Assembly (NCBI RefSeq): GCF_028473645.1
Contig: NZ_CP097269.1
Location: 5,603,501 to 5,667,500, forward strand
DNA from: Acidovorax sp. GBBC 1281
GTDB taxonomy: Bacteria > Pseudomonadota > Gammaproteobacteria > Burkholderiales > Burkholderiaceae_C
Length of the DNA stretch: 64,000 nt
Direction of reading: 5' to 3'
Positions 1 to 64,000 of this stretch are shown here, piece by piece. Both the position numbers and the translations under genes were made by a program. The notes under the pieces are model-generated. The model worked only from the letters and a program-made list of their open reading frames with translations. It ran no database searches and was not told the origin of the DNA. The number at the start of each line of letters is the position of its first letter. The first letter of the stretch is position 1.

Positions 1-59
1 TCGAGCGTGCCCGGGGCGGAATCGGAGGGGGATGGCGGGGCGGTGGGTGTCGGGTTCAT
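1..59 (-). CDS. copA: Start of a probable Cu(I)-exporting P-type ATPase (partial)
   Basis: Only the first ~19 codons are in the window, read from an ATG at 59 and running off the left edge (MNPTPTAPPSPSDSAPGTL). This Pro/Ser-rich start carries no domain by itself. The assignment to copA is inference from context. The reading frame begins 7 nt downstream of a CueR/MerR-type promoter (-35 TTGACC, 19-bp spacer, -10 TAAGGT on the minus strand) and is divergent from a CopZ-like chaperone and a CueR-like regulator, the usual partners of a copper-exporting ATPase. If the predicted promoter is right, the mRNA is leaderless. It could be another CueR-controlled gene. Confidence 0.55.
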   Translation of the reverse strand, partial: MNPTPTAPPSPSDSAPGTL

Positions 60-66
60 GGGGGGC

Positions 67-97
67 ACCTTAAACCTTGACGCGATGGCAAGGTCAA
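67..97 (-). promoter_or_regulatory. CueR-type promoter/operator of the leftward copA gene
   Basis: On the minus strand, TTGACC (97-92) and TAAGGT (72-67) are separated by 19 bp. This over-long spacer is typical of promoters that MerR-family activators untwist. Within the spacer sits an imperfect dyad, ACCTTGAC-N5-GGCAAGGT at 74-94. The -10 lies 7 nt from the ATG at 59. The matching element facing copZ (124-154) supports control by the adjacent cueR product. Confidence 0.7.
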
Positions 98-123
98 GCG
101 CCCCGCGGAAAGCACGGGGCTGC

Positions 124-154
124 TTGACTCTGCCACCATGTCAGGGTTCATGAT
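124..154 (+). promoter_or_regulatory. CueR-type promoter/operator of copZ-cueR
   Basis: The -35 TTGACT (124-129) and -10-like CATGAT (149-154) are separated by 19 bp. The dyad ACTCTGCC-N5-GTCAGGGT (127-147) aligns base for base with the operator in front of copA (shared pattern TTGACyyTGCCA...GTCArGGTT). The intergenic region therefore holds two back-to-back operators of the same type, which implies that cueR is autoregulated together with copZ. Confidence 0.65.
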
Positions 155-202
155 GCAGGCACCCTTCTCCCTTTTTCCTCCACCCACTGAACGGAGCACC
201 CC

Positions 203-400
203 ATGCAACACCATCTCCAAGTCACCGGCATGACCTGCGGCCACTGCGAACGCGCCGTCGTCCACGCCGTCCGCCAGGTCGATCCCGACGCCACCGTGCA
301 GGTGGATCTGGCCCAGGGCAAGGTGGTGGTCGAAAGCGACCGGGCGCGCGACGCGCTGGCCGCCGCGATCACCGAAGAGGGCTACACGGTCGCCGCATGA
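203..400 (+). CDS. copZ: CopZ-like copper chaperone (HMA domain)
   Basis: This 65-residue protein is a single heavy-metal-associated domain. The metal-binding motif GMTCGHC is near residues 9-15, followed by the alternating beta-alpha-beta pattern ending in EEGYTVAA, and the length is typical of CopZ. Proteins of this family bind Cu(I) through the two cysteines and pass it to the cytosolic domain of CopA or to CueR. A GGAG-like ribosome site lies ~8 nt upstream. The stop overlaps the start of cueR (ATGA), so the two are translationally coupled and transcribed from the CueR-type promoter at 124-154. Confidence 0.88.
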   Translation: MQHHLQVTGMTCGHCERAVVHAVRQVDPDATVQVDLAQGKVVVESDRARDALAAAITEEGYTVAA

Positions 401-873
401 GCGCCACGGTCGCACCGCAGGGCGGCCCGGTGCCCATCGGCACCGCGGCGGAGCGGGCCGGGGTCTCGCCGCGCATGGTGCGCCACTACGAGGCCCTGGG
501 CCTGCTGGCCGGCGTGGCGCGCACCGGCAGCGGCTACCGCCAGTACACCGAGGCCGACGTGCACACCCTGCGGTTCATCCGCCGCAGCCGCGACCTGGGG
601 TTCTCGATGCAGGAGATCGCCACCCTGCTCGGCCTGTGGCAGGACAAGCGCCGCGCCAGCGCCCACGTCAAGCAGATCGCCCAAGCCCACATCGACGACC
701 TGGCCCAGCGCATCGCCGCCATGCAGGCCATGCAGCGCACGCTGCAGTCGCTGGTCGGCTGCTGCCAGGGGGACGAGCGGCCGGACTGCCCGATCCTGGA
801 CGATCTGGCCGCAGCGCCCGAAAGCGCTGCGCAGCCGCCCATCCGCATCAAAAAAGATAGCAGCATGCCCTAG
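397..873 (+). CDS. cueR: Cu(I)-responsive MerR-family regulator CueR
   Basis: This 158-residue MerR-family activator has an N-terminal winged-helix (PIGTAAERAGVSPRMVRHYE...) and a long dimerisation helix. The C-terminal metal loop CCQGDERPDCPILDDL has the cysteine spacing of CueR, where two cysteines chelate Cu(I) linearly. There is a ~10-residue N-terminal extension relative to typical CueR. It overlaps copZ by 4 nt. The predicted targets are the two 19-bp-spacer promoters at 67-97 and 124-154. Other monovalent-metal MerR proteins (for example gold sensors) share the loop, but the copZ/copA context favours copper. Confidence 0.88.
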   Translation: MSATVAPQGGPVPIGTAAERAGVSPRMVRHYEALGLLAGVARTGSGYRQYTEADVHTLRFIRRSRDLGFSMQEIATLLGLWQDKRRASAHVKQIAQAHIDDLAQRIAAMQAMQRTLQSLVGCCQGDERPDCPILDDLAAAPESAAQPPIRIKKDSSMP

Positions 874-931
874 CATTAATTGCCATTCAGGCAAAAAAGC
901 CTCGCGAATGGCTGCAGCAAAAGCGATGGCA

Positions 932-948
932 GCTCATTTTTTAATAGT
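932..948. repeat. Degenerate copy of the 17-nt intergenic palindrome
   Basis: GCTCATTTTTTAATAGT has the length and layout (GCTAT-N7-ATAGC with mismatches) of four other intergenic copies at 9909, 14018, 28752 and 56285. It lies between cueR and the crotonase gene. Confidence 0.4.
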
Positions 949-966
949 ACAACACAGGAGACAACG

Positions 967-1770
967 ATGCCGCAGCCACCCGCACCCGACGCCGCCAGCC
1001 CGCCCCTGGTCTTTCGCCGCGAGGGGGCCATTGCCACGCTGCAGTTCCACCGCCCCGCCGCGCTCAACGCCATCGACGTGCCCATGGCCCAGGCCCTGTG
1101 CGCGGCCGCGCGCAGCATCGCGCCCGATTCGGGCGTGCGCGCCGTGGTGCTGTGCGGAGCGGGCAAGGGCTTCATGGCCGGGGGCGATCTGGCCACCTTG
1201 CGCGAAGACCCTGTCCAGGGCGCCGCCGACCTGCTGGGCCCGCTCAACGAGGCCGCCACGCTGCTCGCGAACATCGACGCGCCCGTCATCGCCAAGGTGC
1301 ACGGCGTGGCCGCCGGGGCCGGGATGAGCCTGATGCTGCTGGCCGACTTCATCCTCGCCGCCGAGGGAACGCGCTTCAACCTGGCCTACATCAACCTGGG
1401 CACCAGCTGCGACGTGGGCGCCTCGTGGGCCCTGCCGCGCCAGGTGGGCCTGCGCCGCGCGCTGGAGATCGCCCTGCTCGGCGACACGCTCACCAGCGCC
1501 GATGCCGAGCGCCTGGGCCTGGTCAACCGGGTGGTGCCCGCCGACCAGCTCGATGCGGCGGTGGACGCTCTCGCCGAGCGCCTGGCGGCCGGCCCCACGG
1601 TGGCGCTGGGCCACATGCGCCGGCTGATGCGCGCCTCGTTCGACCGCGACCTGCCCGCGCAACTGGAGGCGGAAACCCGCGCCTTCGGCGACTGCGCGCG
1701 CACGGCCGACCTGGCCGCGGGCATCGCCGCCTTCTACGCCAAGGAAAAGCCGCGCTTCGAAGGGCGATAG
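967..1770 (+). CDS. Enoyl-CoA hydratase/isomerase (crotonase) family protein
   Basis: This 267-residue cytosolic crotonase-fold protein has the CoA-binding/oxyanion-hole segments HRPAALNAID near residue 25 and GFMAGGDLATL near residue 70, and AGAGMSLMLLADF near 118. One of the two catalytic glutamates of classical hydratases is retained (RALEIALLG). The position of the other, usually in a PEI motif, reads AYINLG, so isomerase or ring-isomerase (PaaG-like) chemistry is as likely as hydration. The start at 967 was chosen for the AGGAGACA ribosome site at 957-964; upstream in-frame ATGs lack one. The thiolase gene ~170 bp downstream on the same strand suggests a role in acyl-CoA degradation. Confidence 0.8.
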   Translation: MPQPPAPDAASPPLVFRREGAIATLQFHRPAALNAIDVPMAQALCAAARSIAPDSGVRAVVLCGAGKGFMAGGDLATLREDPVQGAADLLGPLNEAATLLANIDAPVIAKVHGVAAGAGMSLMLLADFILAAEGTRFNLAYINLGTSCDVGASWALPRQVGLRRALEIALLGDTLTSADAERLGLVNRVVPADQLDAAVDALAERLAAGPTVALGHMRRLMRASFDRDLPAQLEAETRAFGDCARTADLAAGIAAFYAKEKPRFEGR

Positions 1771-1938
1771 GCAACCCTGCGCGGCAGGGCACGACACGGC
1801 AGCGGCGGCTGACGCCCACGCGCCTGCCCTGCCGGCCGCCCGGCCCTACCATTCCGTCCGATCCGCAGCGCAGCGCAACGACCGGCCCCCGATTTTCAGC
1901 ACCTGTCCGTCCATTCATTCCTTGAGGAGACCCCTGCC

Positions 1939-3126
1939 ATGAACCACCGCGACGTCTTCATCGTCGGCACCGCCCGCACCGCCATCGGCACCTTCGGCGG
2001 CACGCTCAAGGACGTGCCCAACAGCCAACTGGCCACCACGGTCACGCGCGCCGCCATCGAACGCAGCGGCCTCGCACCCGACACGGTGGGCCACGTGGTC
2101 ATGGGCAACGTCATCCCCACCGACACCAAGGACGCCTACCTGGCCCGCGTGGCCGCCATCGATGCGGGCTGCCCCATCGAGACGCCGGCCTTCAACGTCA
2201 ACCGCCTGTGCGGCTCCGGCCTGCAGGCCATCGTGTCGGCCGCGCAGGCCATCGTGCTGGGCGACTGCGACGTGGCCATCGGCGGTGGCAGCGAATCCAT
2301 GAGCCGCGGCCCCTACTTCGACACCGCCGCGCGCTACGGCCAGCGCATGGGCGACGCCAAGAGCATCGACTACATGCTGGGCATCCTGCACGACCCCTGG
2401 CAGAAGATGCACATGGGCATCACCGCCGAGAACGTGGCCGAGCGCTACCGCATCAGCCGCGACATGCAGGACGAACTGGCCGCCGCCAGCCAGCACCGCG
2501 CCGCCGCGACCATCGCCGCCGGTTATTTCAAGGACCAGATCGTTCCGGTGGAGATCGCCACGCGCAAGGGCACCGTGCTGTTCGACACCGACGAGCACGT
2601 GCGCGGCAACACCACGCTCGACGTGCTGGCTGGCATGAAGCCCGCGTTCAAGAAGGACGGCGGCAGCGTCACCGCCGGCAATGCCTCGGGCATCAACGAC
2701 GGCGCGGCCGCCGTGGTGCTGGTAGCCGGCGACCGCGTGGCTGCGCTGAACGCCAAGCCGCTCGCCCGCCTGGTCGACTATGCGCACGCGGGCGTGGACC
2801 CGGCCTACATGGGCATCGGCCCCGTGCCCGCCACGCGCCAGGTGCTGCAGCGCACGGGCCTGAAGATCGAGGACATGGACGTCATCGAGGCCAACGAGGC
2901 CTTCGCCGCCCAGGCCTGCGCCGTCATCCAGGAACTCGGCCTGGACCCCGCCAAGGTCAACCCCAACGGCTCGGGCATCTCCCTGGGCCATCCCGTGGGT
3001 GCCACCGGCGCGATCATCACGACCAAGGCCGTCGCCGAGCTGCACCGCACGGGCGGGCGCTATGCGCTGGTGACGATGTGCATCGGCGGCGGGCAGGGCA
3101 TCGCGGCCATCTTCGAGCGGGTGTGA
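1939..3126 (+). CDS. bktB: Acetyl-CoA acyltransferase / beta-ketothiolase (BktB-like)
   Basis: This 395-residue thiolase has the acyl-accepting cysteine at residue 91 (NRLCGSGLQA), the C-terminal GHP motif (ISLGHPVGATGA) and the proton-shuttling cysteine in CIGGGQG near residue 381. It is full length for biosynthetic/degradative type II thiolases. It closely resembles the BktB type (for example IGPVPATR and NPNGSGISLGHP), which condenses acetyl-CoA with propionyl- or acetyl-CoA or thiolyses beta-ketoacyl-CoA. A GAGGAG site at 1923-1928 supports the start. Its stop codon lies inside the 9-bp target duplication of an insertion sequence, so the coding sequence survived intact but its original downstream neighbour was displaced. 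Confidence 0.88.
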   Translation: MNHRDVFIVGTARTAIGTFGGTLKDVPNSQLATTVTRAAIERSGLAPDTVGHVVMGNVIPTDTKDAYLARVAAIDAGCPIETPAFNVNRLCGSGLQAIVSAAQAIVLGDCDVAIGGGSESMSRGPYFDTAARYGQRMGDAKSIDYMLGILHDPWQKMHMGITAENVAERYRISRDMQDELAAASQHRAAATIAAGYFKDQIVPVEIATRKGTVLFDTDEHVRGNTTLDVLAGMKPAFKKDGGSVTAGNASGINDGAAAVVLVAGDRVAALNAKPLARLVDYAHAGVDPAYMGIGPVPATRQVLQRTGLKIEDMDVIEANEAFAAQACAVIQELGLDPAKVNPNGSGISLGHPVGATGAIITTKAVAELHRTGGRYALVTMCIGGGQGIAAIFERV

Positions 3127-3128
3127 TT
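3120..3128. repeat. Half of an IS5 target-site duplication (GGTGTGATT)
   Basis: The 9 bp immediately left of IS copy 1 read GGTGTGATT and include the thiolase stop codon. The same 9 bp occur in inverted form at 35185-35193, directly abutting the right end of IS copy 3. No duplicate lies at the right end of copy 1 (CAGCGGCTG). Confidence 0.85.
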
Positions 3129-3276
3129 GGCTTTGTTGCACAAATCGCGATGCTGATGCCCGTAGACTGACTGCGTGACAGAGACGAAGAACAGGCAGCG
3201 GAGCAAGTACCGCACGACGAACTGGAAGGCGTACAACGCGGCGCTGAAAGCGCGAGGCTCGTTGACGATGTGGCTA

Positions 3277-4435
3277 GTGTCCTGTCCCGTTAATTCGCAG
3301 GCACGATAGCTGCATGGTTTCGGGCCATCCTTGAGGTGCCGCCATGCCCAATGCAACGACCCGAACAGAAATTGCGCTTAGTGAAGTGGAGCGCGCGGAA
3401 CTGACGTCCATGGCGCGATCACGTTCGCTGCCAGCGGCGTTGTCGCTCAGGGCGCGCATCGTGCTGACTTGCGAAGGCACAGATAAAGCCAGCACCGCGG
3501 TTGCGCAGGCTCTGGGGATCAGTCGTAGCACTGTCACCAAGTGGCGCGGGCGCTATGCGCGCCATCGCATTGCAGGGCTTTACGACGAGTTGCGCCCGGG
3601 TCGCCCCCGCACGGTAGATGACGAGCGTGTTGCTGAGTTGATTACCAAGACGTTGCACACCAAGCCTGCTGATGGGGGTACCCACTGGAGCACCCGCACG
3701 CTGGCCGCCGATACGGGCATCAGCAAGAGCACGGTGGCGCGCTATCTGCAGACCTTCAACCTCAAGCCGCACCGGGCCGACAGCTTCAAGCTGTCGACCG
3801 ATCCGCTGTTCATCGAGAAGCTGCGCGACGTTGTGGGGCTGTACCTGAACCCACCTGACAACGCGCTGGTGCTGTGCGTGGACGAGAAGAGCCAATGCCA
3901 AGCTTTGGAGCGTACGCAGCCGATGCTGCCAATGGGGTTTGGCTATGTCGAAGGTGTCACGCACGACTACGTGCGCCACGGCACCACCACCTTGTTCGCG
4001 GCCCTGAACGTGATGAATGGCCAAGTGATCGCGCAGTGCCGGCCCCGGCATCGTCATCAAGAGTTCCTTGCCTTCCTGCGCGCCATCGACAAGGCAGTGC
4101 CCGACGAACTGGATGTGCACTGCATAGCTGATAACTACGCCAGCCACAAGCATCCAAAGGTGCGCGCTTGGTTGGCCGAGCGGCCTCGCTGGCACATGCA
4201 CTTCGTTCCGACCTATTCAAGCTGGCTCAATCAGGTCGAGCGCTTCTTCTCGATCATCACCACGCGGGCAATCCGCCGTGGCTCGTTCACCAGCGTGAAG
4301 GATCTGATCAACAAGATCGACACATTCATCGCGAATTACAACCAGTCCTGCCAGCCGTTTACTTGGACAGCTACAGCAGACTCCATCCTCGAAAAACTCG
4401 CCAGACTATGCGGGCGAATTAACGGGACAGGACAC
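3277..4435 (+). mobile_element. IS630-family element, copy 1
   Basis: This 1159-bp element is bounded by perfect 22-bp inverted repeats beginning GTGTCCTGTCCCGTTAATTC. It is flanked by TA on both sides (3275-3276 and 4436-4437), and comparison with the empty site in IS5 copy 2 (GTGGCTAGATG at 32824) shows that TA was duplicated on insertion. TA duplication is characteristic of the IS630/Tc1 superfamily. A second identical-looking copy lies at 36099-37257 in reverse orientation. Confidence 0.93.
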
Positions 4436-4438
4436 TAG
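3344..4438 (+). CDS. IS630-family transposase
   Basis: This 364-residue DDE transposase has an N-terminal helix-turn-helix pair (AVAQALGISRSTVTKWRGRY and LAADTGISKSTVARYL) and a catalytic core with VLCVDEKSQ (first Asp), CIADNYASHKHP (second Asp) and WLNQVERFFSII (Glu). The last codons cross the element's end: the sense codons finish in the inverted repeat, and the stop TAG is made of the target TA plus the following G of the host site. The gene appears intact. Confidence 0.9.
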   Translation: MPNATTRTEIALSEVERAELTSMARSRSLPAALSLRARIVLTCEGTDKASTAVAQALGISRSTVTKWRGRYARHRIAGLYDELRPGRPRTVDDERVAELITKTLHTKPADGGTHWSTRTLAADTGISKSTVARYLQTFNLKPHRADSFKLSTDPLFIEKLRDVVGLYLNPPDNALVLCVDEKSQCQALERTQPMLPMGFGYVEGVTHDYVRHGTTTLFAALNVMNGQVIAQCRPRHRHQEFLAFLRAIDKAVPDELDVHCIADNYASHKHPKVRAWLAERPRWHMHFVPTYSSWLNQVERFFSIITTRAIRRGSFTSVKDLINKIDTFIANYNQSCQPFTWTATADSILEKLARLCGRINGTGH

Positions 4439-5340
4439 ATGAGGGCATGCAGTGGTTTGGCACGCCGACCGGCAGGCGTGGACGCAGCCGAACCTTCTCG
4501 GACGCAGCAATCCAGTTCTGCCTGAGCATCAAGTGCCTGTTCGGCCAGCCCTTGCGACAGGCGCTGGGCATGGTGCAGAGCCTGCTGCGGCTGGCAAAGC
4601 TGGACTGGCCGGTACCTGACTTCAGCACTGTTTGCCGGCGCCAAAAGACCTTGCAGGTCGAACTGAGCTACCAGCGAACCAACTCGCCGCTGCAGTTGCT
4701 GGTGGACAGCACCGGCATCAAGTTCCTGGGCGAAGGAGAGTGGAAACGCAAGAAGCATGGTGCTGAATACCGGCGCGAATGGCGCAAGGTCCATCTGGGC
4801 ATCGACGCGCAGACGCTGGAAATACGCGCCATCGAGGTGACCAGCAACGCCATTGGGGATGCGCCGATGTTGCCCGGGTTGCTGGCTCAGATTCCCACTG
4901 ACGAATCCATCGAAAGCGTCAGTGCCGATGGCGCCTACGACACGCGCGCCTGCCTGGACGCCATTGCCGAGCGGCACGCGATGGCGGTGATCCCGCCCCG
5001 CAAGAACGCCAGCCATTGGAAGAAGTCGAGTCCGGGCTCGGCGCATCGTAATGAGGCCATTCGGGCGTGCCAGCGCCTGGGTCGCGGCATTTGGAAGAAG
5101 TGGAGCGGCTACCACCGGCGCAGCCTTGTGGAGACGAAGATGCACTGCTTCAAGCGACTGGGCGAACGGGTGATCGCGCGCACGTTCGACCGCCAGGTTG
5201 TGGAGCTGCATGTCCGCGTGGCCTTGCTCAATCGGTTCAGTCAGATCGGCCGTCCTCACACCGTGTCGGTGACTGCTGTGGCATAGGTCCGTCTGGGGTT
5301 GGGGTCATGCCGTCTGCAATTCGATTTGTGCAACAGCGCC

Positions 5341-5406
5341 CAGCGGCTGGCCGACCACCTTGAGCTGGTCGATGGCATTGTGCGAAGCCGGGGTGTCGAA
5401 TTTCAT
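5341..5406 (-). pseudogene. paoC: First 22 codons of a paoC-like molybdenum hydroxylase large subunit
   Basis: Reading leftwards from ATG 5406, the sequence encodes [20 protein letters not shown] plus two residues, then runs into the right end of IS5 copy 1. The start overlaps the stop of paoB (ATGA), the normal arrangement of the molybdopterin-binding subunit after the FAD subunit. The other ~700 residues expected of this subunit are absent from the window. Without it the enzyme cannot bind its molybdenum cofactor. Confidence 0.75.
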
Positions 5407-6359
5407 GATTGGCCTTTCGCCTCGGCCAGCACGCCGGCGAGCGTGCGCTCGACCAGGGCCACCTTGAATGCGTTTTCGTGGGTGGGGCGCGCCGCGCCCA
5501 GCAGCTGCGCCGTGGCGGCCTGCGCGCCTTGCGGCAGGGCCGCGTCCGCCGACGCCATGCGCCAGGGCTTGTGCGCCACGCCGCCCAGGGCGACGCGGCC
5601 CGTGCCGTCCTTTTGCAGCACGGCCGCCACGGAGATGAGCGCGAAGGCGTACGAGGAGCGGTCGCGCACCTTGCGGTAGATGTGGGTGCCGCCCGCGGGC
5701 GCGGGCAGCGTCACGGCGGTGATGAATTCGCCGGCGTCGAGCGCGGTCTCGATGTGCGGGGTGTTGCCTGGCAGCCGGTGGAAGTCGGCGATGGGAATGC
5801 GGCGCGGCTGGCCGTCCGCCCGCACCGTCTCGACCACCGCATCGAGCGCCCGCATGGCCACGGCCATGTCGCTCGGGTGCGTGGCGATGCAGGCCTCGCT
5901 CGCGCCCACCACCGCATGCTGGCGCGTGACGCCGCCGATGGCCGCGCAGCCCGCGCCCGGCTGGCGCTTGTTGCACGGCATGTTGGTGTCGTAGAAGTAG
6001 GGGCAGCGCGTGCGCTGCAGCAGGTTGCCGGCGGTGGTCGCCTTGTTGCGCAACTGGCCCGACGCACCGGCCAGCAGGGCGCGCGACAGCAGGCCGTAGT
6101 CGCGCCGCACGCCGGCATGCGCCGCCAGGTCGGTGTTGCGCACCAGCGCGCCGATCCGCAGCCCGCCCTCCGGCAGGGGCTCGATGCGGCCCAGGCCCAG
6201 GCCGTTGATGTCGATGAGGTGCGTGGGCGCCTCGATCTGCAGCTTCATCAGATCCAGCAGGTTCGTGCCGCCGGCGATGAACCGGGCCTGCGGGTTGCCT
6301 GCGGCAGCGGCTGCGGCGGCCTGCACCGAGGCCGCGCGTTCGTAGGTGAATGGCTTCAT
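5403..6359 (-). CDS. paoB: FAD-binding subunit of a PaoABC/xanthine-dehydrogenase-type aldehyde oxidoreductase
   Basis: This 318-residue protein has the FAD-binding PCMH-type fold: [13 protein letters not shown] near residue 35, [14 protein letters not shown] near 112, and a cluster [20 protein letters not shown] whose cysteines match the extra [4Fe-4S] site of E. coli PaoB/YagS. In this family the subunit passes electrons between the Mo centre, its Fe-S/FAD centres and an acceptor. It overlaps paoA by 4 nt upstream and paoC by 4 nt downstream, so the three form one leftward operon. It is intact, but probably orphaned by loss of paoC. Confidence 0.82.
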
Positions 6360-7003
6360 GCGGCACCCCCGTTCGTGGCGGCGACTTCGGTGATCGCATC
6401 CAGGATGTTGGAATAGGCCCCGCAGCGGCACAGGTTGCCGCTCATGCGCTCGCGGATCTCGTCGGCCGAGAGCAGGGGCTGCGCCGTGAGGTCGCCGCTC
6501 ACATGGCTGGGAATGCCGGCCTTGATTTCCTGCAGCACGCCCACGGCCGAGCAGATCTGGCCCGGCGTGCAGTAGCCGCACTGGTAGCCGTCGTGCTTGA
6601 CGAACACGGCCTGCAGCGGGTGCAGCTTCTGCGGCTGGCCCAGGCCTTCGATGGTGGTGACCTGCGCGCCCTCGTGCATCACCGCCAGGGTCAGGCAGGC
6701 ATTGATGCGGCGGCCATCGACGATGACCGTGCAGGCACCGCACTGCCCGTGGTCGCAGCCCTTCTTGGTGCCGGTGAGGTGCAGGTGCTCGCGCAGGGCG
6801 TCGAGCAGCGTCGTGCGGGTGTCCAGCGACAGGGTCTGCTGTTGGCCGTTGATGGTCATGCGCACCGGCATGGCCGTCTCGCCCTGGGGCGCCAGCGTGC
6901 CGGGCTTTGGCGACGGTGGAGCGGCCTGCGCCGCGGTTCGGGCGGCGGCCCCCACGACGAACAGGTCTCGCCGGGTCAGCGCTGGGTCGGTGAAGTTTTG
7001 CAT
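6356..7003 (-). CDS. paoA: 2Fe-2S subunit of periplasmic aldehyde oxidoreductase, Tat-exported
   Basis: This 215-residue protein starts with a twin-arginine signal ([18 protein letters not shown]). A plant-type [2Fe-2S] domain follows ([12 protein letters not shown]) and then the second cluster domain ([20 protein letters not shown]). The order and length match PaoA/YagT of E. coli, whose heterotrimer oxidises aldehydes in the periplasm. The start at 7003 is supported by AAGGA upstream on the minus strand; the longer frame to 7081 has no such site. It is the first gene of the paoAB(C) operon. Confidence 0.85.
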
Positions 7004-7381
7004 CGTGGGATCCTTTTTTGGGGGCAGGGCAGGGGAGCCCTCTGGCCACTCGCCAGGGTGCGGGAGTGCGTGCGCGGGCATGTCTTTGCAAGCCTTGCCC
7101 GATCCATCTTGCGCAGAGGGCGGGGAAAAGGTTTGGAGGCCAATGCCGCGTCTGCCTGTCAGCCACGTGAAGCCACGCCAAGGGAGCGGTCCTCTTCATT
7201 CTGCGCTGCGCCACGCCCAAAAACAGGGCCCTGCCATCCCCAAAACGGATGGCATGCGTTCTCCAACCGGCATCGGTTTGCGCTGTCTTTCGGCATCCAA
7301 TCGGTGCCTGAGGCCGGTCACCCGGCACACCGACCACACCGCCGAACGGCGGATCCACCAGCCCATCGGAAAGGAAACCCC
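7004..7381. other. Divergent intergenic region between paoA and the DJ-1-like gene
   Basis: These 378 bp contain no convincing reading frame of their own. The region must hold the leftward pao promoter and the rightward promoter of the DJ-1-like gene. I see no clear -35/-10 pair or operator by eye. Confidence 0.4.
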
Positions 7382-8206
7382 ATGAACCCATTCAACTTCA
7401 ACCGGCGCGGGGCCGTCCAGGCGATGGGCCTGGCCCTCGCCGCAGCCGCCGCGGGCGGCGGTGCTGCGCGCGCGAGGGCGGCGACCCCCACGACACCCTC
7501 CACGGCGCCCTCCGCCTCGGGGGCGAACCCGAGCATCCTGATCGTGGTGTCGAGCCATGACCGAAAAGGCCAGGATCTGGTGGCGGGCTTCTGGTTTCCG
7601 GAACTGACGCACCCGGCTCAGGCGTTTGCGCAGGCCGGCCTCGCCTACGACATCGCCAGCCCCCAGGGCGGGATGCCGCCGTTCGACGGCTTCGACCTCC
7701 AGGACGAGGGCAACCGCTGGTTCTGGATCCAGCCGGAACTGAGGAACCGGCTGGCCAACAGCCTTCCCCTGGCCCAGGTCGATCCCTCCCGCTACGCCGC
7801 CGTGGTGCTCGTGGGCGGCCACGGCCCGATGTGGGACTTCGCGGGGAACGCCGGCCTTCAGGCGATCGTTCGCTCGGTCTACGAGCGCGGGGGCGTCGTG
7901 GGCGCGGTGTGCCACGGCCCGGCGGGCTTGCTGGACCTCAAGCTGTCCGACGGAACGCCGTTGATCGCCGGCCGCCGGCTGACAGCGTTCACCAACGAGA
8001 AAGAGGCCTCGCGCCAATACGACCGACTGGTCCCCTTCGCGCTGGAGTCGGCCCTGAAGGCGGGACAGGCCGTGTTCGAGGAAGCCGGCATCTTCCAGAG
8101 CCATGTGGTGGTCGACGGGCGATTGATCACCGGCCAGAACCCCGCTTCGGCCCGGCCGTTCGGCGAGGCGGTGGCCGCTGCGCTGGCAGCCCGGGCCCGG
8201 CCGTAG
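7382..8206 (+). CDS. Exported DJ-1/PfpI (Hsp31-like) family protein
   Basis: This 274-residue protein has an N-terminal export signal with a twin arginine ([22 protein letters not shown]), suggesting Tat-dependent secretion to the periplasm. The mature part is a class I glutamine-amidotransferase-like fold with the nucleophile elbow [11 protein letters not shown] near residue 178 and an upstream acidic/Gly segment ([11 protein letters not shown]). The length and motifs resemble Hsp31-type glyoxalase/deglycase proteins rather than small PfpI. AAGGAAA lies 5 nt upstream of the ATG. It is divergent from the aldehyde oxidoreductase operon, so a shared role in reactive carbonyl handling is plausible but inferred. 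Confidence 0.78.
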
Positions 8207-8327
8207 CAGGCCACGGGGCGATGCGTTTTCGGCATGGGAGCGCGACAATCCATGCCGATCACCGGGGCGCATGCCGCATGCGTCCATGCGCGCCCGGCCC
8301 ATGCCAACGAAAGGAGGGGCGCAGCCC

Positions 8328-9266
8328 ATGAACGACCTGCCGATCTCGGCTTTGCGGACCTTCCGCGCGCTCGCGCGCTGCGGCAGCTTCACGGCCACGG
8401 GCCGCGACCTGGGCATGGCGCAGTCGGCCGTCAGCCGGCACATCGCGGCCCTGGAAGCGCATCTGCGCCAGACGCTGGTGCTGCGCGGCCACCGCCGCGT
8501 GCAGCTCACGCCGGCGGGCGAGCTGTACCTGGACACCGTGCAGCGGGTGCTGGACGAGCTGGACCAGGGCGCCGTGCGGGCCACCCGCTCGGGGGGCCGG
8601 CCGGTCGTCAAGATCCTGGCCATGCCGTCGTTCGCGGCCCGCTGGCTCGTGCCGCGGCTCGCCCGGCTGCCCGCCCGCATTGATGCCGAGATCGAGCTGG
8701 CGACGTCGATCTGGGATGCCGACTTCCACAAGGAGCGGTTCGACATCGCCGTCCACTACGGGGACGGGGCATGGCCTGGCGCCCGCTTGCTCATGCACGA
8801 CAGCCTCGTTCCCGTCGTCTCGCCGCGCCTGCTGGCCGGACCGAGGCTGCAGCGGATCGAAGACCTCGCCCGATTCTGCTGGCTGCACGACAGCCTGCGC
8901 AGCAGCAAATGGCCCCAGTGGCTCGCGGCGTTCCACCTCGGCGACCTCGCGAGCGAGCGGCACATGAAGCTGCAGGACACCGAGGCGACCCTCACCGCCG
9001 CCGTGGCAGGCCTGGGGATCGCGGTGGGCCACGCGGTCCTGATCGAGCACGACGTGCGCGAGGGCCGGCTGGCCGAGGCATGGCCCGGGCACATGCCGCT
9101 GGCGGCGGGCTACCACCTGCTGCAGTCCAAGCGGTCGGTACGCAATGCCGCCGCACAGGCGCTCGTCGCCTGGCTGTTCGACGAGGCCGAGGCGTTCCGC
9201 CGCACGCAACAGATCCCGGACGCCCGGCGTGGGGCTCCGACCGGCCAGCCCTTCGCGAGGGGTTGA
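8328..9266 (+). CDS. LysR-family transcriptional regulator
   Basis: This 312-residue protein has the N-terminal LysR winged helix (ALRTFRALARCGSFTATGRD, then QSAVSRHIAALEAHL) and a periplasmic-binding-like effector domain. The start at 8328 is fixed by AAGGAGGGG at 8311-8319; in-frame ATGs further upstream would add a non-conserved tail. The C-terminal domain resembles GcvA-type regulators (DFHKERFDIAVHYGDG). It is transcribed with the preceding DJ-1-like gene and may regulate it or the pao operon. No ligand can be predicted. Confidence 0.83.
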   Translation: MNDLPISALRTFRALARCGSFTATGRDLGMAQSAVSRHIAALEAHLRQTLVLRGHRRVQLTPAGELYLDTVQRVLDELDQGAVRATRSGGRPVVKILAMPSFAARWLVPRLARLPARIDAEIELATSIWDADFHKERFDIAVHYGDGAWPGARLLMHDSLVPVVSPRLLAGPRLQRIEDLARFCWLHDSLRSSKWPQWLAAFHLGDLASERHMKLQDTEATLTAAVAGLGIAVGHAVLIEHDVREGRLAEAWPGHMPLAAGYHLLQSKRSVRNAAAQALVAWLFDEAEAFRRTQQIPDARRGAPTGQPFARG

Positions 9267-9331
9267 ACCGGCTGCGGAAAATCAGCGCTCCCTGTCGCGC
9301 ATCCCCTACACGGCCTGACATGCCCCGTCGT

Positions 9332-9344
9332 CATAATGGCCGCC
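9332..9344 (+). promoter_or_regulatory. -10 element giving a probably leaderless nudJ mRNA
   Basis: CATAAT (9332-9337) is followed by exactly 7 nt (GGCCGCC) and ATG 9345, which places the expected transcription start on the start codon. No ribosome-binding site is present. Confidence 0.5.
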
Positions 9345-9827
9345 ATGCCGAACCGCTGGAAACCCAACGTCACCGTGGCCGCCGTCATCGAACAGGACGG
9401 CCGCTTCCTGCTGGTGGAAGAAGACACGGCCGACGGCCTGCGGCTGAACAACCCGGCGGGGCACCTGGACCCGGGCGAGTCGCCCATCGACGGCTGCGTG
9501 CGCGAGGTGCTGGAGGAAACCGCCTGCGACTTCACCCCCACGGCGCTGGTGGGCGTGTACCTCAACCGCTTCACGCGCACCCGCACGGGCGACGACATCA
9601 CCTACCTGCGCTTCGCCTTCGCCGGCTCGGTGGGACCGGTGCATGCCTGGCGCACGCTGGACGACGGCATCGTGCGCACCGTGTGGATGACGCTCGACGA
9701 GATCCGCTGCTGCGCGGACCGCCACCGCAGCCCGCTGGTGATGGAGTGCATCGAGGACTATCTGGCCGGCAAGCGCTACCCGCTGGAGCTGATCCACACC
9801 GACGCCAGCGTGCTGCAGCCGCGCTGA
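9345..9827 (+). CDS. nudJ: Nudix phosphatase, NudJ-like
   Basis: This ~160-residue Nudix hydrolase has the box GHLDPGESPIDGCVREVLEE (pattern G-x5-E-x7-RE-x2-EE). NudJ enzymes hydrolyse thiamin pyrophosphate precursors (HMP-PP) and nucleoside tri/diphosphates. Immediate proximity to mnmA is the conserved nudJ-mnmA arrangement known from E. coli, which supports the assignment. An in-frame ATG at 9336 would add MAA, but it falls inside the -10 hexamer CATAAT, so 9345 is preferred. Confidence 0.78.
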   Translation: MPNRWKPNVTVAAVIEQDGRFLLVEEDTADGLRLNNPAGHLDPGESPIDGCVREVLEETACDFTPTALVGVYLNRFTRTRTGDDITYLRFAFAGSVGPVHAWRTLDDGIVRTVWMTLDEIRCCADRHRSPLVMECIEDYLAGKRYPLELIHTDASVLQPR

Positions 9828-9908
9828 CCCCGGCGGGCCGCACGGCACCCGCCACCGCCGCGTTTTGGCCCGTATCGCCTCCATGCCGGCGGATTGATTG
9901 TCCTCTTT

Positions 9909-9925
9909 GCTATTAATTTAATAGC
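9909..9925. repeat. 17-nt intergenic palindrome (GCTATTAATTTAATAGC)
   Basis: A perfect 8-bp inverted repeat around one base, lying in the 193-bp gap between nudJ and mnmA. Related 17-nt copies at 14018, 28752 and 56285 show that this is a dispersed family. Confidence 0.75.
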
Positions 9926-10007
9926 GCATCAGATCCGGCCGGATCGCATGCCCCGCGGCGCACCCGGCGTTCTGCCGGCACGCCCCCGGTCGCGGCGGCA
10001 TAAAAAA

Positions 10008-10020
10008 TACAATCCCGGCC
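10008..10020 (+). promoter_or_regulatory. -10 element of mnmA, leaderless layout
   Basis: TACAAT (10008-10013) is followed by 7 nt (CCCGGCC) and then the mnmA ATG at 10021. There is no Shine-Dalgarno sequence, so the start codon would be the first transcribed base. Confidence 0.6.
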
Positions 10021-11148
10021 ATGACAGCAACCCCCAAGCACCGCGTCGTCGTCGGCCTGTCCGGCGGCGTGGATTCCGCGGTCACCGCCCATCTGCTGAA
10101 AGCCATGGGCCATGAGGTCGTCGGCATCTTCATGAAGAACTGGGAAGACGACGACGACAGCGAATACTGCGCCTCCAACATCGACTTCGTGGATGCGGCC
10201 GCCGTGGCCGACGTGATCGGCATCGAGATCGAGCACGTGAACTTCGCCGCCGAGTACAAGGACCGCGTGTTCGCCGAGTTCCTGCGCGAGTACCAGGCCG
10301 GCCGCACGCCCAACCCCGACGTGCTGTGCAACGCCGAGATCAAGTTCAAGGCCTTCCTGGACCACGCCATGCGCCTGGGCGCCGAGAAGATCGCGACCGG
10401 CCATTACGCGCGGGTGCGGCAGAACGCGGCGAGCGGCCTGTTCGAACTGCTCAAGGGCCTGGACCCGTCCAAGGACCAGAGCTATTTCCTGCACCGCCTG
10501 AACCAGGCGCAGCTGTCGAAGACGCTGTTTCCCGTGGGCGAGCTGCACAAGACCGAGGTGCGCCGCATCGCCGAAGAGATCGGCCTGCCCAATGCCAAGA
10601 AGAAGGACTCCACCGGCATCTGCTTCATCGGGGAGCGGCCGTTCCGCGAGTTCCTGAACCGCTACATCGCCCATGCGGCGGGGCCGATCCAGGACGAGCG
10701 CGGGCGCACACTGGGCCGCCACCAGGGCCTGAGCTTCTACACGCTGGGCCAGCGCCAGGGCCTGGGCATCGGCGGCGTGAAGGAAAAGGGCGCGCAGCGG
10801 GGCAGCGGAGACCACGCCCCCTGGTTCGTCGCGCGCAAGGACCTGGACAAGAACGTGCTGCGCGTGGTGCAGGGCCATGACCACCCCTGGCTGCAGTCGC
10901 ACACGCTGCAGGCGGGCGATGCGAGCTGGGTGGCCGGCGCGCCGCCCGCCGCCGGCCTGCTGGCGGCCAAGACGCGCTACCGCCAGGCCGATGCGCCCTG
11001 CCGCATCGATCCACTGGCGGACGGCAGCTTCGCGCTGGAATTTCCCGAAGCGCAGTGGGCCGTCACCCCGGGCCAGTCCGCCGTGCTGTACGACGGCGAG
11101 GTGTGCCTCGGGGGCGGCGTGATCGCGTCGGCCACCACCGTCGCCTGA
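10021..11148 (+). CDS. mnmA: tRNA-specific 2-thiouridylase MnmA
   Basis: This 375-residue protein starts with the PP-loop ATP-pyrophosphatase motif [10 protein letters not shown]. The two catalytic cysteines are in [12 protein letters not shown] (near residue 103) and [12 protein letters not shown] (near 202). MnmA activates and thiolates U34 of tRNA-Lys, tRNA-Glu and tRNA-Gln. The length is normal. It follows nudJ on the same strand, with a 193-bp gap that holds a 17-nt palindrome and its own -10 element. Confidence 0.95.
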
Positions 11149-11164
11149 CGGGCCCGCCGCACGC

Positions 11165-12055
11165 ATGGCCCCGCCGCGCATTCCGCCGATCCAGGGCCTG
11201 CTGGCGTTCGAGGCGCTGGCGCGGCTGCGCAGCGTGACGCACGCGGCCGAGGAGATGAGCGTGACGCCCAGCGCGGTGAGCCACCGCATCCGCCAGATGG
11301 AGACGCTGCTGGCGGTCAAGCTCTTCGCCCGCGGCGATTTCAGCCTGACGCCCGCCGGCGCCGCCTACCTGGAGCGGGTGCGCGAGGCCATCGCCGCGCT
11401 GCAGCATGTGCCCGGCACCCTGGGCGTGGGCCAGGCGACGCGCCTGCGCCTGGGCGTGACGCCGACCTTCGCGCGCCAGATGCTGCTGCCGCGCATCGCA
11501 CAGTTCCGCCACGCCTACCCGGACATCGAGCTGCAGTTGCAGGTGTCGCTGCCGGTGCACCACGTGATGGCCGAGGAGGCCGACGTGGAGGTGCGCTTCG
11601 GCACCGGGCACTTTCCCGACCGCGAATCGGTGCAGCTCTTCGCCGACCGGATCACGCCGGTGTGCAGCCCCGAATACCTGGCCGAGACCGGTCCGCTGGA
11701 CGGCCTGGCGACGGAAGAGGCGGCAGCGCGCGTGCGCTTCATCCGCTGCGCGCTGGAGCCCTGGCGCACCTGGTTCAAGGCCGTGGGCATCGCCCAGCCC
11801 GAGCCGGTGGTGGGCAGCCAGTTCAACGACCTGGGCATGGCCTGGGACGCGGCGGTGGCCGGCTTCGGCGTGGCGCTGCTGCGCCTGCGCGCGGGGCAGC
11901 CCTGGCTGGAGAGCGGCCAGCTCGTGCGCCTGTCGCGCGACAGCCTGCCGTCGCCGCACGACTATTTCCTGTGCTGGAAGGCCGGCGCGCTCGATCGCTG
12001 GGAGTGCGCGGCCTTCGTGGACTGGCTGCGCCAGGCGCTGCACGACGGCCCCTGA
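11165..12055 (+). CDS. LysR-family regulator, GcvA-like
   Basis: This 296-residue protein has an N-terminal helix-turn-helix (AAEEMSVTPSAVSHRIRQME) and a substrate-binding-like domain with GTGHFPD and FGVALLRLRAG segments typical of GcvA-type LysR proteins. It starts 16 nt after mnmA, with no clear Shine-Dalgarno sequence. A likely terminator at 12137-12162 separates it from the lactate permease gene downstream, which it might regulate. That is only suggested by position. Confidence 0.78.
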   Translation: MAPPRIPPIQGLLAFEALARLRSVTHAAEEMSVTPSAVSHRIRQMETLLAVKLFARGDFSLTPAGAAYLERVREAIAALQHVPGTLGVGQATRLRLGVTPTFARQMLLPRIAQFRHAYPDIELQLQVSLPVHHVMAEEADVEVRFGTGHFPDRESVQLFADRITPVCSPEYLAETGPLDGLATEEAAARVRFIRCALEPWRTWFKAVGIAQPEPVVGSQFNDLGMAWDAAVAGFGVALLRLRAGQPWLESGQLVRLSRDSLPSPHDYFLCWKAGALDRWECAAFVDWLRQALHDGP

Positions 12056-12136
12056 CGGGCGCCGGGCGCTCCGGGACAGCGGGGCGCAGCCCCTGCGGGC
12101 GCAGCGGCTGACACGGAACTGACACGGTTTGAAAAG

Positions 12137-12162
12137 CCTTCACGCGGGCCGCGAAGGTTTTT
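12137..12162 (+). terminator. Rho-independent terminator after the LysR gene
   Basis: CCTTC (12137-12141) pairs with GAAGG (12153-12157), with further GC pairing possible inside the loop, followed by TTTTT (12158-12162). Confidence 0.6.
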
Positions 12163-12272
12163 CACGCCGCGCGCTTCGCAAATTTCTACAGTGGGCCGGC
12201 GCAGGTCCCGGCAGAGGGCCGCGGCACGGGACCCCGCGATCCGCACACCGATAGAACACCGGAGACAAATCC

Positions 12273-13934
12273 ATGACCTGGCAGCAAATCTACGACCCGT
12301 TCGGCAACATGATCATTTCCACCGCGCTGGCCGCGATCCCGGTGGTCGTGATGCTCGCCGCGCTGGGCTTCTTCCACATCAAGGCGCACATCGCGGCCGG
12401 GCTGGGCCTGGTCGCGGCGCTGCTGGTGGCGATCTTCGCCTACGGCATGCCGGCCGACATGGCCGGGCGGGCGGCGCTGTACGGCGGCTTCACCGGCCTG
12501 CTGCCCATCGGCTGGATCGTGCTGAACATCATCTTCCTGCACCAGCTGACCGAGCAGAACGGCAGCTTCAAGGTGCTGCAGGATTCGCTCTCGGGCATCA
12601 CCGGCGACCGGCGCATCCAGCTGCTGCTGATCGCCTTCAGCTTCGGCGCGTTCTTCGAGGGCGCGGCGGGCTTCGGCACCCCGGTGGCGGTGACGGCGGC
12701 CATCCTGATCGGGCTGGGCTTCTCGCCGCTGGCCGCCTCGGGCCTGTCGCTCATCGCCAATACGGCGCCGGTGGCGTTCGGGGCGCTGGGCACCCCGGTC
12801 ATCACGCTGGCCAAGGTGCACGGCTACGACCTGATGGAGGTGACGGCGATGGTGGGGCGGCAGCTGCCGTTCTTCTCGCTGCTGGTGCCGTTCTGGCTGA
12901 TCTGGGCCTTCGCGGGCCGCAAGGGCATGTGGGAGATCTGGCCCGCCATCCTGGTGACGGCGGTGTCCTTCGCCGTGCCCCAGTACCTGGTGTCCAACTT
13001 CATCGGCCCCGAGCTGGTGGACATCATCGCCGCCATCGTCTCCATGGCTTCGCTGGTGGCCTTCCTGCGCGTGTGGAAGCCCAAGACGGTGTGGACCTCG
13101 GCCTCGCTGCGCGGGCGCGACGTGAGCGCCTCGGAGGCCAAGCCGCCCCAGCCCGTCACCGCGCACAGCCGCGCCGCGCTGGTGGCCGCCTGGACGCCCT
13201 GGGTCATCCTGTCGGTGTTCGTGTTCATCTGGGGCCTGCCGCCGGTCAAGGCCTGGCTCAACGGCCTGTTCGCGCCCGCCTTCCCCATGGCCGGCCTGCA
13301 CAACCTGATCGAGAAGGTGCCGCCCGTGGTGCCCACGCCCACCAAGGAGGGCGCGGTGTACACGCTGAACTTGCTGTCGGCCACCGGCACCGCCATCCTG
13401 CTGTCGGCGGTGGTGAGCGCGTTCTTCATGAAATACAACCCGGTCGCCATCGCGCGCACGTTCTTCAAGACGGTGTGGCTGGTGCGCTTTTCGCTGCTCA
13501 CCATCGTGCTCATGCTGGCCCTGGGCACGCTCACGCGCTATTCGGGCACCGACACCACGCTGGGGCTGGCGTTCGCCAACACGGGCGTGTTCTACCCGTT
13601 CTTCGGCACGCTGATGGGCTGGCTGGGCGTGGCGCTCACCGGCTCGGACACGGCCTCGAATGTGCTGTTCGGCGGCATGCAGAAGGTCGCGGCCGAGCAG
13701 TTGGGTCTGTCGCCCAACCTCATGGGTGCGGCCAACAGCTCGGGCGGGGTGATGGGCAAGATGATCGATGCGCAGTCGATCGTGGTGGCATCGACGGCCA
13801 CCCGCTGGTTCAACCACGAGGGCGACATCCTGCGCTACGTGTTCTTCCACTCGATCGCGCTGGCCTGCCTGGTGGGGCTGTACGTGACGCTGCAGGCGTA
13901 CGTGTGGCCCTTCCACCTGATGGTGGTGCACTGA
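12273..13934 (+). CDS. lldP: L-lactate permease
   Basis: This 553-residue inner-membrane protein has about a dozen hydrophobic segments. It carries LctP/LldP-family landmarks: FFEGAAGFGTPVAVTAAIL near residue 130, NTAPVAFGALGTPV near 167, and the C-terminal SGGVMGKMIDAQSIVVA. The family imports L-lactate, D-lactate and glycolate with protons. A GGAGA site lies 5-6 nt upstream of the ATG. No lactate dehydrogenase gene is adjacent. Transcription ends at the strong hairpin at 14041-14066. Confidence 0.92.
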   Translation: MTWQQIYDPFGNMIISTALAAIPVVVMLAALGFFHIKAHIAAGLGLVAALLVAIFAYGMPADMAGRAALYGGFTGLLPIGWIVLNIIFLHQLTEQNGSFKVLQDSLSGITGDRRIQLLLIAFSFGAFFEGAAGFGTPVAVTAAILIGLGFSPLAASGLSLIANTAPVAFGALGTPVITLAKVHGYDLMEVTAMVGRQLPFFSLLVPFWLIWAFAGRKGMWEIWPAILVTAVSFAVPQYLVSNFIGPELVDIIAAIVSMASLVAFLRVWKPKTVWTSASLRGRDVSASEAKPPQPVTAHSRAALVAAWTPWVILSVFVFIWGLPPVKAWLNGLFAPAFPMAGLHNLIEKVPPVVPTPTKEGAVYTLNLLSATGTAILLSAVVSAFFMKYNPVAIARTFFKTVWLVRFSLLTIVLMLALGTLTRYSGTDTTLGLAFANTGVFYPFFGTLMGWLGVALTGSDTASNVLFGGMQKVAAEQLGLSPNLMGAANSSGGVMGKMIDAQSIVVASTATRWFNHEGDILRYVFFHSIALACLVGLYVTLQAYVWPFHLMVVH

Positions 13935-14017
13935 GGGGGCGTGGAACCGGCGGCGGCCTCGACGTCAGGCGCTTGAAGCCTTTTTGGCCGCGACCGCATG
14001 TTCCACTAGGGCATACC

Positions 14018-14034
14018 GCTATATTTTCAATAGC
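14018..14034. repeat. 17-nt intergenic palindrome (GCTATATTTTCAATAGC)
   Basis: Arms GCTAT/ATAGC around 7 nt, followed by AAAA. It is another member of the dispersed 17-nt family, immediately before the lldP terminator. Confidence 0.65.
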
Positions 14035-14040
14035 AAAACA

Positions 14041-14070
14041 AAAAGGGGCGCACAGGCGCCCCTTTTTGTT
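14041..14070. terminator. Bidirectional terminator between lldP and the acidic protein gene
   Basis: AAAAGGGGCGC (14041-14051), loop ACAG, then GCGCCCCTTTT followed by TGTTTTTTT. The hairpin has T-runs on both strands and lies between convergent genes, so it can end both. Confidence 0.88.
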
Positions 14071-14094
14071 TTTTTGCTGCGCTGCCGCGCCGCG

Positions 14095-14433
14095 TCAGCC
14101 GTTGCGCTTGGCGTCCGGGTCGCTCGGGCCGTTGCGGTCGGAGAGCATCTCGGCCGGTGGCTCCAGGTCGCCGCTGTCGCTGCCCTCGGCCTCCCAGGTG
14201 CCGCCGTCGCGGCCAGTCTTGCCGCGAGGGTGGGCCATGTCGGTGCCGTCGTCGAAGTTCAGCGGGCCGCCGCTGCGCGGGTCATCGAAGGCCTGCACCG
14301 AGATGTCCTCGATGCCGTCCGAAACGTCCTGCTCGGCTTCCAGGTGGTCGTTGATGTCGTCGCCTTCCGGCATTTCGGCCGTGGGATCGTCGGTGGGGTC
14401 GATGGCGGTGTCGGGAACGATGGGGGTGCGCAT
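14095..14433 (-). CDS. Small acidic, probably disordered protein of unknown function
   Basis: This 112-residue protein is rich in Asp, Glu, Pro and Gly (for example DDPTAEMPEGDDINDHLEAE), with no hydrophobic core, no signal peptide and no domain I recognise. AAGGAG sits 6-7 nt upstream of the ATG at 14433, the codon use matches that of its neighbours, and the gene ends at a good terminator, so it is probably real. Shadow frames on the other strand have no ribosome site. Confidence 0.65.
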   Translation of the reverse strand: MRTPIVPDTAIDPTDDPTAEMPEGDDINDHLEAEQDVSDGIEDISVQAFDDPRSGGPLNFDDGTDMAHPRGKTGRDGGTWEAEGSDSGDLEPPAEMLSDRNGPSDPDAKRNG

Positions 14434-14583
14434 GGCAGGCTCCTTGGGTCGGTCGGTGGGGACGCGGTCCGTGCAACGGTGCGCCGGATGCCCACAGCTT
14501 CGCCCCGTGCCAGCGCCGGGGCAGTGGGCGCGGCACCTGTTACCGGGTAGGAGCGATCCCGCACGGCCCGACTACGCCCGGGC

Positions 14584-15465
14584 TCAGGCGGCCGGCGGCG
14601 TCCCGAACGCGTTCAGCGGAATGCGCAGGTAGGCGATGCCGTTCGCCTCCGGGGTCGGCAACTGCCCGGCGCGCACGTTGACCTGCAGGGAGGGCAGCAG
14701 CAGCGTCGGCGCGCCCAGCGTGGCGTCGCGCGCGCGGCGCAGGGCGACGAAATCCGCCTCGGCCACGCCGCCGCCCACGTGGATGTTGTGTTCGCGCTGC
14801 GCCTGCACCGTGGTCTCCCATTGCGGCACGCGCCCGGCCGGTGGGTAGTCGTGGCACACGAACAGGCGCGTGTCGCCCGGCAGCGCCAGCAGCCGCTGGA
14901 TAGAACGGTAGAGCGTGGCCGCATCGCCCCCGGGAAAGTCCGCCCGCGCCGTGCCCACGTCGGGCATGAAGAGCGTGTCGCCCACGAAGGCCGCGCCGTC
15001 CACGAGATAGGCCATGTCGGCCGGCGTGTGCCCCGGCACCCACAGGGCCGTGACGGGCGTGTCGCCCAGCAGCAGCGTCTCGCCATCGCGCACCAGATGG
15101 TCGAACGGGCTGCCGTCCGCGGCGCCGGTTTCGGCGGGAAAGAGCCGGCCGAAGGCGGCCTGCACCGCGCGGATGTGCTCGCCCACCGCGATGCGGCCCC
15201 CCGCCTGCGCCTTCAGGTACGGCGCGGCCGACAGGTGGTCGGCATGCACGTGGGTCTCCAGGATCCACTGCACCGTGAGCCCCCGCTCGCGCACGCAGGC
15301 CAGCACCGCATCGGCCGAGCGGGTGGCGGTGCGGCCCGCGGCGGCATCGAAGTCGAGCACCGGATCGATGATGGCCGCGCACCGCGTCGCCAGATCCCAC
15401 ACGAGGTGGGTCACCGTGCCCGTGGCGGGATCGAAGAACGACTGGAGGGAAGTGGTGCGGGGCAT
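14584..15465 (-). CDS. blh: Blh/ETHE1-like metallo-beta-lactamase-fold persulfide dioxygenase
   Basis: This 293-residue protein has an MBL fold with THVHADHLSAAP (HxHxDH), GHTPADMAYL, GDTLFMPDVGTAR and FVCHDYPP. This is the single-iron ligand set of ETHE1-type sulfur dioxygenases, which oxidise glutathione persulfide to sulfite. It is divergent from an ArsR-type regulator with BigR cysteines and two YeeE/YedE genes, the arrangement of the BigR operon described in Xylella and Agrobacterium. A GAAAGG site precedes the ATG at 15465; the longer frame extending to 15828 runs back through bigR and is rejected. Confidence 0.85.
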   Translation of the reverse strand: MPRTTSLQSFFDPATGTVTHLVWDLATRCAAIIDPVLDFDAAAGRTATRSADAVLACVRERGLTVQWILETHVHADHLSAAPYLKAQAGGRIAVGEHIRAVQAAFGRLFPAETGAADGSPFDHLVRDGETLLLGDTPVTALWVPGHTPADMAYLVDGAAFVGDTLFMPDVGTARADFPGGDAATLYRSIQRLLALPGDTRLFVCHDYPPAGRVPQWETTVQAQREHNIHVGGGVAEADFVALRRARDATLGAPTLLLPSLQVNVRAGQLPTPEANGIAYLRIPLNAFGTPPAA

Positions 15466-15504
15466 GGCGGGCGGCCTTTCGAACGGTTCAGCGGACAACA
15501 ATCT

Positions 15505-15540
15505 TTTCACAGATATTATGTGATTTGATATATTGAATCC
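15505..15540. promoter_or_regulatory. AT-rich operator/promoter region between blh and bigR
   Basis: In otherwise GC-rich DNA, this stretch (including ATATTATGTGATTTGATATA from 15513) is strikingly AT-rich, with ATAT half-sites spaced about one helical turn or more apart. BigR binds AT-rich imperfect dyads overlapping the -10 of its own promoter, so this is the obvious candidate operator for both divergent units. The exact half-sites cannot be fixed by eye. Confidence 0.5.
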
Positions 15541-15589
15541 AACGCCGACCTTTCGGTGGCCTTGTGACGGCTTTTGCATCGATCTTCCC

Positions 15590-15904
15590 ATGGACCCCAC
15601 TCCCATCGACCCCGAACGCCTGCGCCAGGCGGCCAGCCAGGCCGTCTCGGCCCTGAAGGCCCTGGCCAACGAAGACCGGCTGCTGCTGCTGTGCCAGCTG
15701 TCGCAGGGCGAGCAGTGCGTGATCGACCTGCAGGCGCGCCTGGGCATCCAGCAGCCCACGCTATCGCAGCAGCTCGGCGTGCTGCGCACCCAGGGCGTGG
15801 TGGAGACCCGGCGCGAGGGCAAGAACATCCACTACCGCGTGGCCGATGCCGCGCTGCTCGAGATCCTGGCGGTGCTGTACCGCCTGTACTGCCCCAAGGA
15901 GTGA
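15590..15904 (+). CDS. bigR: BigR-like ArsR-family sulfide/persulfide-sensing repressor
   Basis: This 104-residue winged-helix ArsR/SmtB protein has a recognition helix around QQPTLSQQLGVLRTQGVV and a wing at REGKNIHYRV. Cysteines at ~35, ~43 (GEQCVIDLQ) and ~103 (LYCPKE) include the pair that forms the disulfide or polysulfide switch in BigR/SqrR proteins. No classical metal-binding ELCVCDL motif is present. The ATG at 15590 gives the family length. A TTG-initiated extension from 15533 would overlap the operator region and is not conserved-looking. It precedes two YeeE genes by 5 nt. Confidence 0.82.
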   Translation: MDPTPIDPERLRQAASQAVSALKALANEDRLLLLCQLSQGEQCVIDLQARLGIQQPTLSQQLGVLRTQGVVETRREGKNIHYRVADAALLEILAVLYRLYCPKE

Positions 15905-15909
15905 ACCCC

Positions 15910-16338
15910 ATGGCCATCGACTGGAACGCCTTCACCCCCGGCACCGCGTTGGCGGGCGGCGCGCTCATCGGCCTGGCGGCCGGGGGCTTTTTCCTGCTGG
16001 CGGGGCGCATCGCCGGCATCAGCGGCGTGGTGGGAGGCCTGCTGCGGCCCCGGCGCGGCGACCGGGCCTGGCGCGTGGCCTTCGTGGCGGGCCTGATCGC
16101 GGCGCCGCTGGCCTATGTGCTGGCCGCGCCGCTGCCGGCGGTGCGCATCGACGCCGGCCCGGGCCTGCTCATCGCCGCGGGCCTGCTGGTGGGCGTGGGC
16201 ACGCGCTACGGGGCGGGGTGCACCAGCGGCCACGGCGTGTGCGGACTGTCGCGCTGGTCGGTGCGCTCACTGGTGGCCACGCTGGTTTTCATGGCGGCCG
16301 GCATGGGCACGGTCTTCGTGCTGCGGCACCTGGGCTGA
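15910..16338 (+). CDS. YeeE/YedE (DUF395) sulfur transport protein, first half
   Basis: This 142-residue membrane protein has about four hydrophobic segments and the conserved cysteine motif [17 protein letters not shown] near residue 100. Split YeeE/YedE proteins are thought to move thiosulfate or reduced sulfur across the inner membrane. Here the two halves are separate genes 16 nt apart, as usual in BigR operons. It starts 5 nt after bigR. Confidence 0.82.
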
Positions 16339-16354
16339 ACGGAGGGAACGCGAC

Positions 16355-16777
16355 ATGACCGTTCTGATCGCCTTTGCCGCGGGCCTGGTCTTCGGGCTGG
16401 GGCTGCTGGTGTCCGGCATGGCCGACCCGGCCAAGGTGCTGGGGTTCCTGGACATCGCGGGGCCCTGGGACCCGTCGCTCGCCCTGGTGATGGCCGGCGC
16501 CGTAGGCGTGGCCCTGGTGGCGTTTGCGCTCGCGCGCCGCCGGGGCACCACGCTGCGCGGCACACCGCTGCAGTGGCCCGCCGCGCACGGCATTGACGCG
16601 CGGCTGGTGGGCGGCAGCATGCTGTTCGGCATCGGCTGGGGCTTGGCCGGCATCTGCCCCGGCCCGGCCCTGGTGCTGCTGGGCATGGGGGTGCCGGACG
16701 GCGTGTGGTTCGTGGCCGCCCTGCTGGCCGGCATGGCCGTGTTCGAGGGCATCGAGCGCTGGCGCGGGCGCGGCTGA
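16355..16777 (+). CDS. YeeE/YedE (DUF395) sulfur transport protein, second half
   Basis: This 140-residue membrane protein has a Cys in the conserved [13 protein letters not shown] motif near residue 100 and [18 protein letters not shown] near the N-terminus, both typical of the second DUF395 half. GGAGGG at 16341-16346 supports the start. Together with the upstream half it should form one transporter acting with Blh and BigR in sulfide/persulfide handling. Confidence 0.82.
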
Positions 16778-16879
16778 CGACCGCCGTGCAGGCGGATGTC
16801 CTGCGCCGCGATGGCAGTTAGCCGACACGCCACGGGCACCACGGCCCCTAGATTGGTGGCCTTTGAAAGGATCCCACCC

Positions 16880-17428
16880 ATGACCGCATCTTCCCCTGCC
16901 GCCGGCACCCGCACCGTCGCCATCCTCGTGACCGACGGCTTCGAACAGGTCGAACTGACCGGCCCGCGCGACGCGCTGCAAAAGGCCGGCATCGCCACCC
17001 GGATCATCGCCCCGAAGGCCGGCCAGGTGCAGGGCTTCAACCACGACGAGAAGGCCGACACCTTCACGGTGGACGGCACCCTCGACCAGGCCGATCCCGC
17101 CCGGTTCGATGCCGTGCTGCTGCCCGGCGGCGTGCTCAACGCCGACACGCTGCGCACGGACGCGAAGGCCCAGGCCTTCGTGCAGGCCATCGACCAGGCC
17201 GGCAAGCCCATCGCCGTGATCTGCCATGGCGCCTGGCTGCTGGTGGACGCCGGCCTGGTGAGCGGCAAGACCCTGACCAGCTGGCCCAGCCTGGCCACCG
17301 ACCTGCGCAACGCTGGCGCCACCTGGGTGGACGAAACCGTGCACGTCGAGGGGCACTGGGTCAGCAGCCGCAAGCCCGACGACATTCCGGTGTTCAACCA
17401 GAAGTTGCTGCAGGCCGTGGGCGCCTGA
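16880..17428 (+). CDS. DJ-1/PfpI-family protein (YhbO/PfpI-like)
   Basis: This 182-residue cytosolic protein, of standard PfpI length, has LVTDGFEQVELTGPRDAL with the conserved Glu near residue 20 and the nucleophile elbow AVICHGAWLL near residue 117. Members have been reported as stress-related deglycases/glyoxalases or proteases, and the substrate cannot be told from sequence. AAAGGA at 16866-16871 supports the ATG at 16880. It may be co-transcribed with the small membrane protein gene that starts 5 nt after it. Confidence 0.83.
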   Translation: MTASSPAAGTRTVAILVTDGFEQVELTGPRDALQKAGIATRIIAPKAGQVQGFNHDEKADTFTVDGTLDQADPARFDAVLLPGGVLNADTLRTDAKAQAFVQAIDQAGKPIAVICHGAWLLVDAGLVSGKTLTSWPSLATDLRNAGATWVDETVHVEGHWVSSRKPDDIPVFNQKLLQAVGA

Positions 17429-17433
17429 CCGCG

Positions 17434-17706
17434 ATGGACGACTGGCTCGGCCTTTTGCAATGGCCGGCATTCGCGGCCTCGGTGCTGGCGGCTTGGCTGG
17501 TCGCCTCCACGCACCCAGCGCGGCGCAATACCGGCTTCTGGGTCTTTCTCGGCAGCAACGTGCTGTGGCTGGCCTGGGGATGGCACACCCGCGCCTGGGC
17601 GCTCATGGCGCTGCAGTGCTGCCTGGCGGCGATGAACGTGCGGGGCCTGTGGAAAACGGAGCCGGCCGGCGAGGAAAAGGAAGGCGCGGGCAAGGAAGCC
17701 GCATGA
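17434..17706 (+). CDS. Small membrane protein of unknown function
   Basis: This 90-residue protein has two to three hydrophobic segments (WPAFAASVLAAWLVAS, TGFWVFLGSNVLWLAWGW, AWALMALQCCLAAMNVRGL) and a charged C-terminal tail rich in Glu/Lys. It starts 5 nt after the DJ-1-like gene, so it is probably in the same transcript. I do not recognise a family. Confidence 0.55.
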   Translation: MDDWLGLLQWPAFAASVLAAWLVASTHPARRNTGFWVFLGSNVLWLAWGWHTRAWALMALQCCLAAMNVRGLWKTEPAGEEKEGAGKEAA

Positions 17707-17753
17707 AGAGAGCAGCCCGTCGTTGGCCCGGCACCCCGCGCGAAAAAGGTGCG

Positions 17754-17787
17754 AAAAAGGCCTGTCTCCTTGCGAAGACAGGCCTTT
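17754..17787 (-). terminator. Terminator of ssb
   Basis: An 11-bp perfect stem, AAAGGCCTGTC (17756-17766) with GACAGGCCTTT (17777-17787). In the leftward direction it is followed by a T-run (complement of AAAAA at 17754-17758). Confidence 0.82.
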
Positions 17788-17812
17788 CATGGGCCACGAC
17801 GGCGCGACGGCT

Positions 17813-18382
17813 TCAGAACGGAATGTCGTCGTCCATGTCGTCGAAGCCCGAGGCCGCGCGCGGCGCCTGGGCAGCGGGCGCCGGTGCCGGGCGCGGTGCG
17901 GGCGCGGCAGGGCGCTGGACCGGTGCCGGTGCCGGGCGGCGTGCCGGAGCGGGCGGGGCGCTGTTGTCGTAGCCGCCGTCGTTGCCACCGCCGCCGTAGC
18001 CGCTGTCTTCGTAGCCGCCACCGCCGCCCTGGCCGCCGCCCATGCCCTGGCGGCTGCCCAGCATCTGCATGGTGTCGGCGCGGATTTCGGTGGTGAATTT
18101 TTCCTGGCCGGCCTGGTCGGTCCACTTGCGGGTGCGCAGGCTGCCTTCCACATAGACCTGCGAGCCCTTGCGCAGGTACTGGCCGACGATTTCGGCCAGG
18201 CGGCCGTTGAACACCACGCGGTGCCACTCGGTGGCTTCCTTGTTCTCGCCGGTGTTCTTGTCGCGCCAGCGGTCGGTGGTGGCGATGGTGACGTTGGCGA
18301 CCTGGTCGCCGCTGGGGAAGGTGCGCATTTCGGGATCGCGCCCGAGATTGCCCACGATGATGACTTTGTTGACGGATGCCAT
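17813..18382 (-). CDS. ssb: Single-stranded DNA-binding protein
   Basis: This 189-residue protein has an N-terminal OB fold ([20 protein letters not shown] through ~110), a Gly-rich then Pro/Ala-rich flexible linker, and the acidic tip DDMDDDIPF that recruits replication and repair partners. The linker is unusually Pro/Ala/Arg rich (repeats of PAPAP). It is transcribed leftward, divergent from the chloride channel gene, and ends at a strong hairpin. Confidence 0.95.
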
Positions 18383-18557
18383 GGTGTAAGGGCCTGTAGA
18401 GAATGGTGGAGAGAAGGCACTACGGCCTGCGCGGCCTGTCAGGGGCCGCGGGGAGCCGTCGATTGTGCCCGATTCGCCCCGTGAGCGGACCGGCCGTGCG
18501 AGAAGCCCGTGCCACAATCAAAACGCCTTGTTCCACCGCCTGCCCTGGCCATTTCCC

Positions 18558-19904
18558 ATGCATCGCGAACCCGACTTTCTTCACAACCTGCGGCAGGAGT
18601 TCGCGGACGGCTGGCGGTGGGTGGAGCGCGCGATCGTGCTGGTCTACGCCGCGGCGGCCGGGCTTTTCGTGGTGGCGTTCACGGTCCTGGGGGAATGGGC
18701 GTTCGCACGCTTCGAGCAGGTGCTGCACTGGCAGGGCGGCTGGGCCGTGCTGCTGTGGACCCCGGCGCTCACGGCCGCCATCGTGTGGGCCACGCGCCGC
18801 TTCGTCCCCGGGGCTGCGGGCTCGGGCATTCCGCAGGTGATGGCGGCGCTGGAGCCGGGCCTGCCGCCCGGCCAGCGCGGCTACTTCGTCTCGCTGCGCA
18901 TGTCGCTGGGCAAGGTGCTGCTGGGCAGCGCGGGCTTTCTGGCCGGGCTTTCCATGGGCCGAGAAGGCCCGTCGGTGCAGGTCGCGGCGGGCGTGATGCA
19001 GCACGCGCAGCGCTGGCTCGGGCCGCGCTCGGGCATCACCAGCCATGCATTGCTGGTGGCGGGCGGGGCCGCCGGCATCGCCGCGGCGTTCAATGCGCCG
19101 CTGGCAGGCGTGGTGTTCGCAATCGAGGAGCTGTCGCGCAAGCTCGAATCGCGCAGCAGCGGGCTCATCATCGCGGCCATCGTGCTGGCCGGGCTGATGG
19201 GCGTGTCGTTCTTCGGCAACCTGACCTATTTCGGGGTGATCCGCGTGCCCCGCCTGGGCTGGGACGCGCTGCTGCCCGGCCTGGGCGTGGCCCTGGTGTG
19301 CGGCGTGCTGGGCGGCCTGTTCGCCAAGCTCATCACCGCCTCGCTCACCGGTGCGCCGGGCCGGCTGAACCAGTGGCGCGCCCGGTTCCCGGTGCGCTTC
19401 GCGGCGGCGGGCGGGCTGGCGGTGGCGGTGATCGGCCTGGCCACCGGCGGCGCCACGTTCGGCGCCGGCTCCGAGGCGGTCAAGCACATGCTGGCGGGGC
19501 AGGCCGATGTCCCGGCGTTCTATGTCACGCTGAAATTCATCGCCACCTGGCTCACGGCCTGGTGCGGCGTGCCCGGCGGCTTCTTCGCGCCGGCGCTGTC
19601 GATCGGCGCGGGGGTGGGGCACAACATCTCGCTGCTGACCGGCGCGGACATCGCCCCGGCCCTGATCGCCATGGGCATGGCGGCCTTCCTGGCGGCGGTC
19701 ACGCAGGCGCCGCTCACGGCCTTCATCATCGTGATGGAGATGGTGGACGGCCATGCCATGGTGCTGAGCCTGATGGCCTCGGCCATGCTGGCCAGCCTGG
19801 TGTCGCGCATGCTGGTGCGCCCGCTGTACGAAACGCTGGCGGAACACCTGTTGCACAAGGTGGGCGCGGCGCCGGCGGCACCGGCGGACGCATCGCCCCG
19901 CTGA
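18558..19904 (+). CDS. ClC-family chloride channel/transporter
   Basis: This 448-residue integral membrane protein has the three ClC selectivity motifs: GSGIPQ near residue 95, GREGP near 135 (containing the gating glutamate) and GGFFAPALSIGAG near 345. There is no C-terminal CBS pair. The gating Glu suggests H+/Cl- exchange. Upstream in-frame codons (from 18465) lie beyond a CACAAT -10-like element at 18513 and are not conserved, so the ATG at 18558 is used. It is divergent from ssb. Confidence 0.87.
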   Translation: MHREPDFLHNLRQEFADGWRWVERAIVLVYAAAAGLFVVAFTVLGEWAFARFEQVLHWQGGWAVLLWTPALTAAIVWATRRFVPGAAGSGIPQVMAALEPGLPPGQRGYFVSLRMSLGKVLLGSAGFLAGLSMGREGPSVQVAAGVMQHAQRWLGPRSGITSHALLVAGGAAGIAAAFNAPLAGVVFAIEELSRKLESRSSGLIIAAIVLAGLMGVSFFGNLTYFGVIRVPRLGWDALLPGLGVALVCGVLGGLFAKLITASLTGAPGRLNQWRARFPVRFAAAGGLAVAVIGLATGGATFGAGSEAVKHMLAGQADVPAFYVTLKFIATWLTAWCGVPGGFFAPALSIGAGVGHNISLLTGADIAPALIAMGMAAFLAAVTQAPLTAFIIVMEMVDGHAMVLSLMASAMLASLVSRMLVRPLYETLAEHLLHKVGAAPAAPADASPR

Positions 19905-19954
19905 CATCCACGCTCGCGCGCCTGGTGCCGCAGCACATCCGTTACCCTCGGCGC

Positions 19955-20437
19955 ATGCGTGCCTCCCTCTGCCTTGCACTGTTGTCCTCCGCCTTGCTGC
20001 TGGCCGGCTGCGGCACCACGCCACAGCCGCGTTCGCCGCGCACCAGCGTGACGTATTCGCAGCTGTCGCCCGACCAGTCGAGCGACATCGCCATCCATGC
20101 GTTGGGGCTGGTGGGCACGCCGTACCGCTATGGCGGCAACACGCCCGAGGGCGGGTTCGACTGCAGCGGCCTCATCGGCTATGTGTACAAGAGCCGCGCA
20201 GGCATCGCCCCGCCGCGCACCGTGGCGCAGCTGAGCGACTTCGGGCTGCCGGTGGAGAGCGGCGACCTGCGCACGGGCGACCTGGTGGTGTTCGGCGCGG
20301 GCCGGCCGACGCATGCAGGCATCTACGTGGGCGAGGGCCGCTTCGTGCACGCGCCCTCCACCGGCGGCGAGGTGCGGATGGACCGGCTCGATTCGCGCTA
20401 CTGGTCACGGCAGAAAACCGCCTTCCGCCGGCCCTGA
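19955..20437 (+). CDS. NlpC/P60-family lipoprotein (peptidoglycan endopeptidase)
   Basis: This 160-residue protein has a lipoprotein signal (LLSSALLLAGCGTT, Cys at 19) followed by an NlpC/P60 domain. Catalytic Cys is in FDCSGLIGYVY, His in PTHAGIYVG and a third polar site in RFVHAPSTGG. Such proteins (Spr/MepS-like) cleave murein cross-links at the outer membrane. TACCCT lies 6 nt before the ATG and no ribosome site is visible, so the message may be leaderless. Confidence 0.87.
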   Translation: MRASLCLALLSSALLLAGCGTTPQPRSPRTSVTYSQLSPDQSSDIAIHALGLVGTPYRYGGNTPEGGFDCSGLIGYVYKSRAGIAPPRTVAQLSDFGLPVESGDLRTGDLVVFGAGRPTHAGIYVGEGRFVHAPSTGGEVRMDRLDSRYWSRQKTAFRRP

Positions 20438-20469
20438 GCGGGGCCGAGGGGCAGCGGCGGGCGGCGCGC

Positions 20470-20482
20470 GACAATCGCCGCC
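20470..20482 (+). promoter_or_regulatory. -10 element of aroG, leaderless layout
   Basis: GACAAT (20470-20475), 7 nt (CGCCGCC), then the ATG at 20483. No Shine-Dalgarno sequence is present. Confidence 0.5.
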
Positions 20483-21598
20483 ATGACGACCCCAGCCACC
20501 CCCCACGTGCACCGCACCGCCACCCCGCTCTCCACCCACGACACGACGCGCATCGACGACACGCGCATCAAGGCCGTGCGCCCGCTGATCACGCCTGCGC
20601 TGCTGCAGGAATGGCTGCCCACGCCGCCCGGCGCGCTGCAGCTGGTCGAGACCAGCCGCGCGGCGATCTCGCGCGTGCTGCACGGCCAGGACGACCGGCT
20701 CGTCGTGGTGGTGGGACCCTGCTCGATCCACGACCACGGGCAGGCCATGGAATACGCCCGCCAGCTCAAAACGCAGGCCGACGCGCTGTCGCAGAACCTG
20801 CTGGTCGTGATGCGCGTGTATTTCGAGAAGCCCCGCACCACCGTCGGCTGGAAGGGCTACATCAACGACCCGCACCTGGACGGCAGCTTCGCCATCAACG
20901 AGGGGCTGGAGATGGCCCGCGCGCTGCTCCTGGACATCCTGGCGCTGGGCCTGCCGGTGGGCACCGAATTCCTCGACCTGCTCAGCCCGCAGTTCATCAG
21001 CGACCTGGTGAGCTGGGGCGCGATCGGGGCGCGCACCACCGAAAGCCAGAGCCACCGCCAGCTGGCCAGCGGCCTGTCGTGCCCGGTGGGCTTCAAGAAC
21101 GGCACCGACGGCGGCGTGAAGGTGGCCAGCGACGCCATCCTGGCGGCCCAGGCGCCGCATGCCTTCATGGGCATGACCAAGATGGGCCAGTCCGCCATCT
21201 TCGAGACGCGCGGCAACAACGACTGCCACGTGATCCTGCGCGGCGGCAAGCAGCCCAACTACGCGGCGCCGTCCGTGGACGCCGCCTGCCAGCTGCTGCA
21301 GGCGGCGGGGCTGCGCGCGCAGGTGATGGTCGACGTCTCGCACGCCAACAGCAGCAAGCAGCACAGCCGCCAGATCGACGTGGCGGCCGACGTCGCCGGG
21401 CAGGTGGCCGGGGGCGACCATCGCATCGTGGGCCTGATGATCGAGAGCCACCTGCAGGAAGGCCGGCAGGACATCGTCGCCGGCCAGCCCCTGGCGCACG
21501 GCGTGTCAGTGACCGACGCCTGCATCAGCATGGCGCAGACGGCGCCGGTCCTGCAGGGCCTGGCGCAGGCGGTGCGCGAACGGCGTAAGGCCCGATAG
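20483..21598 (+). CDS. aroG: 3-deoxy-7-phosphoheptulonate synthase, class I
   Basis: This 371-residue cytosolic enzyme condenses phosphoenolpyruvate and erythrose 4-phosphate at the entry of the shikimate pathway. It has the class I motifs VVVVGPCSIHD, RVYFEKPRTTVGWKG, GARTTESQSHRQLASGLSCPVGFKNGT and the C-terminal GLMIESHLQEGRQ. The length and ~45-residue N-terminal extension fit feedback-regulated AroF/G/H enzymes. Which aromatic amino acid inhibits it cannot be read from the sequence. Confidence 0.92.
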   Translation: MTTPATPHVHRTATPLSTHDTTRIDDTRIKAVRPLITPALLQEWLPTPPGALQLVETSRAAISRVLHGQDDRLVVVVGPCSIHDHGQAMEYARQLKTQADALSQNLLVVMRVYFEKPRTTVGWKGYINDPHLDGSFAINEGLEMARALLLDILALGLPVGTEFLDLLSPQFISDLVSWGAIGARTTESQSHRQLASGLSCPVGFKNGTDGGVKVASDAILAAQAPHAFMGMTKMGQSAIFETRGNNDCHVILRGGKQPNYAAPSVDAACQLLQAAGLRAQVMVDVSHANSSKQHSRQIDVAADVAGQVAGGDHRIVGLMIESHLQEGRQDIVAGQPLAHGVSVTDACISMAQTAPVLQGLAQAVRERRKAR

Positions 21599-21610
21599 GG
21601 CCAGGAAGCA

Positions 21611-21635
21611 ACACCGGCCGTCGCGGTGCCGGTGT
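21611..21635 (+). terminator. Hairpin after aroG (possible terminator)
   Basis: ACACCGGC (21611-21618) pairs with GCCGGTGT (21628-21635). There is no adjacent T-run; TTTTT occurs 15 nt further on. It could be a weak or Rho-assisted terminator. Confidence 0.4.
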
Positions 21636-21722
21636 AGCATTGACCGTTACTTTTTGTAGTCATTTGCCGCCGCAGATCCCGATCCGCCCGAATCCCATGC
21701 AGGTGCTGTCGCCTACCGACCC

Positions 21723-24700
21723 ATGCCAACAGCCACTTTCCTGTCCGCTGGCCTTCTGAGCGTGCCGCCCAAGGCCGCTCCCGTGGGCAAACGCCTGGAA
21801 GCGCTGCGCGCCTGCGCGGTGCTGGACACCCCGGCGGAAGAGGCGTTCGATCAGCTGACCCGGCTGGCCGCCCGCCTGTGCGGCATGCCCATGGCGGCGA
21901 TCGGTTTCATCGACCAGGGGCGCGAGTGGTTCAAGGCCAGCACCGGCATCGAACTGCAGTCGCTGGATGCGGCCCACCCGCTGTGCACGCTGGCGGTGGA
22001 CGGCCGGGTGGTGCAGGTGCAGGACACGCACGCCCATTCCACGCTGCGCCGCCATCCGCTGGTGATCGCCGGGCCGCGCGTGCGCGCCGTGGCCTGCATG
22101 CCGCTGATCACCGCGGAGAAATGGGTGCTGGGCGCCGTGGTGGTGATGTCCACCGAGCCGTGCGTGCTGCAGCCGCCCCAGCTCGAATCGCTGCGCGCGG
22201 TGGCCGGGCAGGCCATCGCCCTGCTGGAGCTGCGCCGCAGCCAGCGCAACCAGGCGCGCATGGCCACCGAGCGGGCCGCCAGCGACGAGCGCTTTCACCT
22301 GGTGGCGCGCGCCACAGCCGACGCCATCTGGGACTGGAACCTGCACGACGACTCCATGTGGTGGAACGAGGGCATGCAGACGCTGTTCGGCGTGCCGATG
22401 CAGACCCTGCCGCACGACAGCACGTCGTGGACGCTTCGGCTGCACCCGGAAGACAGCGACGCGGTGCTGGAGAGCATCCACGCGGCGATCGAGGGCACGG
22501 CCAAGCACTGGGCCGAGGAATACCGCTTTCGCCGCTACGACGGCAGCTACGCCTGGGTGCAGGACCGCGGCTTCGTGATCCGCGACGCCGAGGGCCGCGC
22601 GGTCCGCATGGTGGGCGGCATGACCGACATCAGTGCGCAAAAGGACAGCGCGCTGCAAGCCAAGGACGAGGCCCGCACCCACGCCGAGCTGGTGCGCGTG
22701 CAGCAGAAGATTTCGTCGCTCGAACTGTCCATGGACGAGGTGTTGCAGCTGGTGGCCCGCACCGCGATGGAACTGTCCGATGCGGGCGGTGCGATGGTGG
22801 TGATGCGCGAAGGCGACAAAGCCCGGGTGCAGGCCAGCACCGGCATGCGCGCCGTCCCGCTGAACGACGTGCGCCCGCTGGAAGGCTACGAGCTGTGGCA
22901 CCGCATCGACGCGGGCGAGACCGTCTGCAGCCAGCCGGCCGTTGCCCAGGCCATGCCCTCGGCCGCCCTGTGCGAGCCGGGGCCGGTGGCCTTCATCGCG
23001 GCGCCGGTGCGCGCGGGCGATGCGGTGGTGGGCATGCTCAAGGTCAACGGCGACCCGCTGGCATCGTTCTCGCAGCGCCACCTGGCGCACGTGCAGATCC
23101 TGGCCGAGTCGCTGGGCGCCGTGGTGCAGCTGCGGCGCTATGCCGCGCAGCTGCACGCGTCCGAGCAGCAGTACCGCCTGCTGTTCGATGCGCACCCGCA
23201 GCCCATGTGGGTGTACGAGCTGGGCACCCTGCGCATCCTGGCCGTCAACCGGGCCATGGTGCGCCACTACGGGTACAGCGAGGCGGAACTGCTGTGCATG
23301 ACCACGCCCGACCTCTGGCCGCAGGACAACCGCGAAGCCCGCACCCGGGAGGCGCACACCATTCCCCACAATGCCCGGCGCGACGCCGTGCACCGGCGCC
23401 ACCGCAAGAAGGACGGCACGGTGATCGACACCGAGGTGTACGCCGGGGGCATCGAATTCAACGGCGTGCCCGCCCGCCAGGTGCTGGCCACCGACGTCAC
23501 GCAGCGCATGCGCCTCGAACGGGAGCTGGCGCGGGTGGGCAGCATCCAGCGGCTGCTGGCCGCCTGCAACGAATCGCTGGTGCGCGCGACCTCCGAGGCC
23601 GACCTGCTGCGCGAGGTCTGCCGCATCGCCACGGACGTGGGCGGCTACCGGATGGCCTGGGTCGGCATGGTGCGCGACGATGCGCGCCAGAGCATCGAGC
23701 CCGTGGCCTGCGCAGGCAAGGACAGCGAAAGTTATATCGAAAGGCTCCAACTGAGCGGGTCGGCCGACCAGCCGGGCGGCCAGGGCCCGGCCGGGGTGGC
23801 GGTGCGCAGCGGCCGGCCGGTGATCGTGCGCGACATCCGGCTCGACCCGCTGTTTGCCACCTGGACCGAGCGCATGCTCCGGCAGGGCCTGCACTCGGTA
23901 ATCAGCCTGCCGCTGCGCAACGCCGAGCGCTCCTTCGGCCTGCTGTACCTGTATCCGCCGGGCGTGCTGGAGATCGGCTCCGAAGAAACCGAGCTGCTGC
24001 AGCAACTGGCCAACGACCTGGCCTTCGGCATCGAGAGCCTGCGCACCCGCCAGGACCAGCAGCGCCTGCAAAGCGTGGTGCTCAAGGCCGCCGCCGCCAT
24101 CTCGGCCAGCACGGGGACCGAATTCTTCAAGCAGCTGGCCAGCAACATGGCGGAAGCGCTGGGCGCACAGGCCGGCTGCGTGACCCGGTTGCTGCCGCCG
24201 GTGGAGGGGCAGCCGCCGCGCGCCATCACGCTTTCGCGCGTGCAGGACGGCGTGGTGCAGCCCAATGCCGAATATTCGCTGGAAGGCACGCCCAGCCTGC
24301 GTCTGGCGACCGATGCGGAATACGTCGTCACCTCCGGCGTGTCCGAGATGTATCCGCGCTCGCCCATCGCGGCGCTGGGCGCGCAAAGCTACGTGGGCCA
24401 GCAATTGCGTGACGCCGAAGGGCGGCCGATCGGGCTGATCTTCGTGATCTTCCGCGAGCCGCTGGAGCGGCCGGCCCTGGTTTCCTCCACCTTGCGCATC
24501 TTCGCGGCGCGCGCCACCGCCGAAATGGCCCGCCAGGCATCGGACGCCCACATCCGGCGCCAGGCCTCGCTGCTGGACAAGGCCCGCGACGCCATCATCG
24601 TGCGCGACCTGAAGCACCGCATCACGTTCTGGAACCAGGGCGCCGAGCGCATGTACGGCTGGTCGCAGGCGCAGGTGCTGGGCCGCACCATCGACACGCT

Positions 24701-26225
24701 GCTCTACCAGAACGCCACCGAATTCCTGCGCGCCACCGAGGCCACCCTGGCCCAGGGCGAGTGGGCGGGCGAGATCGTGCAGTTCCACCAGGACGGGCAT
24801 GCGATCGATGTGGAAGGCCGCTGGACCCTGGTGCGCGACGAGGGCGGCCAGCCCGAATCCATCCTGGCCATCCACACCGACATCGGCCACCGCAAGGCCA
24901 CCGAGCGCGAGATCCAGCGCCTGGCGTTCTTCGACTCGCTCACCGGCCTGCCCAACCGCATGCTGCTCATGGACCGCATGCACCAGGCCCTGGCCACGGC
25001 GCAGCGCCAGCGCCAGGGCGGGGCGCTGCTGTTCATCGACCTGGACAACTTCAAGACGCTGAACGACACGCTGGGCCACGACAAGGGCGACCTGCTGCTG
25101 CAGCAGGTGGCGCAGCGCCTGAACACCTGCGTGCGCACCGTCGATACCGTGGCGCGGCTGGGCGGCGACGAGTTCGTGGTGATGATCGAGGCGCTCAGCC
25201 CCCGGCCCGACGAACTGGCCGTGAGCGCCCGCGTGGTGGGCGAGAAGATCCTGTCGGTGCTGAGTGCCCCCTATGCCCTGGACGGCTACCAGTACCGCAG
25301 CACGCCCAGCATCGGCGTCGCCCCGTTCACCGACGGCCAGTCCACCGTGGGCGAGCTGCTCAAGCAGGCGGACCTGGCCATGTACCAGGCCAAGACCGCC
25401 GGCCGCAACACCCTGCGCTTTTTCGACCCCGGCATGCAGGCCGTGGTGACGGCCCGGGCCGCGCTGGAAGACGACCTGCGCACGGCGATCGCCCGCGAGG
25501 AATTCCTGCTGCACTACCAGCCCCAGGTGGACACGATGAACCGCGTGGTCGGGGTGGAGGCGCTGGTGCGCTGGCCGCATGCCAAGCGGGGCATGGTGCC
25601 GCCGGGCGATTTCATTCCGCTGGCCGAGGAAACCGGTCTCGTGCTGCCCCTGGGCCGCTGGGTGCTGCACACCGCCTGCACCTTGCTGGCCAGCTGGCAG
25701 GACGAGCCCTCCCTGTCGCACCTCACCATGGCGGTGAACGTGAGCTCGCGCCAGTTCCACCACGCGGGCTTCGTGGACGACGTGGTGCGTGCGCTGGTGT
25801 TCACCGGGGCGCCGGCCGACCAGCTCAAGCTGGAGCTGACCGAGAGCCTCTTCGTGGACGACATGGAGACCACGATCGCCACCATGTCGGCGCTGCGCGC
25901 CCATGGGGTGGGTTTCTCGCTGGACGACTTCGGCACCGGCTACTCTTCCCTGAGCTACCTCAAGCGCATGCCGCTGGACCAGCTCAAGATCGACCAGAGC
26001 TTCGTGCGCGACCTGCTCAGCGATCCCAACGATGCGGCCATCGTGGACACCATCATCGCGCTCTCGCGCAGCCTGGGCCTGAACGTCATCGCCGAAGGCG
26101 TCGAGACCGGCGCCCAGCGCAACCGCCTGGCGCAGGCGGGCTGCCAGCTCTACCAGGGCTATTTCTTCAGTCGGCCGCTGCCGGCCGACGTGCTCGAGCG
26201 CTTCCTGCGGAACGCGCTCGTCTGA
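21723..26225 (+). CDS. Large multi-sensor GGDEF-EAL cyclic-di-GMP protein
   Basis: This 1500-residue, apparently soluble protein has no membrane segment. In order it shows a GAF domain (~25-165), PAS (~185-305), GAF (~325-475), PAS (~485-600), two further GAF-like regions (~615-770 and ~780-945), PAS (~955-1065), GGDEF (~1075-1235) and EAL (~1250-1495). The cyclase motif is intact (RLGGDEFVVM). So are the phosphodiesterase motifs (GVEALVRW, DDFGTGYSSLSYL, KIDQSFV, IAEGVET), so both activities are possible. The many sensor modules suggest integration of several cytosolic signals. It is followed by the origin-like non-coding region. Confidence 0.9.
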   Translation: MPTATFLSAGLLSVPPKAAPVGKRLEALRACAVLDTPAEEAFDQLTRLAARLCGMPMAAIGFIDQGREWFKASTGIELQSLDAAHPLCTLAVDGRVVQVQDTHAHSTLRRHPLVIAGPRVRAVACMPLITAEKWVLGAVVVMSTEPCVLQPPQLESLRAVAGQAIALLELRRSQRNQARMATERAASDERFHLVARATADAIWDWNLHDDSMWWNEGMQTLFGVPMQTLPHDSTSWTLRLHPEDSDAVLESIHAAIEGTAKHWAEEYRFRRYDGSYAWVQDRGFVIRDAEGRAVRMVGGMTDISAQKDSALQAKDEARTHAELVRVQQKISSLELSMDEVLQLVARTAMELSDAGGAMVVMREGDKARVQASTGMRAVPLNDVRPLEGYELWHRIDAGETVCSQPAVAQAMPSAALCEPGPVAFIAAPVRAGDAVVGMLKVNGDPLASFSQRHLAHVQILAESLGAVVQLRRYAAQLHASEQQYRLLFDAHPQPMWVYELGTLRILAVNRAMVRHYGYSEAELLCMTTPDLWPQDNREARTREAHTIPHNARRDAVHRRHRKKDGTVIDTEVYAGGIEFNGVPARQVLATDVTQRMRLERELARVGSIQRLLAACNESLVRATSEADLLREVCRIATDVGGYRMAWVGMVRDDARQSIEPVACAGKDSESYIERLQLSGSADQPGGQGPAGVAVRSGRPVIVRDIRLDPLFATWTERMLRQGLHSVISLPLRNAERSFGLLYLYPPGVLEIGSEETELLQQLANDLAFGIESLRTRQDQQRLQSVVLKAAAAISASTGTEFFKQLASNMAEALGAQAGCVTRLLPPVEGQPPRAITLSRVQDGVVQPNAEYSLEGTPSLRLATDAEYVVTSGVSEMYPRSPIAALGAQSYVGQQLRDAEGRPIGLIFVIFREPLERPALVSSTLRIFAARATAEMARQASDAHIRRQASLLDKARDAIIVRDLKHRITFWNQGAERMYGWSQAQVLGRTIDTLLYQNATEFLRATEATLAQGEWAGEIVQFHQDGHAIDVEGRWTLVRDEGGQPESILAIHTDIGHRKATEREIQRLAFFDSLTGLPNRMLLMDRMHQALATAQRQRQGGALLFIDLDNFKTLNDTLGHDKGDLLLQQVAQRLNTCVRTVDTVARLGGDEFVVMIEALSPRPDELAVSARVVGEKILSVLSAPYALDGYQYRSTPSIGVAPFTDGQSTVGELLKQADLAMYQAKTAGRNTLRFFDPGMQAVVTARAALEDDLRTAIAREEFLLHYQPQVDTMNRVVGVEALVRWPHAKRGMVPPGDFIPLAEETGLVLPLGRWVLHTACTLLASWQDEPSLSHLTMAVNVSSRQFHHAGFVDDVVRALVFTGAPADQLKLELTESLFVDDMETTIATMSALRAHGVGFSLDDFGTGYSSLSYLKRMPLDQLKIDQSFVRDLLSDPNDAAIVDTIIALSRSLGLNVIAEGVETGAQRNRLAQAGCQLYQGYFFSRPLPADVLERFLRNALV

Positions 26226-26440
26226 TCTCTTTCCTCTGACAGCCCCTGGCAGGCCCCTGCCGGGCGGCTGGGCGGCCCTCCACGCGCCGGGTGGGCCCTC
26301 CCCCCCTTCCTCCCCCTGCCTCCGCTGTGCCGAAGGCCTCTGGCGCCTTCCTGCGCCACGAGCGTCTCGTTCTGCCACACCTCCTGGCCATCCGGGGCGG
26401 GCCGCGGGCGACGGTTTTTTCTGTCTTCTCCTTAATGTCT

Positions 26441-26489
26441 TTATCAATCCATAGTAGTCGTAGTAAGCACGGTTTCCCTTTGTGGACAA
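26441..26489 (-). other. DnaA-trio-like run plus DnaA box, module A
   Basis: TTATCAATCC is followed by TAG TAG TCG TAG TAA (26452-26466), 14 nt, then TGTGGACAA (26481-26489). Read on the minus strand this is DnaA box TTGTCCACA, spacer, CTA/CGA-type triplets, then AT-rich DNA. That is the order described for the basal origin-unwinding system, in which DnaA spreads from the box along the trios. Confidence 0.65.
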
Positions 26490-26600
26490 CTGCATTTTTC
26501 CGTTGCGGATCAACGGACTTGCGATGCCGTGAACCTTGTGGGCGGCACCCGGCTCCCGCTGTCGCGGCGGCGGGGACAAAACCGGCGCATCGCCTTTCGC

Positions 26601-26637
26601 TGTGGACAAGTGGCCGGTTGTGCGGGAAATATCCACA
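26601..26637. other. Two further DnaA boxes, module A
   Basis: TGTGGACAA (26601-26609) and, in the opposite orientation, ATATCCACA (26629-26637). Each differs by one base from the consensus TTATCCACA or its complement. The next site in module A, TTGTTCCCG at 26641, is degenerate where module B has a good box. Confidence 0.65.
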
Positions 26638-26921
26638 GACTTGTTCCCGTGGCCGCCCTCTTTCCACCCGTTGGCGCGAAAGCGGCCCCCTTCCGGGCGA
26701 TGTCGCCAGGTCCGACACCTGCCGACCATGGATCGGGCGCAGCCCGTCGATCGGACGGCGAGGCGTTCGCCCCTTTCTTCTTTTTCTTTCCCTTCCCTTT
26801 TTCTTTTCCCACGGCGGGCGGGATGCCTTCGTTTTGCGCCGGGCCCGGGTGGCCTCGGACAAGGAGCGCGGCGGTCGGTTTTTCGGCGGCCCGGAGGTTC
26901 TTTGTTATTCCATTAAAGGTT

Positions 26922-26970
26922 CTATCAATACATAGCAGTAGTAGTAGAGGAGCCCTGTTTCTGTGGACAA
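26922..26970 (-). other. DnaA-trio-like run plus DnaA box, module B
   Basis: CTATCAATACA is followed by TAG CAG TAG TAG TAG (26933-26947), 14 nt, then TGTGGACAA (26962-26970). The spacing from the last triplet to the box is exactly as in module A. On the minus strand the order is box, GC-containing spacer, CTACTACTACTGCTA, AT-rich DNA. Confidence 0.7.
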
Positions 26971-27079
26971 GGCCGATTTCCTCAACGCTGCCAAGCACTT
27001 GGATGGCCGTAAACCCTGTGGCGCCGGCCGGGTGAACCGGCATGCCGGGCGACAACAACTTTGGCGCATCGGTATCTTC

Positions 27080-27128
27080 TGTGGATAACCCATGGGTTGC
27101 TCTGGAAATGTCCCCAGGCTTGTCCACA
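27080..27128. other. Two further DnaA boxes, module B
   Basis: TGTGGATAA (27080-27088), a perfect consensus box on the minus strand, and TTGTCCACA (27120-27128) on the plus strand, flanking a degenerate site ATGTCCCCA (27108-27116). Confidence 0.7.
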
Positions 27129-27154
27129 ATGTGCTCCGGATCGGCATCGGCCAA

Positions 27155-27180
27155 AGAAAAAAGGGCCCCGAAGGGCCCTT
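27155..27180 (-). terminator. Terminator of pagL
   Basis: AAGGGCCC (27161-27168) pairs with GGGCCCTT (27173-27180) around a CGAA loop. In the leftward direction it is followed by TTTTTTCTTT. It separates pagL from the origin-like region. Confidence 0.85.
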
Positions 27181-27206
27181 GTTGGCATGGATGAAGCAGG
27201 CAGGGA

Positions 27207-27788
27207 TCAGAAGTGGTACGCGTAGCGCAGCTGCACGAAGTTCTCGCCCGGGTTGGGCTTCTTGATGCCCGCGTTGGACAGGTGCTGCACCCGCAGCACG
27301 ATCTCGTGCTGGCGCTGCGCGCCCAGGCTGTAGCCCACGCCCAGGTGGGAGCCGAAGTTGTAGCGGGTGCTGAACTCCTTGTCGGGGGTGTGGTACTTGC
27401 GGTCGGCATACGTGATGCCGACGCCCCCTTCCCAGAACCAGTTGGCACTGCCGTTGTCCAGGCGCAGGCGGAAGGTGGGCGTGAAGCCGACCACGGTCAG
27501 GTCGCCCGAGCCGTTGACCCCGTTGTACGACCAGCGGCTGGCGGAAATGTCCCAGTAGCCGCGCACTTCATGGCCCCACAGCTCGCTCTGCCAGTTCCAG
27601 GGCAGCGTCACGCCCACAGCGGCGGAATTGGTCTGGTGTTCTGCCCAGCCGCCCTGCACGTAGACGGACGGGCTGGTGCCCGAAGGCTGAGCGTGAACGG
27701 CGCCCGCGCCGGCGACGCAGGCCAGCGCCAAGAAAAAAGCGTTCCCGCGCAACAGGGCGCGGGAACGCAGGAGGTGGATGATCGGCAT
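27207..27788 (-). CDS. pagL: Lipid A 3-O-deacylase PagL
   Basis: This 193-residue outer-membrane beta-barrel has a signal peptide (LALACVAGAGAVHA, cleavage near 34). The C-terminal half carries the PagL active site: VQHLSNAGIKKPNPGENF holds the His-x-Ser pair and the acidic residue. It ends in aromatic F (RYAYHF), as outer-membrane barrels do. PagL removes the 3-position acyl chain of lipid A. GAGGGAA upstream of 27788 fixes the start; the frame extending to 27944 has no support. Confidence 0.87.
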   Translation of the reverse strand: MPIIHLLRSRALLRGNAFFLALACVAGAGAVHAQPSGTSPSVYVQGGWAEHQTNSAAVGVTLPWNWQSELWGHEVRGYWDISASRWSYNGVNGSGDLTVVGFTPTFRLRLDNGSANWFWEGGVGITYADRKYHTPDKEFSTRYNFGSHLGVGYSLGAQRQHEIVLRVQHLSNAGIKKPNPGENFVQLRYAYHF

Positions 27789-27962
27789 GGAAATTCCCTC
27801 GATGGGATGACTGTGGGTTTGCACAACGTGTGTAACCCACTGTATGCCGCCCATCGGGGGGTGCGTTGTAGGCAGTCGCCTCAACCGTACTGATCGGTCG
27901 GGATCTGACCGGAGGGTATGCAGGGATGTCCAGACTGTGCGCAAACCCCCCGGACCGATCGC

Positions 27963-28550
27963 TTACTGCGGCGCGGGTGCGGGCACCGGCGGCACGGCCG
28001 GGCGTTCGCCGCGCGGGCCGCCATGGCGTCCGTCCTTGCCGCGCTCACCATCGCGTGGGCCGCCCATGCCGGGGTGGCGGTGCATGCGGCGGCTTTCCTG
28101 GTCGAACGTCTTTTGCTGCGCCGGGGTCAGCGTAGCGTAGAACGCCTTGGTGGCTTCATCGCGGCGGTCGGCCTCCGCGCTGTGCTGGGCGCGCATGGCC
28201 CGCATGCGGTCGATGCGCTCGGGCGTGGTCAGCTGGTCGAGGCCCTTGGGATCGAGCCGCGCGCCGCGCTCCTGCGGCTGCATCGCGGCCTTGAAGGTTT
28301 CCCAGGCGGGCTGCTGGGCCGGGGTGAGCTGCAGCTTTTGCTGCAGGGCGTTGGCACGCTGCTCCATGTGCGCCTTGCGCTGCTCGGGGCTGGGCATGCG
28401 GTGGCGCGGGCCGTCCTGCGACTGGCCGGCGGCGGGCGGCGCGGACGGGGCGGGGGGAGGGGTCTGCGCGAAGGCGGGTGCGGCGAGGGCAGCCAGCAGG
28501 GCGGTGGCGGCGGCAGCGCCGGCGATGCGTCGTTGGAAGAAGATGGACAT
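27963..28550 (-). CDS. Spy/CpxP-type periplasmic LTxxQ-motif protein
   Basis: This 195-residue protein has a signal peptide ending near APAFA, a Pro-rich linker, and two LTxxQ motifs (LQLTPAQQPAW and ATLTPAQQKTF) within a helical, Met/Arg/Gln-rich region. A His/Gly/Arg/Pro-rich tail follows (HRHPGMGGPRDGERG). Spy-like proteins are ATP-independent periplasmic chaperones and CpxP-like ones are sensor inhibitors. The His-rich tail might bind metal. AGGAA precedes the ATG at 28550. Confidence 0.75.
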   Translation of the reverse strand: MSIFFQRRIAGAAAATALLAALAAPAFAQTPPPAPSAPPAAGQSQDGPRHRMPSPEQRKAHMEQRANALQQKLQLTPAQQPAWETFKAAMQPQERGARLDPKGLDQLTTPERIDRMRAMRAQHSAEADRRDEATKAFYATLTPAQQKTFDQESRRMHRHPGMGGPRDGERGKDGRHGGPRGERPAVPPVPAPAPQ

Positions 28551-28751
28551 GGTGGTTCCTTTCTTGCCCCAGGGGGCGAGTGGGTCCGCCGCAACGACCG
28601 TTGCAGCGGTTGAGGGCCAGTGTCTTCCCCCTGTGTAACGCCGGCGTGAGGCGTTCGTGTGGCTGTGTAAAGTTGTGACAAGGGTTGGTTGCCCTGTCCG
28701 TGCAACGGGGCATGGGAATGGCCCCATGCCGGCGTATCGATTGCCCGTGCA

Positions 28752-28768
28752 GCTATTAAATAAATAGC
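28752..28768. repeat. 17-nt intergenic palindrome (GCTATTAAATAAATAGC)
   Basis: Arms GCTATT/AATAGC around 5 nt, followed by AAA, in the 366-bp gap between the Spy-like gene and rdgC. The rest of that gap holds no gene that I can support. Confidence 0.7.
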
Positions 28769-28916
28769 AAACGGGGTGCCATGCCGGTGAAAGCCGCGCC
28801 AGGCCGCGGGCCCGGCGCCGACCGCACCCCCGACAATGGCACCCCGCTGCACCGCGCCGCGCCCCCGGGCGGGCGCCCCAGGGTGTGCCAATGAACGTCA
28901 GAGCTGAAGGATTTCC

Positions 28917-29921
28917 GTGTTCAAGAACATGATCGTGTACCGCATCGCGCCGCAGTGGCAGGTGGACCTGTCGCAGGTGGAAGAGGCGCTGGCCAAGACG
29001 CCGTTCGTGGAGTGCGGCGCCACGCAGGAAAAATCGCTGGGCTGGGTGCCGCCGCGGGGCGACGCGCACGGCCTCATGGCCGAATCCGTGGGCGGGCAGT
29101 GGGTGCTGCGCTTCATGGTCGAGTCCAAGATGCTGCCCGGCTCGGTGCTCAACCGCAAGGTCAAGGAAAAGGCCGCGCGCATCGAGCAGGAAACCGGCCG
29201 CAAGCCCGGCAAGAAGGAAGCCAAGGAGCTCAAGGACGAGGCCAAGCTCGACCTGCTGCCCATGGCCTTCACCAAGCAGGGGTCGATGTGGGTGTGGATC
29301 GACCCGCAGGCCCACTGGCTGGTGCTGGACACCAGCAGCCAGTCGCGGGCCGACGAGGTCGTCACGCTGCTGGTCGAGGCGCTGCCCGGCCTGTCGGTGG
29401 CGCTGCTCGATACGCAGACCTCGCCCCAGGCCGCCATGTCGCACTGGCTCAGCACGCAGGAGCCGCCCGTGGGCTTCAGCGTGGACCGCGAGTGCGAGCT
29501 CAAGAGCGCCGACGAGGCCAAGGCCGTGGTGCGCTATGCCCGCCATCCGCTCGACATCGACGAGGTGCGCGAGCACATCGCCGCCGGCAAGCTGCCCACC
29601 AAGCTCGCGATGACCTGGGACGATCGCGTGTCGTTCCTGCTGAGCGAAGGCCTGCAGGTGCGCAAGATATCGTTCCTGGACACGGTGTTCGAAGGCACCA
29701 AGGCCGATGACGGCGGCTTCGATACCGACGTGGCCATCGCCACGGGCGAGCTCAGCAAGTTGATTCCCGACCTGATCGAGGCGCTGGGCGGCGAAGGCCG
29801 CACCGAACTGGGCGGCACGCCCCCGGCAGCGCCGGCGGCCGACACTGCCGCCCCTGCGCCTTCGAGCAGCCCTGCTGCCGTGGCGGCCAACGGTGCCGAA
29901 GACGACGACGCACCGTTCTGA
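28917..29921 (+). CDS. rdgC: Recombination-associated protein RdgC
   Basis: This 334-residue protein is typical RdgC from its first residues (MFKNMIVYRIAPQW), with the GWVPPRG motif near 40 and the C-terminal domain containing HPLDIDEVREHI and ISFLDTVFEG. RdgC forms a ring dimer on double-stranded DNA and restrains RecA. Translation starts at a GTG with GAAGGA 6 nt upstream. The C-terminus carries a disordered Pro/Ala/Ser tail ending DDDAPF, which is similar in style to the SSB tail. Confidence 0.93.
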   Translation: MFKNMIVYRIAPQWQVDLSQVEEALAKTPFVECGATQEKSLGWVPPRGDAHGLMAESVGGQWVLRFMVESKMLPGSVLNRKVKEKAARIEQETGRKPGKKEAKELKDEAKLDLLPMAFTKQGSMWVWIDPQAHWLVLDTSSQSRADEVVTLLVEALPGLSVALLDTQTSPQAAMSHWLSTQEPPVGFSVDRECELKSADEAKAVVRYARHPLDIDEVREHIAAGKLPTKLAMTWDDRVSFLLSEGLQVRKISFLDTVFEGTKADDGGFDTDVAIATGELSKLIPDLIEALGGEGRTELGGTPPAAPAADTAAPAPSSSPAAVAANGAEDDDAPF

Positions 29922-30106
29922 CCCGCGGGCCCGCGGCCCGGGACAGCGCGCTGCCGCGCGGGCGCGAACCCGCATCGCCGTGGGGCCATCGTTTGGCGAT
30001 GCGCCCCGCTGCGTGCACGATGGCTGTCGCGGCAGGGCCGGCCTGGACCGATGGCCGACCGGCGCATTCCCCACGTCCCGTGAAAACCGTTGCCTGGAGG
30101 TATCCG

Positions 30107-30499
30107 ATGACCGTCATCACCCGTTCCGTTGTCAGCACCGCCGTTGCCCTGGCGGCCCTGTGCGCGGGCCCCGCGCAGGCGCACCACGGCTGGTCCTGGG
30201 CGGAAGAAGCCCAGTCCGAGCTGGCCGGCACCGTGCAGCGCGTGCAGATCGCGCCGCCCCATCCCACGCTGGAGGTCAAGACCGCCGAGGGCGCCCTCTG
30301 GCGCGTGGAGCTGGGCAATCCGTCGCAGACCGAGCGCTCCGGTTTCACCGCGGCCTCCGCCAAGCCGGGCGATGCCATCACCGCCATCGGCAACCGTGAC
30401 CGGGACACTTTCCAGCGGCGCATGAAGGCCGTGCAGATCCAGGTCGGCGGCAAGACCTACGACCTCTACCCCGAGCGCATCCAGAACCCCAAACGCTAG
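30107..30499 (+). CDS. DUF6152-like exported protein
   Basis: This 130-residue protein has a signal peptide (VVSTAVALAALCAGPAQA) followed by HHGWSWAEEAQSELAGTV, the recognisable start of DUF6152 proteins, and a small beta-rich domain. The function is unknown. CTGGAGG at 30094-30100 fixes the start over an upstream in-frame ATG. The gene is followed after 8 nt by a membrane protein gene that usually accompanies it. Confidence 0.72.
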   Translation: MTVITRSVVSTAVALAALCAGPAQAHHGWSWAEEAQSELAGTVQRVQIAPPHPTLEVKTAEGALWRVELGNPSQTERSGFTAASAKPGDAITAIGNRDRDTFQRRMKAVQIQVGGKTYDLYPERIQNPKR

Positions 30500-30507
30500 A
30501 AGGCCCC

Positions 30508-30990
30508 ATGGATTTCGCCGGGCTCGCGCCCCTGCTGGACACCCTGGCCGCGTCCGCCCCGGCCGCGTGGCTGCGCCAGTCCGGCACGGTCTACCTGGTG
30601 GTCAACGCCTTGCACATCGCCGTGCTGGGCCTGGGCGTGGGCGCCGCCGTGCTGCTGGACCTGCGCCTGGTCGGCCGGCGCATTCCCCTGGCACTGCTGG
30701 GTCCGTTCCTGTCGCGCGCGGCGGGGGCGGGGATCGCGCTGGCCCTGGTCACCGGGCTGTGGCTGTTCGCCACCCGGCCGGCCGATTACCTGGCCAATCC
30801 GGCGTTCCTGGTGAAGGTGGCGGTGATCGGGCTGGCGCTGCTGAATGCGCTGGCGCTGCATGCCGGCGGGCACTGGGCGCGCGCCCTGCGCGAAGGGCGG
30901 GCCGGCGGCTGGGTGCGCATGCAGGCCGCGGTGTCGCTCGCGCTGTGGCTGGGGGCCGTGCTGGCGGGGCGCTGGATCGGATTTCTCTGA
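30508..30990 (+). CDS. DUF6644-like integral membrane protein
   Basis: This 160-residue protein has four predicted membrane segments, including VVNALHIAVLGLGVGAAVLL with a conserved-looking His, and GAGIALALVTGLWLFA. It starts 8 nt after the DUF6152-like gene with GAAGG upstream, so the two form an operon. Pairing with DUF6152 is common in Proteobacteria. A role in redox or haem chemistry is suggested by the buried histidines only. Confidence 0.65.
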   Translation: MDFAGLAPLLDTLAASAPAAWLRQSGTVYLVVNALHIAVLGLGVGAAVLLDLRLVGRRIPLALLGPFLSRAAGAGIALALVTGLWLFATRPADYLANPAFLVKVAVIGLALLNALALHAGGHWARALREGRAGGWVRMQAAVSLALWLGAVLAGRWIGFL

Positions 30991-31061
30991 GAACGTCGGG
31001 CGATTGAGCGCCAACGCGATCTCCAAAAAGACATTGGACAGGTTCTCAGGGTCCGTGCGGC

Positions 31062-31074
31062 TACCATGCCGGCC
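31062..31074 (+). promoter_or_regulatory. -10-like element of the spmAB fusion gene
   Basis: TACCAT (31062-31067), 7 nt (GCCGGCC), then the ATG at 31075. The spacing equals that at copA, nudJ, mnmA and aroG. Confidence 0.4.
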
Positions 31075-32328
31075 ATGGCGCTCAACTGGGTCTGGATCGG
31101 GTTCTTCACCGTGGCGTTCGCCACGGCCGTCGTGCGCTGGCTGCTGGGCGCGGACGGCATCTTCCAGGCCTTGCTGGCCGCGCTGTTCGATGCGGCCCGC
31201 TCGGGCTTCGAGATCTCGCTGGGCCTGGCCGGCGTGATGGCGCTGTGGCTGGGCCTGCTGCGCGTGGGCGAGCGCGCCGGCATGATCGAGCTGCTCGCCC
31301 GCGCCGCTGCCCCGCTGCTGCGCCGGCTGTTCCCCGGCGTGCCCGACGGCCACCCGGCGCAGGGCGCGATGACCATGAACCTCTCGGCCAACCTGCTGGG
31401 CCTGGACAACGCCGCCACGCCGCTCGGCCTCACGGCCATGCGCGAACTGCAGACCCTCAACCCCGGCCCGCCCGACACCGCCAGCAACGCGCAGATCATG
31501 TTCGTGGTGATGAACACCGCGGGGCTCACGCTCATTCCCACCTCGGTCATTGCCATCCGCCAGAGCCTGGCCCTGAAGCAGGGGTTGGGCGCGGGCTTCA
31601 ACGCGGCGGACATCTTTTTGCCGACGCTGCTGGTCACCTTCGCGTCGCTGCTGGCGGGCGTGCTGGCCGTGGCCGTGTGCCAGCGCCTGCCCCTGTGGCG
31701 CGCGCGCTTTCTGCTGCCCGTGCTGGCCGTGGCCGGGCTGCTGGCGGCGGCGGTCACTGCGCTCGCCCGGTTGCCGGCCGAGCAGGCCGCGCGCATCGCC
31801 GGCACCACCGGAGCGGCGGTCATCCTGGGCGTGGTCATGCTCTTCGTGCTGGCGGGCGCCGTGCGGCGCGTGAACGTCTACGACGCCTTCATCGAAGGCG
31901 CCAAGGAAGGCTTCGGCGTGGCGGTGCAGATCGTGCCCTACCTCATCGCCATCCTCGCGGCCATCGGCGTCTTCCGCGCCGCGGGCTGCATGGATGCGCT
32001 GCTGGGCGCCATCGGCGCGGGCGTGGCGGCGATGGGCTGGGACACCGCGTTCCTGCCGGCCCTGCCCGTGGGGTTGATGAAGGTGCTTTCCGGCGCCGGC
32101 GCGCGGGGCCTGATGATCGATGTCATGCAGACGCACGGCGTCGATTCCTTCGCCGGCCGCCTGGCTGCCATCGTGCAGGGATCGACGGAAACCACCTTCT
32201 ACGTGCTGGCGGTGTACTTCGGCAGCGTGGGCATCCGGCACGCGCGGCATGCGCTGGCGTGCGCGCTGGTGGCGGATGCGGTGGGGCTGGCGGCGGCGAT
32301 CGGGGTGGGGTACGCGATGCTGCGGTGA
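31075..32328 (+). CDS. SpmA-SpmB fusion (nucleoside-recognition/spore-maturation family) membrane protein
   Basis: This ~417-residue membrane protein's first ~200 residues match the SpmA-type domain (NLSANLLGLDNAATPLGLTAM, MNTAGLTLIPTSVIAIR). The second ~200 match SpmB (VNVYDAFIEGAKEGFGVAVQ, STETTFYVLAVYFGSVGIR). In Bacillus these are two proteins needed for spore core dehydration. In non-sporulating Proteobacteria the fused form is widespread and its substrate is unknown. An ATG at 31066 would add three residues, but it lies within the -10-like hexamer. Confidence 0.8.
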   Translation: MALNWVWIGFFTVAFATAVVRWLLGADGIFQALLAALFDAARSGFEISLGLAGVMALWLGLLRVGERAGMIELLARAAAPLLRRLFPGVPDGHPAQGAMTMNLSANLLGLDNAATPLGLTAMRELQTLNPGPPDTASNAQIMFVVMNTAGLTLIPTSVIAIRQSLALKQGLGAGFNAADIFLPTLLVTFASLLAGVLAVAVCQRLPLWRARFLLPVLAVAGLLAAAVTALARLPAEQAARIAGTTGAAVILGVVMLFVLAGAVRRVNVYDAFIEGAKEGFGVAVQIVPYLIAILAAIGVFRAAGCMDALLGAIGAGVAAMGWDTAFLPALPVGLMKVLSGAGARGLMIDVMQTHGVDSFAGRLAAIVQGSTETTFYVLAVYFGSVGIRHARHALACALVADAVGLAAAIGVGYAMLR

Positions 32329-32410
32329 GGGGGTTGACCCCGGCTGGTCAGGGCCCAGACGACCACGGGCACCGGCCGATCAATCGCCTGCGCGATCTTG
32401 CGATCGCGAG

Positions 32411-32681
32411 TCAGCCGTACTGTTTTTGCTCATGCGCCTGTTGAAGCCTTTGTGCATCCCACACGCCTGCCTTTGCCGCCAGGAGGAGCATGCCCAGGGT
32501 AATGGGTCTGGTGCACTTGCTTTTCTTGAAAGGGGAAAGCAGCCAGAGACCTTCTGCGCCGAAATAGTCGGATGGCCGGTAATCGCCTGGGGCCACATGG
32601 AACCTGGAAGCAAAATTTTCCATGAAATGAAAGGCGTCATCGCCGGTCAGGCCCAGGTCTTTGACCAGATCGGTATGGGGC
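32411..32681 (-). pseudogene. DUF1493-family protein, N-terminus removed by IS5 copy 2
   Basis: Reading leftward out of the left end of IS5 copy 2, ~90 codons remain (PHTDLVKDLGLTGDDAFHFM through HEQKQYG). The TDLVKDLGLTGDDA segment is typical of the acyl-carrier-like DUF1493 family. The first ~20-35 residues and the promoter are missing, and they are not recognisable on the other side of the IS. The gene is therefore broken. Confidence 0.7.
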
Positions 32682-33732
32682 GGCTTTGTTGCACAAATCG
32701 CGATGCTGATGCCCGTAGACTGACTGCGTGACAGAGACGAAGAACAGGCAGCGGAGCAAGTACCGCACGACGAACTGGAAGGCGTACAACGCGGCGCTGA
32801 AAGCGCGAGGCTCGTTGACGATGTGGCTAGATGAGGGCATGCAGTGGTTTGGCACGCCGACCGGCAGGCGTGGACGCAGCCGAACCTTCTCGGACGCAGC
32901 AATCCAGTTCTGCCTGAGCATCAAGTGCCTGTTCGGCCAGCCCTTGCGACAGGCGCTGGGCATGGTGCAGAGCCTGCTGCGGCTGGCAAAGCTGGACTGG
33001 CCGGTACCTGACTTCAGCACTGTTTGCCGGCGCCAAAAGACCTTGCAGGTCGAACTGAGCTACCAGCGAACCAACTCGCCGCTGCAGTTGCTGGTGGACA
33101 GCACCGGCATCAAGTTCCTGGGCGAAGGAGAGTGGAAACGCAAGAAGCATGGTGCTGAATACCGGCGCGAATGGCGCAAGGTCCATCTGGGCATCGACGC
33201 GCAGACGCTGGAAATACGCGCCATCGAGGTGACCAGCAACGCCATTGGGGATGCGCCGATGTTGCCCGGGTTGCTGGCTCAGATTCCCACTGACGAATCC
33301 ATCGAAAGCGTCAGTGCCGATGGCGCCTACGACACGCGCGCCTGCCTGGACGCCATTGCCGAGCGGCACGCGATGGCGGTGATCCCGCCCCGCAAGAACG
33401 CCAGCCATTGGAAGAAGTCGAGTCCGGGCTCGGCGCATCGTAATGAGGCCATTCGGGCGTGCCAGCGCCTGGGTCGCGGCATTTGGAAGAAGTGGAGCGG
33501 CTACCACCGGCGCAGCCTTGTGGAGACGAAGATGCACTGCTTCAAGCGACTGGGCGAACGGGTGATCGCGCGCACGTTCGACCGCCAGGTTGTGGAGCTG
33601 CATGTCCGCGTGGCCTTGCTCAATCGGTTCAGTCAGATCGGCCGTCCTCACACCGTGTCGGTGACTGCTGTGGCATAGGTCCGTCTGGGGTTGGGGTCAT
33701 GCCGTCTGCAATTCGATTTGTGCAACAGCGCC
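32682..33732 (+). mobile_element. IS5-family element, copy 2 (complete, 1051 bp)
   Basis: The 19-bp imperfect inverted repeats are the same as in copy 1, and the transposase is uninterrupted. The flanking 9-mers differ (GTATGGGGC on the left, CCGCCCAGT on the right), so this copy has lost its target duplication, most simply by recombination with another copy. It is the reference that shows the exact IS630 insertion point (TA at 32828-32829). Confidence 0.93.
32728..33678 (+). CDS. IS5-family (IS903-like) transposase, intact
   Basis: This 316-residue DDE transposase uses a GTG start. Asp is in LLVDSTGIKFLG, the second Asp in SADGAYDTRAC, and Glu in the Y-x-R-x-LVET-type signature RRSLVETKMHCFKRL. 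The N-terminal basic region is complete, unlike in copies 1 and 3. This could be the active source for the other copies. Confidence 0.9.
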   Translation: MTETKNRQRSKYRTTNWKAYNAALKARGSLTMWLDEGMQWFGTPTGRRGRSRTFSDAAIQFCLSIKCLFGQPLRQALGMVQSLLRLAKLDWPVPDFSTVCRRQKTLQVELSYQRTNSPLQLLVDSTGIKFLGEGEWKRKKHGAEYRREWRKVHLGIDAQTLEIRAIEVTSNAIGDAPMLPGLLAQIPTDESIESVSADGAYDTRACLDAIAERHAMAVIPPRKNASHWKKSSPGSAHRNEAIRACQRLGRGIWKKWSGYHRRSLVETKMHCFKRLGERVIARTFDRQVVELHVRVALLNRFSQIGRPHTVSVTAVA

Positions 33733-33830
33733 CCGCCCAGTTGATCCAGTGTCTGGTCGATGGCTATCCACAGGAATAATTCTTCCGGAGAAAGGTCGGC
33801 GAGGTTATGGTATTGATAAGTATTTGACAG
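33733..33830 (-). pseudogene. Possible gene start truncated by IS5 copy 2
   Basis: Leftward, an open frame encodes about 32 codons containing NLADLSPEELFLWIAIDQTL and runs into the IS right end. No ATG is in frame; a CTG at 33830 lies 5 nt after AAGGGAG. The peptide looks like genuine protein sequence, but I cannot name it. It may be the remnant of a gene displaced by the rearrangement. The rest of 33831-33926 is AT-rich promoter-like DNA. Confidence 0.3.
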
Positions 33831-33926
33831 GATGACTCCCTTTGTTATTGATCGTGCAGTATTTAATCATTAACCCATCCGATTATTTCGCTCTCCATTG
33901 TTGATTTTTTTCAGAAGAGAAAATTG

Positions 33927-34175
33927 ATGACCGACGCTCCGCAACGCCCCGACCTGCCCGACCACCTCTCCATCGACCCGCGCAGCCCGCACCATGTCGT
34001 CGCCGTGTTCGAGCACGACATCGGCATCCGCTTCAATGGCAAGGAGCGCTTCGACGTGGAGGAGTACTGCGTGAGCGGGGGGTGGGTGAAGGTGCCCGCG
34101 GGCAAGACGGTGGACCGCAAGGGCCGGCCGCTGATGATCACGCTCAAGGGCGCGGTGGAAGCGTTCTACAAATAA
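33927..34175 (+). CDS. DUF3297-family small protein
   Basis: This 82-residue protein has the conserved block DPRSPHHVVAVFEHDIGIRF and GWVKVPAGKTVDRKGRPLMI, characteristic of DUF3297. The function is unknown. The ATG at 33927 (rather than the preceding in-frame TTG) has AGAAGAG 6-7 nt upstream. GC content is normal for the genome, unlike the AT-rich leader. It is convergent with the STY0301-like gene. Confidence 0.8.
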   Translation: MTDAPQRPDLPDHLSIDPRSPHHVVAVFEHDIGIRFNGKERFDVEEYCVSGGWVKVPAGKTVDRKGRPLMITLKGAVEAFYK

Positions 34176-34198
34176 AAAATCCGCCGAGAAGGCGGATT
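34174..34198 (-). terminator. Terminator of the effector/immunity pair (convergent with the DUF3297 gene)
   Basis: AATCCGCC (34178-34185) pairs with GGCGGATT (34191-34198) around GAGAA. Leftward it is followed by a run of T (complement of AAAAAA). It may also weakly serve the rightward gene. Confidence 0.82.
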
Positions 34199-34220
34199 GT
34201 CTGGACCGGCGGTCCCGGCG

Positions 34221-34694
34221 TCACTCGCATTGAAAACGTACCTGTAGCACTGCCGGCTTGCCCGACTTGCGCGATACAACCGTACAGCGCTTCACCGCGT
34301 CATCCACGCGCTGCGCCATTCGCACCACGCCGCCAGCATAGTCGCAGGAAAGGAACTTGCCCTGTGAGTAATCTCCTTCGAAAGTCCATACGGCGGTAGA
34401 GCCGCCTTTGCCGGGCTTATCTGACTGTGGCATCAACGCGGCCTCACGAATGAGAGGACCATCGAAGACGTTGTAGCCGGTCAGCCTCAGGGGATTCGCG
34501 TCCAGCACGATTTCCGCGCCTGCGGGCAGGCTGGATGCAGAAGCCCGTGGCTCGTTGAGCTGTACTGTAGGGGGACATTCCAGCGTGGTAGAAGCAGCTA
34601 CAGCTGTATTTGGCATACCTGTTACCGCGAAAATGACCACGGCAAGAGCCGTGGACCAGCCGGGTGAGCGGCGTAGGAGGCAGGCTGACGTCAT
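34221..34694 (-). CDS. STY0301-family periplasmic protein, probable immunity protein
   Basis: This 157-residue protein has a signal peptide (ALAVVIFAVTGMPNTAVAAS) and two cysteines able to form a disulfide (FLSCDYAGG, KRCTVVSRK), with ECPPTVQLNEP after the signal. It resembles the STY0301 family. It lies 22 nt downstream of a BPSL0067-like amidase-type gene on the same strand. A periplasmic partner downstream of a murein-directed enzyme is the layout of type VI effector/immunity pairs. The immunity role is inference. Confidence 0.68.
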   Translation of the reverse strand: MTSACLLRRSPGWSTALAVVIFAVTGMPNTAVAASTTLECPPTVQLNEPRASASSLPAGAEIVLDANPLRLTGYNVFDGPLIREAALMPQSDKPGKGGSTAVWTFEGDYSQGKFLSCDYAGGVVRMAQRVDDAVKRCTVVSRKSGKPAVLQVRFQCE

Positions 34695-34716
34695 AGAAAT
34701 CCCATCGTTGTCGTCG

Positions 34717-35121
34717 TCATTCGATTACGGAATACGCCGCGGCGTTATTGCTGGCGTCAGTGAAGACTCCATTTTTGCTTTGGGGCTTGGGAGTCAAGTA
34801 GCGTTTTGACACCTTGGGCTTTTTCACATCGCTCAACCATTGATCCATGATCCAGATGCCACCAGCATCCTGGGAGATGAAGAACGCCGCATGATTGCCC
34901 GTGGGCAGGCTGCCGTAGTGGCCCTTGCTGTTGAATGTGGCGATGGCTGTGCCTTGCTTGATATTGGCATTACCAAATACCGTTTCACCTTTCTTCCAAA
35001 TGCTGGTGTGGGGCACGTTCGCATAATACTGAAGTAGCGCCACGCAATGCTTGCTGCCAACCTTGTCGGTGTTCTGAAGCGACAAGACACTTTGGTAGAT
35101 ATAAGGCATCGTTTTTGTCAT
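34717..35121 (-). CDS. BPSL0067-family NlpC/P60-like protein, probable type VI secretion amidase effector
   Basis: This 134-residue protein has no signal peptide. It has a putative Cys-His-Asp arrangement: KHCVALLQYY (Cys near 24), GNHAAFFISQ (His near 74) and IWIMDQW. These fit the papain-like fold of small murein amidases (Tae-like effectors), and lack of a signal fits injection by a type VI system. No secretion genes are in the window. Its upstream DNA is cut at 35193 by IS5 copy 3. Before the inferred inversion it would have lain directly downstream of the thiolase gene. Confidence 0.65.
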   Translation of the reverse strand: MTKTMPYIYQSVLSLQNTDKVGSKHCVALLQYYANVPHTSIWKKGETVFGNANIKQGTAIATFNSKGHYGSLPTGNHAAFFISQDAGGIWIMDQWLSDVKKPKVSKRYLTPKPQSKNGVFTDASNNAAAYSVIE

Positions 35122-35184
35122 CACATAAAAGAGAGGATCTTAAAAGGGATCCTGTAGCTTTCCGCAGCTATTTCCAACGGTTGC

Positions 35185-35193
35185 AATCACACC
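35185..35193. repeat. Other half of the IS5 target duplication (complement of GGTGTGATT)
   Basis: AATCACACC abuts the right terminal repeat of the inverted IS5 copy 3 and is the exact complement of the 9 bp at 3120-3128 on the left of copy 1. Confidence 0.85.
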
Positions 35194-36098
35194 GGCGCTG
35201 TTGCACAAATCGAATTGCAGACGGCATGACCCCAACCCCAGACGGACCTATGCCACAGCAGTCACCGACACGGTGTGAGGACGGCCGATCTGACTGAACC
35301 GATTGAGCAAGGCCACGCGGACATGCAGCTCCACAACCTGGCGGTCGAACGTGCGCGCGATCACCCGTTCGCCCAGTCGCTTGAAGCAGTGCATCTTCGT
35401 CTCCACAAGGCTGCGCCGGTGGTAGCCGCTCCACTTCTTCCAAATGCCGCGACCCAGGCGCTGGCACGCCCGAATGGCCTCATTACGATGCGCCGAGCCC
35501 GGACTCGACTTCTTCCAATGGCTGGCGTTCTTGCGGGGCGGGATCACCGCCATCGCGTGCCGCTCGGCAATGGCGTCCAGGCAGGCGCGCGTGTCGTAGG
35601 CGCCATCGGCACTGACGCTTTCGATGGATTCGTCAGTGGGAATCTGAGCCAGCAACCCGGGCAACATCGGCGCATCCCCAATGGCGTTGCTGGTCACCTC
35701 GATGGCGCGTATTTCCAGCGTCTGCGCGTCGATGCCCAGATGGACCTTGCGCCATTCGCGCCGGTATTCAGCACCATGCTTCTTGCGTTTCCACTCTCCT
35801 TCGCCCAGGAACTTGATGCCGGTGCTGTCCACCAGCAACTGCAGCGGCGAGTTGGTTCGCTGGTAGCTCAGTTCGACCTGCAAGGTCTTTTGGCGCCGGC
35901 AAACAGTGCTGAAGTCAGGTACCGGCCAGTCCAGCTTTGCCAGCCGCAGCAGGCTCTGCACCATGCCCAGCGCCTGTCGCAAGGGCTGGCCGAACAGGCA
36001 CTTGATGCTCAGGCAGAACTGGATTGCTGCGTCCGAGAAGGTTCGGCTGCGTCCACGCCTGCCGGTCGGCGTGCCAAACCACTGCATGCCCTCATCTA
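35194..36098 (-). mobile_element. IS5-family element, copy 3 (right 905 bp only)
   Basis: In inverted orientation this carries the same right end as copies 1 and 2 up to the IS630 insertion TA. The left ~146 bp of the IS5, expected beyond the IS630 copy, is absent and replaced by unrelated sequence from 37260. Confidence 0.9.
35248..36098 (-). pseudogene. IS5-family transposase fragment (C-terminal ~280 residues)
   Basis: The translation from an internal ATG at 36087 is identical to that of the C-terminal part of copy 1. The N-terminal ~35 codons are missing altogether here, because the IS5 left end has been lost. Confidence 0.85.
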
Positions 36099-37190
36099 GT
36101 GTCCTGTCCCGTTAATTCGCCCGCATAGTCTGGCGAGTTTTTCGAGGATGGAGTCTGCTGTAGCTGTCCAAGTAAACGGCTGGCAGGACTGGTTGTAATT
36201 CGCGATGAATGTGTCGATCTTGTTGATCAGATCCTTCACGCTGGTGAACGAGCCACGGCGGATTGCCCGCGTGGTGATGATCGAGAAGAAGCGCTCGACC
36301 TGATTGAGCCAGCTTGAATAGGTCGGAACGAAGTGCATGTGCCAGCGAGGCCGCTCGGCCAACCAAGCGCGCACCTTTGGATGCTTGTGGCTGGCGTAGT
36401 TATCAGCTATGCAGTGCACATCCAGTTCGTCGGGCACTGCCTTGTCGATGGCGCGCAGGAAGGCAAGGAACTCTTGATGACGATGCCGGGGCCGGCACTG
36501 CGCGATCACTTGGCCATTCATCACGTTCAGGGCCGCGAACAAGGTGGTGGTGCCGTGGCGCACGTAGTCGTGCGTGACACCTTCGACATAGCCAAACCCC
36601 ATTGGCAGCATCGGCTGCGTACGCTCCAAAGCTTGGCATTGGCTCTTCTCGTCCACGCACAGCACCAGCGCGTTGTCAGGTGGGTTCAGGTACAGCCCCA
36701 CAACGTCGCGCAGCTTCTCGATGAACAGCGGATCGGTCGACAGCTTGAAGCTGTCGGCCCGGTGCGGCTTGAGGTTGAAGGTCTGCAGATAGCGCGCCAC
36801 CGTGCTCTTGCTGATGCCCGTATCGGCGGCCAGCGTGCGGGTGCTCCAGTGGGTACCCCCATCAGCAGGCTTGGTGTGCAACGTCTTGGTAATCAACTCA
36901 GCAACACGCTCGTCATCTACCGTGCGGGGGCGACCCGGGCGCAACTCGTCGTAAAGCCCTGCAATGCGATGGCGCGCATAGCGCCCGCGCCACTTGGTGA
37001 CAGTGCTACGACTGATCCCCAGAGCCTGCGCAACCGCGGTGCTGGCTTTATCTGTGCCTTCGCAAGTCAGCACGATGCGCGCCCTGAGCGACAACGCCGC
37101 TGGCAGCGAACGTGATCGCGCCATGGACGTCAGTTCCGCGCGCTCCACTTCACTAAGCGCAATTTCTGTTCGGGTCGTTGCATTGGGCAT
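36096..37190 (-). CDS. IS630-family transposase, second copy
   Basis: The 364-residue translation is identical to that of the first copy, with both helix-turn-helix segments and the DDE residues intact. The stop codon again uses the TA outside the element plus a host G. Identical protein sequence indicates recent duplication. Confidence 0.9.
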   Translation of the reverse strand: MPNATTRTEIALSEVERAELTSMARSRSLPAALSLRARIVLTCEGTDKASTAVAQALGISRSTVTKWRGRYARHRIAGLYDELRPGRPRTVDDERVAELITKTLHTKPADGGTHWSTRTLAADTGISKSTVARYLQTFNLKPHRADSFKLSTDPLFIEKLRDVVGLYLNPPDNALVLCVDEKSQCQALERTQPMLPMGFGYVEGVTHDYVRHGTTTLFAALNVMNGQVIAQCRPRHRHQEFLAFLRAIDKAVPDELDVHCIADNYASHKHPKVRAWLAERPRWHMHFVPTYSSWLNQVERFFSIITTRAIRRGSFTSVKDLINKIDTFIANYNQSCQPFTWTATADSILEKLARLCGRINGTGH

Positions 37191-37257
37191 GGCGGCACCT
37201 CAAGGATGGCCCGAAACCATGCAGCTATCGTGCCTGCGAATTAACGGGACAGGACAC
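36099..37257 (-). mobile_element. IS630-family element, copy 2
   Basis: 1159 bp with the same 22-bp inverted repeats as copy 1, TA on both sides (36097-36098 and 37258-37259). One flank is IS5 and the other is unrelated DNA, so this is a recombinant or deletion junction rather than a simple insertion. Confidence 0.92.
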
Positions 37258-37259
37258 TA

Positions 37260-37574
37260 GCCCATGAAGCCCGCGAGGAAACTTGGACTGAGCGCGCGCC
37301 GTCCGGCAGCGATGCCCATCGCATGGAAGCAATCCAGCCGATGGACCAGGATAAGGTCAATAAACAATTACGCAAGATGCGGCTGCCGACTATCGGGCCG
37401 GAGTTGACTGCACACGCGCTCGCAGACACAACACTCAACAATCGCCTCTTCGATGTCCGGGTCGGCACGGACCCCAGCACCACTTATCAGAATGAAAGCA
37501 ATGGCAGTGCCTGGACATTCGACGACATCACTGAAGACCTGCTCGCGCACCAGGCGCAGGGCCGTCGCAGGTAA
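37260..37574 (+). pseudogene. C-terminal ~104 codons of an unrecognised protein, cut by IS630
   Basis: An open frame enters directly from the IS630 boundary (AHEAREETWTERAPSG...) and ends at TAA 37572-37574 after DDITEDLLAHQAQGRRR. It has protein-like composition but no start of its own. Nearby Tli3-like immunity lipoproteins suggest the tail of a type VI lipase-type effector. That is a guess from neighbourhood only. Confidence 0.45.
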
Positions 37575-37580
37575 GACCGG

Positions 37581-37726
37581 CTAACACGACGGGTCCACGA
37601 AGCGAGAACAGATGATGGCTGCGGCCAATGTGAGCACGGCTTGATGAATTTCGAGCCGCCTCTCGAATCGGATCCGCAGCTTTCCAAATCCAGCAACCCA
37701 AGCGTACTCGCTCACGGCGCAAGCGC
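37581..37726 (-). pseudogene. Remnant of another IS5-superfamily transposase (C-terminus)
   Basis: Leftward, ~45 codons read EYAWVAGFGKLRIRFERRLE and end AAAIICSRFVDPSC-stop. This is the typical tail of IS5-like transposases (the RIRFERR...IH...L..A.IICxRF pattern). It differs from the three copies described above. It abuts the stop codon of the Tli3-like gene, so it interrupts whatever followed. Confidence 0.6.
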
Positions 37727-37730
37727 TTCA

Positions 37731-38129
37731 TCAAGGCTTGGCGGGACACCCACTGGCAAGCGGTGGGTCGCCACATTCCGAGGGGATGCCCTCAAACACC
37801 ACTTCATTGCCTACGTACACCTTGTTGGTAGCGACTGGTGGATCAAGGTGCCAGTCGAACTGCCCTCCACCTTGAAGGTCCACGACTTCACTTTCTCGCA
37901 ACAGCGTTTTGGGCGAAACGCGATATAGCCGGACGACGAAAGGCATCCTGAAATCGCGGTGGACGATGCGCTGCAGGATCGATGCCTGATGGAACTCAAG
38001 GCGATAGATTTCATGAGGACTGTTGTAGCTGTACAGGAACGTAGGGGAAGTGGCGCGCCACCCCAAAACAACACAACCACCCAGCATCAGGCACCACACG
38101 ACACACGGGATTTTTTTCAAAGGGCGCAT
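37731..38129 (-). CDS. Tli3-like immunity lipoprotein
   Basis: This 132-residue protein has a lipobox-like signal (VVWCLMLGGC) and then SPTFLYSYNSPHEIYRLEF and SEVVDLQGGGQFDWHL...VYVGNEVVFEGIPSECGDPP, a pattern I associate with immunity proteins of Tle3-type type VI phospholipases. Its ATG overlaps the stop of an upstream paralogue (TGATG), so the genes were a tandem array. The start at 38129 is preferred over 38171 because only it gives a lipoprotein signal at the N-terminus. Confidence 0.6.
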   Translation of the reverse strand: MRPLKKIPCVVWCLMLGGCVVLGWRATSPTFLYSYNSPHEIYRLEFHQASILQRIVHRDFRMPFVVRLYRVSPKTLLRESEVVDLQGGGQFDWHLDPPVATNKVYVGNEVVFEGIPSECGDPPLASGCPAKP

Positions 38130-38335
38130 CAAGGCTTGGGACAACTGACCAACGGTGACGCAGGTGTGCATTCCGCTGGGATTTTTTCAAACAAGACATC
38201 CCTGCCGACGCGCACTTCATTCCGGTCCACCGAAGAATTCAGGTACCACGTGATTTCGCCGTTCAGCCAGAGATCGACGACTTCGCTTTCACCCTGCAGG
38301 GAGCCTCTCACAACCCCATGTTTGACGAATCCGAA
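38129..38335 (-). pseudogene. Second Tli3-like immunity gene, N-terminus lost to an IS
   Basis: About 65 codons remain, with SEVVDLWLNGEITWYLN...VRVGRDVLFEKIPAECTPAS aligning to the C-terminal half of the neighbouring lipoprotein. Upstream of FVKHGVVRG the sequence changes to an IS element near 38335-38345. It is a paralogue broken by IS insertion. Confidence 0.6.
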
Positions 38336-38339
38336 TAGG

Positions 38340-39550
38340 GAGGAGTGGGCGCCAGTAGCCGTTTGAGCGTGATGAGGCCCAGCAACGGTCTGCGCCTGGG
38401 TGCATGAGGGGCCTTGCAGGCCCGGTGGCTCAGGCTTTCACCGTTTGCAGGCGCACTTGTGCCTTGCCAGTGGCGGGCTTGAAGAAAGCATCCACGCCCC
38501 GATGCAGGAACCAGGCCAGTCGCTTCATGTTGTAGCAGGCGGCCATCATCGTCATCCCCACCGTGGCGCGCGCCTGTCCGATGGTGCGCACGAACTTGCC
38601 CCCAGGTGGCGGATACCGGCGAACACGTGCTCCACCTTGGCTCGTTTCTTTGCGATGCGCTGGTTGCGCCCCTTCTGGCATTCGCTCTGTGGTCGGCCCG
38701 CCTGCGCACGGCGCTGCATCGCATCCACGAATCCCAGCACTTTCAGCATCTGGCACCTTTGGCGGCTCGGGTAGGCTTTGTCCGCATGCACTGCCCGCCC
38801 GGTGTTGTGCATGTCCAGCACCTCATCGAAGTGGTGCCCGTCGTGCTCGCTGGCCGTGCCCGTGGCGAGGCGGCGGATGAAGCCGTGCTTGAGGTCCACG
38901 CTCACGCTGAGCTTGTAGCCGAAGTGGCTTTTGCCGTGCTTCTTCGTGTGCGTGGCCTCCACATCCTTTTGCCTGCGTCGCGCTTGGCTCCAGTCCGGCT
39001 GCCCGCCTTGTGCCAGCGTTCGCCGCTCCTGCTGGCCGATGTGCTGTCGGGGCGCGGGCACCAGCGTGGCATCAATGGCCTGCCCGCCCCGGGCGATGTA
39101 GCCGTGGCGCTGCAGTTGGGCATCCACCCCCTGGAACAAGGCCGTTGCCCCGCCCACGCCAAGGCGCTCGCCAAAGCGCCAGATCGTGTTGCGGTCCGGC
39201 ACGTTCATCGCATCCTGCAACAGGCAAAACCGCTGGTAGCTCCCCGGTCCAGCAACTGATACTCCATCTGCTCATCGGACAGGTTGTACAGCCGCTTCAA
39301 CACCAGGATGCGCACCATCACCTCGGTGGGGTAGGCGGGCCGACCGCCCCGGCGGCCACCCCGCGTTCGATCAAGGCATCCACCAGCCGGGCCAGTTCTG
39401 CGAAGTCGATGTGCCGCGCGATCACCTGCAGCGGATCGCCCACCTCATCTCTCTTGTGTTGGCGCGAGGCCTCAGCGAACAGGTCGAACTTCAGGGCGCT
39501 ACGGGGAGTGATCATGGCAAAGGATGGAGCACGCATTCTCGATCAACAAG
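38340..39550 (-). mobile_element. Decayed IS5-family element (different from copies 1-3)
   Basis: A leftward transposase-like region of about 1.2 kb, with frameshifts, lies between the broken immunity gene and a broken transporter gene. The terminal repeats could not be identified by eye, so the ends are approximate. Confidence 0.6.
38430..39515 (-). pseudogene. IS5-family transposase with frameshifts
   Basis: The pieces lie in different frames. The N-terminus MITPRSALKFDLFAEASRQH starts at 39515. The core (~39220-38600) has NVPDRNTIWRFGERLGVGGA, ATLVPAPRQHIGQQ, VHADKAYPSRQRCQMLKVLG and KKRAKVEHVFAGIRHLG. The tail, TIGQARATVGMTMMAACYNM, stops at 38430. At least two frame changes separate them. 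The domain order is that of full-length IS5-group transposases, so it was once complete. Confidence 0.68.
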
Positions 39551-39551
39551 G

Positions 39552-39848
39552 GACCGGATGGGTTTTGAGAGGTTCCCGTACATCTGCACCAAGCTGCTGA
39601 TCGACGGCATCCTCAAGGCCGGCACGGTGGACCAGAAGGCGGTGATCGCCGCGCTGGAGGGTATGAAGTACGCGGGCCTCACGGGCGAGGAAGAGATCCG
39701 CAAGGGCGACCACCAGGTGCTCAAGAACTACTACCTGCTCAAGGGCAAGCCCAAGGCCAGGATGGCCAACAAGGACGACTACGTGGACGTGGTGAGTTCT
39801 GGCAAGTCGTTCCTGCCGCTGGACCAGACCGGCTGCAAGCTGGGCTGA
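39552..39848 (+). pseudogene. C-terminal fragment of a branched-chain-type ABC substrate-binding protein
   Basis: About 98 codons beginning DRMGFERFPYICTKLLIDG and ending SFLPLDQTGCKLG. The segments AVIAALEGMKYAGLTGEEEIR and LKNYYLLKGKPKA are typical of LivK-like binding proteins. The other ~280 residues are missing left of the IS remnant. As the first gene of the downstream transporter operon, its loss should disable uptake unless another binding protein substitutes. Confidence 0.72.
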
Positions 39849-39875
39849 CCGCTCGCCCCGCCTTCCTGCGCCCCG

Positions 39876-40215
<340 letters not shown>

Positions 40216-40263
40216 TCTTCGCCCCCGCAGCCGCGGGGCCAAAGCCTTGACTGCCCCACCTCC

Positions 40264-41124
40264 ATGAGCATCTACCTGCTACAGGTCATCAACGGGATCG
40301 GCATCGGCATGCTGTATTTCCTGCTGGCCGTCGGCCTGTCCATCGTGTTCGGCCTGCTGCGCTTCGTGAACTTCGCGCATGGCGCCTTCTACCTACTGGG
40401 CGCGTATTTCTGCTACCAGATGACGCGCTGGGGCCTGAGCTTCTGGCTCGCGTTGGCCGTGGTGCCGCTCGTGGTGGGAGCGCTCGGCTGGATGACCGAA
40501 AAGCTCGTGCTGCGCCACGTGTACGCCAAGCCGCACGAGTTCCACATCCTGGTCACCGTGGGCCTGGCGCTGGCGATCCAGGAGCTGGTCATCCTGCAGT
40601 GGGGGCCGCTGGGCGACAGCGTGGCGGTGCCCGACCTGCTGCAGGGCGTGGTGATGTGGGGCAGCTTCGTGTATCCCAAGTACCGCCTGTTCGTGATCGG
40701 CTTCACCGCCGTGCTGGCCGTGGGCCTGTGGTACGTGCTGGAAGGCACGCGCCTGGGCAGCGCGGTGCGCGCGGGCAGCGAATCGACCGAGATGGTGTCG
40801 CTGCTGGGCATCAACGTGTTCCGCATCTTCAGCCTGGTGTTCGCGCTGGGTGCGGCCACCGCTGCCATCGCGGGCGTGCTGGCCGCGCCGATCCGCGGCG
40901 CCGAGCCCTTCATGGGCATCGAAGCGCTGGGCGTGGCCTTCGTGGTCGTGGTGGTGGGCGGCATGGGCAGCTTCGGCGGGGCGCTGGTCGGCGGCCTGCT
41001 GATCGGCATCGTGCAGAGCGTGATGAGCACGGTGTGGCCCGAGGGCGCGCGCCTGATGATCTACATCGCCATGGCCGCCGTGCTGCTGCTGCGCCCGCAT
41101 GGCCTGCTGGGCCGCAAAGGATGA
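40264..41124 (+). CDS. livH: Branched-chain amino acid-type ABC transporter permease LivH
   Basis: This 286-residue inner-membrane permease has about eight hydrophobic segments, with FGLLRFVNFAHGAFYLLGAY near residue 35 and the cytoplasmic loop RLGSAVRAGSESTEMVSLLGIN near 165 that contacts the ATPase, as in LivH. Its stop overlaps livM by 4 nt. The operon is livHMGF plus two hydrolases. The solute is unlikely to be a plain branched-chain amino acid, given those hydrolases. Confidence 0.88.
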   Translation: MSIYLLQVINGIGIGMLYFLLAVGLSIVFGLLRFVNFAHGAFYLLGAYFCYQMTRWGLSFWLALAVVPLVVGALGWMTEKLVLRHVYAKPHEFHILVTVGLALAIQELVILQWGPLGDSVAVPDLLQGVVMWGSFVYPKYRLFVIGFTAVLAVGLWYVLEGTRLGSAVRAGSESTEMVSLLGINVFRIFSLVFALGAATAAIAGVLAAPIRGAEPFMGIEALGVAFVVVVVGGMGSFGGALVGGLLIGIVQSVMSTVWPEGARLMIYIAMAAVLLLRPHGLLGRKG

Positions 41125-42128
41125 ACACCGCCATGACGATCTTGAGCAAACACTTCCACCTGCTGCTAGCCCTGGCCTTCGTGCTGGCGATGCCGCTCAC
41201 CATGCAGTCGGGCTCGCTCGCCAGCGAGGTGCTGATCTACGGCCTGGCGGCCATGGGCTGCAACCTGCTGCTGGGCCACACGGGGCTGCTGTCCTTCGGA
41301 CAGGGCATTTTCTTCGGGCTGGGCAGCTATACCATCGCCCTCACGCTCACGCGGTGGCCGCTGCCCATGCCGCTCGCGCTGGCGCTCGCCGTGGCGGCGG
41401 GCGCGCTGGGCGCGGCCCTGGTGGGCTGGGTGGCCATCCGCCAGCGCGGCACCTACTTCGTGATGCTGACGCTCGCGTTCGCGCAGATGTTCTATTTCCT
41501 GGCCTATTCCCTCCCCAGCCTCACGGGCGGGGACAACGGCCTGATGGACATTCCGCGCCCCTCGCTGGCCGTGGGCGGGTTCACGCTGTGGCCGCTGCAG
41601 TCGCCCTGGCAGTACTACGGCTTCGTGGCGGTGGTGTTCCTGGTGGCCTTCTGGCTGCTGCAGAAGGTGTCGGCGTCGATCTTCGGGCGCACCTTGCTGG
41701 CCGTGCGCGACAACGAGGAGCGCGCGGGCGCCATCGGCTACAACCTGCGGCTGCTCAAGCTGCAGGCGTTCGTGATCTCGGGCGCGGTGACCGGCCTGGC
41801 CGGCGCGCTGCACGCCATGATGACCGGCATCGCCCCGCTGGCGAGTGCCGAGTACCACACGAGCGAGATGATCCTGGTGATGACGGTGATCGGCGGCACC
41901 GGCAACCTGCTGGCCTCGCTGCTGGGATCGGCCTTCTACCTCATCGTGGGCGACTGGCTCTCCACCTTGTGGCCGCGCTGGCTGCTGCTGCTGGGCGTGG
42001 TGCTGATGGCGGTGAGCCTGGGCATGCAGCGCGGCCTGTGGGGCCTGCTGGAATCCGCATGGGGGCGCCTGCGCGGCCTCCAGGGCGGCGCGAACGTCAC
42101 CGCCGCCGGCACGGGAGACAAAGCATGA
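41121..42128 (+). CDS. livM: Branched-chain amino acid-type ABC transporter permease LivM
   Basis: This 335-residue permease has about nine to ten hydrophobic segments. It carries LivM hallmarks GCNLLLGHTGLLSFGQGIFFGLG near residue 45 and LLAVRDNEERAGAIGYNLRLLKLQAFVIS near 195. It pairs with LivH to form the membrane pore. Start and stop codons overlap both neighbours by 4 nt, indicating tight coupling. Confidence 0.88.
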   Translation: MNTAMTILSKHFHLLLALAFVLAMPLTMQSGSLASEVLIYGLAAMGCNLLLGHTGLLSFGQGIFFGLGSYTIALTLTRWPLPMPLALALAVAAGALGAALVGWVAIRQRGTYFVMLTLAFAQMFYFLAYSLPSLTGGDNGLMDIPRPSLAVGGFTLWPLQSPWQYYGFVAVVFLVAFWLLQKVSASIFGRTLLAVRDNEERAGAIGYNLRLLKLQAFVISGAVTGLAGALHAMMTGIAPLASAEYHTSEMILVMTVIGGTGNLLASLLGSAFYLIVGDWLSTLWPRWLLLLGVVLMAVSLGMQRGLWGLLESAWGRLRGLQGGANVTAAGTGDKA

Positions 42129-42898
42129 CCGCCGCACCCATCCTGCTGGAAGCCATCGGCGTGGAAAAGCGCTACGACAAGTTCGCCGCGCTCTCGGGCG
42201 TGGACTTGAAGGTGCGCGCGAACACCGTGCATTCGGTGATCGGCCCCAACGGCGCGGGCAAGACCACGCTGTTTCACATGCTCACCGGCACCAAGGGCGT
42301 GAGCGGCGGGCGCATCGTGTTCGACGGCCACGACGTGACGCGCGAGCCCGACCACCGGCGCGTGCAGCGCGGCATGGCCCGCTCGTTCCAGGTCACCAGC
42401 CTGTTCCTCACCCTGCCCGTGCGCGAGAACCTGCGCCTGGCCGCGCAGGGCACCGCGCCCGCCCAGGCCCTGAACTGCTGGAGCGCGCCCGTGGGCCCTC
42501 GCTCCCGCGCCGACGTGGTGGCCAGCGTGCTGGCGCGCCTGGGCCTGGAGCGCCATGCGGACACGCCGGTCGGCAACCTCTCGCACGGGCAGCAGCGGCG
42601 GCTGGAGGTGGGCATGGCGCTGGCGGCGGGGCCGAAAGCCATCTTCCTGGACGAACCCACCTCGGGCATGGGCATCGACGACCTGGACGAGATGAAGCGC
42701 CTGATCCAGGGCCTCAAGGACGAGCACACCGTGGTGCTCATCGAGCACAACATGAACATCGTGATGGACATCTCCGACACCGTCACCGTGATGCAGCAGG
42801 GGCGCGTGCTGGCCGAGGGGCACCCGCACGCCATCCGCAGCGACGAGCGGGTGCGCAGCGCCTATCTGGGCAACATGATCACCGGGGGCAAGGCATGA
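42125..42898 (+). CDS. livG: Branched-chain amino acid-type ABC transporter ATP-binding protein LivG
   Basis: This 257-residue ATPase has Walker A GPNGAGKTT near residue 40, signature NLSHGQQRRLEVG near 152, Walker B AIFLDEPTSGMG near 172, and the switch His in LIEHNMNIVM. The insertion after Walker A (RSFQVTSLFLTLPVRENL) is typical of LivG. Confidence 0.9.
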   Translation: MTAAPILLEAIGVEKRYDKFAALSGVDLKVRANTVHSVIGPNGAGKTTLFHMLTGTKGVSGGRIVFDGHDVTREPDHRRVQRGMARSFQVTSLFLTLPVRENLRLAAQGTAPAQALNCWSAPVGPRSRADVVASVLARLGLERHADTPVGNLSHGQQRRLEVGMALAAGPKAIFLDEPTSGMGIDDLDEMKRLIQGLKDEHTVVLIEHNMNIVMDISDTVTVMQQGRVLAEGHPHAIRSDERVRSAYLGNMITGGKA

Positions 42899-43599
42899 CG
42901 ATCCTGCAGATCGAAGGGCTGCACGCCCACTACGGCAAGAGCCATGTGCTGCAGGGCGTGGACCTGCACGTGAACGATGGCGAACTGGTCACGCTGCTCG
43001 GGCGCAACGGCGCGGGCAAGACCACCACGCTCAAGGCCATCTGCGGCGTGGTGCCGCCCAGCCAGGGGCGCGTGCGCTTCATGGGCGACGACGTGCAGGG
43101 CCTGCCCGCGCACCGCATCGCCCAGCGCGGCGTGTGCCTGGTGCCGGAGCACCGGGGCATCTTCCGGCTGCTCACGGTGGAAGAGAACCTGCTGCTGGGC
43201 CTGCGCAAGCAGTCGCCCTGGCAACTGGCCGACATCTACCGCATCTTTCCACGCCTCAAGGAGCGGCGCCGCAACGGCGGCGGGCAGCTGTCGGGCGGTG
43301 AGCAGCAGATGCTGGCCATCGGCCGCGCGCTGATGAACGCGCCGCGCCTGCTCATGCTCGACGAGCCCGTGGAGGGCCTGGCCCCTGTGATCGTCGAGGA
43401 GATCGTGGCCCAGCTCCAAGCCATCAAGGCCGCCGGCGTGGCCATCCTGCTGGTGGAGCAGAACCTGGAGGTCTGCACCCAGCTGGCCGACCGCCACTAC
43501 ATCATCGAGCAGGGGGCCATCGTGCACGAGGCCGGCAACGCCGCGTTCCTGGCCGACGAGGCCACCAAGGACCGCTACCTGGGCGTGGGCCTGGCCTGA
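42895..43599 (+). CDS. livF: Branched-chain amino acid-type ABC transporter ATP-binding protein LivF
   Basis: This 234-residue ATPase has Walker A GRNGAGKTTTLKA near residue 38, signature LSGGEQQMLAIGRAL near 138 and Walker B LLMLDEPVEGLAP near 158. VPEHRGIFRLLTVEENL is the LivF-type Q-loop region. It forms the ATPase heterodimer with LivG. Confidence 0.9.
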   Translation: MTILQIEGLHAHYGKSHVLQGVDLHVNDGELVTLLGRNGAGKTTTLKAICGVVPPSQGRVRFMGDDVQGLPAHRIAQRGVCLVPEHRGIFRLLTVEENLLLGLRKQSPWQLADIYRIFPRLKERRRNGGGQLSGGEQQMLAIGRALMNAPRLLMLDEPVEGLAPVIVEEIVAQLQAIKAAGVAILLVEQNLEVCTQLADRHYIIEQGAIVHEAGNAAFLADEATKDRYLGVGLA

Positions 43600-43649
43600 G
43601 CCCCCTTGTTCGAAACCGGCTTTCTGCTTTCTCTTTCAGGATCACCACC

Positions 43650-44909
43650 GTGGACATGAAGACCCTCTCCCCTGCCCTGCAACCCCGCGTGAACGGCGCG
43701 CGCCTGTGGCAATCGCTGATGGACCTGGCCCGCATCGGCGCCACCCCCAAGGGCGGCGTGTGCCGGCTGGCGCTCACCGCGCTGGACGGCGAAGGCCGCG
43801 ACCTCTTCGTGCGCTGGGCGCGCGAGGCTGGCTGCAGCGTGCGCATCGACGCCATCGGCAATCTCTTCGCGCACCGCGCGGGCCGCAACGATGCCCTGCC
43901 CCCGGTGATGACCGGCAGCCACATCGACACGCAGCCCACGGGGGGCAAGTTCGATGGCAACTACGGCGTGCTGGCCGGCCTGGAGGTGGTGCGCAGCCTG
44001 AACGATGCGGGCATCGCCACCGAGGCGCCGATCGAGGTGGCGGTGTGGACCAATGAGGAAGGCTCGCGCTTCGTGCCCGTGATGATGGGCTCGGGCGTGT
44101 TCGCCGGGGCCTTCACGCTCGAGCATGCACTGGCCCAGCGCGATGCGCAGGGCACCAGCGTGGCCGAGGCGCTGGCCGCCATCGGGTACGCCGGCACGCC
44201 AGGCCCCACGCCTGCGGTGGGCGCGTATTTCGAGGCGCACATCGAGCAGGGGCCGGTGCTGGAGGCCAACGACTGCGTGATCGGCGTGGTGCAGGGCGCG
44301 CTGGGCCAGCGCTGGTACGACGTGACCGTGCAGGGCATGGAGGCCCACGCCGGCCCCACGCCGATGGAGTTGCGCCGCGACGCGCTGCTGGCGGCGAGCC
44401 GCCTGGTGGCCGAAGTCAATCGCATCGCCCTCGACCACGCCCCGCACGCGCGCGGCACGGTGGGCGTGCTGGACGTCTTCCCCAGCTCGCGCAATGTCAT
44501 CCCCGGCAGCGTGCGCATGACCGTGGACCTGCGCGCCGCCGACGACGCGGTGCTGCTGCAGATGGACGCGGCCATGCGCGCCGCCTGCGAGCGCATCGGC
44601 GCGGCCCACCGCACGCCGGTGGCCGTGGAACAGGTCGTGTACTTTCCGCCGCAGCCCTTCGCACCGGCGCTGGTCGAGGGCGTGCGCGCCGACGCCCAGG
44701 CCCTGGGCTACACCGCCATGGACGTGGTGAGCGGCGCAGGGCACGACGCCGTGTACCTGGCGCGCCTGGCGCCCACTGCCATGGTCTTCGTGCCCTGCGC
44801 GGACGGCATCAGCCACAACGAGATCGAAGACGCCAAGCCCGAGCACCTGGAGGCCGGCTGCAACGTGCTGCTGCAGGCCATGCTGCGCAGCGCGGGGGTG
44901 GCGGCATGA
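43650..44909 (+). CDS. Zn-dependent amidohydrolase (N-carbamoyl amino acid/ureido hydrolase family, M20)
   Basis: This 419-residue protein has the metal-binding motifs TGSHIDTQPTGGKFDGNYGV (His, Asp), WTNEEGSRF (Glu pair), HIEQGPVLE, and the dimerisation-domain GMEAHAGPTPMELRRDA. These define the HyuC/AmaB/allantoate amidohydrolase branch, which removes carbamoyl or ureido groups. The GTG at 43650 has AGGA at 8-nt spacing and is preferred to the ATG at 43656. In an operon with a solute transporter and MlrC, it probably processes the imported compound. Confidence 0.82.
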   Translation: MDMKTLSPALQPRVNGARLWQSLMDLARIGATPKGGVCRLALTALDGEGRDLFVRWAREAGCSVRIDAIGNLFAHRAGRNDALPPVMTGSHIDTQPTGGKFDGNYGVLAGLEVVRSLNDAGIATEAPIEVAVWTNEEGSRFVPVMMGSGVFAGAFTLEHALAQRDAQGTSVAEALAAIGYAGTPGPTPAVGAYFEAHIEQGPVLEANDCVIGVVQGALGQRWYDVTVQGMEAHAGPTPMELRRDALLAASRLVAEVNRIALDHAPHARGTVGVLDVFPSSRNVIPGSVRMTVDLRAADDAVLLQMDAAMRAACERIGAAHRTPVAVEQVVYFPPQPFAPALVEGVRADAQALGYTAMDVVSGAGHDAVYLARLAPTAMVFVPCADGISHNEIEDAKPEHLEAGCNVLLQAMLRSAGVAA

Positions 44910-46375
44910 AGATCCTGATCGCGCGGCTCAACCACGAGACCAACACCTTCTCGCCCGTGCCCACGCCGCTGGAGGCCTTTTCGCCCGCCTATGGCGCGCA
45001 GGCGCTGCAGGAGAACGAGGGCATGCGCACGGCCATGGCGGCGTTCATCGACCTGGCCAAGGGGCTGGGCGCCACGCTGGTCACGCCCGTGTCGGCCATG
45101 GCCAACCCCAGCGGGCCGGTGCATGCCGCCGCCTACGACGAACTGACCCGCCGCATCGTGGACGCCGCCCCGGGCTGCGATGCCATCCTGCTGGACCTGC
45201 ACGGCGCCATGGTGGCCGAGAACAGCCCCGACGGCGAAGGCGACCTGCTGGAGCGCTTGCGGGCCGCTGCACCGGGCGTGCCCGTCGGCGTGGCGCTGGA
45301 CCTGCACGGCAACATCACGCCCAAGATGGTCGCCAACGCCGACGTGATGGTGGGCTTCAAGACCTACCCGCACATCGACATGTACGAAACCGGCGAACAC
45401 ACCGGGCGCCTGCTGCTGGCCATGCTGCACGGCCAGGCGCGCTACACCGTGCGCTGGCACCCGCTGCCCATGATGGGCCACACGCTGCGCAGCACCACGC
45501 TGCAGGGCGCCATGCTGCGCGCGGTGGACGCGGCCCGCGCGGCCGAGGCGGGCGGCATTCCGGCGGTGACGGTGTTCGCCGGCTTTTCGCTCGCCGACAT
45601 CGAGGCGCCGTGCATGAGCGTGGTGGTCACGGCCCCGGCCGACGATCCCGAGCCGGCCCAGGCGGCCGCCGACCGCATCGCCGCCGCCATCTGGAGCGAG
45701 CGCGCCGAGTTCGTCTACGACAGCGAGCCGCTAGACCAGTCCCTGCAGCGCGCGCAGGCCCTGGCCGTGGGCGCGGACCGCCCGGTGCTGCTGCTGGACC
45801 ACAGCGACAACTGCATGTCCGGCGGCACCTGCGATGCGATGGACGTGCTGCAGGCGGCGCTCGCCAACGGCCTGGAAGACATCGCCGTGGGCCCGCTGTG
45901 CGACCCCGGGGCGGTCGCCGAACTGGTGGCGGCCGGCGTCGGCGCGCGCGTTGCCGTGCGGCTGGGCAACAAGGTGCCGCTCACGCAACTCGGCGTGGCC
46001 AAGGCGCCCGTGGCGGTCGAGGGCACGGTGGTGGCCGTCAGCGACGGCGAATACACCGTGACCGGCCCCATCTACACCGGCCAGCGCTGCGCCATGGGGC
46101 GCACGGTGCTGTTCGATACCGGCGCGGCGCGCATCGTGGTGACCGAGCGCACGCACGAGCCGTGGGACCTGGGCGTTTTCTCCTGCGTGGGCCTGGACCC
46201 CACGGCCCACCGCTTCGTGCTGCTCAAGTCGCGCATGTACTGCCGCCCGGTGTTCGTGCCGCTGTCGCACGCGCTGGTCGAGTGCGACAGCCCCACGGGG
46301 GTGACGAGCTCCAACTACGCGCTGTTCCCGTTCAGGAAAGTGCGCCGGCCGGTGTTCCCGCTCGATCCGGCCTGA
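44906..46375 (+). CDS. M81-family metallopeptidase (MlrC-like)
   Basis: This 489-residue protein begins KILIARLNHETNTFSP, with LLDLHGAMVAE and GVALDLHGNIT (metal ligands) and HIDMYETGEHTGRLL, all typical of the MlrC/M81 family. It has a C-terminal DUF1485-like half containing LDHSDNCMSGGTCDAMD. The family is named for a microcystin-degrading enzyme, but most members are uncharacterised and sit beside transporters and amidases. It overlaps the amidohydrolase by 4 nt and ends the operon. Confidence 0.82.
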   Translation: MKILIARLNHETNTFSPVPTPLEAFSPAYGAQALQENEGMRTAMAAFIDLAKGLGATLVTPVSAMANPSGPVHAAAYDELTRRIVDAAPGCDAILLDLHGAMVAENSPDGEGDLLERLRAAAPGVPVGVALDLHGNITPKMVANADVMVGFKTYPHIDMYETGEHTGRLLLAMLHGQARYTVRWHPLPMMGHTLRSTTLQGAMLRAVDAARAAEAGGIPAVTVFAGFSLADIEAPCMSVVVTAPADDPEPAQAAADRIAAAIWSERAEFVYDSEPLDQSLQRAQALAVGADRPVLLLDHSDNCMSGGTCDAMDVLQAALANGLEDIAVGPLCDPGAVAELVAAGVGARVAVRLGNKVPLTQLGVAKAPVAVEGTVVAVSDGEYTVTGPIYTGQRCAMGRTVLFDTGAARIVVTERTHEPWDLGVFSCVGLDPTAHRFVLLKSRMYCRPVFVPLSHALVECDSPTGVTSSNYALFPFRKVRRPVFPLDPA

Positions 46376-46564
46376 GCGGCGCGTTGCGTGTTGGGACGGG
46401 CGGCGGGGCGCCGCAGGTCACGGGTGTTTCACCCGGATTAAGCACAATTGCGTACCAGGGTATGGATGGCGGGCTGACTACAATCGCACACCCTAAGAAC
46501 CTACAACCGCCCCGAAGCGCCCTGGCGGCGCGGCCTGGCACTCTTCCCAGAGCTGGAGACCTTG
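46376..46564 (+). promoter_or_regulatory. maeB upstream region with -10-like elements
   Basis: The 189-bp gap holds CACAAT (46443-46448) and TACAAT (46479-46484), two plausible -10 hexamers. GGAG at 46555-46558 is the ribosome site for the ATG at 46565. No clear terminator for the upstream operon is visible, and nothing else is seen. Confidence 0.4.
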
Positions 46565-48877
<2,313 letters not shown>

Positions 48878-48926
48878 AGCGGTGATGACGTAGCAAGCGC
48901 TAACTTTTAGACGCGTTTGGCCTTGA

Positions 48927-48964
48927 AAGCGCCTGCCCATTTATTGGGCAGGCGCTTGCTTTTT
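48927..48964 (+). terminator. Terminator of maeB
   Basis: A perfect 12-bp stem, AAGCGCCTGCCC (48927-48938) with GGGCAGGCGCTT (48946-48957), a 7-nt loop and then GCTTTTT. Confidence 0.92.
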
Positions 48965-49033
48965 GGGGGCGATTAAGTCAAACTAACGGCTCGAAATTTC
49001 GGGTAAACCCGTAGTTTCTGAAAGGTGTAGTTG

Positions 49034-49438
49034 ATGCTGAAGGCTATCGCCATCCAGGCGTACAAGACAGGTCTTGCGTGCGTACTGGGTGCCGCGTTCG
49101 TTCTGGTCCCGACCACGGGACAGGCCCGAAAACCCCCGTCTTCTGACGGAGTGACCACCATCGCACTGGCCGAGTTGCCCCCGCAAGGGCGGGCGACCTA
49201 CGGGCTCATTCGCGAAGGTGGACCATTTCCTTACGACAAGGATGGTTCGGTGTTCGGCAATCGCGAACGGTTGCTGCCCCCGGAAAAACGGGGCTATTAC
49301 CGCGAATACACCGTCAGAACGCCGGGTGCAAAGAACCGTGGTGCCCGGCGCATCGTGTGCGGAGGAGCGCCCCGCGTTCCCGATGCCTGCTACTACACCG
49401 GCGACCACTACGCGAGCTTTCGAAAAATTGTTGAATGA
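49034..49438 (+). CDS. Secreted guanyl-specific ribonuclease (barnase/RNase Sa type)
   Basis: This 134-residue protein has a signal peptide (GLACVLGAAFVLVPTTGQA). The mature ~100-residue domain carries microbial RNase landmarks: GPFPYDKDGSVFGNRERLLP, YYREYTVRTPG (general base Glu), RGARRIVCGG (Arg) and YTGDHYASFRKI (catalytic His). These enzymes cut RNA after G. AAAGG at 49021-49025 supports the ATG at 49034. A barstar-like inhibitor gene follows after ~140 bp. Confidence 0.87.
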   Translation: MLKAIAIQAYKTGLACVLGAAFVLVPTTGQARKPPSSDGVTTIALAELPPQGRATYGLIREGGPFPYDKDGSVFGNRERLLPPEKRGYYREYTVRTPGAKNRGARRIVCGGAPRVPDACYYTGDHYASFRKIVE

Positions 49439-49581
49439 CGCTGGACGCCAAAAGCGCTCGCCGGCATTGCCGCGATCGGTTGCCCGCCTGTCGGCCCCCC
49501 GCCTTGGTGGCGGGCCGCTGGACCGAACTTCCGGATATTCCTCATTGGTGACTACATAAAGAAAGAGCAGCGGAGATGGAA

Positions 49582-50001
49582 ATGCCACTTCGTAACGATC
49601 AGGAAAACCCATTGCGTGGCGTGCGCCCCAACATCGTGCAGTCTATTCGCGCTTTTCGCGTGCAAGACCTGCAAGAGTCGGCCAAGGCGCTCGGCCAACA
49701 CTTCCTGTACGCCAACCTTGCACACGCACAAACCAAACAGGACGTGCTGGACCTGATCGCAGGCCAGTTCATGTTCCCGGCGCACTTCGGAAAGAATTTC
49801 GACGCGCTGTACGACTGCATGACGGACCCATTGCATAAATCGGGCCCGCAACCGGGCTTCATCGTGGTGCTGGAGCAGATCCCGACCACGGTGAAGTTCG
49901 ACAAGGAAGCACGCGAGCAATTGCTCGACATCTTCCGGGAAGCGGCGGACTACTGGAGCGATCGAAAGATACCGTTCCGGTGTTTCTATTCTTTTCTGTA
50001 G
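49582..50001 (+). CDS. Barstar-family ribonuclease inhibitor
   Basis: This 139-residue cytosolic protein has the barstar core HAQTKQDVLDLIAGQFMFP, FGKNFDALYDCMTD (the FGxNxDALxD motif that plugs the RNase active site) and a C-terminal helix. An N-terminal extension of ~45 residues precedes the core. The start at 49582 is chosen because GGAG (49572-49575) is 6 nt away; the ATG at 49576 directly abuts that site. It should protect the cell from the preceding RNase. Confidence 0.87.
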   Translation: MPLRNDQENPLRGVRPNIVQSIRAFRVQDLQESAKALGQHFLYANLAHAQTKQDVLDLIAGQFMFPAHFGKNFDALYDCMTDPLHKSGPQPGFIVVLEQIPTTVKFDKEAREQLLDIFREAADYWSDRKIPFRCFYSFL

Positions 50002-50192
50002 CCCGTTCTGCATCCACCAGCCAGGCAGAACGGGCGAACGAGGCTAACGAGACCGCCGCAGCGCAGCCCATTGAAATCGCAGTCGATCCTTCCGCGGAAA
50101 AAATGCCGACCGACAAGCTCGTCGACGTATCGCCCCTGGCGCTGCGCATGAGCAGCCCGTTCAACGCGGGTTATTGGCTTGCCGCCGCTTGA
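49980..50192 (+). CDS. Doubtful small ORF overlapping the end of the barstar gene
   Basis: A GTG-initiated frame of 70 codons ends PLALRMSSPFNAGYWLAAA. Its middle (ERANEANETAAAQPIEIAVD) looks protein-like, but there is no ribosome site and no family is recognisable. It overlaps the end of the barstar gene by 22 bp. It may be a degraded gene tail. Confidence 0.25.
   Translation: MFLFFSVARSASTSQAERANEANETAAAQPIEIAVDPSAEKMPTDKLVDVSPLALRMSSPFNAGYWLAAA
50001..50035. repeat. 11-bp perfect inverted repeat after the barstar gene
   Basis: GCCCGTTCTGC (50001-50011) pairs with GCAGAACGGGC (50025-50035) around 13 nt. It is located at the barstar stop codon without a T-run, so it may be an mRNA-stabilising hairpin or a Rho-assisted terminator. 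Confidence 0.5.
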
Positions 50193-50304
50193 TCCCAGGC
50201 GGTAGTGCGCAGCAGGCGAGGCCCTCAGGCCAATGCTTGCCGCGTTTGACCCTTTTCAGTGCAGGGGGCTGGGTGGCCCGGTCCCCGCATTGCACCGCCT
50301 GCGC

Positions 50305-51072
50305 TCAGGCAGGGTGCAGTGACTGAGCCAGGGCCACGTACTCGTGCACCGGCACTTCCTCGGCCCGGCGCTGGGTGTCGAAGGTGCCCGGGAAGGCGCG
50401 CTCTTGCAGCCAGCGGCCCAGCGTGTGCCGCAGCAGCTTGCGGCGTTGGCTGAAGGCCACCTGCACCAGTTCCGACAGCAGCGCCGGCGATACGGGGGCC
50501 GGCGAGGCGTGCGGCACCATGCGCACGACGGCGCTGTCCACGCGCGGCGGCGGATCGAAGCTCTCCGGCGGCACGAACAGCACATCCTCCATCGCATAGC
50601 GCCACTGCAGCATGACCGACAGCCGCCCGTAGTCGCCCGTGGAGGGGCTCGCTACCATGCGGTCGATCACTTCCTTTTGCAGCATGAAATGCTGGTCTTC
50701 GATGACATGCACCTGCTCCAGCAAATGGAACAGGATGGGCGTGGAGATGTTGTACGGCAGGTTGCCGACCACGCGCACCTTGGGCGCGTTCAGCGACTGG
50801 GCGACCTGGGCGAAGTCCACCTTCAGCACGTCGGATTCGATCACGTCCAGTTGGCCGTGCAGGCGCAGCCGCGCTGCCAGGTCGCGGTCCAGCTCGATCA
50901 CGGTGAGGCGCCCCAGGCGCTCGACCAGCGGCTGCGTGAGGGCGGCCAGGCCGGGGCCGATCTCCACCATGGGCTGGCCCGGCTCCGGGCCGATGGCGCG
51001 CACGATGGCATCGATGATGCCGTGGTCCGACAGGAAATGCTGGCCGAAGCGCTTGCGCGGGATGTGCTTCAT
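50305..51072 (-). CDS. rsmA: 16S rRNA (adenine1518-N6/adenine1519-N6)-dimethyltransferase
   Basis: This 255-residue protein begins [11 protein letters not shown], has the SAM motif [14 protein letters not shown] and the catalytic NLPYNIST, and ends in the C-terminal helical domain ([17 protein letters not shown]). It dimethylates two adjacent adenines near the 3' end of 16S rRNA during 30S assembly. It is the last gene of the leftward lptD-surA-rsmA operon. Confidence 0.95.
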
Positions 51073-51109
51073 GGCGCTGCGCGGCGAAGGCGCGTGGGCA
51101 GGCGGCGTG

Positions 51110-52531
51110 TCATTGCGGCGGATCGCGGTATTCCACGTACGCGCGGGCCCGGGCTTCCTGGGCCCAGGTGGCGTAGGCCTCGTCCAGCTTCTTTTCGCGC
51201 ACCACGTCGCGCACCATGTCGCGCTGTTCGCGCTGGGTGAGCTTGGCCTCGCGGCGCTCCAGCAGCTGGATCAGGTGCACGCCGAACCGCGTGACGATGG
51301 GCTCGCTGATCTCGCCGGGCTTGAGCGCATTGAGCGCTTCCTCGAATTCGGGCACGTAGCGGCCCGGGCTGGCCCAGCCGAGGTCTCCGCCCTGCTTGGA
51401 GCTACCGTCCTGCGAGTTCTCGCGCGCGAGCGTGGCGAAGTCCGCCTGGCCCGCCAGGATGCGCCGGCGGTAGTCAGCCAGCCGTGCGGCCGCCGCGGTC
51501 TCGGTCAGCTGCGGATTGGCGCGCAGCAAGATGTGCCGCGCATGGCTTTGCACCGCCACGGTGGGGGCCGCGGCATTGGTCTTTTCCACTACTTTCAGCA
51601 CGTGGAACCCGGCTGGCGACCGCACGGGGCCGACGATGCCGCCCACGGGCGTCTGCTGGGTCGAGCGCACGAAGAGCTCGGGGTAGCGATCGGCGGGGCG
51701 CAGGCCCAGCAGGCCGCCGGAGGCGCCTTCGGCCGCATCGGAGAACTCGCGCGCGACCTTGCCGAAATCGTCGCCGGCACGCACCTTGTCGGCCGCCTGC
51801 TGCGCGCGCAGCCGGCGCTGCTCCACGACCTCGGGGCTTGCGTTCTCGGGCACGAGCACCAGGATGTGGCCCAGGTTCAGTTCGACCTTGGCGGGATCGG
51901 AGGCGGACTGCTGCTCGCGCAGGTACTGGTCCACGTCCAGGTCGCTCACGCGCACCCGGGCTTCGACGTCGCGCTCGCGCAGGCGCTGCACCAGCAGCTG
52001 GTTGCGCAGTTCTTCGCGGAAGCGGTCCTTGCTGATGCCGTCGATCGCGAGGCGGCGGTGCATTTCCTCCAGGCTCACGTTGTTCTGGCGCGCCACCGAC
52101 TGTTCGGCCTGGGAGACGGCGATGTCGTCCACCTTGATGCCGCTCTCGTTGGCCATCTGCACCTGGATCTTTTCATTGATCACGCGCTCGAGCACTTCGC
52201 GCGCCACCACATCGCGGGACGGGCGCTCGCCGCCCTGGGCGGCCAGCTGCTGCTCGACGCGGGCCACGCGGGTCTGCACCTCGTTGTTGGTGATGGGCGC
52301 GGTGTTGACCACGGCCACGATGTAGTCGGCCTGGCGGATGCCGCTGCGGTCCGCGCCGGTGCGGGCGTCCGGCACGGTGACGGGCGGCAGGGCGCGCGAG
52401 GACAGCCCGGTACCGCCGGTGCCGCTGGCAGCGCCCGAGGCGCGCAGTCCTTGCGCGGAGGCGCCCGCGGGTGCGAGGGAGGCCAGGGTGGCCAGGCACA
52501 CCAGGCCCAGGGTGAAAGCGCGATGGTTCAT
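51110..52531 (-). CDS. surA: Periplasmic chaperone / peptidyl-prolyl isomerase SurA
   Basis: This 473-residue protein has a signal peptide ([20 protein letters not shown]), a SurA N-terminal helical domain (~65-200), and two parvulin domains. The first is around [13 protein letters not shown]...GFHVLKVVE and the second around [13 protein letters not shown]...[12 protein letters not shown]. It escorts outer-membrane proteins, LptD among them, to the Bam complex. It starts 19 nt after lptD, and 37 nt separate it from rsmA. Confidence 0.94.
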
Positions 52532-52550
52532 GTGGTTGGCAGGTGTCGGG

Positions 52551-55019
52551 TTAGTCGTAATTGGTGAAGCGGCTGGGCGTGCTGGTCTGCTCGCGCAGGT
52601 ACTGGTAGCGCGGAATGTTCTGCTTCAGGCTGGTGAGGGGGTTGGAGCCGAGCGAGAGGCGGGAAAAGCCCACGAACTCGATCTGGAACAGCAGCCGGGT
52701 GTTGGCGGTGGTCACGCTGCTTTGCAGGCGCTCGAGCACCACGCGGCCGACCCAGCAGCAGCTGTCGTATTCGAAGCCCACCACGGTGTCCACCAGCTTG
52801 CGGTCCTGCATGCTGTAGTTCAGGCGGCCCACGGTGTACCAGCGGCCGGGGCCCTGCCCGCGGCCCGGGCCGAGGTCCTGGCCCTTGTCGCCCCACAGGT
52901 CGTTGATGGGCCATTGCCAGCCCACGTCGATCTGCTCGCTGGTGCCGCGCTGCAGGCGGTAGGCGGCGCTGATGACGCGGTAGGCGCTGGGGTTGTAGCG
53001 CGCGCCCACGGTGGAGCGGATGGAGCGGCCCGTCTTGGGGTTGTACTGCACCGTGGAGTCGAAGCCCCACTGCTTCGTCCAGTTCAGGCCCGCGCCCAGC
53101 AGCACGTCCGACAGCCGTTCGCTGACGGTGGACTCGCCGGGCAGCACGACCTTCTGGTCCGAGAACCGCACCCGCTGGGCGATGCCGAAGCGGGCCGCCT
53201 CGGCGCCGTCGTCCGGGTCCAGCAGCCGCGTGGTCACGCCCAGGGTGAGCAGGTTGTTGTCGGCCAGGCGGTCGTTGCCGCCATAGCCGTTCTCGGTGTA
53301 GATGGTGGCGAAGTTGAAGTCGTTCGCCGCCGTGTCGTACACCGGCAGCAGGCTCTGATCGCGGTAGGGCGTGTAGGTGTAGAAGGCGCGCGGCTCCAGC
53401 GTCTGCAGGAAGTTGCGGCCGAAGTAGCGCGCATCGCGCTCGAACACCAGGCCGCTGTCCAGGCTGAACGTGGGCAGCGTGCGCTGCGCGTTGCGCTGGC
53501 CGTTGGCCAGCGGGCTGTCGAACTGGTATTGCGTGGCGTGCAGCTGCACGCGCGGCGTCACGAAGCCGGCCGGTGCGAGGAACGGCCGGCTGATCTGCGC
53601 CATGGCGTAGCTGCGCTGGGCGTTGGGCTGGCCGGTCAGGGAGCGGTCCGCATGGAAGCTGGTGTAGTCGGCCTCCACGCTGGCATCGAAGCCGTAGGGC
53701 AGCATCGTGGGGTTGTAGCCCCAGCGCAGCTGCGGCATGCGGTCGTAGGGCGGCACGATGGGCGCGCTCACGTCCTGCAGCGTCTGCCACTTGAGGGTGC
53801 GCAGGCTGAGCGACATGTCGTCCTTGCCCCAGGACAGCGTGGCGTCGCCGGGCAGCAGGCGCTGGGTGAGCTGGGTCATGCCGGTCACGTTGCGCGTGAA
53901 GTCGCGCCAGTAGTTGTCGTCGCTGACCCGGCTCACGTCCATGTTGAAGTTCAGGCCGCCCAGCGGCGTGTCGAACGTGCCGCTGTGCTTGAGGCCGTAG
54001 CCCCAGCGGTCGCGGTCGCGCAGCTTGTCGGCCGGCATGTAGTCGCCGCGCAGCTCGCCCCGGTAGGTGGGCTCCAGGTAGCGGAATTCGCCGCCCAGGT
54101 TCACGCCGCGCTTGGACATGACGGTGGGCGTGATGGTGGCGTCGCGGTTGGGCGCGATGTTCCAGTAGTAAGGCTGCGCGTACTCGACGCCGCTCACGTT
54201 GTCGATGGCCACGGTGGGCGGCAGCAGCCCCGACTTGCGGCGGTCGGACAGCGGGAACGTGATGTGCGGGATGGGCAGGATGGGCAGGCCCTTGAACTCC
54301 AGCACCGCGCCGTCGGCCGTGCCCACCTGCTCTTCGTTGTCGATGCGGATCGACCGCGCGCGCAGCACCCAGTCGGGCTGCCAGGTGGCTTCGTCGTTCT
54401 TCTGGCAGGTGGTGTAGGTGGCGTTGTGCACCACCGAGCGGTCGCGGTCGATGAAGTCCACGCGGCTGGCTTCGCCGTGGGCGCCGTTCATCAGGAATCG
54501 GTAGTTGGCGGCATCGAAGTAGCCCGAGAAGGCGTCGACCCGCAGTTCCAGCTCCGAGCCCTCGTACACGTTGCCCGCGCGGTTGATGCGCACCTGGCCG
54601 CGCGCCTTGGCGAGGTCGTCGGGCACCACGTATTCCAGCCGGTCGGCGTGGATGATGGTGTCGCCGCGGCGCAGTTCGGCATTGCCTTCGACGATGGCGT
54701 TGATGTCCGGCTGGCCCGTCACGCTGTCGCCTTTCACGAAGATCGGCAGCTGCGGGCGCACGGCTTCGGGGATCTTTTCCTGCAGCAGGGGGCTGGCGCG
54801 CAGGGCGGGCGCCGCCTCGGGCACGGCCGGCGCGCCCGGCTCCGCCTCCGACTGGGCGAGCGCTGCCAGGGGCGCGCCGCACAGCATCCAGGCGATCAGG
54901 CGGGCCACCGCGCGGCGCTCGAACGCGGGCGCCGAGGGACGGCGGGCCGCAGCGCCGCGGCGGGCGGGCAGGAAGGGGGGCGTCGGTCGGAACGGATCGG
55001 GCAAGGAAGGGATGTCCAT
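52551..55019 (-). CDS. lptD: LPS-assembly outer-membrane protein LptD
   Basis: This 822-residue protein has an N-terminal signal ([19 protein letters not shown]), an OstA/LptA-like periplasmic domain (DVDAF-type repeats, ~95-230) and a 26-strand barrel domain. The paired cysteines [12 protein letters not shown] and the partner in [12 protein letters not shown] are present; the first of the four E. coli cysteines has no obvious counterpart. The ATG at 55019 is preferred over 55103, which lies in the promoter between lptD and amgK. It heads the lptD-surA-rsmA operon. Confidence 0.92.
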
Positions 55020-55101
55020 GGAATCAGCCGGTCGGCGGCGCGGAGCAGGCACCGCAGGCCACCCGGTCCGGGCAGGCCGGGTTTGTAAAATCGGATTATC
55101 C

Positions 55102-56244
55102 ATGAGCCACCCTCCTTCCCCCATCGTGGCCGATCCGGCCCCGGCCGGCGCCGCGGCTGCCGCGCCCGCCTTTCCCGCCGTCGCCTGGCCCGACGCCGCC
55201 CGCCGCACCGCGTTCGAGGCCTGGCTGGCGCCACTGGCCGCCACGCACGGCCTGCGCCCCGCGAGCGTGCGCCCCGCCTCGGCGGACGCGAGCTTTCGCC
55301 GCTACCTGCGCATCGACGCCGCCGACGGCACCAGCCGCATCGTGATGGATGCCCCGCCGGACAAGGAGGACTGCCGCCCCTTCGCCCACGTGCAGCGCCT
55401 GATGGCCGACGCGGGCCTGCACGTGCCCGAGGTGCTGGCCTGGGACGAGGCCCACGGCTTCATGCTGCTGTCCGACCTGGGCGCGCAGACGGTCATCGAG
55501 CGGCTCGACCCCGCGGCGCCCGAGGCGGCGCACGCCTGGTACCTGCAGGCCAGCGACGTGCTGCTGCAATGGCAGCAGGCCTCGCGCCCCGGCGTGCTGC
55601 CGCCCTACGACGAGGCCCTGCTGCGGCGCGAACTGGCCCTTTTTCCCGACTGGTACCTGGCGCGCCACCGCGGCGTGGCGCTCATTGAGGCGCAGCAGGG
55701 CGTGCTCGCCAAGACCTTCGACGTGCTGGTCGCCAACAATCTGGAAGCCCCCAGCGTGTTCGTGCACCGCGACTTCATGATGCGCAACCTCATGGCGCCC
55801 CCGGCGGGCGGGCCGTTGGGCGTGCTGGATTTTCAGGACGCCGTGTATGGGCCCATCACCTACGACATCGCCAGCCTGCTGCGCGATGCGTTCATCAGCT
55901 GGGAAGAGGATTTCGTCATCGACATTACCGTGCGTTACTGGGAAAAAGCGCGAAAGTCGGGATTGGTCGGTGCGGCGAGCGCCAGCGGCTGGGGCGCGGA
56001 CTTCGGCGAGTTCTACCGCGCGGTCGAATGGATGGGCCTGCAGCGGCACCTGAAGGTGGCCGGCATCTTCGCGCGGATCACGCTGCGCGACGGCAAGCCC
56101 AAGTACCTGGCGGACACTCCGCGTTTCATCGGCTACATCCGCTCGACAGCCAGCCGCTACCGCGAGCTCAAGCCGCTGCTGCGGCTGGTGGACGAGATCG
56201 AAGGCACGCAGGAAGCCACCGGCTTCGCTTTCGGAAGAGTTTGA
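55102..56244 (+). CDS. amgK: N-acetylmuramate/N-acetylglucosamine kinase AmgK-like
   Basis: This 380-residue aminoglycoside-phosphotransferase-fold kinase has an Ala/Pro-rich N-terminal extension of ~35 residues, the catalytic loop VFVHRDFMMRNLM, and the metal-binding GVLDFQDAVYGPITYDIASLLRD. Divergent placement next to lptD is the usual AmgK neighbourhood in Pseudomonas and betaproteobacteria, where it starts the cell-wall sugar recycling route to UDP-MurNAc. The usual partner murU does not follow here. TAAAAT lies 10 nt before the ATG and there is no ribosome site. Confidence 0.82.
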   Translation: MSHPPSPIVADPAPAGAAAAAPAFPAVAWPDAARRTAFEAWLAPLAATHGLRPASVRPASADASFRRYLRIDAADGTSRIVMDAPPDKEDCRPFAHVQRLMADAGLHVPEVLAWDEAHGFMLLSDLGAQTVIERLDPAAPEAAHAWYLQASDVLLQWQQASRPGVLPPYDEALLRRELALFPDWYLARHRGVALIEAQQGVLAKTFDVLVANNLEAPSVFVHRDFMMRNLMAPPAGGPLGVLDFQDAVYGPITYDIASLLRDAFISWEEDFVIDITVRYWEKARKSGLVGAASASGWGADFGEFYRAVEWMGLQRHLKVAGIFARITLRDGKPKYLADTPRFIGYIRSTASRYRELKPLLRLVDEIEGTQEATGFAFGRV

Positions 56245-56284
56245 GTCAAACCCGCTACCGCCGCAATCAGTACTAGGGCGTGTA

Positions 56285-56301
56285 GCTATAAAAATAGTAG
56301 C
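56285..56301. repeat. 17-nt intergenic palindrome (GCTATAAAAATAGTAGC)
   Basis: Imperfect arms GCTAT/AGTAGC followed by AAA, in the 59-bp gap between amgK and rsmE. It ends 2 bp before the rsmE start, so it may cover that gene's ribosome-binding region. Confidence 0.6.
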
Positions 56302-56303
56302 AA

Positions 56304-57038
56304 ATGCCCCGTTTCCATTGCCCCTTGCCCTTGGCGGGCGGCGCCGCGCTGGCGCTGCCGCCCTCGGCCGCGCGCCACGTGCAGGTGCTGCGCCTGCAGC
56401 CCGGCGACGCGATCACGCTGTTCGACGGGCGCGGGGGCGAATACGCCGCCACCATCACCCGCATGGGCCGCTCCGATGTGGACGTGGAGGTCGGCGCGCA
56501 CGACCCCGTGGAGCGCGAGGCCGCGCGCGCCGTGCACCTGGTGGTGGGCATGCCGGCCAACGAGCGCATGGACTGGCTCGTGGAGAAGGCCGCCGAACTG
56601 GGCGCGGCCAGCATCCAGCCGGTGGCCGCCGCGCGCAGCGTGCTCAAGCTGTCGGGCGAGCGGGCGCAAAAGCGCCAGGCCCATTGGCAGGCGATCGCTG
56701 TAGCGGCCTGCGAGCAGTGCGGGCGCAACCGGGTGCCCGAGGTGTATGCCCCGGTGGCCCTGGCCGACTGGCTGCGCGCGCAGGCGGCCGAGGCCCGCGC
56801 GCTGGAGGGCGGTCTGGCGCGCCTCGTGCTGTCGCTGCGGGACGGCTCCCGCCCGCTGCGCGAGGCGGCGGGCGCCGCCGGCCGCGTGCAGGTGCTGCAC
56901 GGCCCCGAGGGCGGGCTGACCGCGCAGGAGGAAGACCTGGCGCTGGCCCACGGCTTCGCGCCGGCCAGCCTGGGCGCGCGCGTGCTGCGGGCCGAGACCG
57001 CTTCGGTCGCCGCGCTGGCGCAGCTGGCCTTCGAATGA
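56304..57038 (+). CDS. rsmE: 16S rRNA (uracil1498-N3)-methyltransferase
   Basis: This 244-residue SPOUT (trefoil knot) methyltransferase has an N-terminal PUA-like part (SAARHVQVLRLQPGDAITLFDG), MDWLVEKAAELGAASIQPV near residue 90, EQCGRN near 147, and the knot motif HGPEGGLTAQEEDLA near 198. The start is 2 nt after a 17-nt palindrome and lacks a good Shine-Dalgarno sequence. The end is 24 nt before the condensin operon. Confidence 0.92.
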   Translation: MPRFHCPLPLAGGAALALPPSAARHVQVLRLQPGDAITLFDGRGGEYAATITRMGRSDVDVEVGAHDPVEREAARAVHLVVGMPANERMDWLVEKAAELGAASIQPVAAARSVLKLSGERAQKRQAHWQAIAVAACEQCGRNRVPEVYAPVALADWLRAQAAEARALEGGLARLVLSLRDGSRPLREAAGAAGRVQVLHGPEGGLTAQEEDLALAHGFAPASLGARVLRAETASVAALAQLAFE

Positions 57039-57062
57039 CGACGGAACACTGAACAGGACGGC

Positions 57063-58472
57063 ATGGAGAGCACTGTGTTGGCGGCCGAGGCGCCGTGGCC
57101 TGGAGGGGCGGAGAACGAGGGCGGGCTGTTCGACTTTTTCCGGGATGCCGATGCGGCGGGCGATTCGGCCCTGCTGTGGCGCATTGCGCGCGAGCAGGCC
57201 GTCACCCAGGCGCTGAGCGGGCTGTTCCACGGCCCGGCGGCGCTGGTGCAGCTGCGGCTGTGGGCTTTTTTGCAGCTGGCGCGCCAGGGCGAGGCCACGC
57301 TGGCGCGCGAGCGCATCGACGAGATCTTCCACGCCCTGCGCCCGGAGGCGCTGGACACCGTGCTCAAGCGCTTTCGCGACGTGGGCCTGCTGGCCTGGGA
57401 CGACAGCGCCCGCACCTACGCGCTGCCGCCGCTCGCGCAGCGCGTGGCCGGCCTGCTGGCGCCCCTGGCCAGCGACGGCGGCGGGGACGAGGACGGCGGC
57501 GAGCTGGCCGCGCTGCTCGGCCAGGTGGTGGGCGCCAACCAGCTCGGCGCGCTCGATGCGGGCCAGGTGCAGCTGCTGCAGGCGCAGCTCACCCGGCTGC
57601 ACGGCGAATTCGCCGACGCCATCGCCAGCGGGTCGGAGTTCCGCCTGCGCGCCGCGCGCCAGCGCTACGACCGCGCGGCGGTGCTGATCGACCGCGCCTC
57701 CGAGGCCATCACCGCCATCATCGGCCACGCGCACGGCCACATCGCGCTGGAGCGCGCCGCGCGCGGGCTGGGGCAGGCCCAGTCGCGGCTGCTGGCCATG
57801 GCCAGCCAGTTCAACCGCGCGCTGCAGCAGGTGGACCGCCAGCGCGTGACGCTGGGCACCACCGGCATCACCAGCACCGACGTCAAGCGCTGGCTGCAGA
57901 CCGTGCGCTCGCCCCATGCGCTGCTGGACGGCGCCCTGGGCGTGCCCGCGGGCCTGTCGGCCCTGGCTCCGCACGAGCTGCTGGACGTGACCGAGGCCGA
58001 GTTCGAACGCGACCGCCCCGTTGCCGGCCCAGCCGAGGAACTGCCCGGCGCGCAGCCGGCGCCCGCCGGCAACCTCACCGCCGTGGCCCTGCCGAGCGAG
58101 CTGGGCGACCTGTCGGCCCTGCTGCAGGGCTGGTCGATGGAGGCGGGCGATGCCGTGCCCCACGGCGTGGCCGCCGCGCTGCTGGGCGCCACGCCCGCCG
58201 ATGCCCGCTACGCCCAGGTGGCCTACAAGGCCCAGTTGCTGCCCTTGCTGGGCGACCCCCAGGCCGGCGTGCTGCCGGGCGCCACGGGCGCGCTGGCGCG
58301 CCTGCCCTGGCGCGTGCAGTGGGACGCCGCCACCGAGGCCATCGACCACCCGCAGGTGGAGCTGCTGAGCCAGGGCCGCATGGTGCCCGCCACCGCCGTG
58401 CCGGCCGACGCACCGGCCAAGGCCGCCACCGCGCCCGATCCTTCGCCGAACCCCAGCCCCGAGACCCCTTGA
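57063..58472 (+). CDS. mksF: MksF/JetA-like kleisin subunit of a MukBEF-type condensin
   Basis: This 469-residue protein has an N-terminal winged-helix region (~20-115, IAREQAVTQALSGLFHGPAALV...IDEIFHALRPEALDTVLKR), a long helical middle (~150-290) and a C-terminal winged-helix part. It is MukF-like in organisation but shares the shorter architecture of Mks/Wadjet kleisins. It is first in a three-gene operon with the MksE- and MksB-like genes, an order that matches mksFEB and jetABC. Confidence 0.72.
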   Translation: MESTVLAAEAPWPGGAENEGGLFDFFRDADAAGDSALLWRIAREQAVTQALSGLFHGPAALVQLRLWAFLQLARQGEATLARERIDEIFHALRPEALDTVLKRFRDVGLLAWDDSARTYALPPLAQRVAGLLAPLASDGGGDEDGGELAALLGQVVGANQLGALDAGQVQLLQAQLTRLHGEFADAIASGSEFRLRAARQRYDRAAVLIDRASEAITAIIGHAHGHIALERAARGLGQAQSRLLAMASQFNRALQQVDRQRVTLGTTGITSTDVKRWLQTVRSPHALLDGALGVPAGLSALAPHELLDVTEAEFERDRPVAGPAEELPGAQPAPAGNLTAVALPSELGDLSALLQGWSMEAGDAVPHGVAAALLGATPADARYAQVAYKAQLLPLLGDPQAGVLPGATGALARLPWRVQWDAATEAIDHPQVELLSQGRMVPATAVPADAPAKAATAPDPSPNPSPETP

Positions 58473-58481
58473 AGACCCCCT

Positions 58482-59177
58482 ATGGACGATGCCGCCCTGC
58501 TGATTGCCGAACTCCTCACGCGCCGCTGGCTGCCGCGCAGCCACCCGCGCGTCAAGCGTGCGCTGGTCGATGCCGAACTCTTCGCCCTGGTCGAGCAGCG
58601 CCTGGCCCAGGTGGGCCTGCGCTTCATGGACAGCATCTACGCCGACCACGTGAGCGTGGCGCTGCTGCCGCCCGCGCAGACCGCCGTGCTGGGCGAGGCT
58701 GGCGTCAACGCCAACAACAACCTCGACCTGCCGCGCGACGCGCAGGCGCTGCTGGTGGTGCTGTGGGCGCTGATCGTTTTACCGAAACGCGAGCGCCAGA
58801 CCAGCCGCGTGGAGCAGGCCGACGAGGGCCAGAACGACATGTTCCCCGGCGCCAAGCCGCTGCCGTCCGCGCGGCTGGTGAGCCCCGTGCTGTCGTACAA
58901 GACCCTGCTGGAGGACTACGGCAACCAGCTGGGCAAGAAGATGCGGCTCGATGCCAACCTCAAGCTGCTGGAGCGCCACGGCTTCATCCTGCGCCGCCAG
59001 GACGAGATCGCCGAAGGCCCGCTGCTGGACGTGCTGCTCGACTACGACGTGATGGCTCCGCGCATCCTCGACGGCGCCCTGGCCGACGTGCTGGCGCGCG
59101 AGCGCAGCGAGGCCGCTGCCGCCACGCCGGTTGCTGCCGAGCCCGCCACGGACCCCACCCCGGCGCCCGCCGCCTGA
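58482..59177 (+). CDS. mksE: MksE/JetB-like condensin subunit
   Basis: This 231-residue DUF4194-type protein is predicted as winged-helix: AALLIAELLTRRWLPRSHPR at the N-terminus, PRDAQALLVVLWALIVLPKR near residue 85, and SYKTLLEDYGNQLGKKMRLD near 140. The C-terminus is a disordered Ala/Pro tail. MksE binds the kleisin and modulates SMC-DNA engagement. It starts 9 nt after mksF. Confidence 0.75.
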   Translation: MDDAALLIAELLTRRWLPRSHPRVKRALVDAELFALVEQRLAQVGLRFMDSIYADHVSVALLPPAQTAVLGEAGVNANNNLDLPRDAQALLVVLWALIVLPKRERQTSRVEQADEGQNDMFPGAKPLPSARLVSPVLSYKTLLEDYGNQLGKKMRLDANLKLLERHGFILRRQDEIAEGPLLDVLLDYDVMAPRILDGALADVLARERSEAAAATPVAAEPATDPTPAPAA

Positions 59178-59200
59178 CCGACGACGAACCCCGCGCCCCC

Positions 59201-62035
59201 ATGTTCCACCTGCAAACCCTCGAACTCGTCCACTGGGACTACTGCCAGCGCGTGGCCCTGCCGCTCGATGCGTCCATCATCACCATCGCCGGACCCAACG
59301 GCTCGGGCAAGACCACGCTGCTCGATGCCATGCGCACCCTGCTGGGCCTGCGCTGCTCCGCCCCGCGCGACTACCGCACCTACGCGCGCCACGCCGGCGC
59401 GCAGACCGCCTGGCTGCGCGCCGTGGTGGACAACCGGCCCCAGGGCCGCCAGACCTCCAGCCGCCCGTTCGCGCGGCGCCTGCTGTACGGCGACCAGGTC
59501 ACGCTGGCCTGCCGCATCGACCGCAACGGTGGCGACTGGCAGCGCCGCTACTGCCTGCTCGACGGCGACGTGGGCATTGAACAGCTGCGCGACACGCCCG
59601 AGAAAGACCTCGGGTTCATGGGCGTGGAGGCCTGGGGCCGCGTGCTGGGCGCGGCGGGCCTGTCGCCCGCCATCGCCCGCGTGCTCTCACTGGAGCAGGG
59701 CCAGACCGACCGCCTGTGCGAATTCAGCCCGCGCGAGCTGCTGCGCCTGGTGTTCGACGTGTTCGGCGACCAGCAGGTGCTCGATGCCTACGACCAGGCG
59801 CGCGAGCACCAGCAGCAGCTCGTGCGCGAGATGGCCCAGGCCGAGCGCGAGCTGGACCACGGCCGCGCGCAACTGGCCGAGCTGCAGAACCGCGTGGCCA
59901 GCTACCAGAGCTGGCAGTTCAAGGTGGCCGAGCGCGGGCGCCTGGCCACCGAGGTGCTGCCCGTGCTGGCCTGGCACGGCGAGCGCGAGGCCCTGGCCAA
60001 GCAGGCGCGCGAACTGCGCCGCCAAAAGACCCAGCACCGCAGCGCCCTGGCCGACCAGGCCGTGCAGAACAAGCGCCTGCTCACCCTGATCGAGGAAAGC
60101 GCCCGCGCCCAGTCCGACGCCACCCGGCTGCTGGCCGAGCGCGACGAGGCCCGCACCGCGCTGGACGACGCCACGCGCCACGAATCGCCCCTGGAGCAAC
60201 TCGCCAAGCGCGAGCAGGAGCTGCTGGCGCTGGTGGACAAGGGCAGCAACGCCGACGAACTGCAGTCCCACCTGGCCCGGCTGCAGGCCGAAGAGGCCGA
60301 GGCGCAGGACGAGCGATCGGCCCTGCAGCAGCGGCGCAAGCTCGCGCAGCAGGCCCTCCAGGCCCTGGAAGGCCAGCACCTGCCGCCGCTGCCGCACGAG
60401 GTGCAGCAGTTCCGCAAGCGCCTGGTGGCCCAGGGCATCGGCCACCGGTTCGTGGCCGAGGTGGTCGAGGTGGCCGACGAGCAATGGCGCGCCGCCATCG
60501 AAGGCGTGCTGCGCGGCCACCGCTGGGTGGTGCTGCTGGACAAGGACAGCGACCTGGCCGAGGCCTACGAGATCGGCGAGCGCGAGCGCTACCGCCACTA
60601 CCTCGTCGGCCCGGGCGAGAAGGCCCTGAAGGGCGATCCCGGCACGCTGCTGTCCCACGTGCGCTTCACCGCGCCCGTGCCGCGCTGGCTGGTGCAGCAG
60701 ATGCAGCAGCTGCGCTGCGTGGCCGATCCGCGCGAGGGCAAGCGCCTGGGCGGCACCTGGATCACGCCGCAGGCCTACATGCACGACGGGCGCGGCGCCC
60801 GTTCCATGTGGGTGGAACCGCGCGAGCACCAGTTCGGCGCCGCGGCCGTGCACGCCCGCCGCGCCGCCGCCGAGCGCGACGCGGCCCAGATCGATGCGCA
60901 GCTCGCGCCCGTGCTGGACCGCGTGCTGGCGCTCAAGCGGCAGATCACCGACACCCGCCGCGCGCTCGAAGGCCACAGCGCCGCCGAAGAGCTGGCGCGC
61001 CGCAGCGACGAGTTCGCCCAGGCGCGCGAGGTGCTGCCCACGGCCAGGCAGGCACGCATCGCCGCCGCCCAGCGCTGGCAGCGCCTGGACACCGAGGCCA
61101 CCCGCGCCCACGACCGCCACCGCGCCTTCGCCGACGAGCACCAGCGGCTGGAGCAGCAACTGCAGCGCGCCCGCAGCGACAGCGACCGCGCCGCGCACGA
61201 ATGGACCGCCCGCCGGCGCAACCACGTGGCCGCGGCGGGGCACAGCCAGCGCCAGCGCCACGGCTTTCCGCCGCGCTGGATCGCCCCGGCCACGCGCGAG
61301 GCGCTGGTGGACGAATACGTCAACGACACCCAGGCCCGCCTGCGGCTGCAGTCCGTGGAGCAGGAGCTGGAGCACAACACCTGGGAGCAGGACGCCACGG
61401 TGGAGGAGCGCCACCGCCGCATGGAGACCACCGTGCGCGAGCAGACCCTGAGCCTGTCGGACCACCAGGCCAAGAATGCCCAGGCCGGCACCGCCGTGCA
61501 CAACGCGCGCGAGAGCTACATCGAGGTGCTGCGCAGCACCGTGCGCCGCTACCGCAAGAACATCCAGGAGCTGGGCGCCCTCGCCGGCGTGGAGGTGGCG
61601 GCCGACCTGCCGCTGCTGGAGAACGACGACACCGTGCTCGCGCAGGCGGGCCTGAAGGTGCACTTCGCGTTCGACGGCAAGGGCAGCATCGGCATGAACG
61701 ACGGCGAGGCCTCGGGCGGCCAGCAGGTCATCAAGTCGCTCATCCTGCTCGTGGGCCTGCTCAAGGACGAGGAAAGCGGCTCGGGCGGCTTCGTGTTCAT
61801 CGACGAGCCCTTCGCCCACCTGGACGTGCGCAACATCCAGCTGGTCGGCCACTTTTTGCGCTCCACCCAGGCGCAATACGTGCTGACCACGCCCATCACC
61901 CACAACCTGGAAGTCTTCGAGCCCGCCGAGATCACCCTGGTGACCAGCAAGAAACCCCAGGGCTCGCGCTGGGCCCCGCCCATCGCGGTGGCCAAGCGGC
62001 GCGGCGTGCCGGTGCTGGAGCCGGTGCCCGCATGA
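59201..62035 (+). CDS. mksB: MksB/JetC-like SMC ATPase
   Basis: This 944-residue protein has Walker A IAGPNGSGKTTLLDAM near residue 30, two coiled-coil arms (~240-420 and ~560-800) around a central hinge-like globular region (~410-550, VAEVVEVADEQWRAAIEGVL), the ABC signature EASGGQQVIKSLILL near 830, and Walker B GFVFIDEPFAHLD near 865. The length is close to Pseudomonas MksB and shorter than MukB. It overlaps a GNAT gene by 4 nt. No JetD/MksG nuclease gene follows. Confidence 0.8.
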   Translation: MFHLQTLELVHWDYCQRVALPLDASIITIAGPNGSGKTTLLDAMRTLLGLRCSAPRDYRTYARHAGAQTAWLRAVVDNRPQGRQTSSRPFARRLLYGDQVTLACRIDRNGGDWQRRYCLLDGDVGIEQLRDTPEKDLGFMGVEAWGRVLGAAGLSPAIARVLSLEQGQTDRLCEFSPRELLRLVFDVFGDQQVLDAYDQAREHQQQLVREMAQAERELDHGRAQLAELQNRVASYQSWQFKVAERGRLATEVLPVLAWHGEREALAKQARELRRQKTQHRSALADQAVQNKRLLTLIEESARAQSDATRLLAERDEARTALDDATRHESPLEQLAKREQELLALVDKGSNADELQSHLARLQAEEAEAQDERSALQQRRKLAQQALQALEGQHLPPLPHEVQQFRKRLVAQGIGHRFVAEVVEVADEQWRAAIEGVLRGHRWVVLLDKDSDLAEAYEIGERERYRHYLVGPGEKALKGDPGTLLSHVRFTAPVPRWLVQQMQQLRCVADPREGKRLGGTWITPQAYMHDGRGARSMWVEPREHQFGAAAVHARRAAAERDAAQIDAQLAPVLDRVLALKRQITDTRRALEGHSAAEELARRSDEFAQAREVLPTARQARIAAAQRWQRLDTEATRAHDRHRAFADEHQRLEQQLQRARSDSDRAAHEWTARRRNHVAAAGHSQRQRHGFPPRWIAPATREALVDEYVNDTQARLRLQSVEQELEHNTWEQDATVEERHRRMETTVREQTLSLSDHQAKNAQAGTAVHNARESYIEVLRSTVRRYRKNIQELGALAGVEVAADLPLLENDDTVLAQAGLKVHFAFDGKGSIGMNDGEASGGQQVIKSLILLVGLLKDEESGSGGFVFIDEPFAHLDVRNIQLVGHFLRSTQAQYVLTTPITHNLEVFEPAEITLVTSKKPQGSRWAPPIAVAKRRGVPVLEPVPA

Positions 62036-62493
62036 AAGATGCCATTGCCATGACCCAAGACCCCGACGATGCCCTGCAAATCCGGAGGCTTTTGCCTGCG
62101 CAGTGGAAGGACGCCCATCCGGTGATGGCGCAGCTGCGCGCGCTGGACGAGGCCGAGTTTCTGCGGCGCGTGCGCCAGCAGTCGTGCGCCGGCTATGAAC
62201 TCGTGGGCGCCTACCAGGGCGGCGCCTTGGTCGGGGTCATGGGAATGCGGCCCGTGCAGACCCTGGCACGCGGGGCCTACCTGCATGTCGATGACCTCGT
62301 GGTGGATACCGCCGTGCGGGGCAGCGGCGCCGGCCGGGCGCTGATGGCCTACGCCGAAGCCGATGCGCAGGCGCGCGCCATGGACGTGGTGTTCCTGGAC
62401 GCACGGCCCGAGGCCATCGCGTTCTACGAGCGCGGGGGCTATGTGCTCCACCCGGCACCGTCGATGAAGAAACGGCTCGCGGCCGTCCCCTGA
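62032..62493 (+). CDS. GNAT-family N-acetyltransferase
   Basis: This 153-residue protein has a GNAT fold with the acetyl-CoA-binding loop VVDTAVRGSGAGRALMAYAE (R/Q-x-x-G-x-G/A pattern) near residue 95 and the terminal FYERGGYVL strand. The substrate is unknown. Its ATG overlaps the mksB stop, so it is part of that transcript. Confidence 0.82.
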   Translation: MKDAIAMTQDPDDALQIRRLLPAQWKDAHPVMAQLRALDEAEFLRRVRQQSCAGYELVGAYQGGALVGVMGMRPVQTLARGAYLHVDDLVVDTAVRGSGAGRALMAYAEADAQARAMDVVFLDARPEAIAFYERGGYVLHPAPSMKKRLAAVP

Positions 62494-62682
62494 CAGCGAC
62501 AGGGCAGGGCCCGCGTTGCAAGGCCGGGCCAGAGGGATGGGTATAAACCCTCCCATGCCGGGTGGCCGCGCAGGCGACAGGACTCCTAGAATTCCGCAGG
62601 CACCATCGGTGCTGGCCCACCCGGCGGCGTCGTGGGCCGCCCGATGGCCGGCCTGGCCTGCGACCCACTCCGAGGAGATCCC

Positions 62683-63882
62683 TTGCCGCCACGGCTTGCG
62701 AGATGGCGCGACCGCGCCCTGTTCCGTACCCCCTCCCGCGTGCTCGATGGGCTGCTGGGCACCGAGCGGCGCCTGCGCGTGCGCTCGGCCATGGCGGGGT
62801 TGGCGGGGCTGCTCATGCTGTGCTGCGTGGCGGCGATGCACATCGTGGCCCGGGCGGGCATCGCGGAAGTGCAATGGGTCAACACGTGGACGGTGTTTTG
62901 CGTCTCGGGCCTGATCGGGGTGTTCGCGCTGATCCGCAGCGGGGTGTCGCGGCGCTTTCGCGGCCCTTCGCTCACGCTGTTCCAGATGCTCTATGCCGTG
63001 GCCTGCAACGCCGCGGCCTTCGTGATCGCGGGGCCGGCGCGGGGCATCACGCTGCCGATCCTGGCGGTGATCCTGATGTTCGGGATCTTCGGGCTGTCCA
63101 CGCGGCAGATGGTGGGGGTGCTGTTCTATTCGCTGGCGGCGTTCGGGGCCGGGGGCGTGCTGCTGGAACTGCGCGAGGACCTGCACCAGGGCCCCGCGAT
63201 GGCCGCCGCCTACGGGATCATGATTTTCGTGGTGCTGCTGGGCAGCACCTTCCTCACCACGCGGGTGCAGGCCACGCGCCAGCAGCTGCGCCAGCAAAAG
63301 CACGATCTGGCCGAGGCGCTGGAGCACATCCGCGAGCTGGCCACGCACGACGAGCTGACCGGGCTGCTCAACCGCCGCCACATGATCGAGCTGATGCGGC
63401 TGGAGCAGCGCCGCACCGCGCGCAGCGGGCATTCGCTGGTGCTGGTGCAGCTGGACCTGGACCATTTCAAGGCCATCAACGACACCCACGGCCATGCGGC
63501 GGGCGACCGCGCGCTGCAGGCCTTCGCCCGCTCGGTGAAAGCCAGCGTGCGCGACTCCGACGTGCTCTCGCGCTGGGGCGGCGAGGAGTTCGTGCTGATG
63601 CTGTGCAACACCCAGCCGGCCGATGCCAGCGCGCTGCTGGAGCGGGTGCGCAGCACCGTCTCGGCGCTGCGGCTCACGCATCCGGGGTCGGCGCCGATCC
63701 ACCTGACCGTCTCCATCGGCCTGGCGCAGCACGTGGTGGGCGAGTCGATCGAGCAGACGCTGGAGCGGGCGGACCGCGCGCTCTATGCGGCCAAGGCGCA
63801 GGGGCGCGACCGGGCGGTCTGGGCTGCCCCGTGCGAGGAAGGGGCGGGGGCGGCCGGGGCCGCAGGTACGATCCCCGGATGA
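62683..63882 (+). CDS. Membrane-anchored diguanylate cyclase (GGEEF)
   Basis: This ~399-residue protein has six hydrophobic segments in the first ~190 residues (a MASE-like membrane sensor), a short coiled coil (VQATRQQLRQQKHDLAEALEH) and a GGDEF domain with RWGGEEFVLML and the DELTGLLNRRHM start. A TTG at 62683 with AGGAG 5 nt upstream is the best start; ATG 62644 or GTG 62632 would lengthen it without a ribosome site. It should synthesise cyclic-di-GMP. No upstream inhibitory RxxD site is obvious. Confidence 0.82.
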   Translation: MPPRLARWRDRALFRTPSRVLDGLLGTERRLRVRSAMAGLAGLLMLCCVAAMHIVARAGIAEVQWVNTWTVFCVSGLIGVFALIRSGVSRRFRGPSLTLFQMLYAVACNAAAFVIAGPARGITLPILAVILMFGIFGLSTRQMVGVLFYSLAAFGAGGVLLELREDLHQGPAMAAAYGIMIFVVLLGSTFLTTRVQATRQQLRQQKHDLAEALEHIRELATHDELTGLLNRRHMIELMRLEQRRTARSGHSLVLVQLDLDHFKAINDTHGHAAGDRALQAFARSVKASVRDSDVLSRWGGEEFVLMLCNTQPADASALLERVRSTVSALRLTHPGSAPIHLTVSIGLAQHVVGESIEQTLERADRALYAAKAQGRDRAVWAAPCEEGAGAAGAAGTIPG

Positions 63883-64000
63883 CCACGCGCTACGAGACCC
63901 TGCCCCTGCCCGAAACCTACCGCGAGGCCTTCGGCGTGGAGCCGCCGGACACGCGCGGCGAACGCTACGTGAAGCCCCGCAAGCCCGGCTTCTTCATCCG
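63879..64000 (+). CDS. Start of an unidentified gene (partial)
   Basis: The reading frame from the ATG at 63879 overlaps the cyclase stop and runs off the window. The first ~40 residues are MTTRYETLPLPETYREAFGV... followed by a Lys/Arg/Pro-rich segment. TACGAT lies 6 nt before the ATG, the layout seen at other probably leaderless genes here. I do not recognise the family. Confidence 0.5.
   Translation, partial: MTTRYETLPLPETYREAFGVEPPDTRGERYVKPRKPGFFI

What the first reader, a model, noticed from the sequence alone, without database searches (positions are those of the whole stretch)
26290..27130. Two tandem DnaA-trio/DnaA-box modules: a duplicated origin-like region away from dnaA
Seen: two diverged copies of one ~480-bp module, with landmarks offset by 479-481 bp. 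In each, an AT-rich stretch is followed by a TAG-trio run (26452-26466; 26933-26947), exactly 14 nt, then TGTGGACAA (26481; 26962). A second box follows ~120 bp on (26601; consensus TGTGGATAA at 27080), then boxes in the opposite orientation (26629 in A; 27120 in B). Where A has the box at 26629, B is degenerate (27108); where B has 27120, A is degenerate (26641). Each module starts with a polypyrimidine run. Known: bacterial origin unwinding uses a DnaA box next to trios spelled on one strand as CTA/CTG repeats, leading into AT-rich DNA. Inference: this is the chromosomal oriC, a second replicon origin, or a DnaA-controlled regulatory or titration site. No dnaA, dnaN, rpmH or gyrB lies in the window, and a duplicated trio unit is unusual.
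Basis: partly seen in the sequence, partly recalled or inferred. Interest (0 to 1): 0.85.

Follow-up and report, generated by a model that had tools for sequence, protein, structure and literature searches.

The report
Twin-module chromosome origin far from dnaA
This is very probably the place where this bacterium starts copying its chromosome; unusually, it lies tens of kilobases from the initiator gene dnaA and holds two complete, separately conserved DNA-opening modules in tandem.

Summary
Window 26290-27130 holds two tandem copies, about 480 bp apart, of one module: AT-rich stretch, TAG-trio run, 14 nt, TGTGGACAA, and a second same-strand box 118-120 bp on. The best reading is the main chromosome's oriC, about 65 kb from dnaA.

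Evidence: (1) A profile of the module hits 181 of 200 family genomes. (2) In 8 of 8 genomes read for it, a matching module lies between dnaA and dnaN, so the window's locus looks like a relocated oriC. (3) parS lies nearer the module than dnaA in 15 of 15 genomes. (4) A GC-skew switch is significant in 5 of 9 genomes sampled, each time nearer the module than dnaA; the window's own genome is only suggestive, and G104 (not significant) points nearer dnaA. (5) It lies between convergent genes, which argues against a promoter site.

What is unusual is the twinning. Copies A and B form separate lineages across Acidovorax and Paracidovorax, and the inverted third box is in 36 of 36 B but 3 of 38 A copies. 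Other genera keep two or three modules kilobases apart. Whether both copies open DNA is untested.

The parts
26412..26451 (+). Module A: AT-rich stretch (candidate unwinding element)
   Evidence: 34.5% GC over 26412-26466; conserved in A1
26452..26466 (+). Module A: DnaA-trio run TAG TAG TCG TAG TAA
   Evidence: conserved columns in A1
26481..26489 (-). Module A: DnaA box 1 (TTGTCCACA on the minus strand), 14 nt from the trios
26601..26609 (-). Module A: DnaA box 2, +120 from box 1, same orientation
26629..26637 (+). Module A: inverted box with one mismatch (ATATCCACA), +148; such a site at +146 to +148 is in 4 of 38 A copies
26893..26932 (+). Module B: AT-rich stretch (candidate unwinding element)
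   Evidence: 34.5% GC over 26893-26947
26933..26947 (+). Module B: DnaA-trio run TAG CAG TAG TAG TAG
26962..26970 (-). Module B: DnaA box 1, 14 nt from the trios
27080..27088 (-). Module B: DnaA box 2 (TTATCCACA), +118, same orientation
27120..27128 (+). Module B: inverted DnaA box 3, +158; present (at most one mismatch) in 36 of 36 B copies mapped
21723..26225 (+). Left neighbour: PAS/GAF/GGDEF/EAL protein, 3' end facing the modules; a relative of this gene was recognised in 7 of 20 module regions of other genomes
27207..27944 (-). Right neighbour: PagL-like protein, 3' end facing the modules, so the modules lie between convergent genes
28917..29921 (+). rdgC, part of the neighbourhood shared with some other genera
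31066..32328 (+). Gate-domain (nucleoside recognition) gene; in some other genera a second module follows this gene, here none is found

Best explanation
The region is oriC of the main chromosome. DnaA binds the high-affinity boxes; from box 1 a DnaA filament is guided across the 14-nt spacer onto the TAG-trio strand (3'-GAT-5' read away from the box), stretches the adjacent AT-rich DNA and opens it for helicase loading, as in the basal unwinding system (BUS) known from Bacillus subtilis. It lies about 65 kb from dnaA, most likely because an origin that other genera keep between dnaA and dnaN was relocated. It contains two complete modules, A and B, from an old duplication; B keeps the architecture also seen in many copies of other genera (boxes at 0, about +119, inverted about +159), while A has mostly lost the inverted box and is either a second opening site or a helper of B. 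Shown: the anatomy, the conservation, the two places in the family, parS proximity, and skew switches in some genomes. Inferred: DnaA binding, unwinding, origin firing, the direction of relocation, and the division of labour between A and B.
For: Sequence and box enrichment. Module DNA found in 16 of 16 other same-genus genomes and 3 of 7 other same-family genomes. Spacer 14 nt in 36 of 36 copies although 12-16 was allowed. Profile R1 hits 181 of 200 family genomes. A module between dnaA and a Pfam-confirmed dnaN, with a second box 117-119 bp from the first, in 8 of 8 genomes read for this. parS nearer the module than dnaA in 15 of 15 genomes: 11-50 kb against 67-285 kb. GC-skew change points with few permutations reaching them: G178 1 kb from the module, G050 8 kb, G007 19 kb, G023 2-5 kb, G058 46 kb (0, 2, 3, 9, 13 of 500), each 86-196 kb from dnaA; the window's genome 24 kb from the modules and 90 kb from dnaA, 31 of 500. 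dnaA's flanks in the window's genome show two box-like sites and no trio run. Convergent flanking genes; no sigma-70-like promoter site in 26220-27210.
Against: In the window's own genome the skew step is weak (31 of 500 permutations) and its best place is 24 kb from the modules; a k=4 profile puts it at 5.654 Mb instead of 5.608 Mb. Three of nine genomes give no significant step: in G047 the best place is 106 kb from the module, in G104 it is 155 kb from the module and nearer dnaA (106 kb), and in G020 a step of the opposite sign at dnaA fits better than the best origin-like step. Permutation treats 5-kb windows as independent. 19 of 200 family genomes show no hit, and DNA similarity was found in 0 of 16 other-family genomes of the order. 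In other genera the best-fitting spacer is 14 nt in only 23 of 39 copies and 11-20 nt in the rest. The 14-nt spacer is slightly beyond the 10-13 bp peak reported for BUS elements, though within that study's 16-bp limit. No DnaA binding, marker-frequency or autonomous-replication data exist here.
Confidence: 0.89

Rival explanations
1. Only module B fires; module A is a degenerated or repurposed copy that titrates DnaA or tunes initiation, comparable in role to datA or DARS sites of E. coli (comparison recalled). This and the next rival both keep the region as oriC.
For: B keeps the inverted box 3 in 36 of 36 copies while A has a site at +158/159 in 3 of 38 and at +146 to +148 in 4 of 38. B groups with most module copies found beside the GGDEF gene in other genera.
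Against: A keeps the AT-rich stretch, trios, 14-nt spacer and box 2 (38 of 38) across the clade, which a pure binding sink would not need.
Confidence: 0.4
2. A and B are both active opening sites of one origin, giving redundancy or separate helicase loading.
For: A and B are separate lineages; both were found in 36 of 38 genomes mapped. 46 of 55 named loci have two or more modules, 0 with mixed orientation. Twin modules also occur between dnaA and dnaN in G094, G205 and G190, and in another family, G030 and G268.
Against: No functional data; 119 of the 181 family genomes with a hit show only one (hand count of the table, strict filters), so one module seems to suffice there.
Confidence: 0.45
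3. The true oriC is next to dnaA and the twin modules are only a distal DnaA-binding site.
For: dnaA has one perfect box and one near-box in its upstream region; many bacteria have oriC beside dnaA (recalled; also stated in PMC4403523); in G104 the non-significant skew step lies nearer dnaA.
Against: No trio run next to either box and no box in the dnaA-dnaN gap of the window's genome. The five significant skew switches lie nearer the modules than dnaA. parS is nearer the modules in 15 of 15 genomes.
Confidence: 0.06
4. It is the origin of an integrated plasmid or second replicon.
For: It lies tens of kilobases from dnaA; an IS element lies nearby.
Against: Part of the neighbourhood (GGDEF/EAL, pagL, rdgC, Gate gene) is shared with 12 of 20 module regions of other genomes, and the module itself is family-wide.
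Confidence: 0.02

Closest known systems
Basal unwinding system (BUS) of bacterial oriC: DnaA box(es) plus DnaA-trios, Bacillus subtilis type (PMC8287927: found passages and part 1 of 2 of the results section read; PMC10721633: one passage read)
   Same: DnaA box followed, on the opposite strand, by 3'-GAT-5' trios and AT-rich DNA; spacer within the 16-bp limit of the published search.
   Different: Two complete tandem copies; spacer of 14 rather than the reported peak of 10-13; far from dnaA; a second box at about +119 and, in B, an inverted box at about +159.
E. coli oriC (recalled)
   Same: An origin some tens of kb from dnaA, with an AT-rich element on one side of a box array.
   Different: Different neighbouring genes, motifs and spacing; a single unwinding element.
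Bipartite origins of B. subtilis and Helicobacter pylori, and predicted double origins such as the hemE and dnaA regions of Ralstonia pickettii (PMC4403523, part 1 of 2 read)
   Same: More than one DnaA-box cluster assigned to one chromosome's origin.
   Different: There (recalled for the first two) the parts are unequal and lie around dnaA, or are predictions from boxes and skew; here two homologous full modules sit in one intergenic region and persist as separate lineages.

Membership tests
Bacterial chromosomal oriC | Cluster of DnaA boxes in a non-coding region | tested here: met
   between genes ending at 26225 and 27207
Bacterial chromosomal oriC | AT-rich unwinding element beside the boxes | tested here: met
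   34.5% GC arms in both modules
Bacterial chromosomal oriC | Switch of GC skew at the site | tested here: inconclusive
   Significant and nearer the module than dnaA in 5 of 9 genomes; own genome 31 of 500; 3 of 9 not significant, one of them nearer dnaA
Bacterial chromosomal oriC | Proximity to parS centromere sites | tested here: met
   15 of 15 genomes: parS nearer the module than dnaA
Bacterial chromosomal oriC | Conservation across relatives, with matching modules at a classical oriC place | tested here: met
   181 of 200 family genomes; between dnaA and dnaN in 8 of 8 read
Bacterial chromosomal oriC | Initiation of replication in vivo (marker-frequency peak, essentiality, autonomous replication) | not testable with these tools
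   No experimental data
BUS (DnaA box plus DnaA-trios) | At least three trios within 16 bp of a DnaA box | tested here: met
   14-nt spacer in both modules and in 36 of 36 nearest copies; criterion
BUS (DnaA box plus DnaA-trios) | DnaA-dependent strand separation needing box and trios | not testable with these tools
   Needs purified DnaA
datA/DARS-like titration or regulatory site | DnaA boxes without an unwinding element (definition recalled) | tested here: not met
   Both modules have AT-rich DNA and trios
Plasmid or second-replicon origin | Own replication initiator gene beside it | tested here: inconclusive
   None among the 9 neighbouring proteins scanned, two of which match no family; the rest of the window was not scanned

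The most novel reading that the evidence does not exclude
The modules are separately firing initiation sites, so that chromosomes of these Burkholderiales carry true multiple origins: tandem in Acidovorax and Paracidovorax, and spread over about 4-47 kb in other genera (for example three modules over 29 kb in G020), kept because two DnaA-opened sites give an advantage in initiation control or helicase loading.
Probability: 0.25. Interest if true: 0.88.

Novelty: new variant of a known kind. Interest (0 to 1): 0.66.

Why it matters
It gives a testable origin for a large group of environmental and plant-associated bacteria, several of whose complete contigs here start at dnaA, and suggests that oriC moved away from dnaA within one family while keeping its architecture. 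The conserved twin modules offer a natural experiment on a long-standing question: whether a bacterial chromosome can use more than one opening site, and why most keep one. Copies kept as separate lineages, with spacing from 0.3 to tens of kb, make that question directly testable by deleting A or B.

Tried and rejected
Promoter or regulatory reading: rejected as the main reading because the region lies between two convergent genes and has no sigma-70-like site (the same scan found 7 terminator-like sites against 1.8 expected). Structured RNA: no Rfam match at gathering score in 20000-42000. A third module in the window: a full-sensitivity profile scan gives only A and B with E below 0.1; the next hits are box fragments. 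Other paired TTATCCACA sites of the genome (C1 451166/451490 and 3347900/3348035) show no TAG-trio run just before the boxes. GGGNAGGG as a polar marker was skewed between the arms but too sparse to place the switch. Skew at G020, G047 and G104 was not significant.

Literature: searches with Comamonadaceae, Acidovorax, Comamonas, Variovorax, Paracidovorax or Burkholderia plus oriC or DnaA-trio terms, and with tandem/duplicated oriC terms, listed no paper whose title or shown abstract start describes this origin or twin BUS modules. These were listings of an open-access library; of the listed papers I saw parts of PMC8287927, PMC4403523, PMC10225481, PMC10721633 and PMC11065298 only, and PMC2864759 and PMC10454023, which name relatives and oriC, were not opened. 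DoriC entries could not be consulted.

Full report
Check of the observation. Module A: AT-rich stretch, trios 26452-26466, 14 nt, TGTGGACAA at 26481, second box at 26601, inverted near-box at 26629. Module B: trios 26933-26947, boxes at 26962 and 27080, and an inverted TTGTCCACA at 27120. TTNTCCACA occurs 6 times in the window against 0.69 expected, and 0 of 100 shuffles reach 6. A and B align at 151 of 237 columns and 0 of 500 shuffles reach the score. The AT-rich arms are 34.5% GC. Read on the minus strand, each module is a DnaA box in forward orientation, a spacer, then CTA repeats, whose complement is 3'-GAT-5'; this agrees with the BUS described in PMC8287927 (passages and part 1 of 2 of the results section read).

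Where it is. The window is C1:5603501-5667500 of a 5,695,567-base contig. The only DnaA C-terminal domain found is at C1:1084, and the ATG of its frame lies at about 5695508, so the modules are about 65 kb from dnaA. The dnaA upstream region has one TTATCCACA and one near-box, with no trio run beside them; the gap between dnaA and dnaN (Pfam-confirmed) shows no box. The modules lie between two genes whose 3' ends face them: a PAS/GAF/GGDEF/EAL protein and a PagL-like protein.

Conservation. The module DNA was found in 16 of 16 other same-genus genomes, 3 of 7 other same-family genomes and 0 of 16 other-family genomes of the order. Of 20 loci from that search, 19 gave 36 modules with a script that allowed spacers of 12-16, and all 36 have 14; G022's locus gave none. 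An ungapped 99-column alignment of 32 of them became a sequence-only profile, R1. In a draw of 120 from the order 22 hit, three of them of the same family and most of the rest weak, but G030 and G268 of another family have tandem pairs 388 and 777 bases apart. Spacing in other genera is less rigid: of 39 copies the best-fitting spacer is 14 in 23, 15 in 6, and 11-20 in the other 10.

Names. A pattern scan of named genomes returned 55 stretches, mostly Acidovorax and Paracidovorax, with Simplicispira, Diaphorobacter, Giesbergeria and others. R1 finds two or more modules in 46 of these 55 loci, with 0 of mixed orientation; 43 of the 47 spacings are 325-1002 bases, the others 267, 1557, 3250 and 4047 (3 weakest of 105 hits left out). 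Four of the nine loci with one module have it within 250 bases of the locus end. The pattern fixed one module, so the presence of a second is the informative part.

Two lineages. In the tree, upstream copies (A) and downstream copies (B) fall apart by copy and not by genome, with Simplicispira metamorpha ambiguous. So the duplication is older than these species and both copies were kept without homogenising. Box 2 lies at +117 to +121 in 38 of 38 A and 36 of 36 B copies; the inverted box at +158/159 is in 36 of 36 B and 3 of 38 A copies; an inverted site at +146 to +148 is in 4 of 38 A and 3 of 36 B copies (at most one mismatch).

Wider anatomy. In other genera the copies are often kilobases apart: about 4 kb in G173, G104, G172, G167 and others, 9 kb in G042 and G052, and 40, 49 and 69 kb along the contig in G020. 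In 20 regions fetched around such modules, 12 hold at least one relative of the window's neighbouring genes and 8 hold none; the GGDEF gene is recognised in 7. In G173, G104, G167, G172, G019 and G042 one module lies near the GGDEF or pagL side and another beside the Gate gene. In a tree of short sequences with modest support, most copies beside the GGDEF gene group with B and the copies after the Gate gene mostly group together, but the G104 and G209 copies beside GGDEF do not follow this. Most listed pairs share orientation; G076, G190 and G193 do not.

Two places in the family. In 8 genomes picked because their hit lay beside dnaA, the module lies between dnaA and a Pfam-confirmed dnaN, with a second box 117-119 bp from the first. 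By coordinates alone 5 more look the same: G088, G113, G130, G195, G215. G094 and G205 have tandem twins there, about 310 bases apart, and G190 an inverted pair. Among the 15 genomes tabulated with a distant module its distance to dnaA is 39-260 kb; outside that table it is about 25-28 kb in some (G002, G009, G013) and about 459 kb in G090, which was not examined further. I infer relocation from the dnaA-dnaN place; no species tree was built to prove the direction.

parS. TGTTNCACGTGAAACA with up to one mismatch forms one cluster in each of 15 genomes, chosen mostly for having few contigs. The nearest parS is 11-50 kb from a module and 67-285 kb from dnaA; it is nearer the module in 15 of 15.

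Skew. Nine genomes were sampled in 20-kb stretches and a one-step change from low to high fitted to 5-kb windows. Distances of the best step to module and to dnaA, and permutations of 500 that reach it: G178 1 and 100 kb, 0; G050 8 and 112 kb, 2; G007 19 and 110 kb, 3; G023 2-5 and 86 kb, 9; G058 46 and 196 kb, 13; the window's genome 24 and 90 kb, 31; G104 155 and 106 kb, 53; G047 106 and 244 kb, 173; G020 10 and 49 kb, 305. In G020 a step of opposite sign at dnaA fits better. K-mer profiles of the window's genome put the switch at 5.608 Mb for k=6-8 and 5.654 Mb for k=4, with only 16-18 of 23 training stretches classified correctly when left out. So skew supports the reading in five genomes, leans that way in the window's genome, and does not decide in three.

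Mechanism. From established knowledge of BUS origins, box 1 would seed a DnaA filament that captures the trio strand across the spacer and opens the AT-rich DNA. That the modules are oriC is well supported; that both copies open is not shown. B keeps the fuller architecture and is the better candidate for the core; A may be a second opening site or a helper.

Known or new. An origin away from dnaA is known (E. coli, recalled), as are BUS elements, bipartite origins and predicted double origins (PMC4403523, part 1 of 2 read). Two complete homologous modules kept as separate lineages across a clade did not appear in the titles or abstract starts that my searches listed. I call it a new variant of a known kind.

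Noticed in passing
window 32728-33678: A DDE transposase gene (IS element) lies just after the Gate gene, at the place where some other genera carry a second oriC module.
   Followed up: partly
window about 33000-38000: GC content falls to about 0.58-0.60 against about 0.70 in much of the window, possibly an acquired segment.
   Followed up: no
L001 (G000:C1:451166 and 451490): Two TTATCCACA boxes 324 bp apart in similar surroundings (TTTTCTGTGGATAACTTTGTTGA), without a TAG-trio run just before them; possibly another DnaA-binding locus.
   Followed up: partly
L007 (G000:C1:3347900 and 3348035): A repeat with 135-bp spacing holding TGTGGATAAC and GGTTATCCC elements; no trio run before the boxes.
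   Followed up: partly
L268 (G190:C1:2590001-2593000): Two modules in inverted orientation between dnaA and dnaN, unlike the tandem pairs elsewhere.
   Followed up: partly
L240 (G030:C1:5134001-5143000): A tandem pair of closely similar modules 388 bp apart in a genome of another family of the order.
   Followed up: partly
window about 26297-26325 and 26769-26811: Pyrimidine-rich runs precede both modules on the plus strand; meaning unknown.
   Followed up: no
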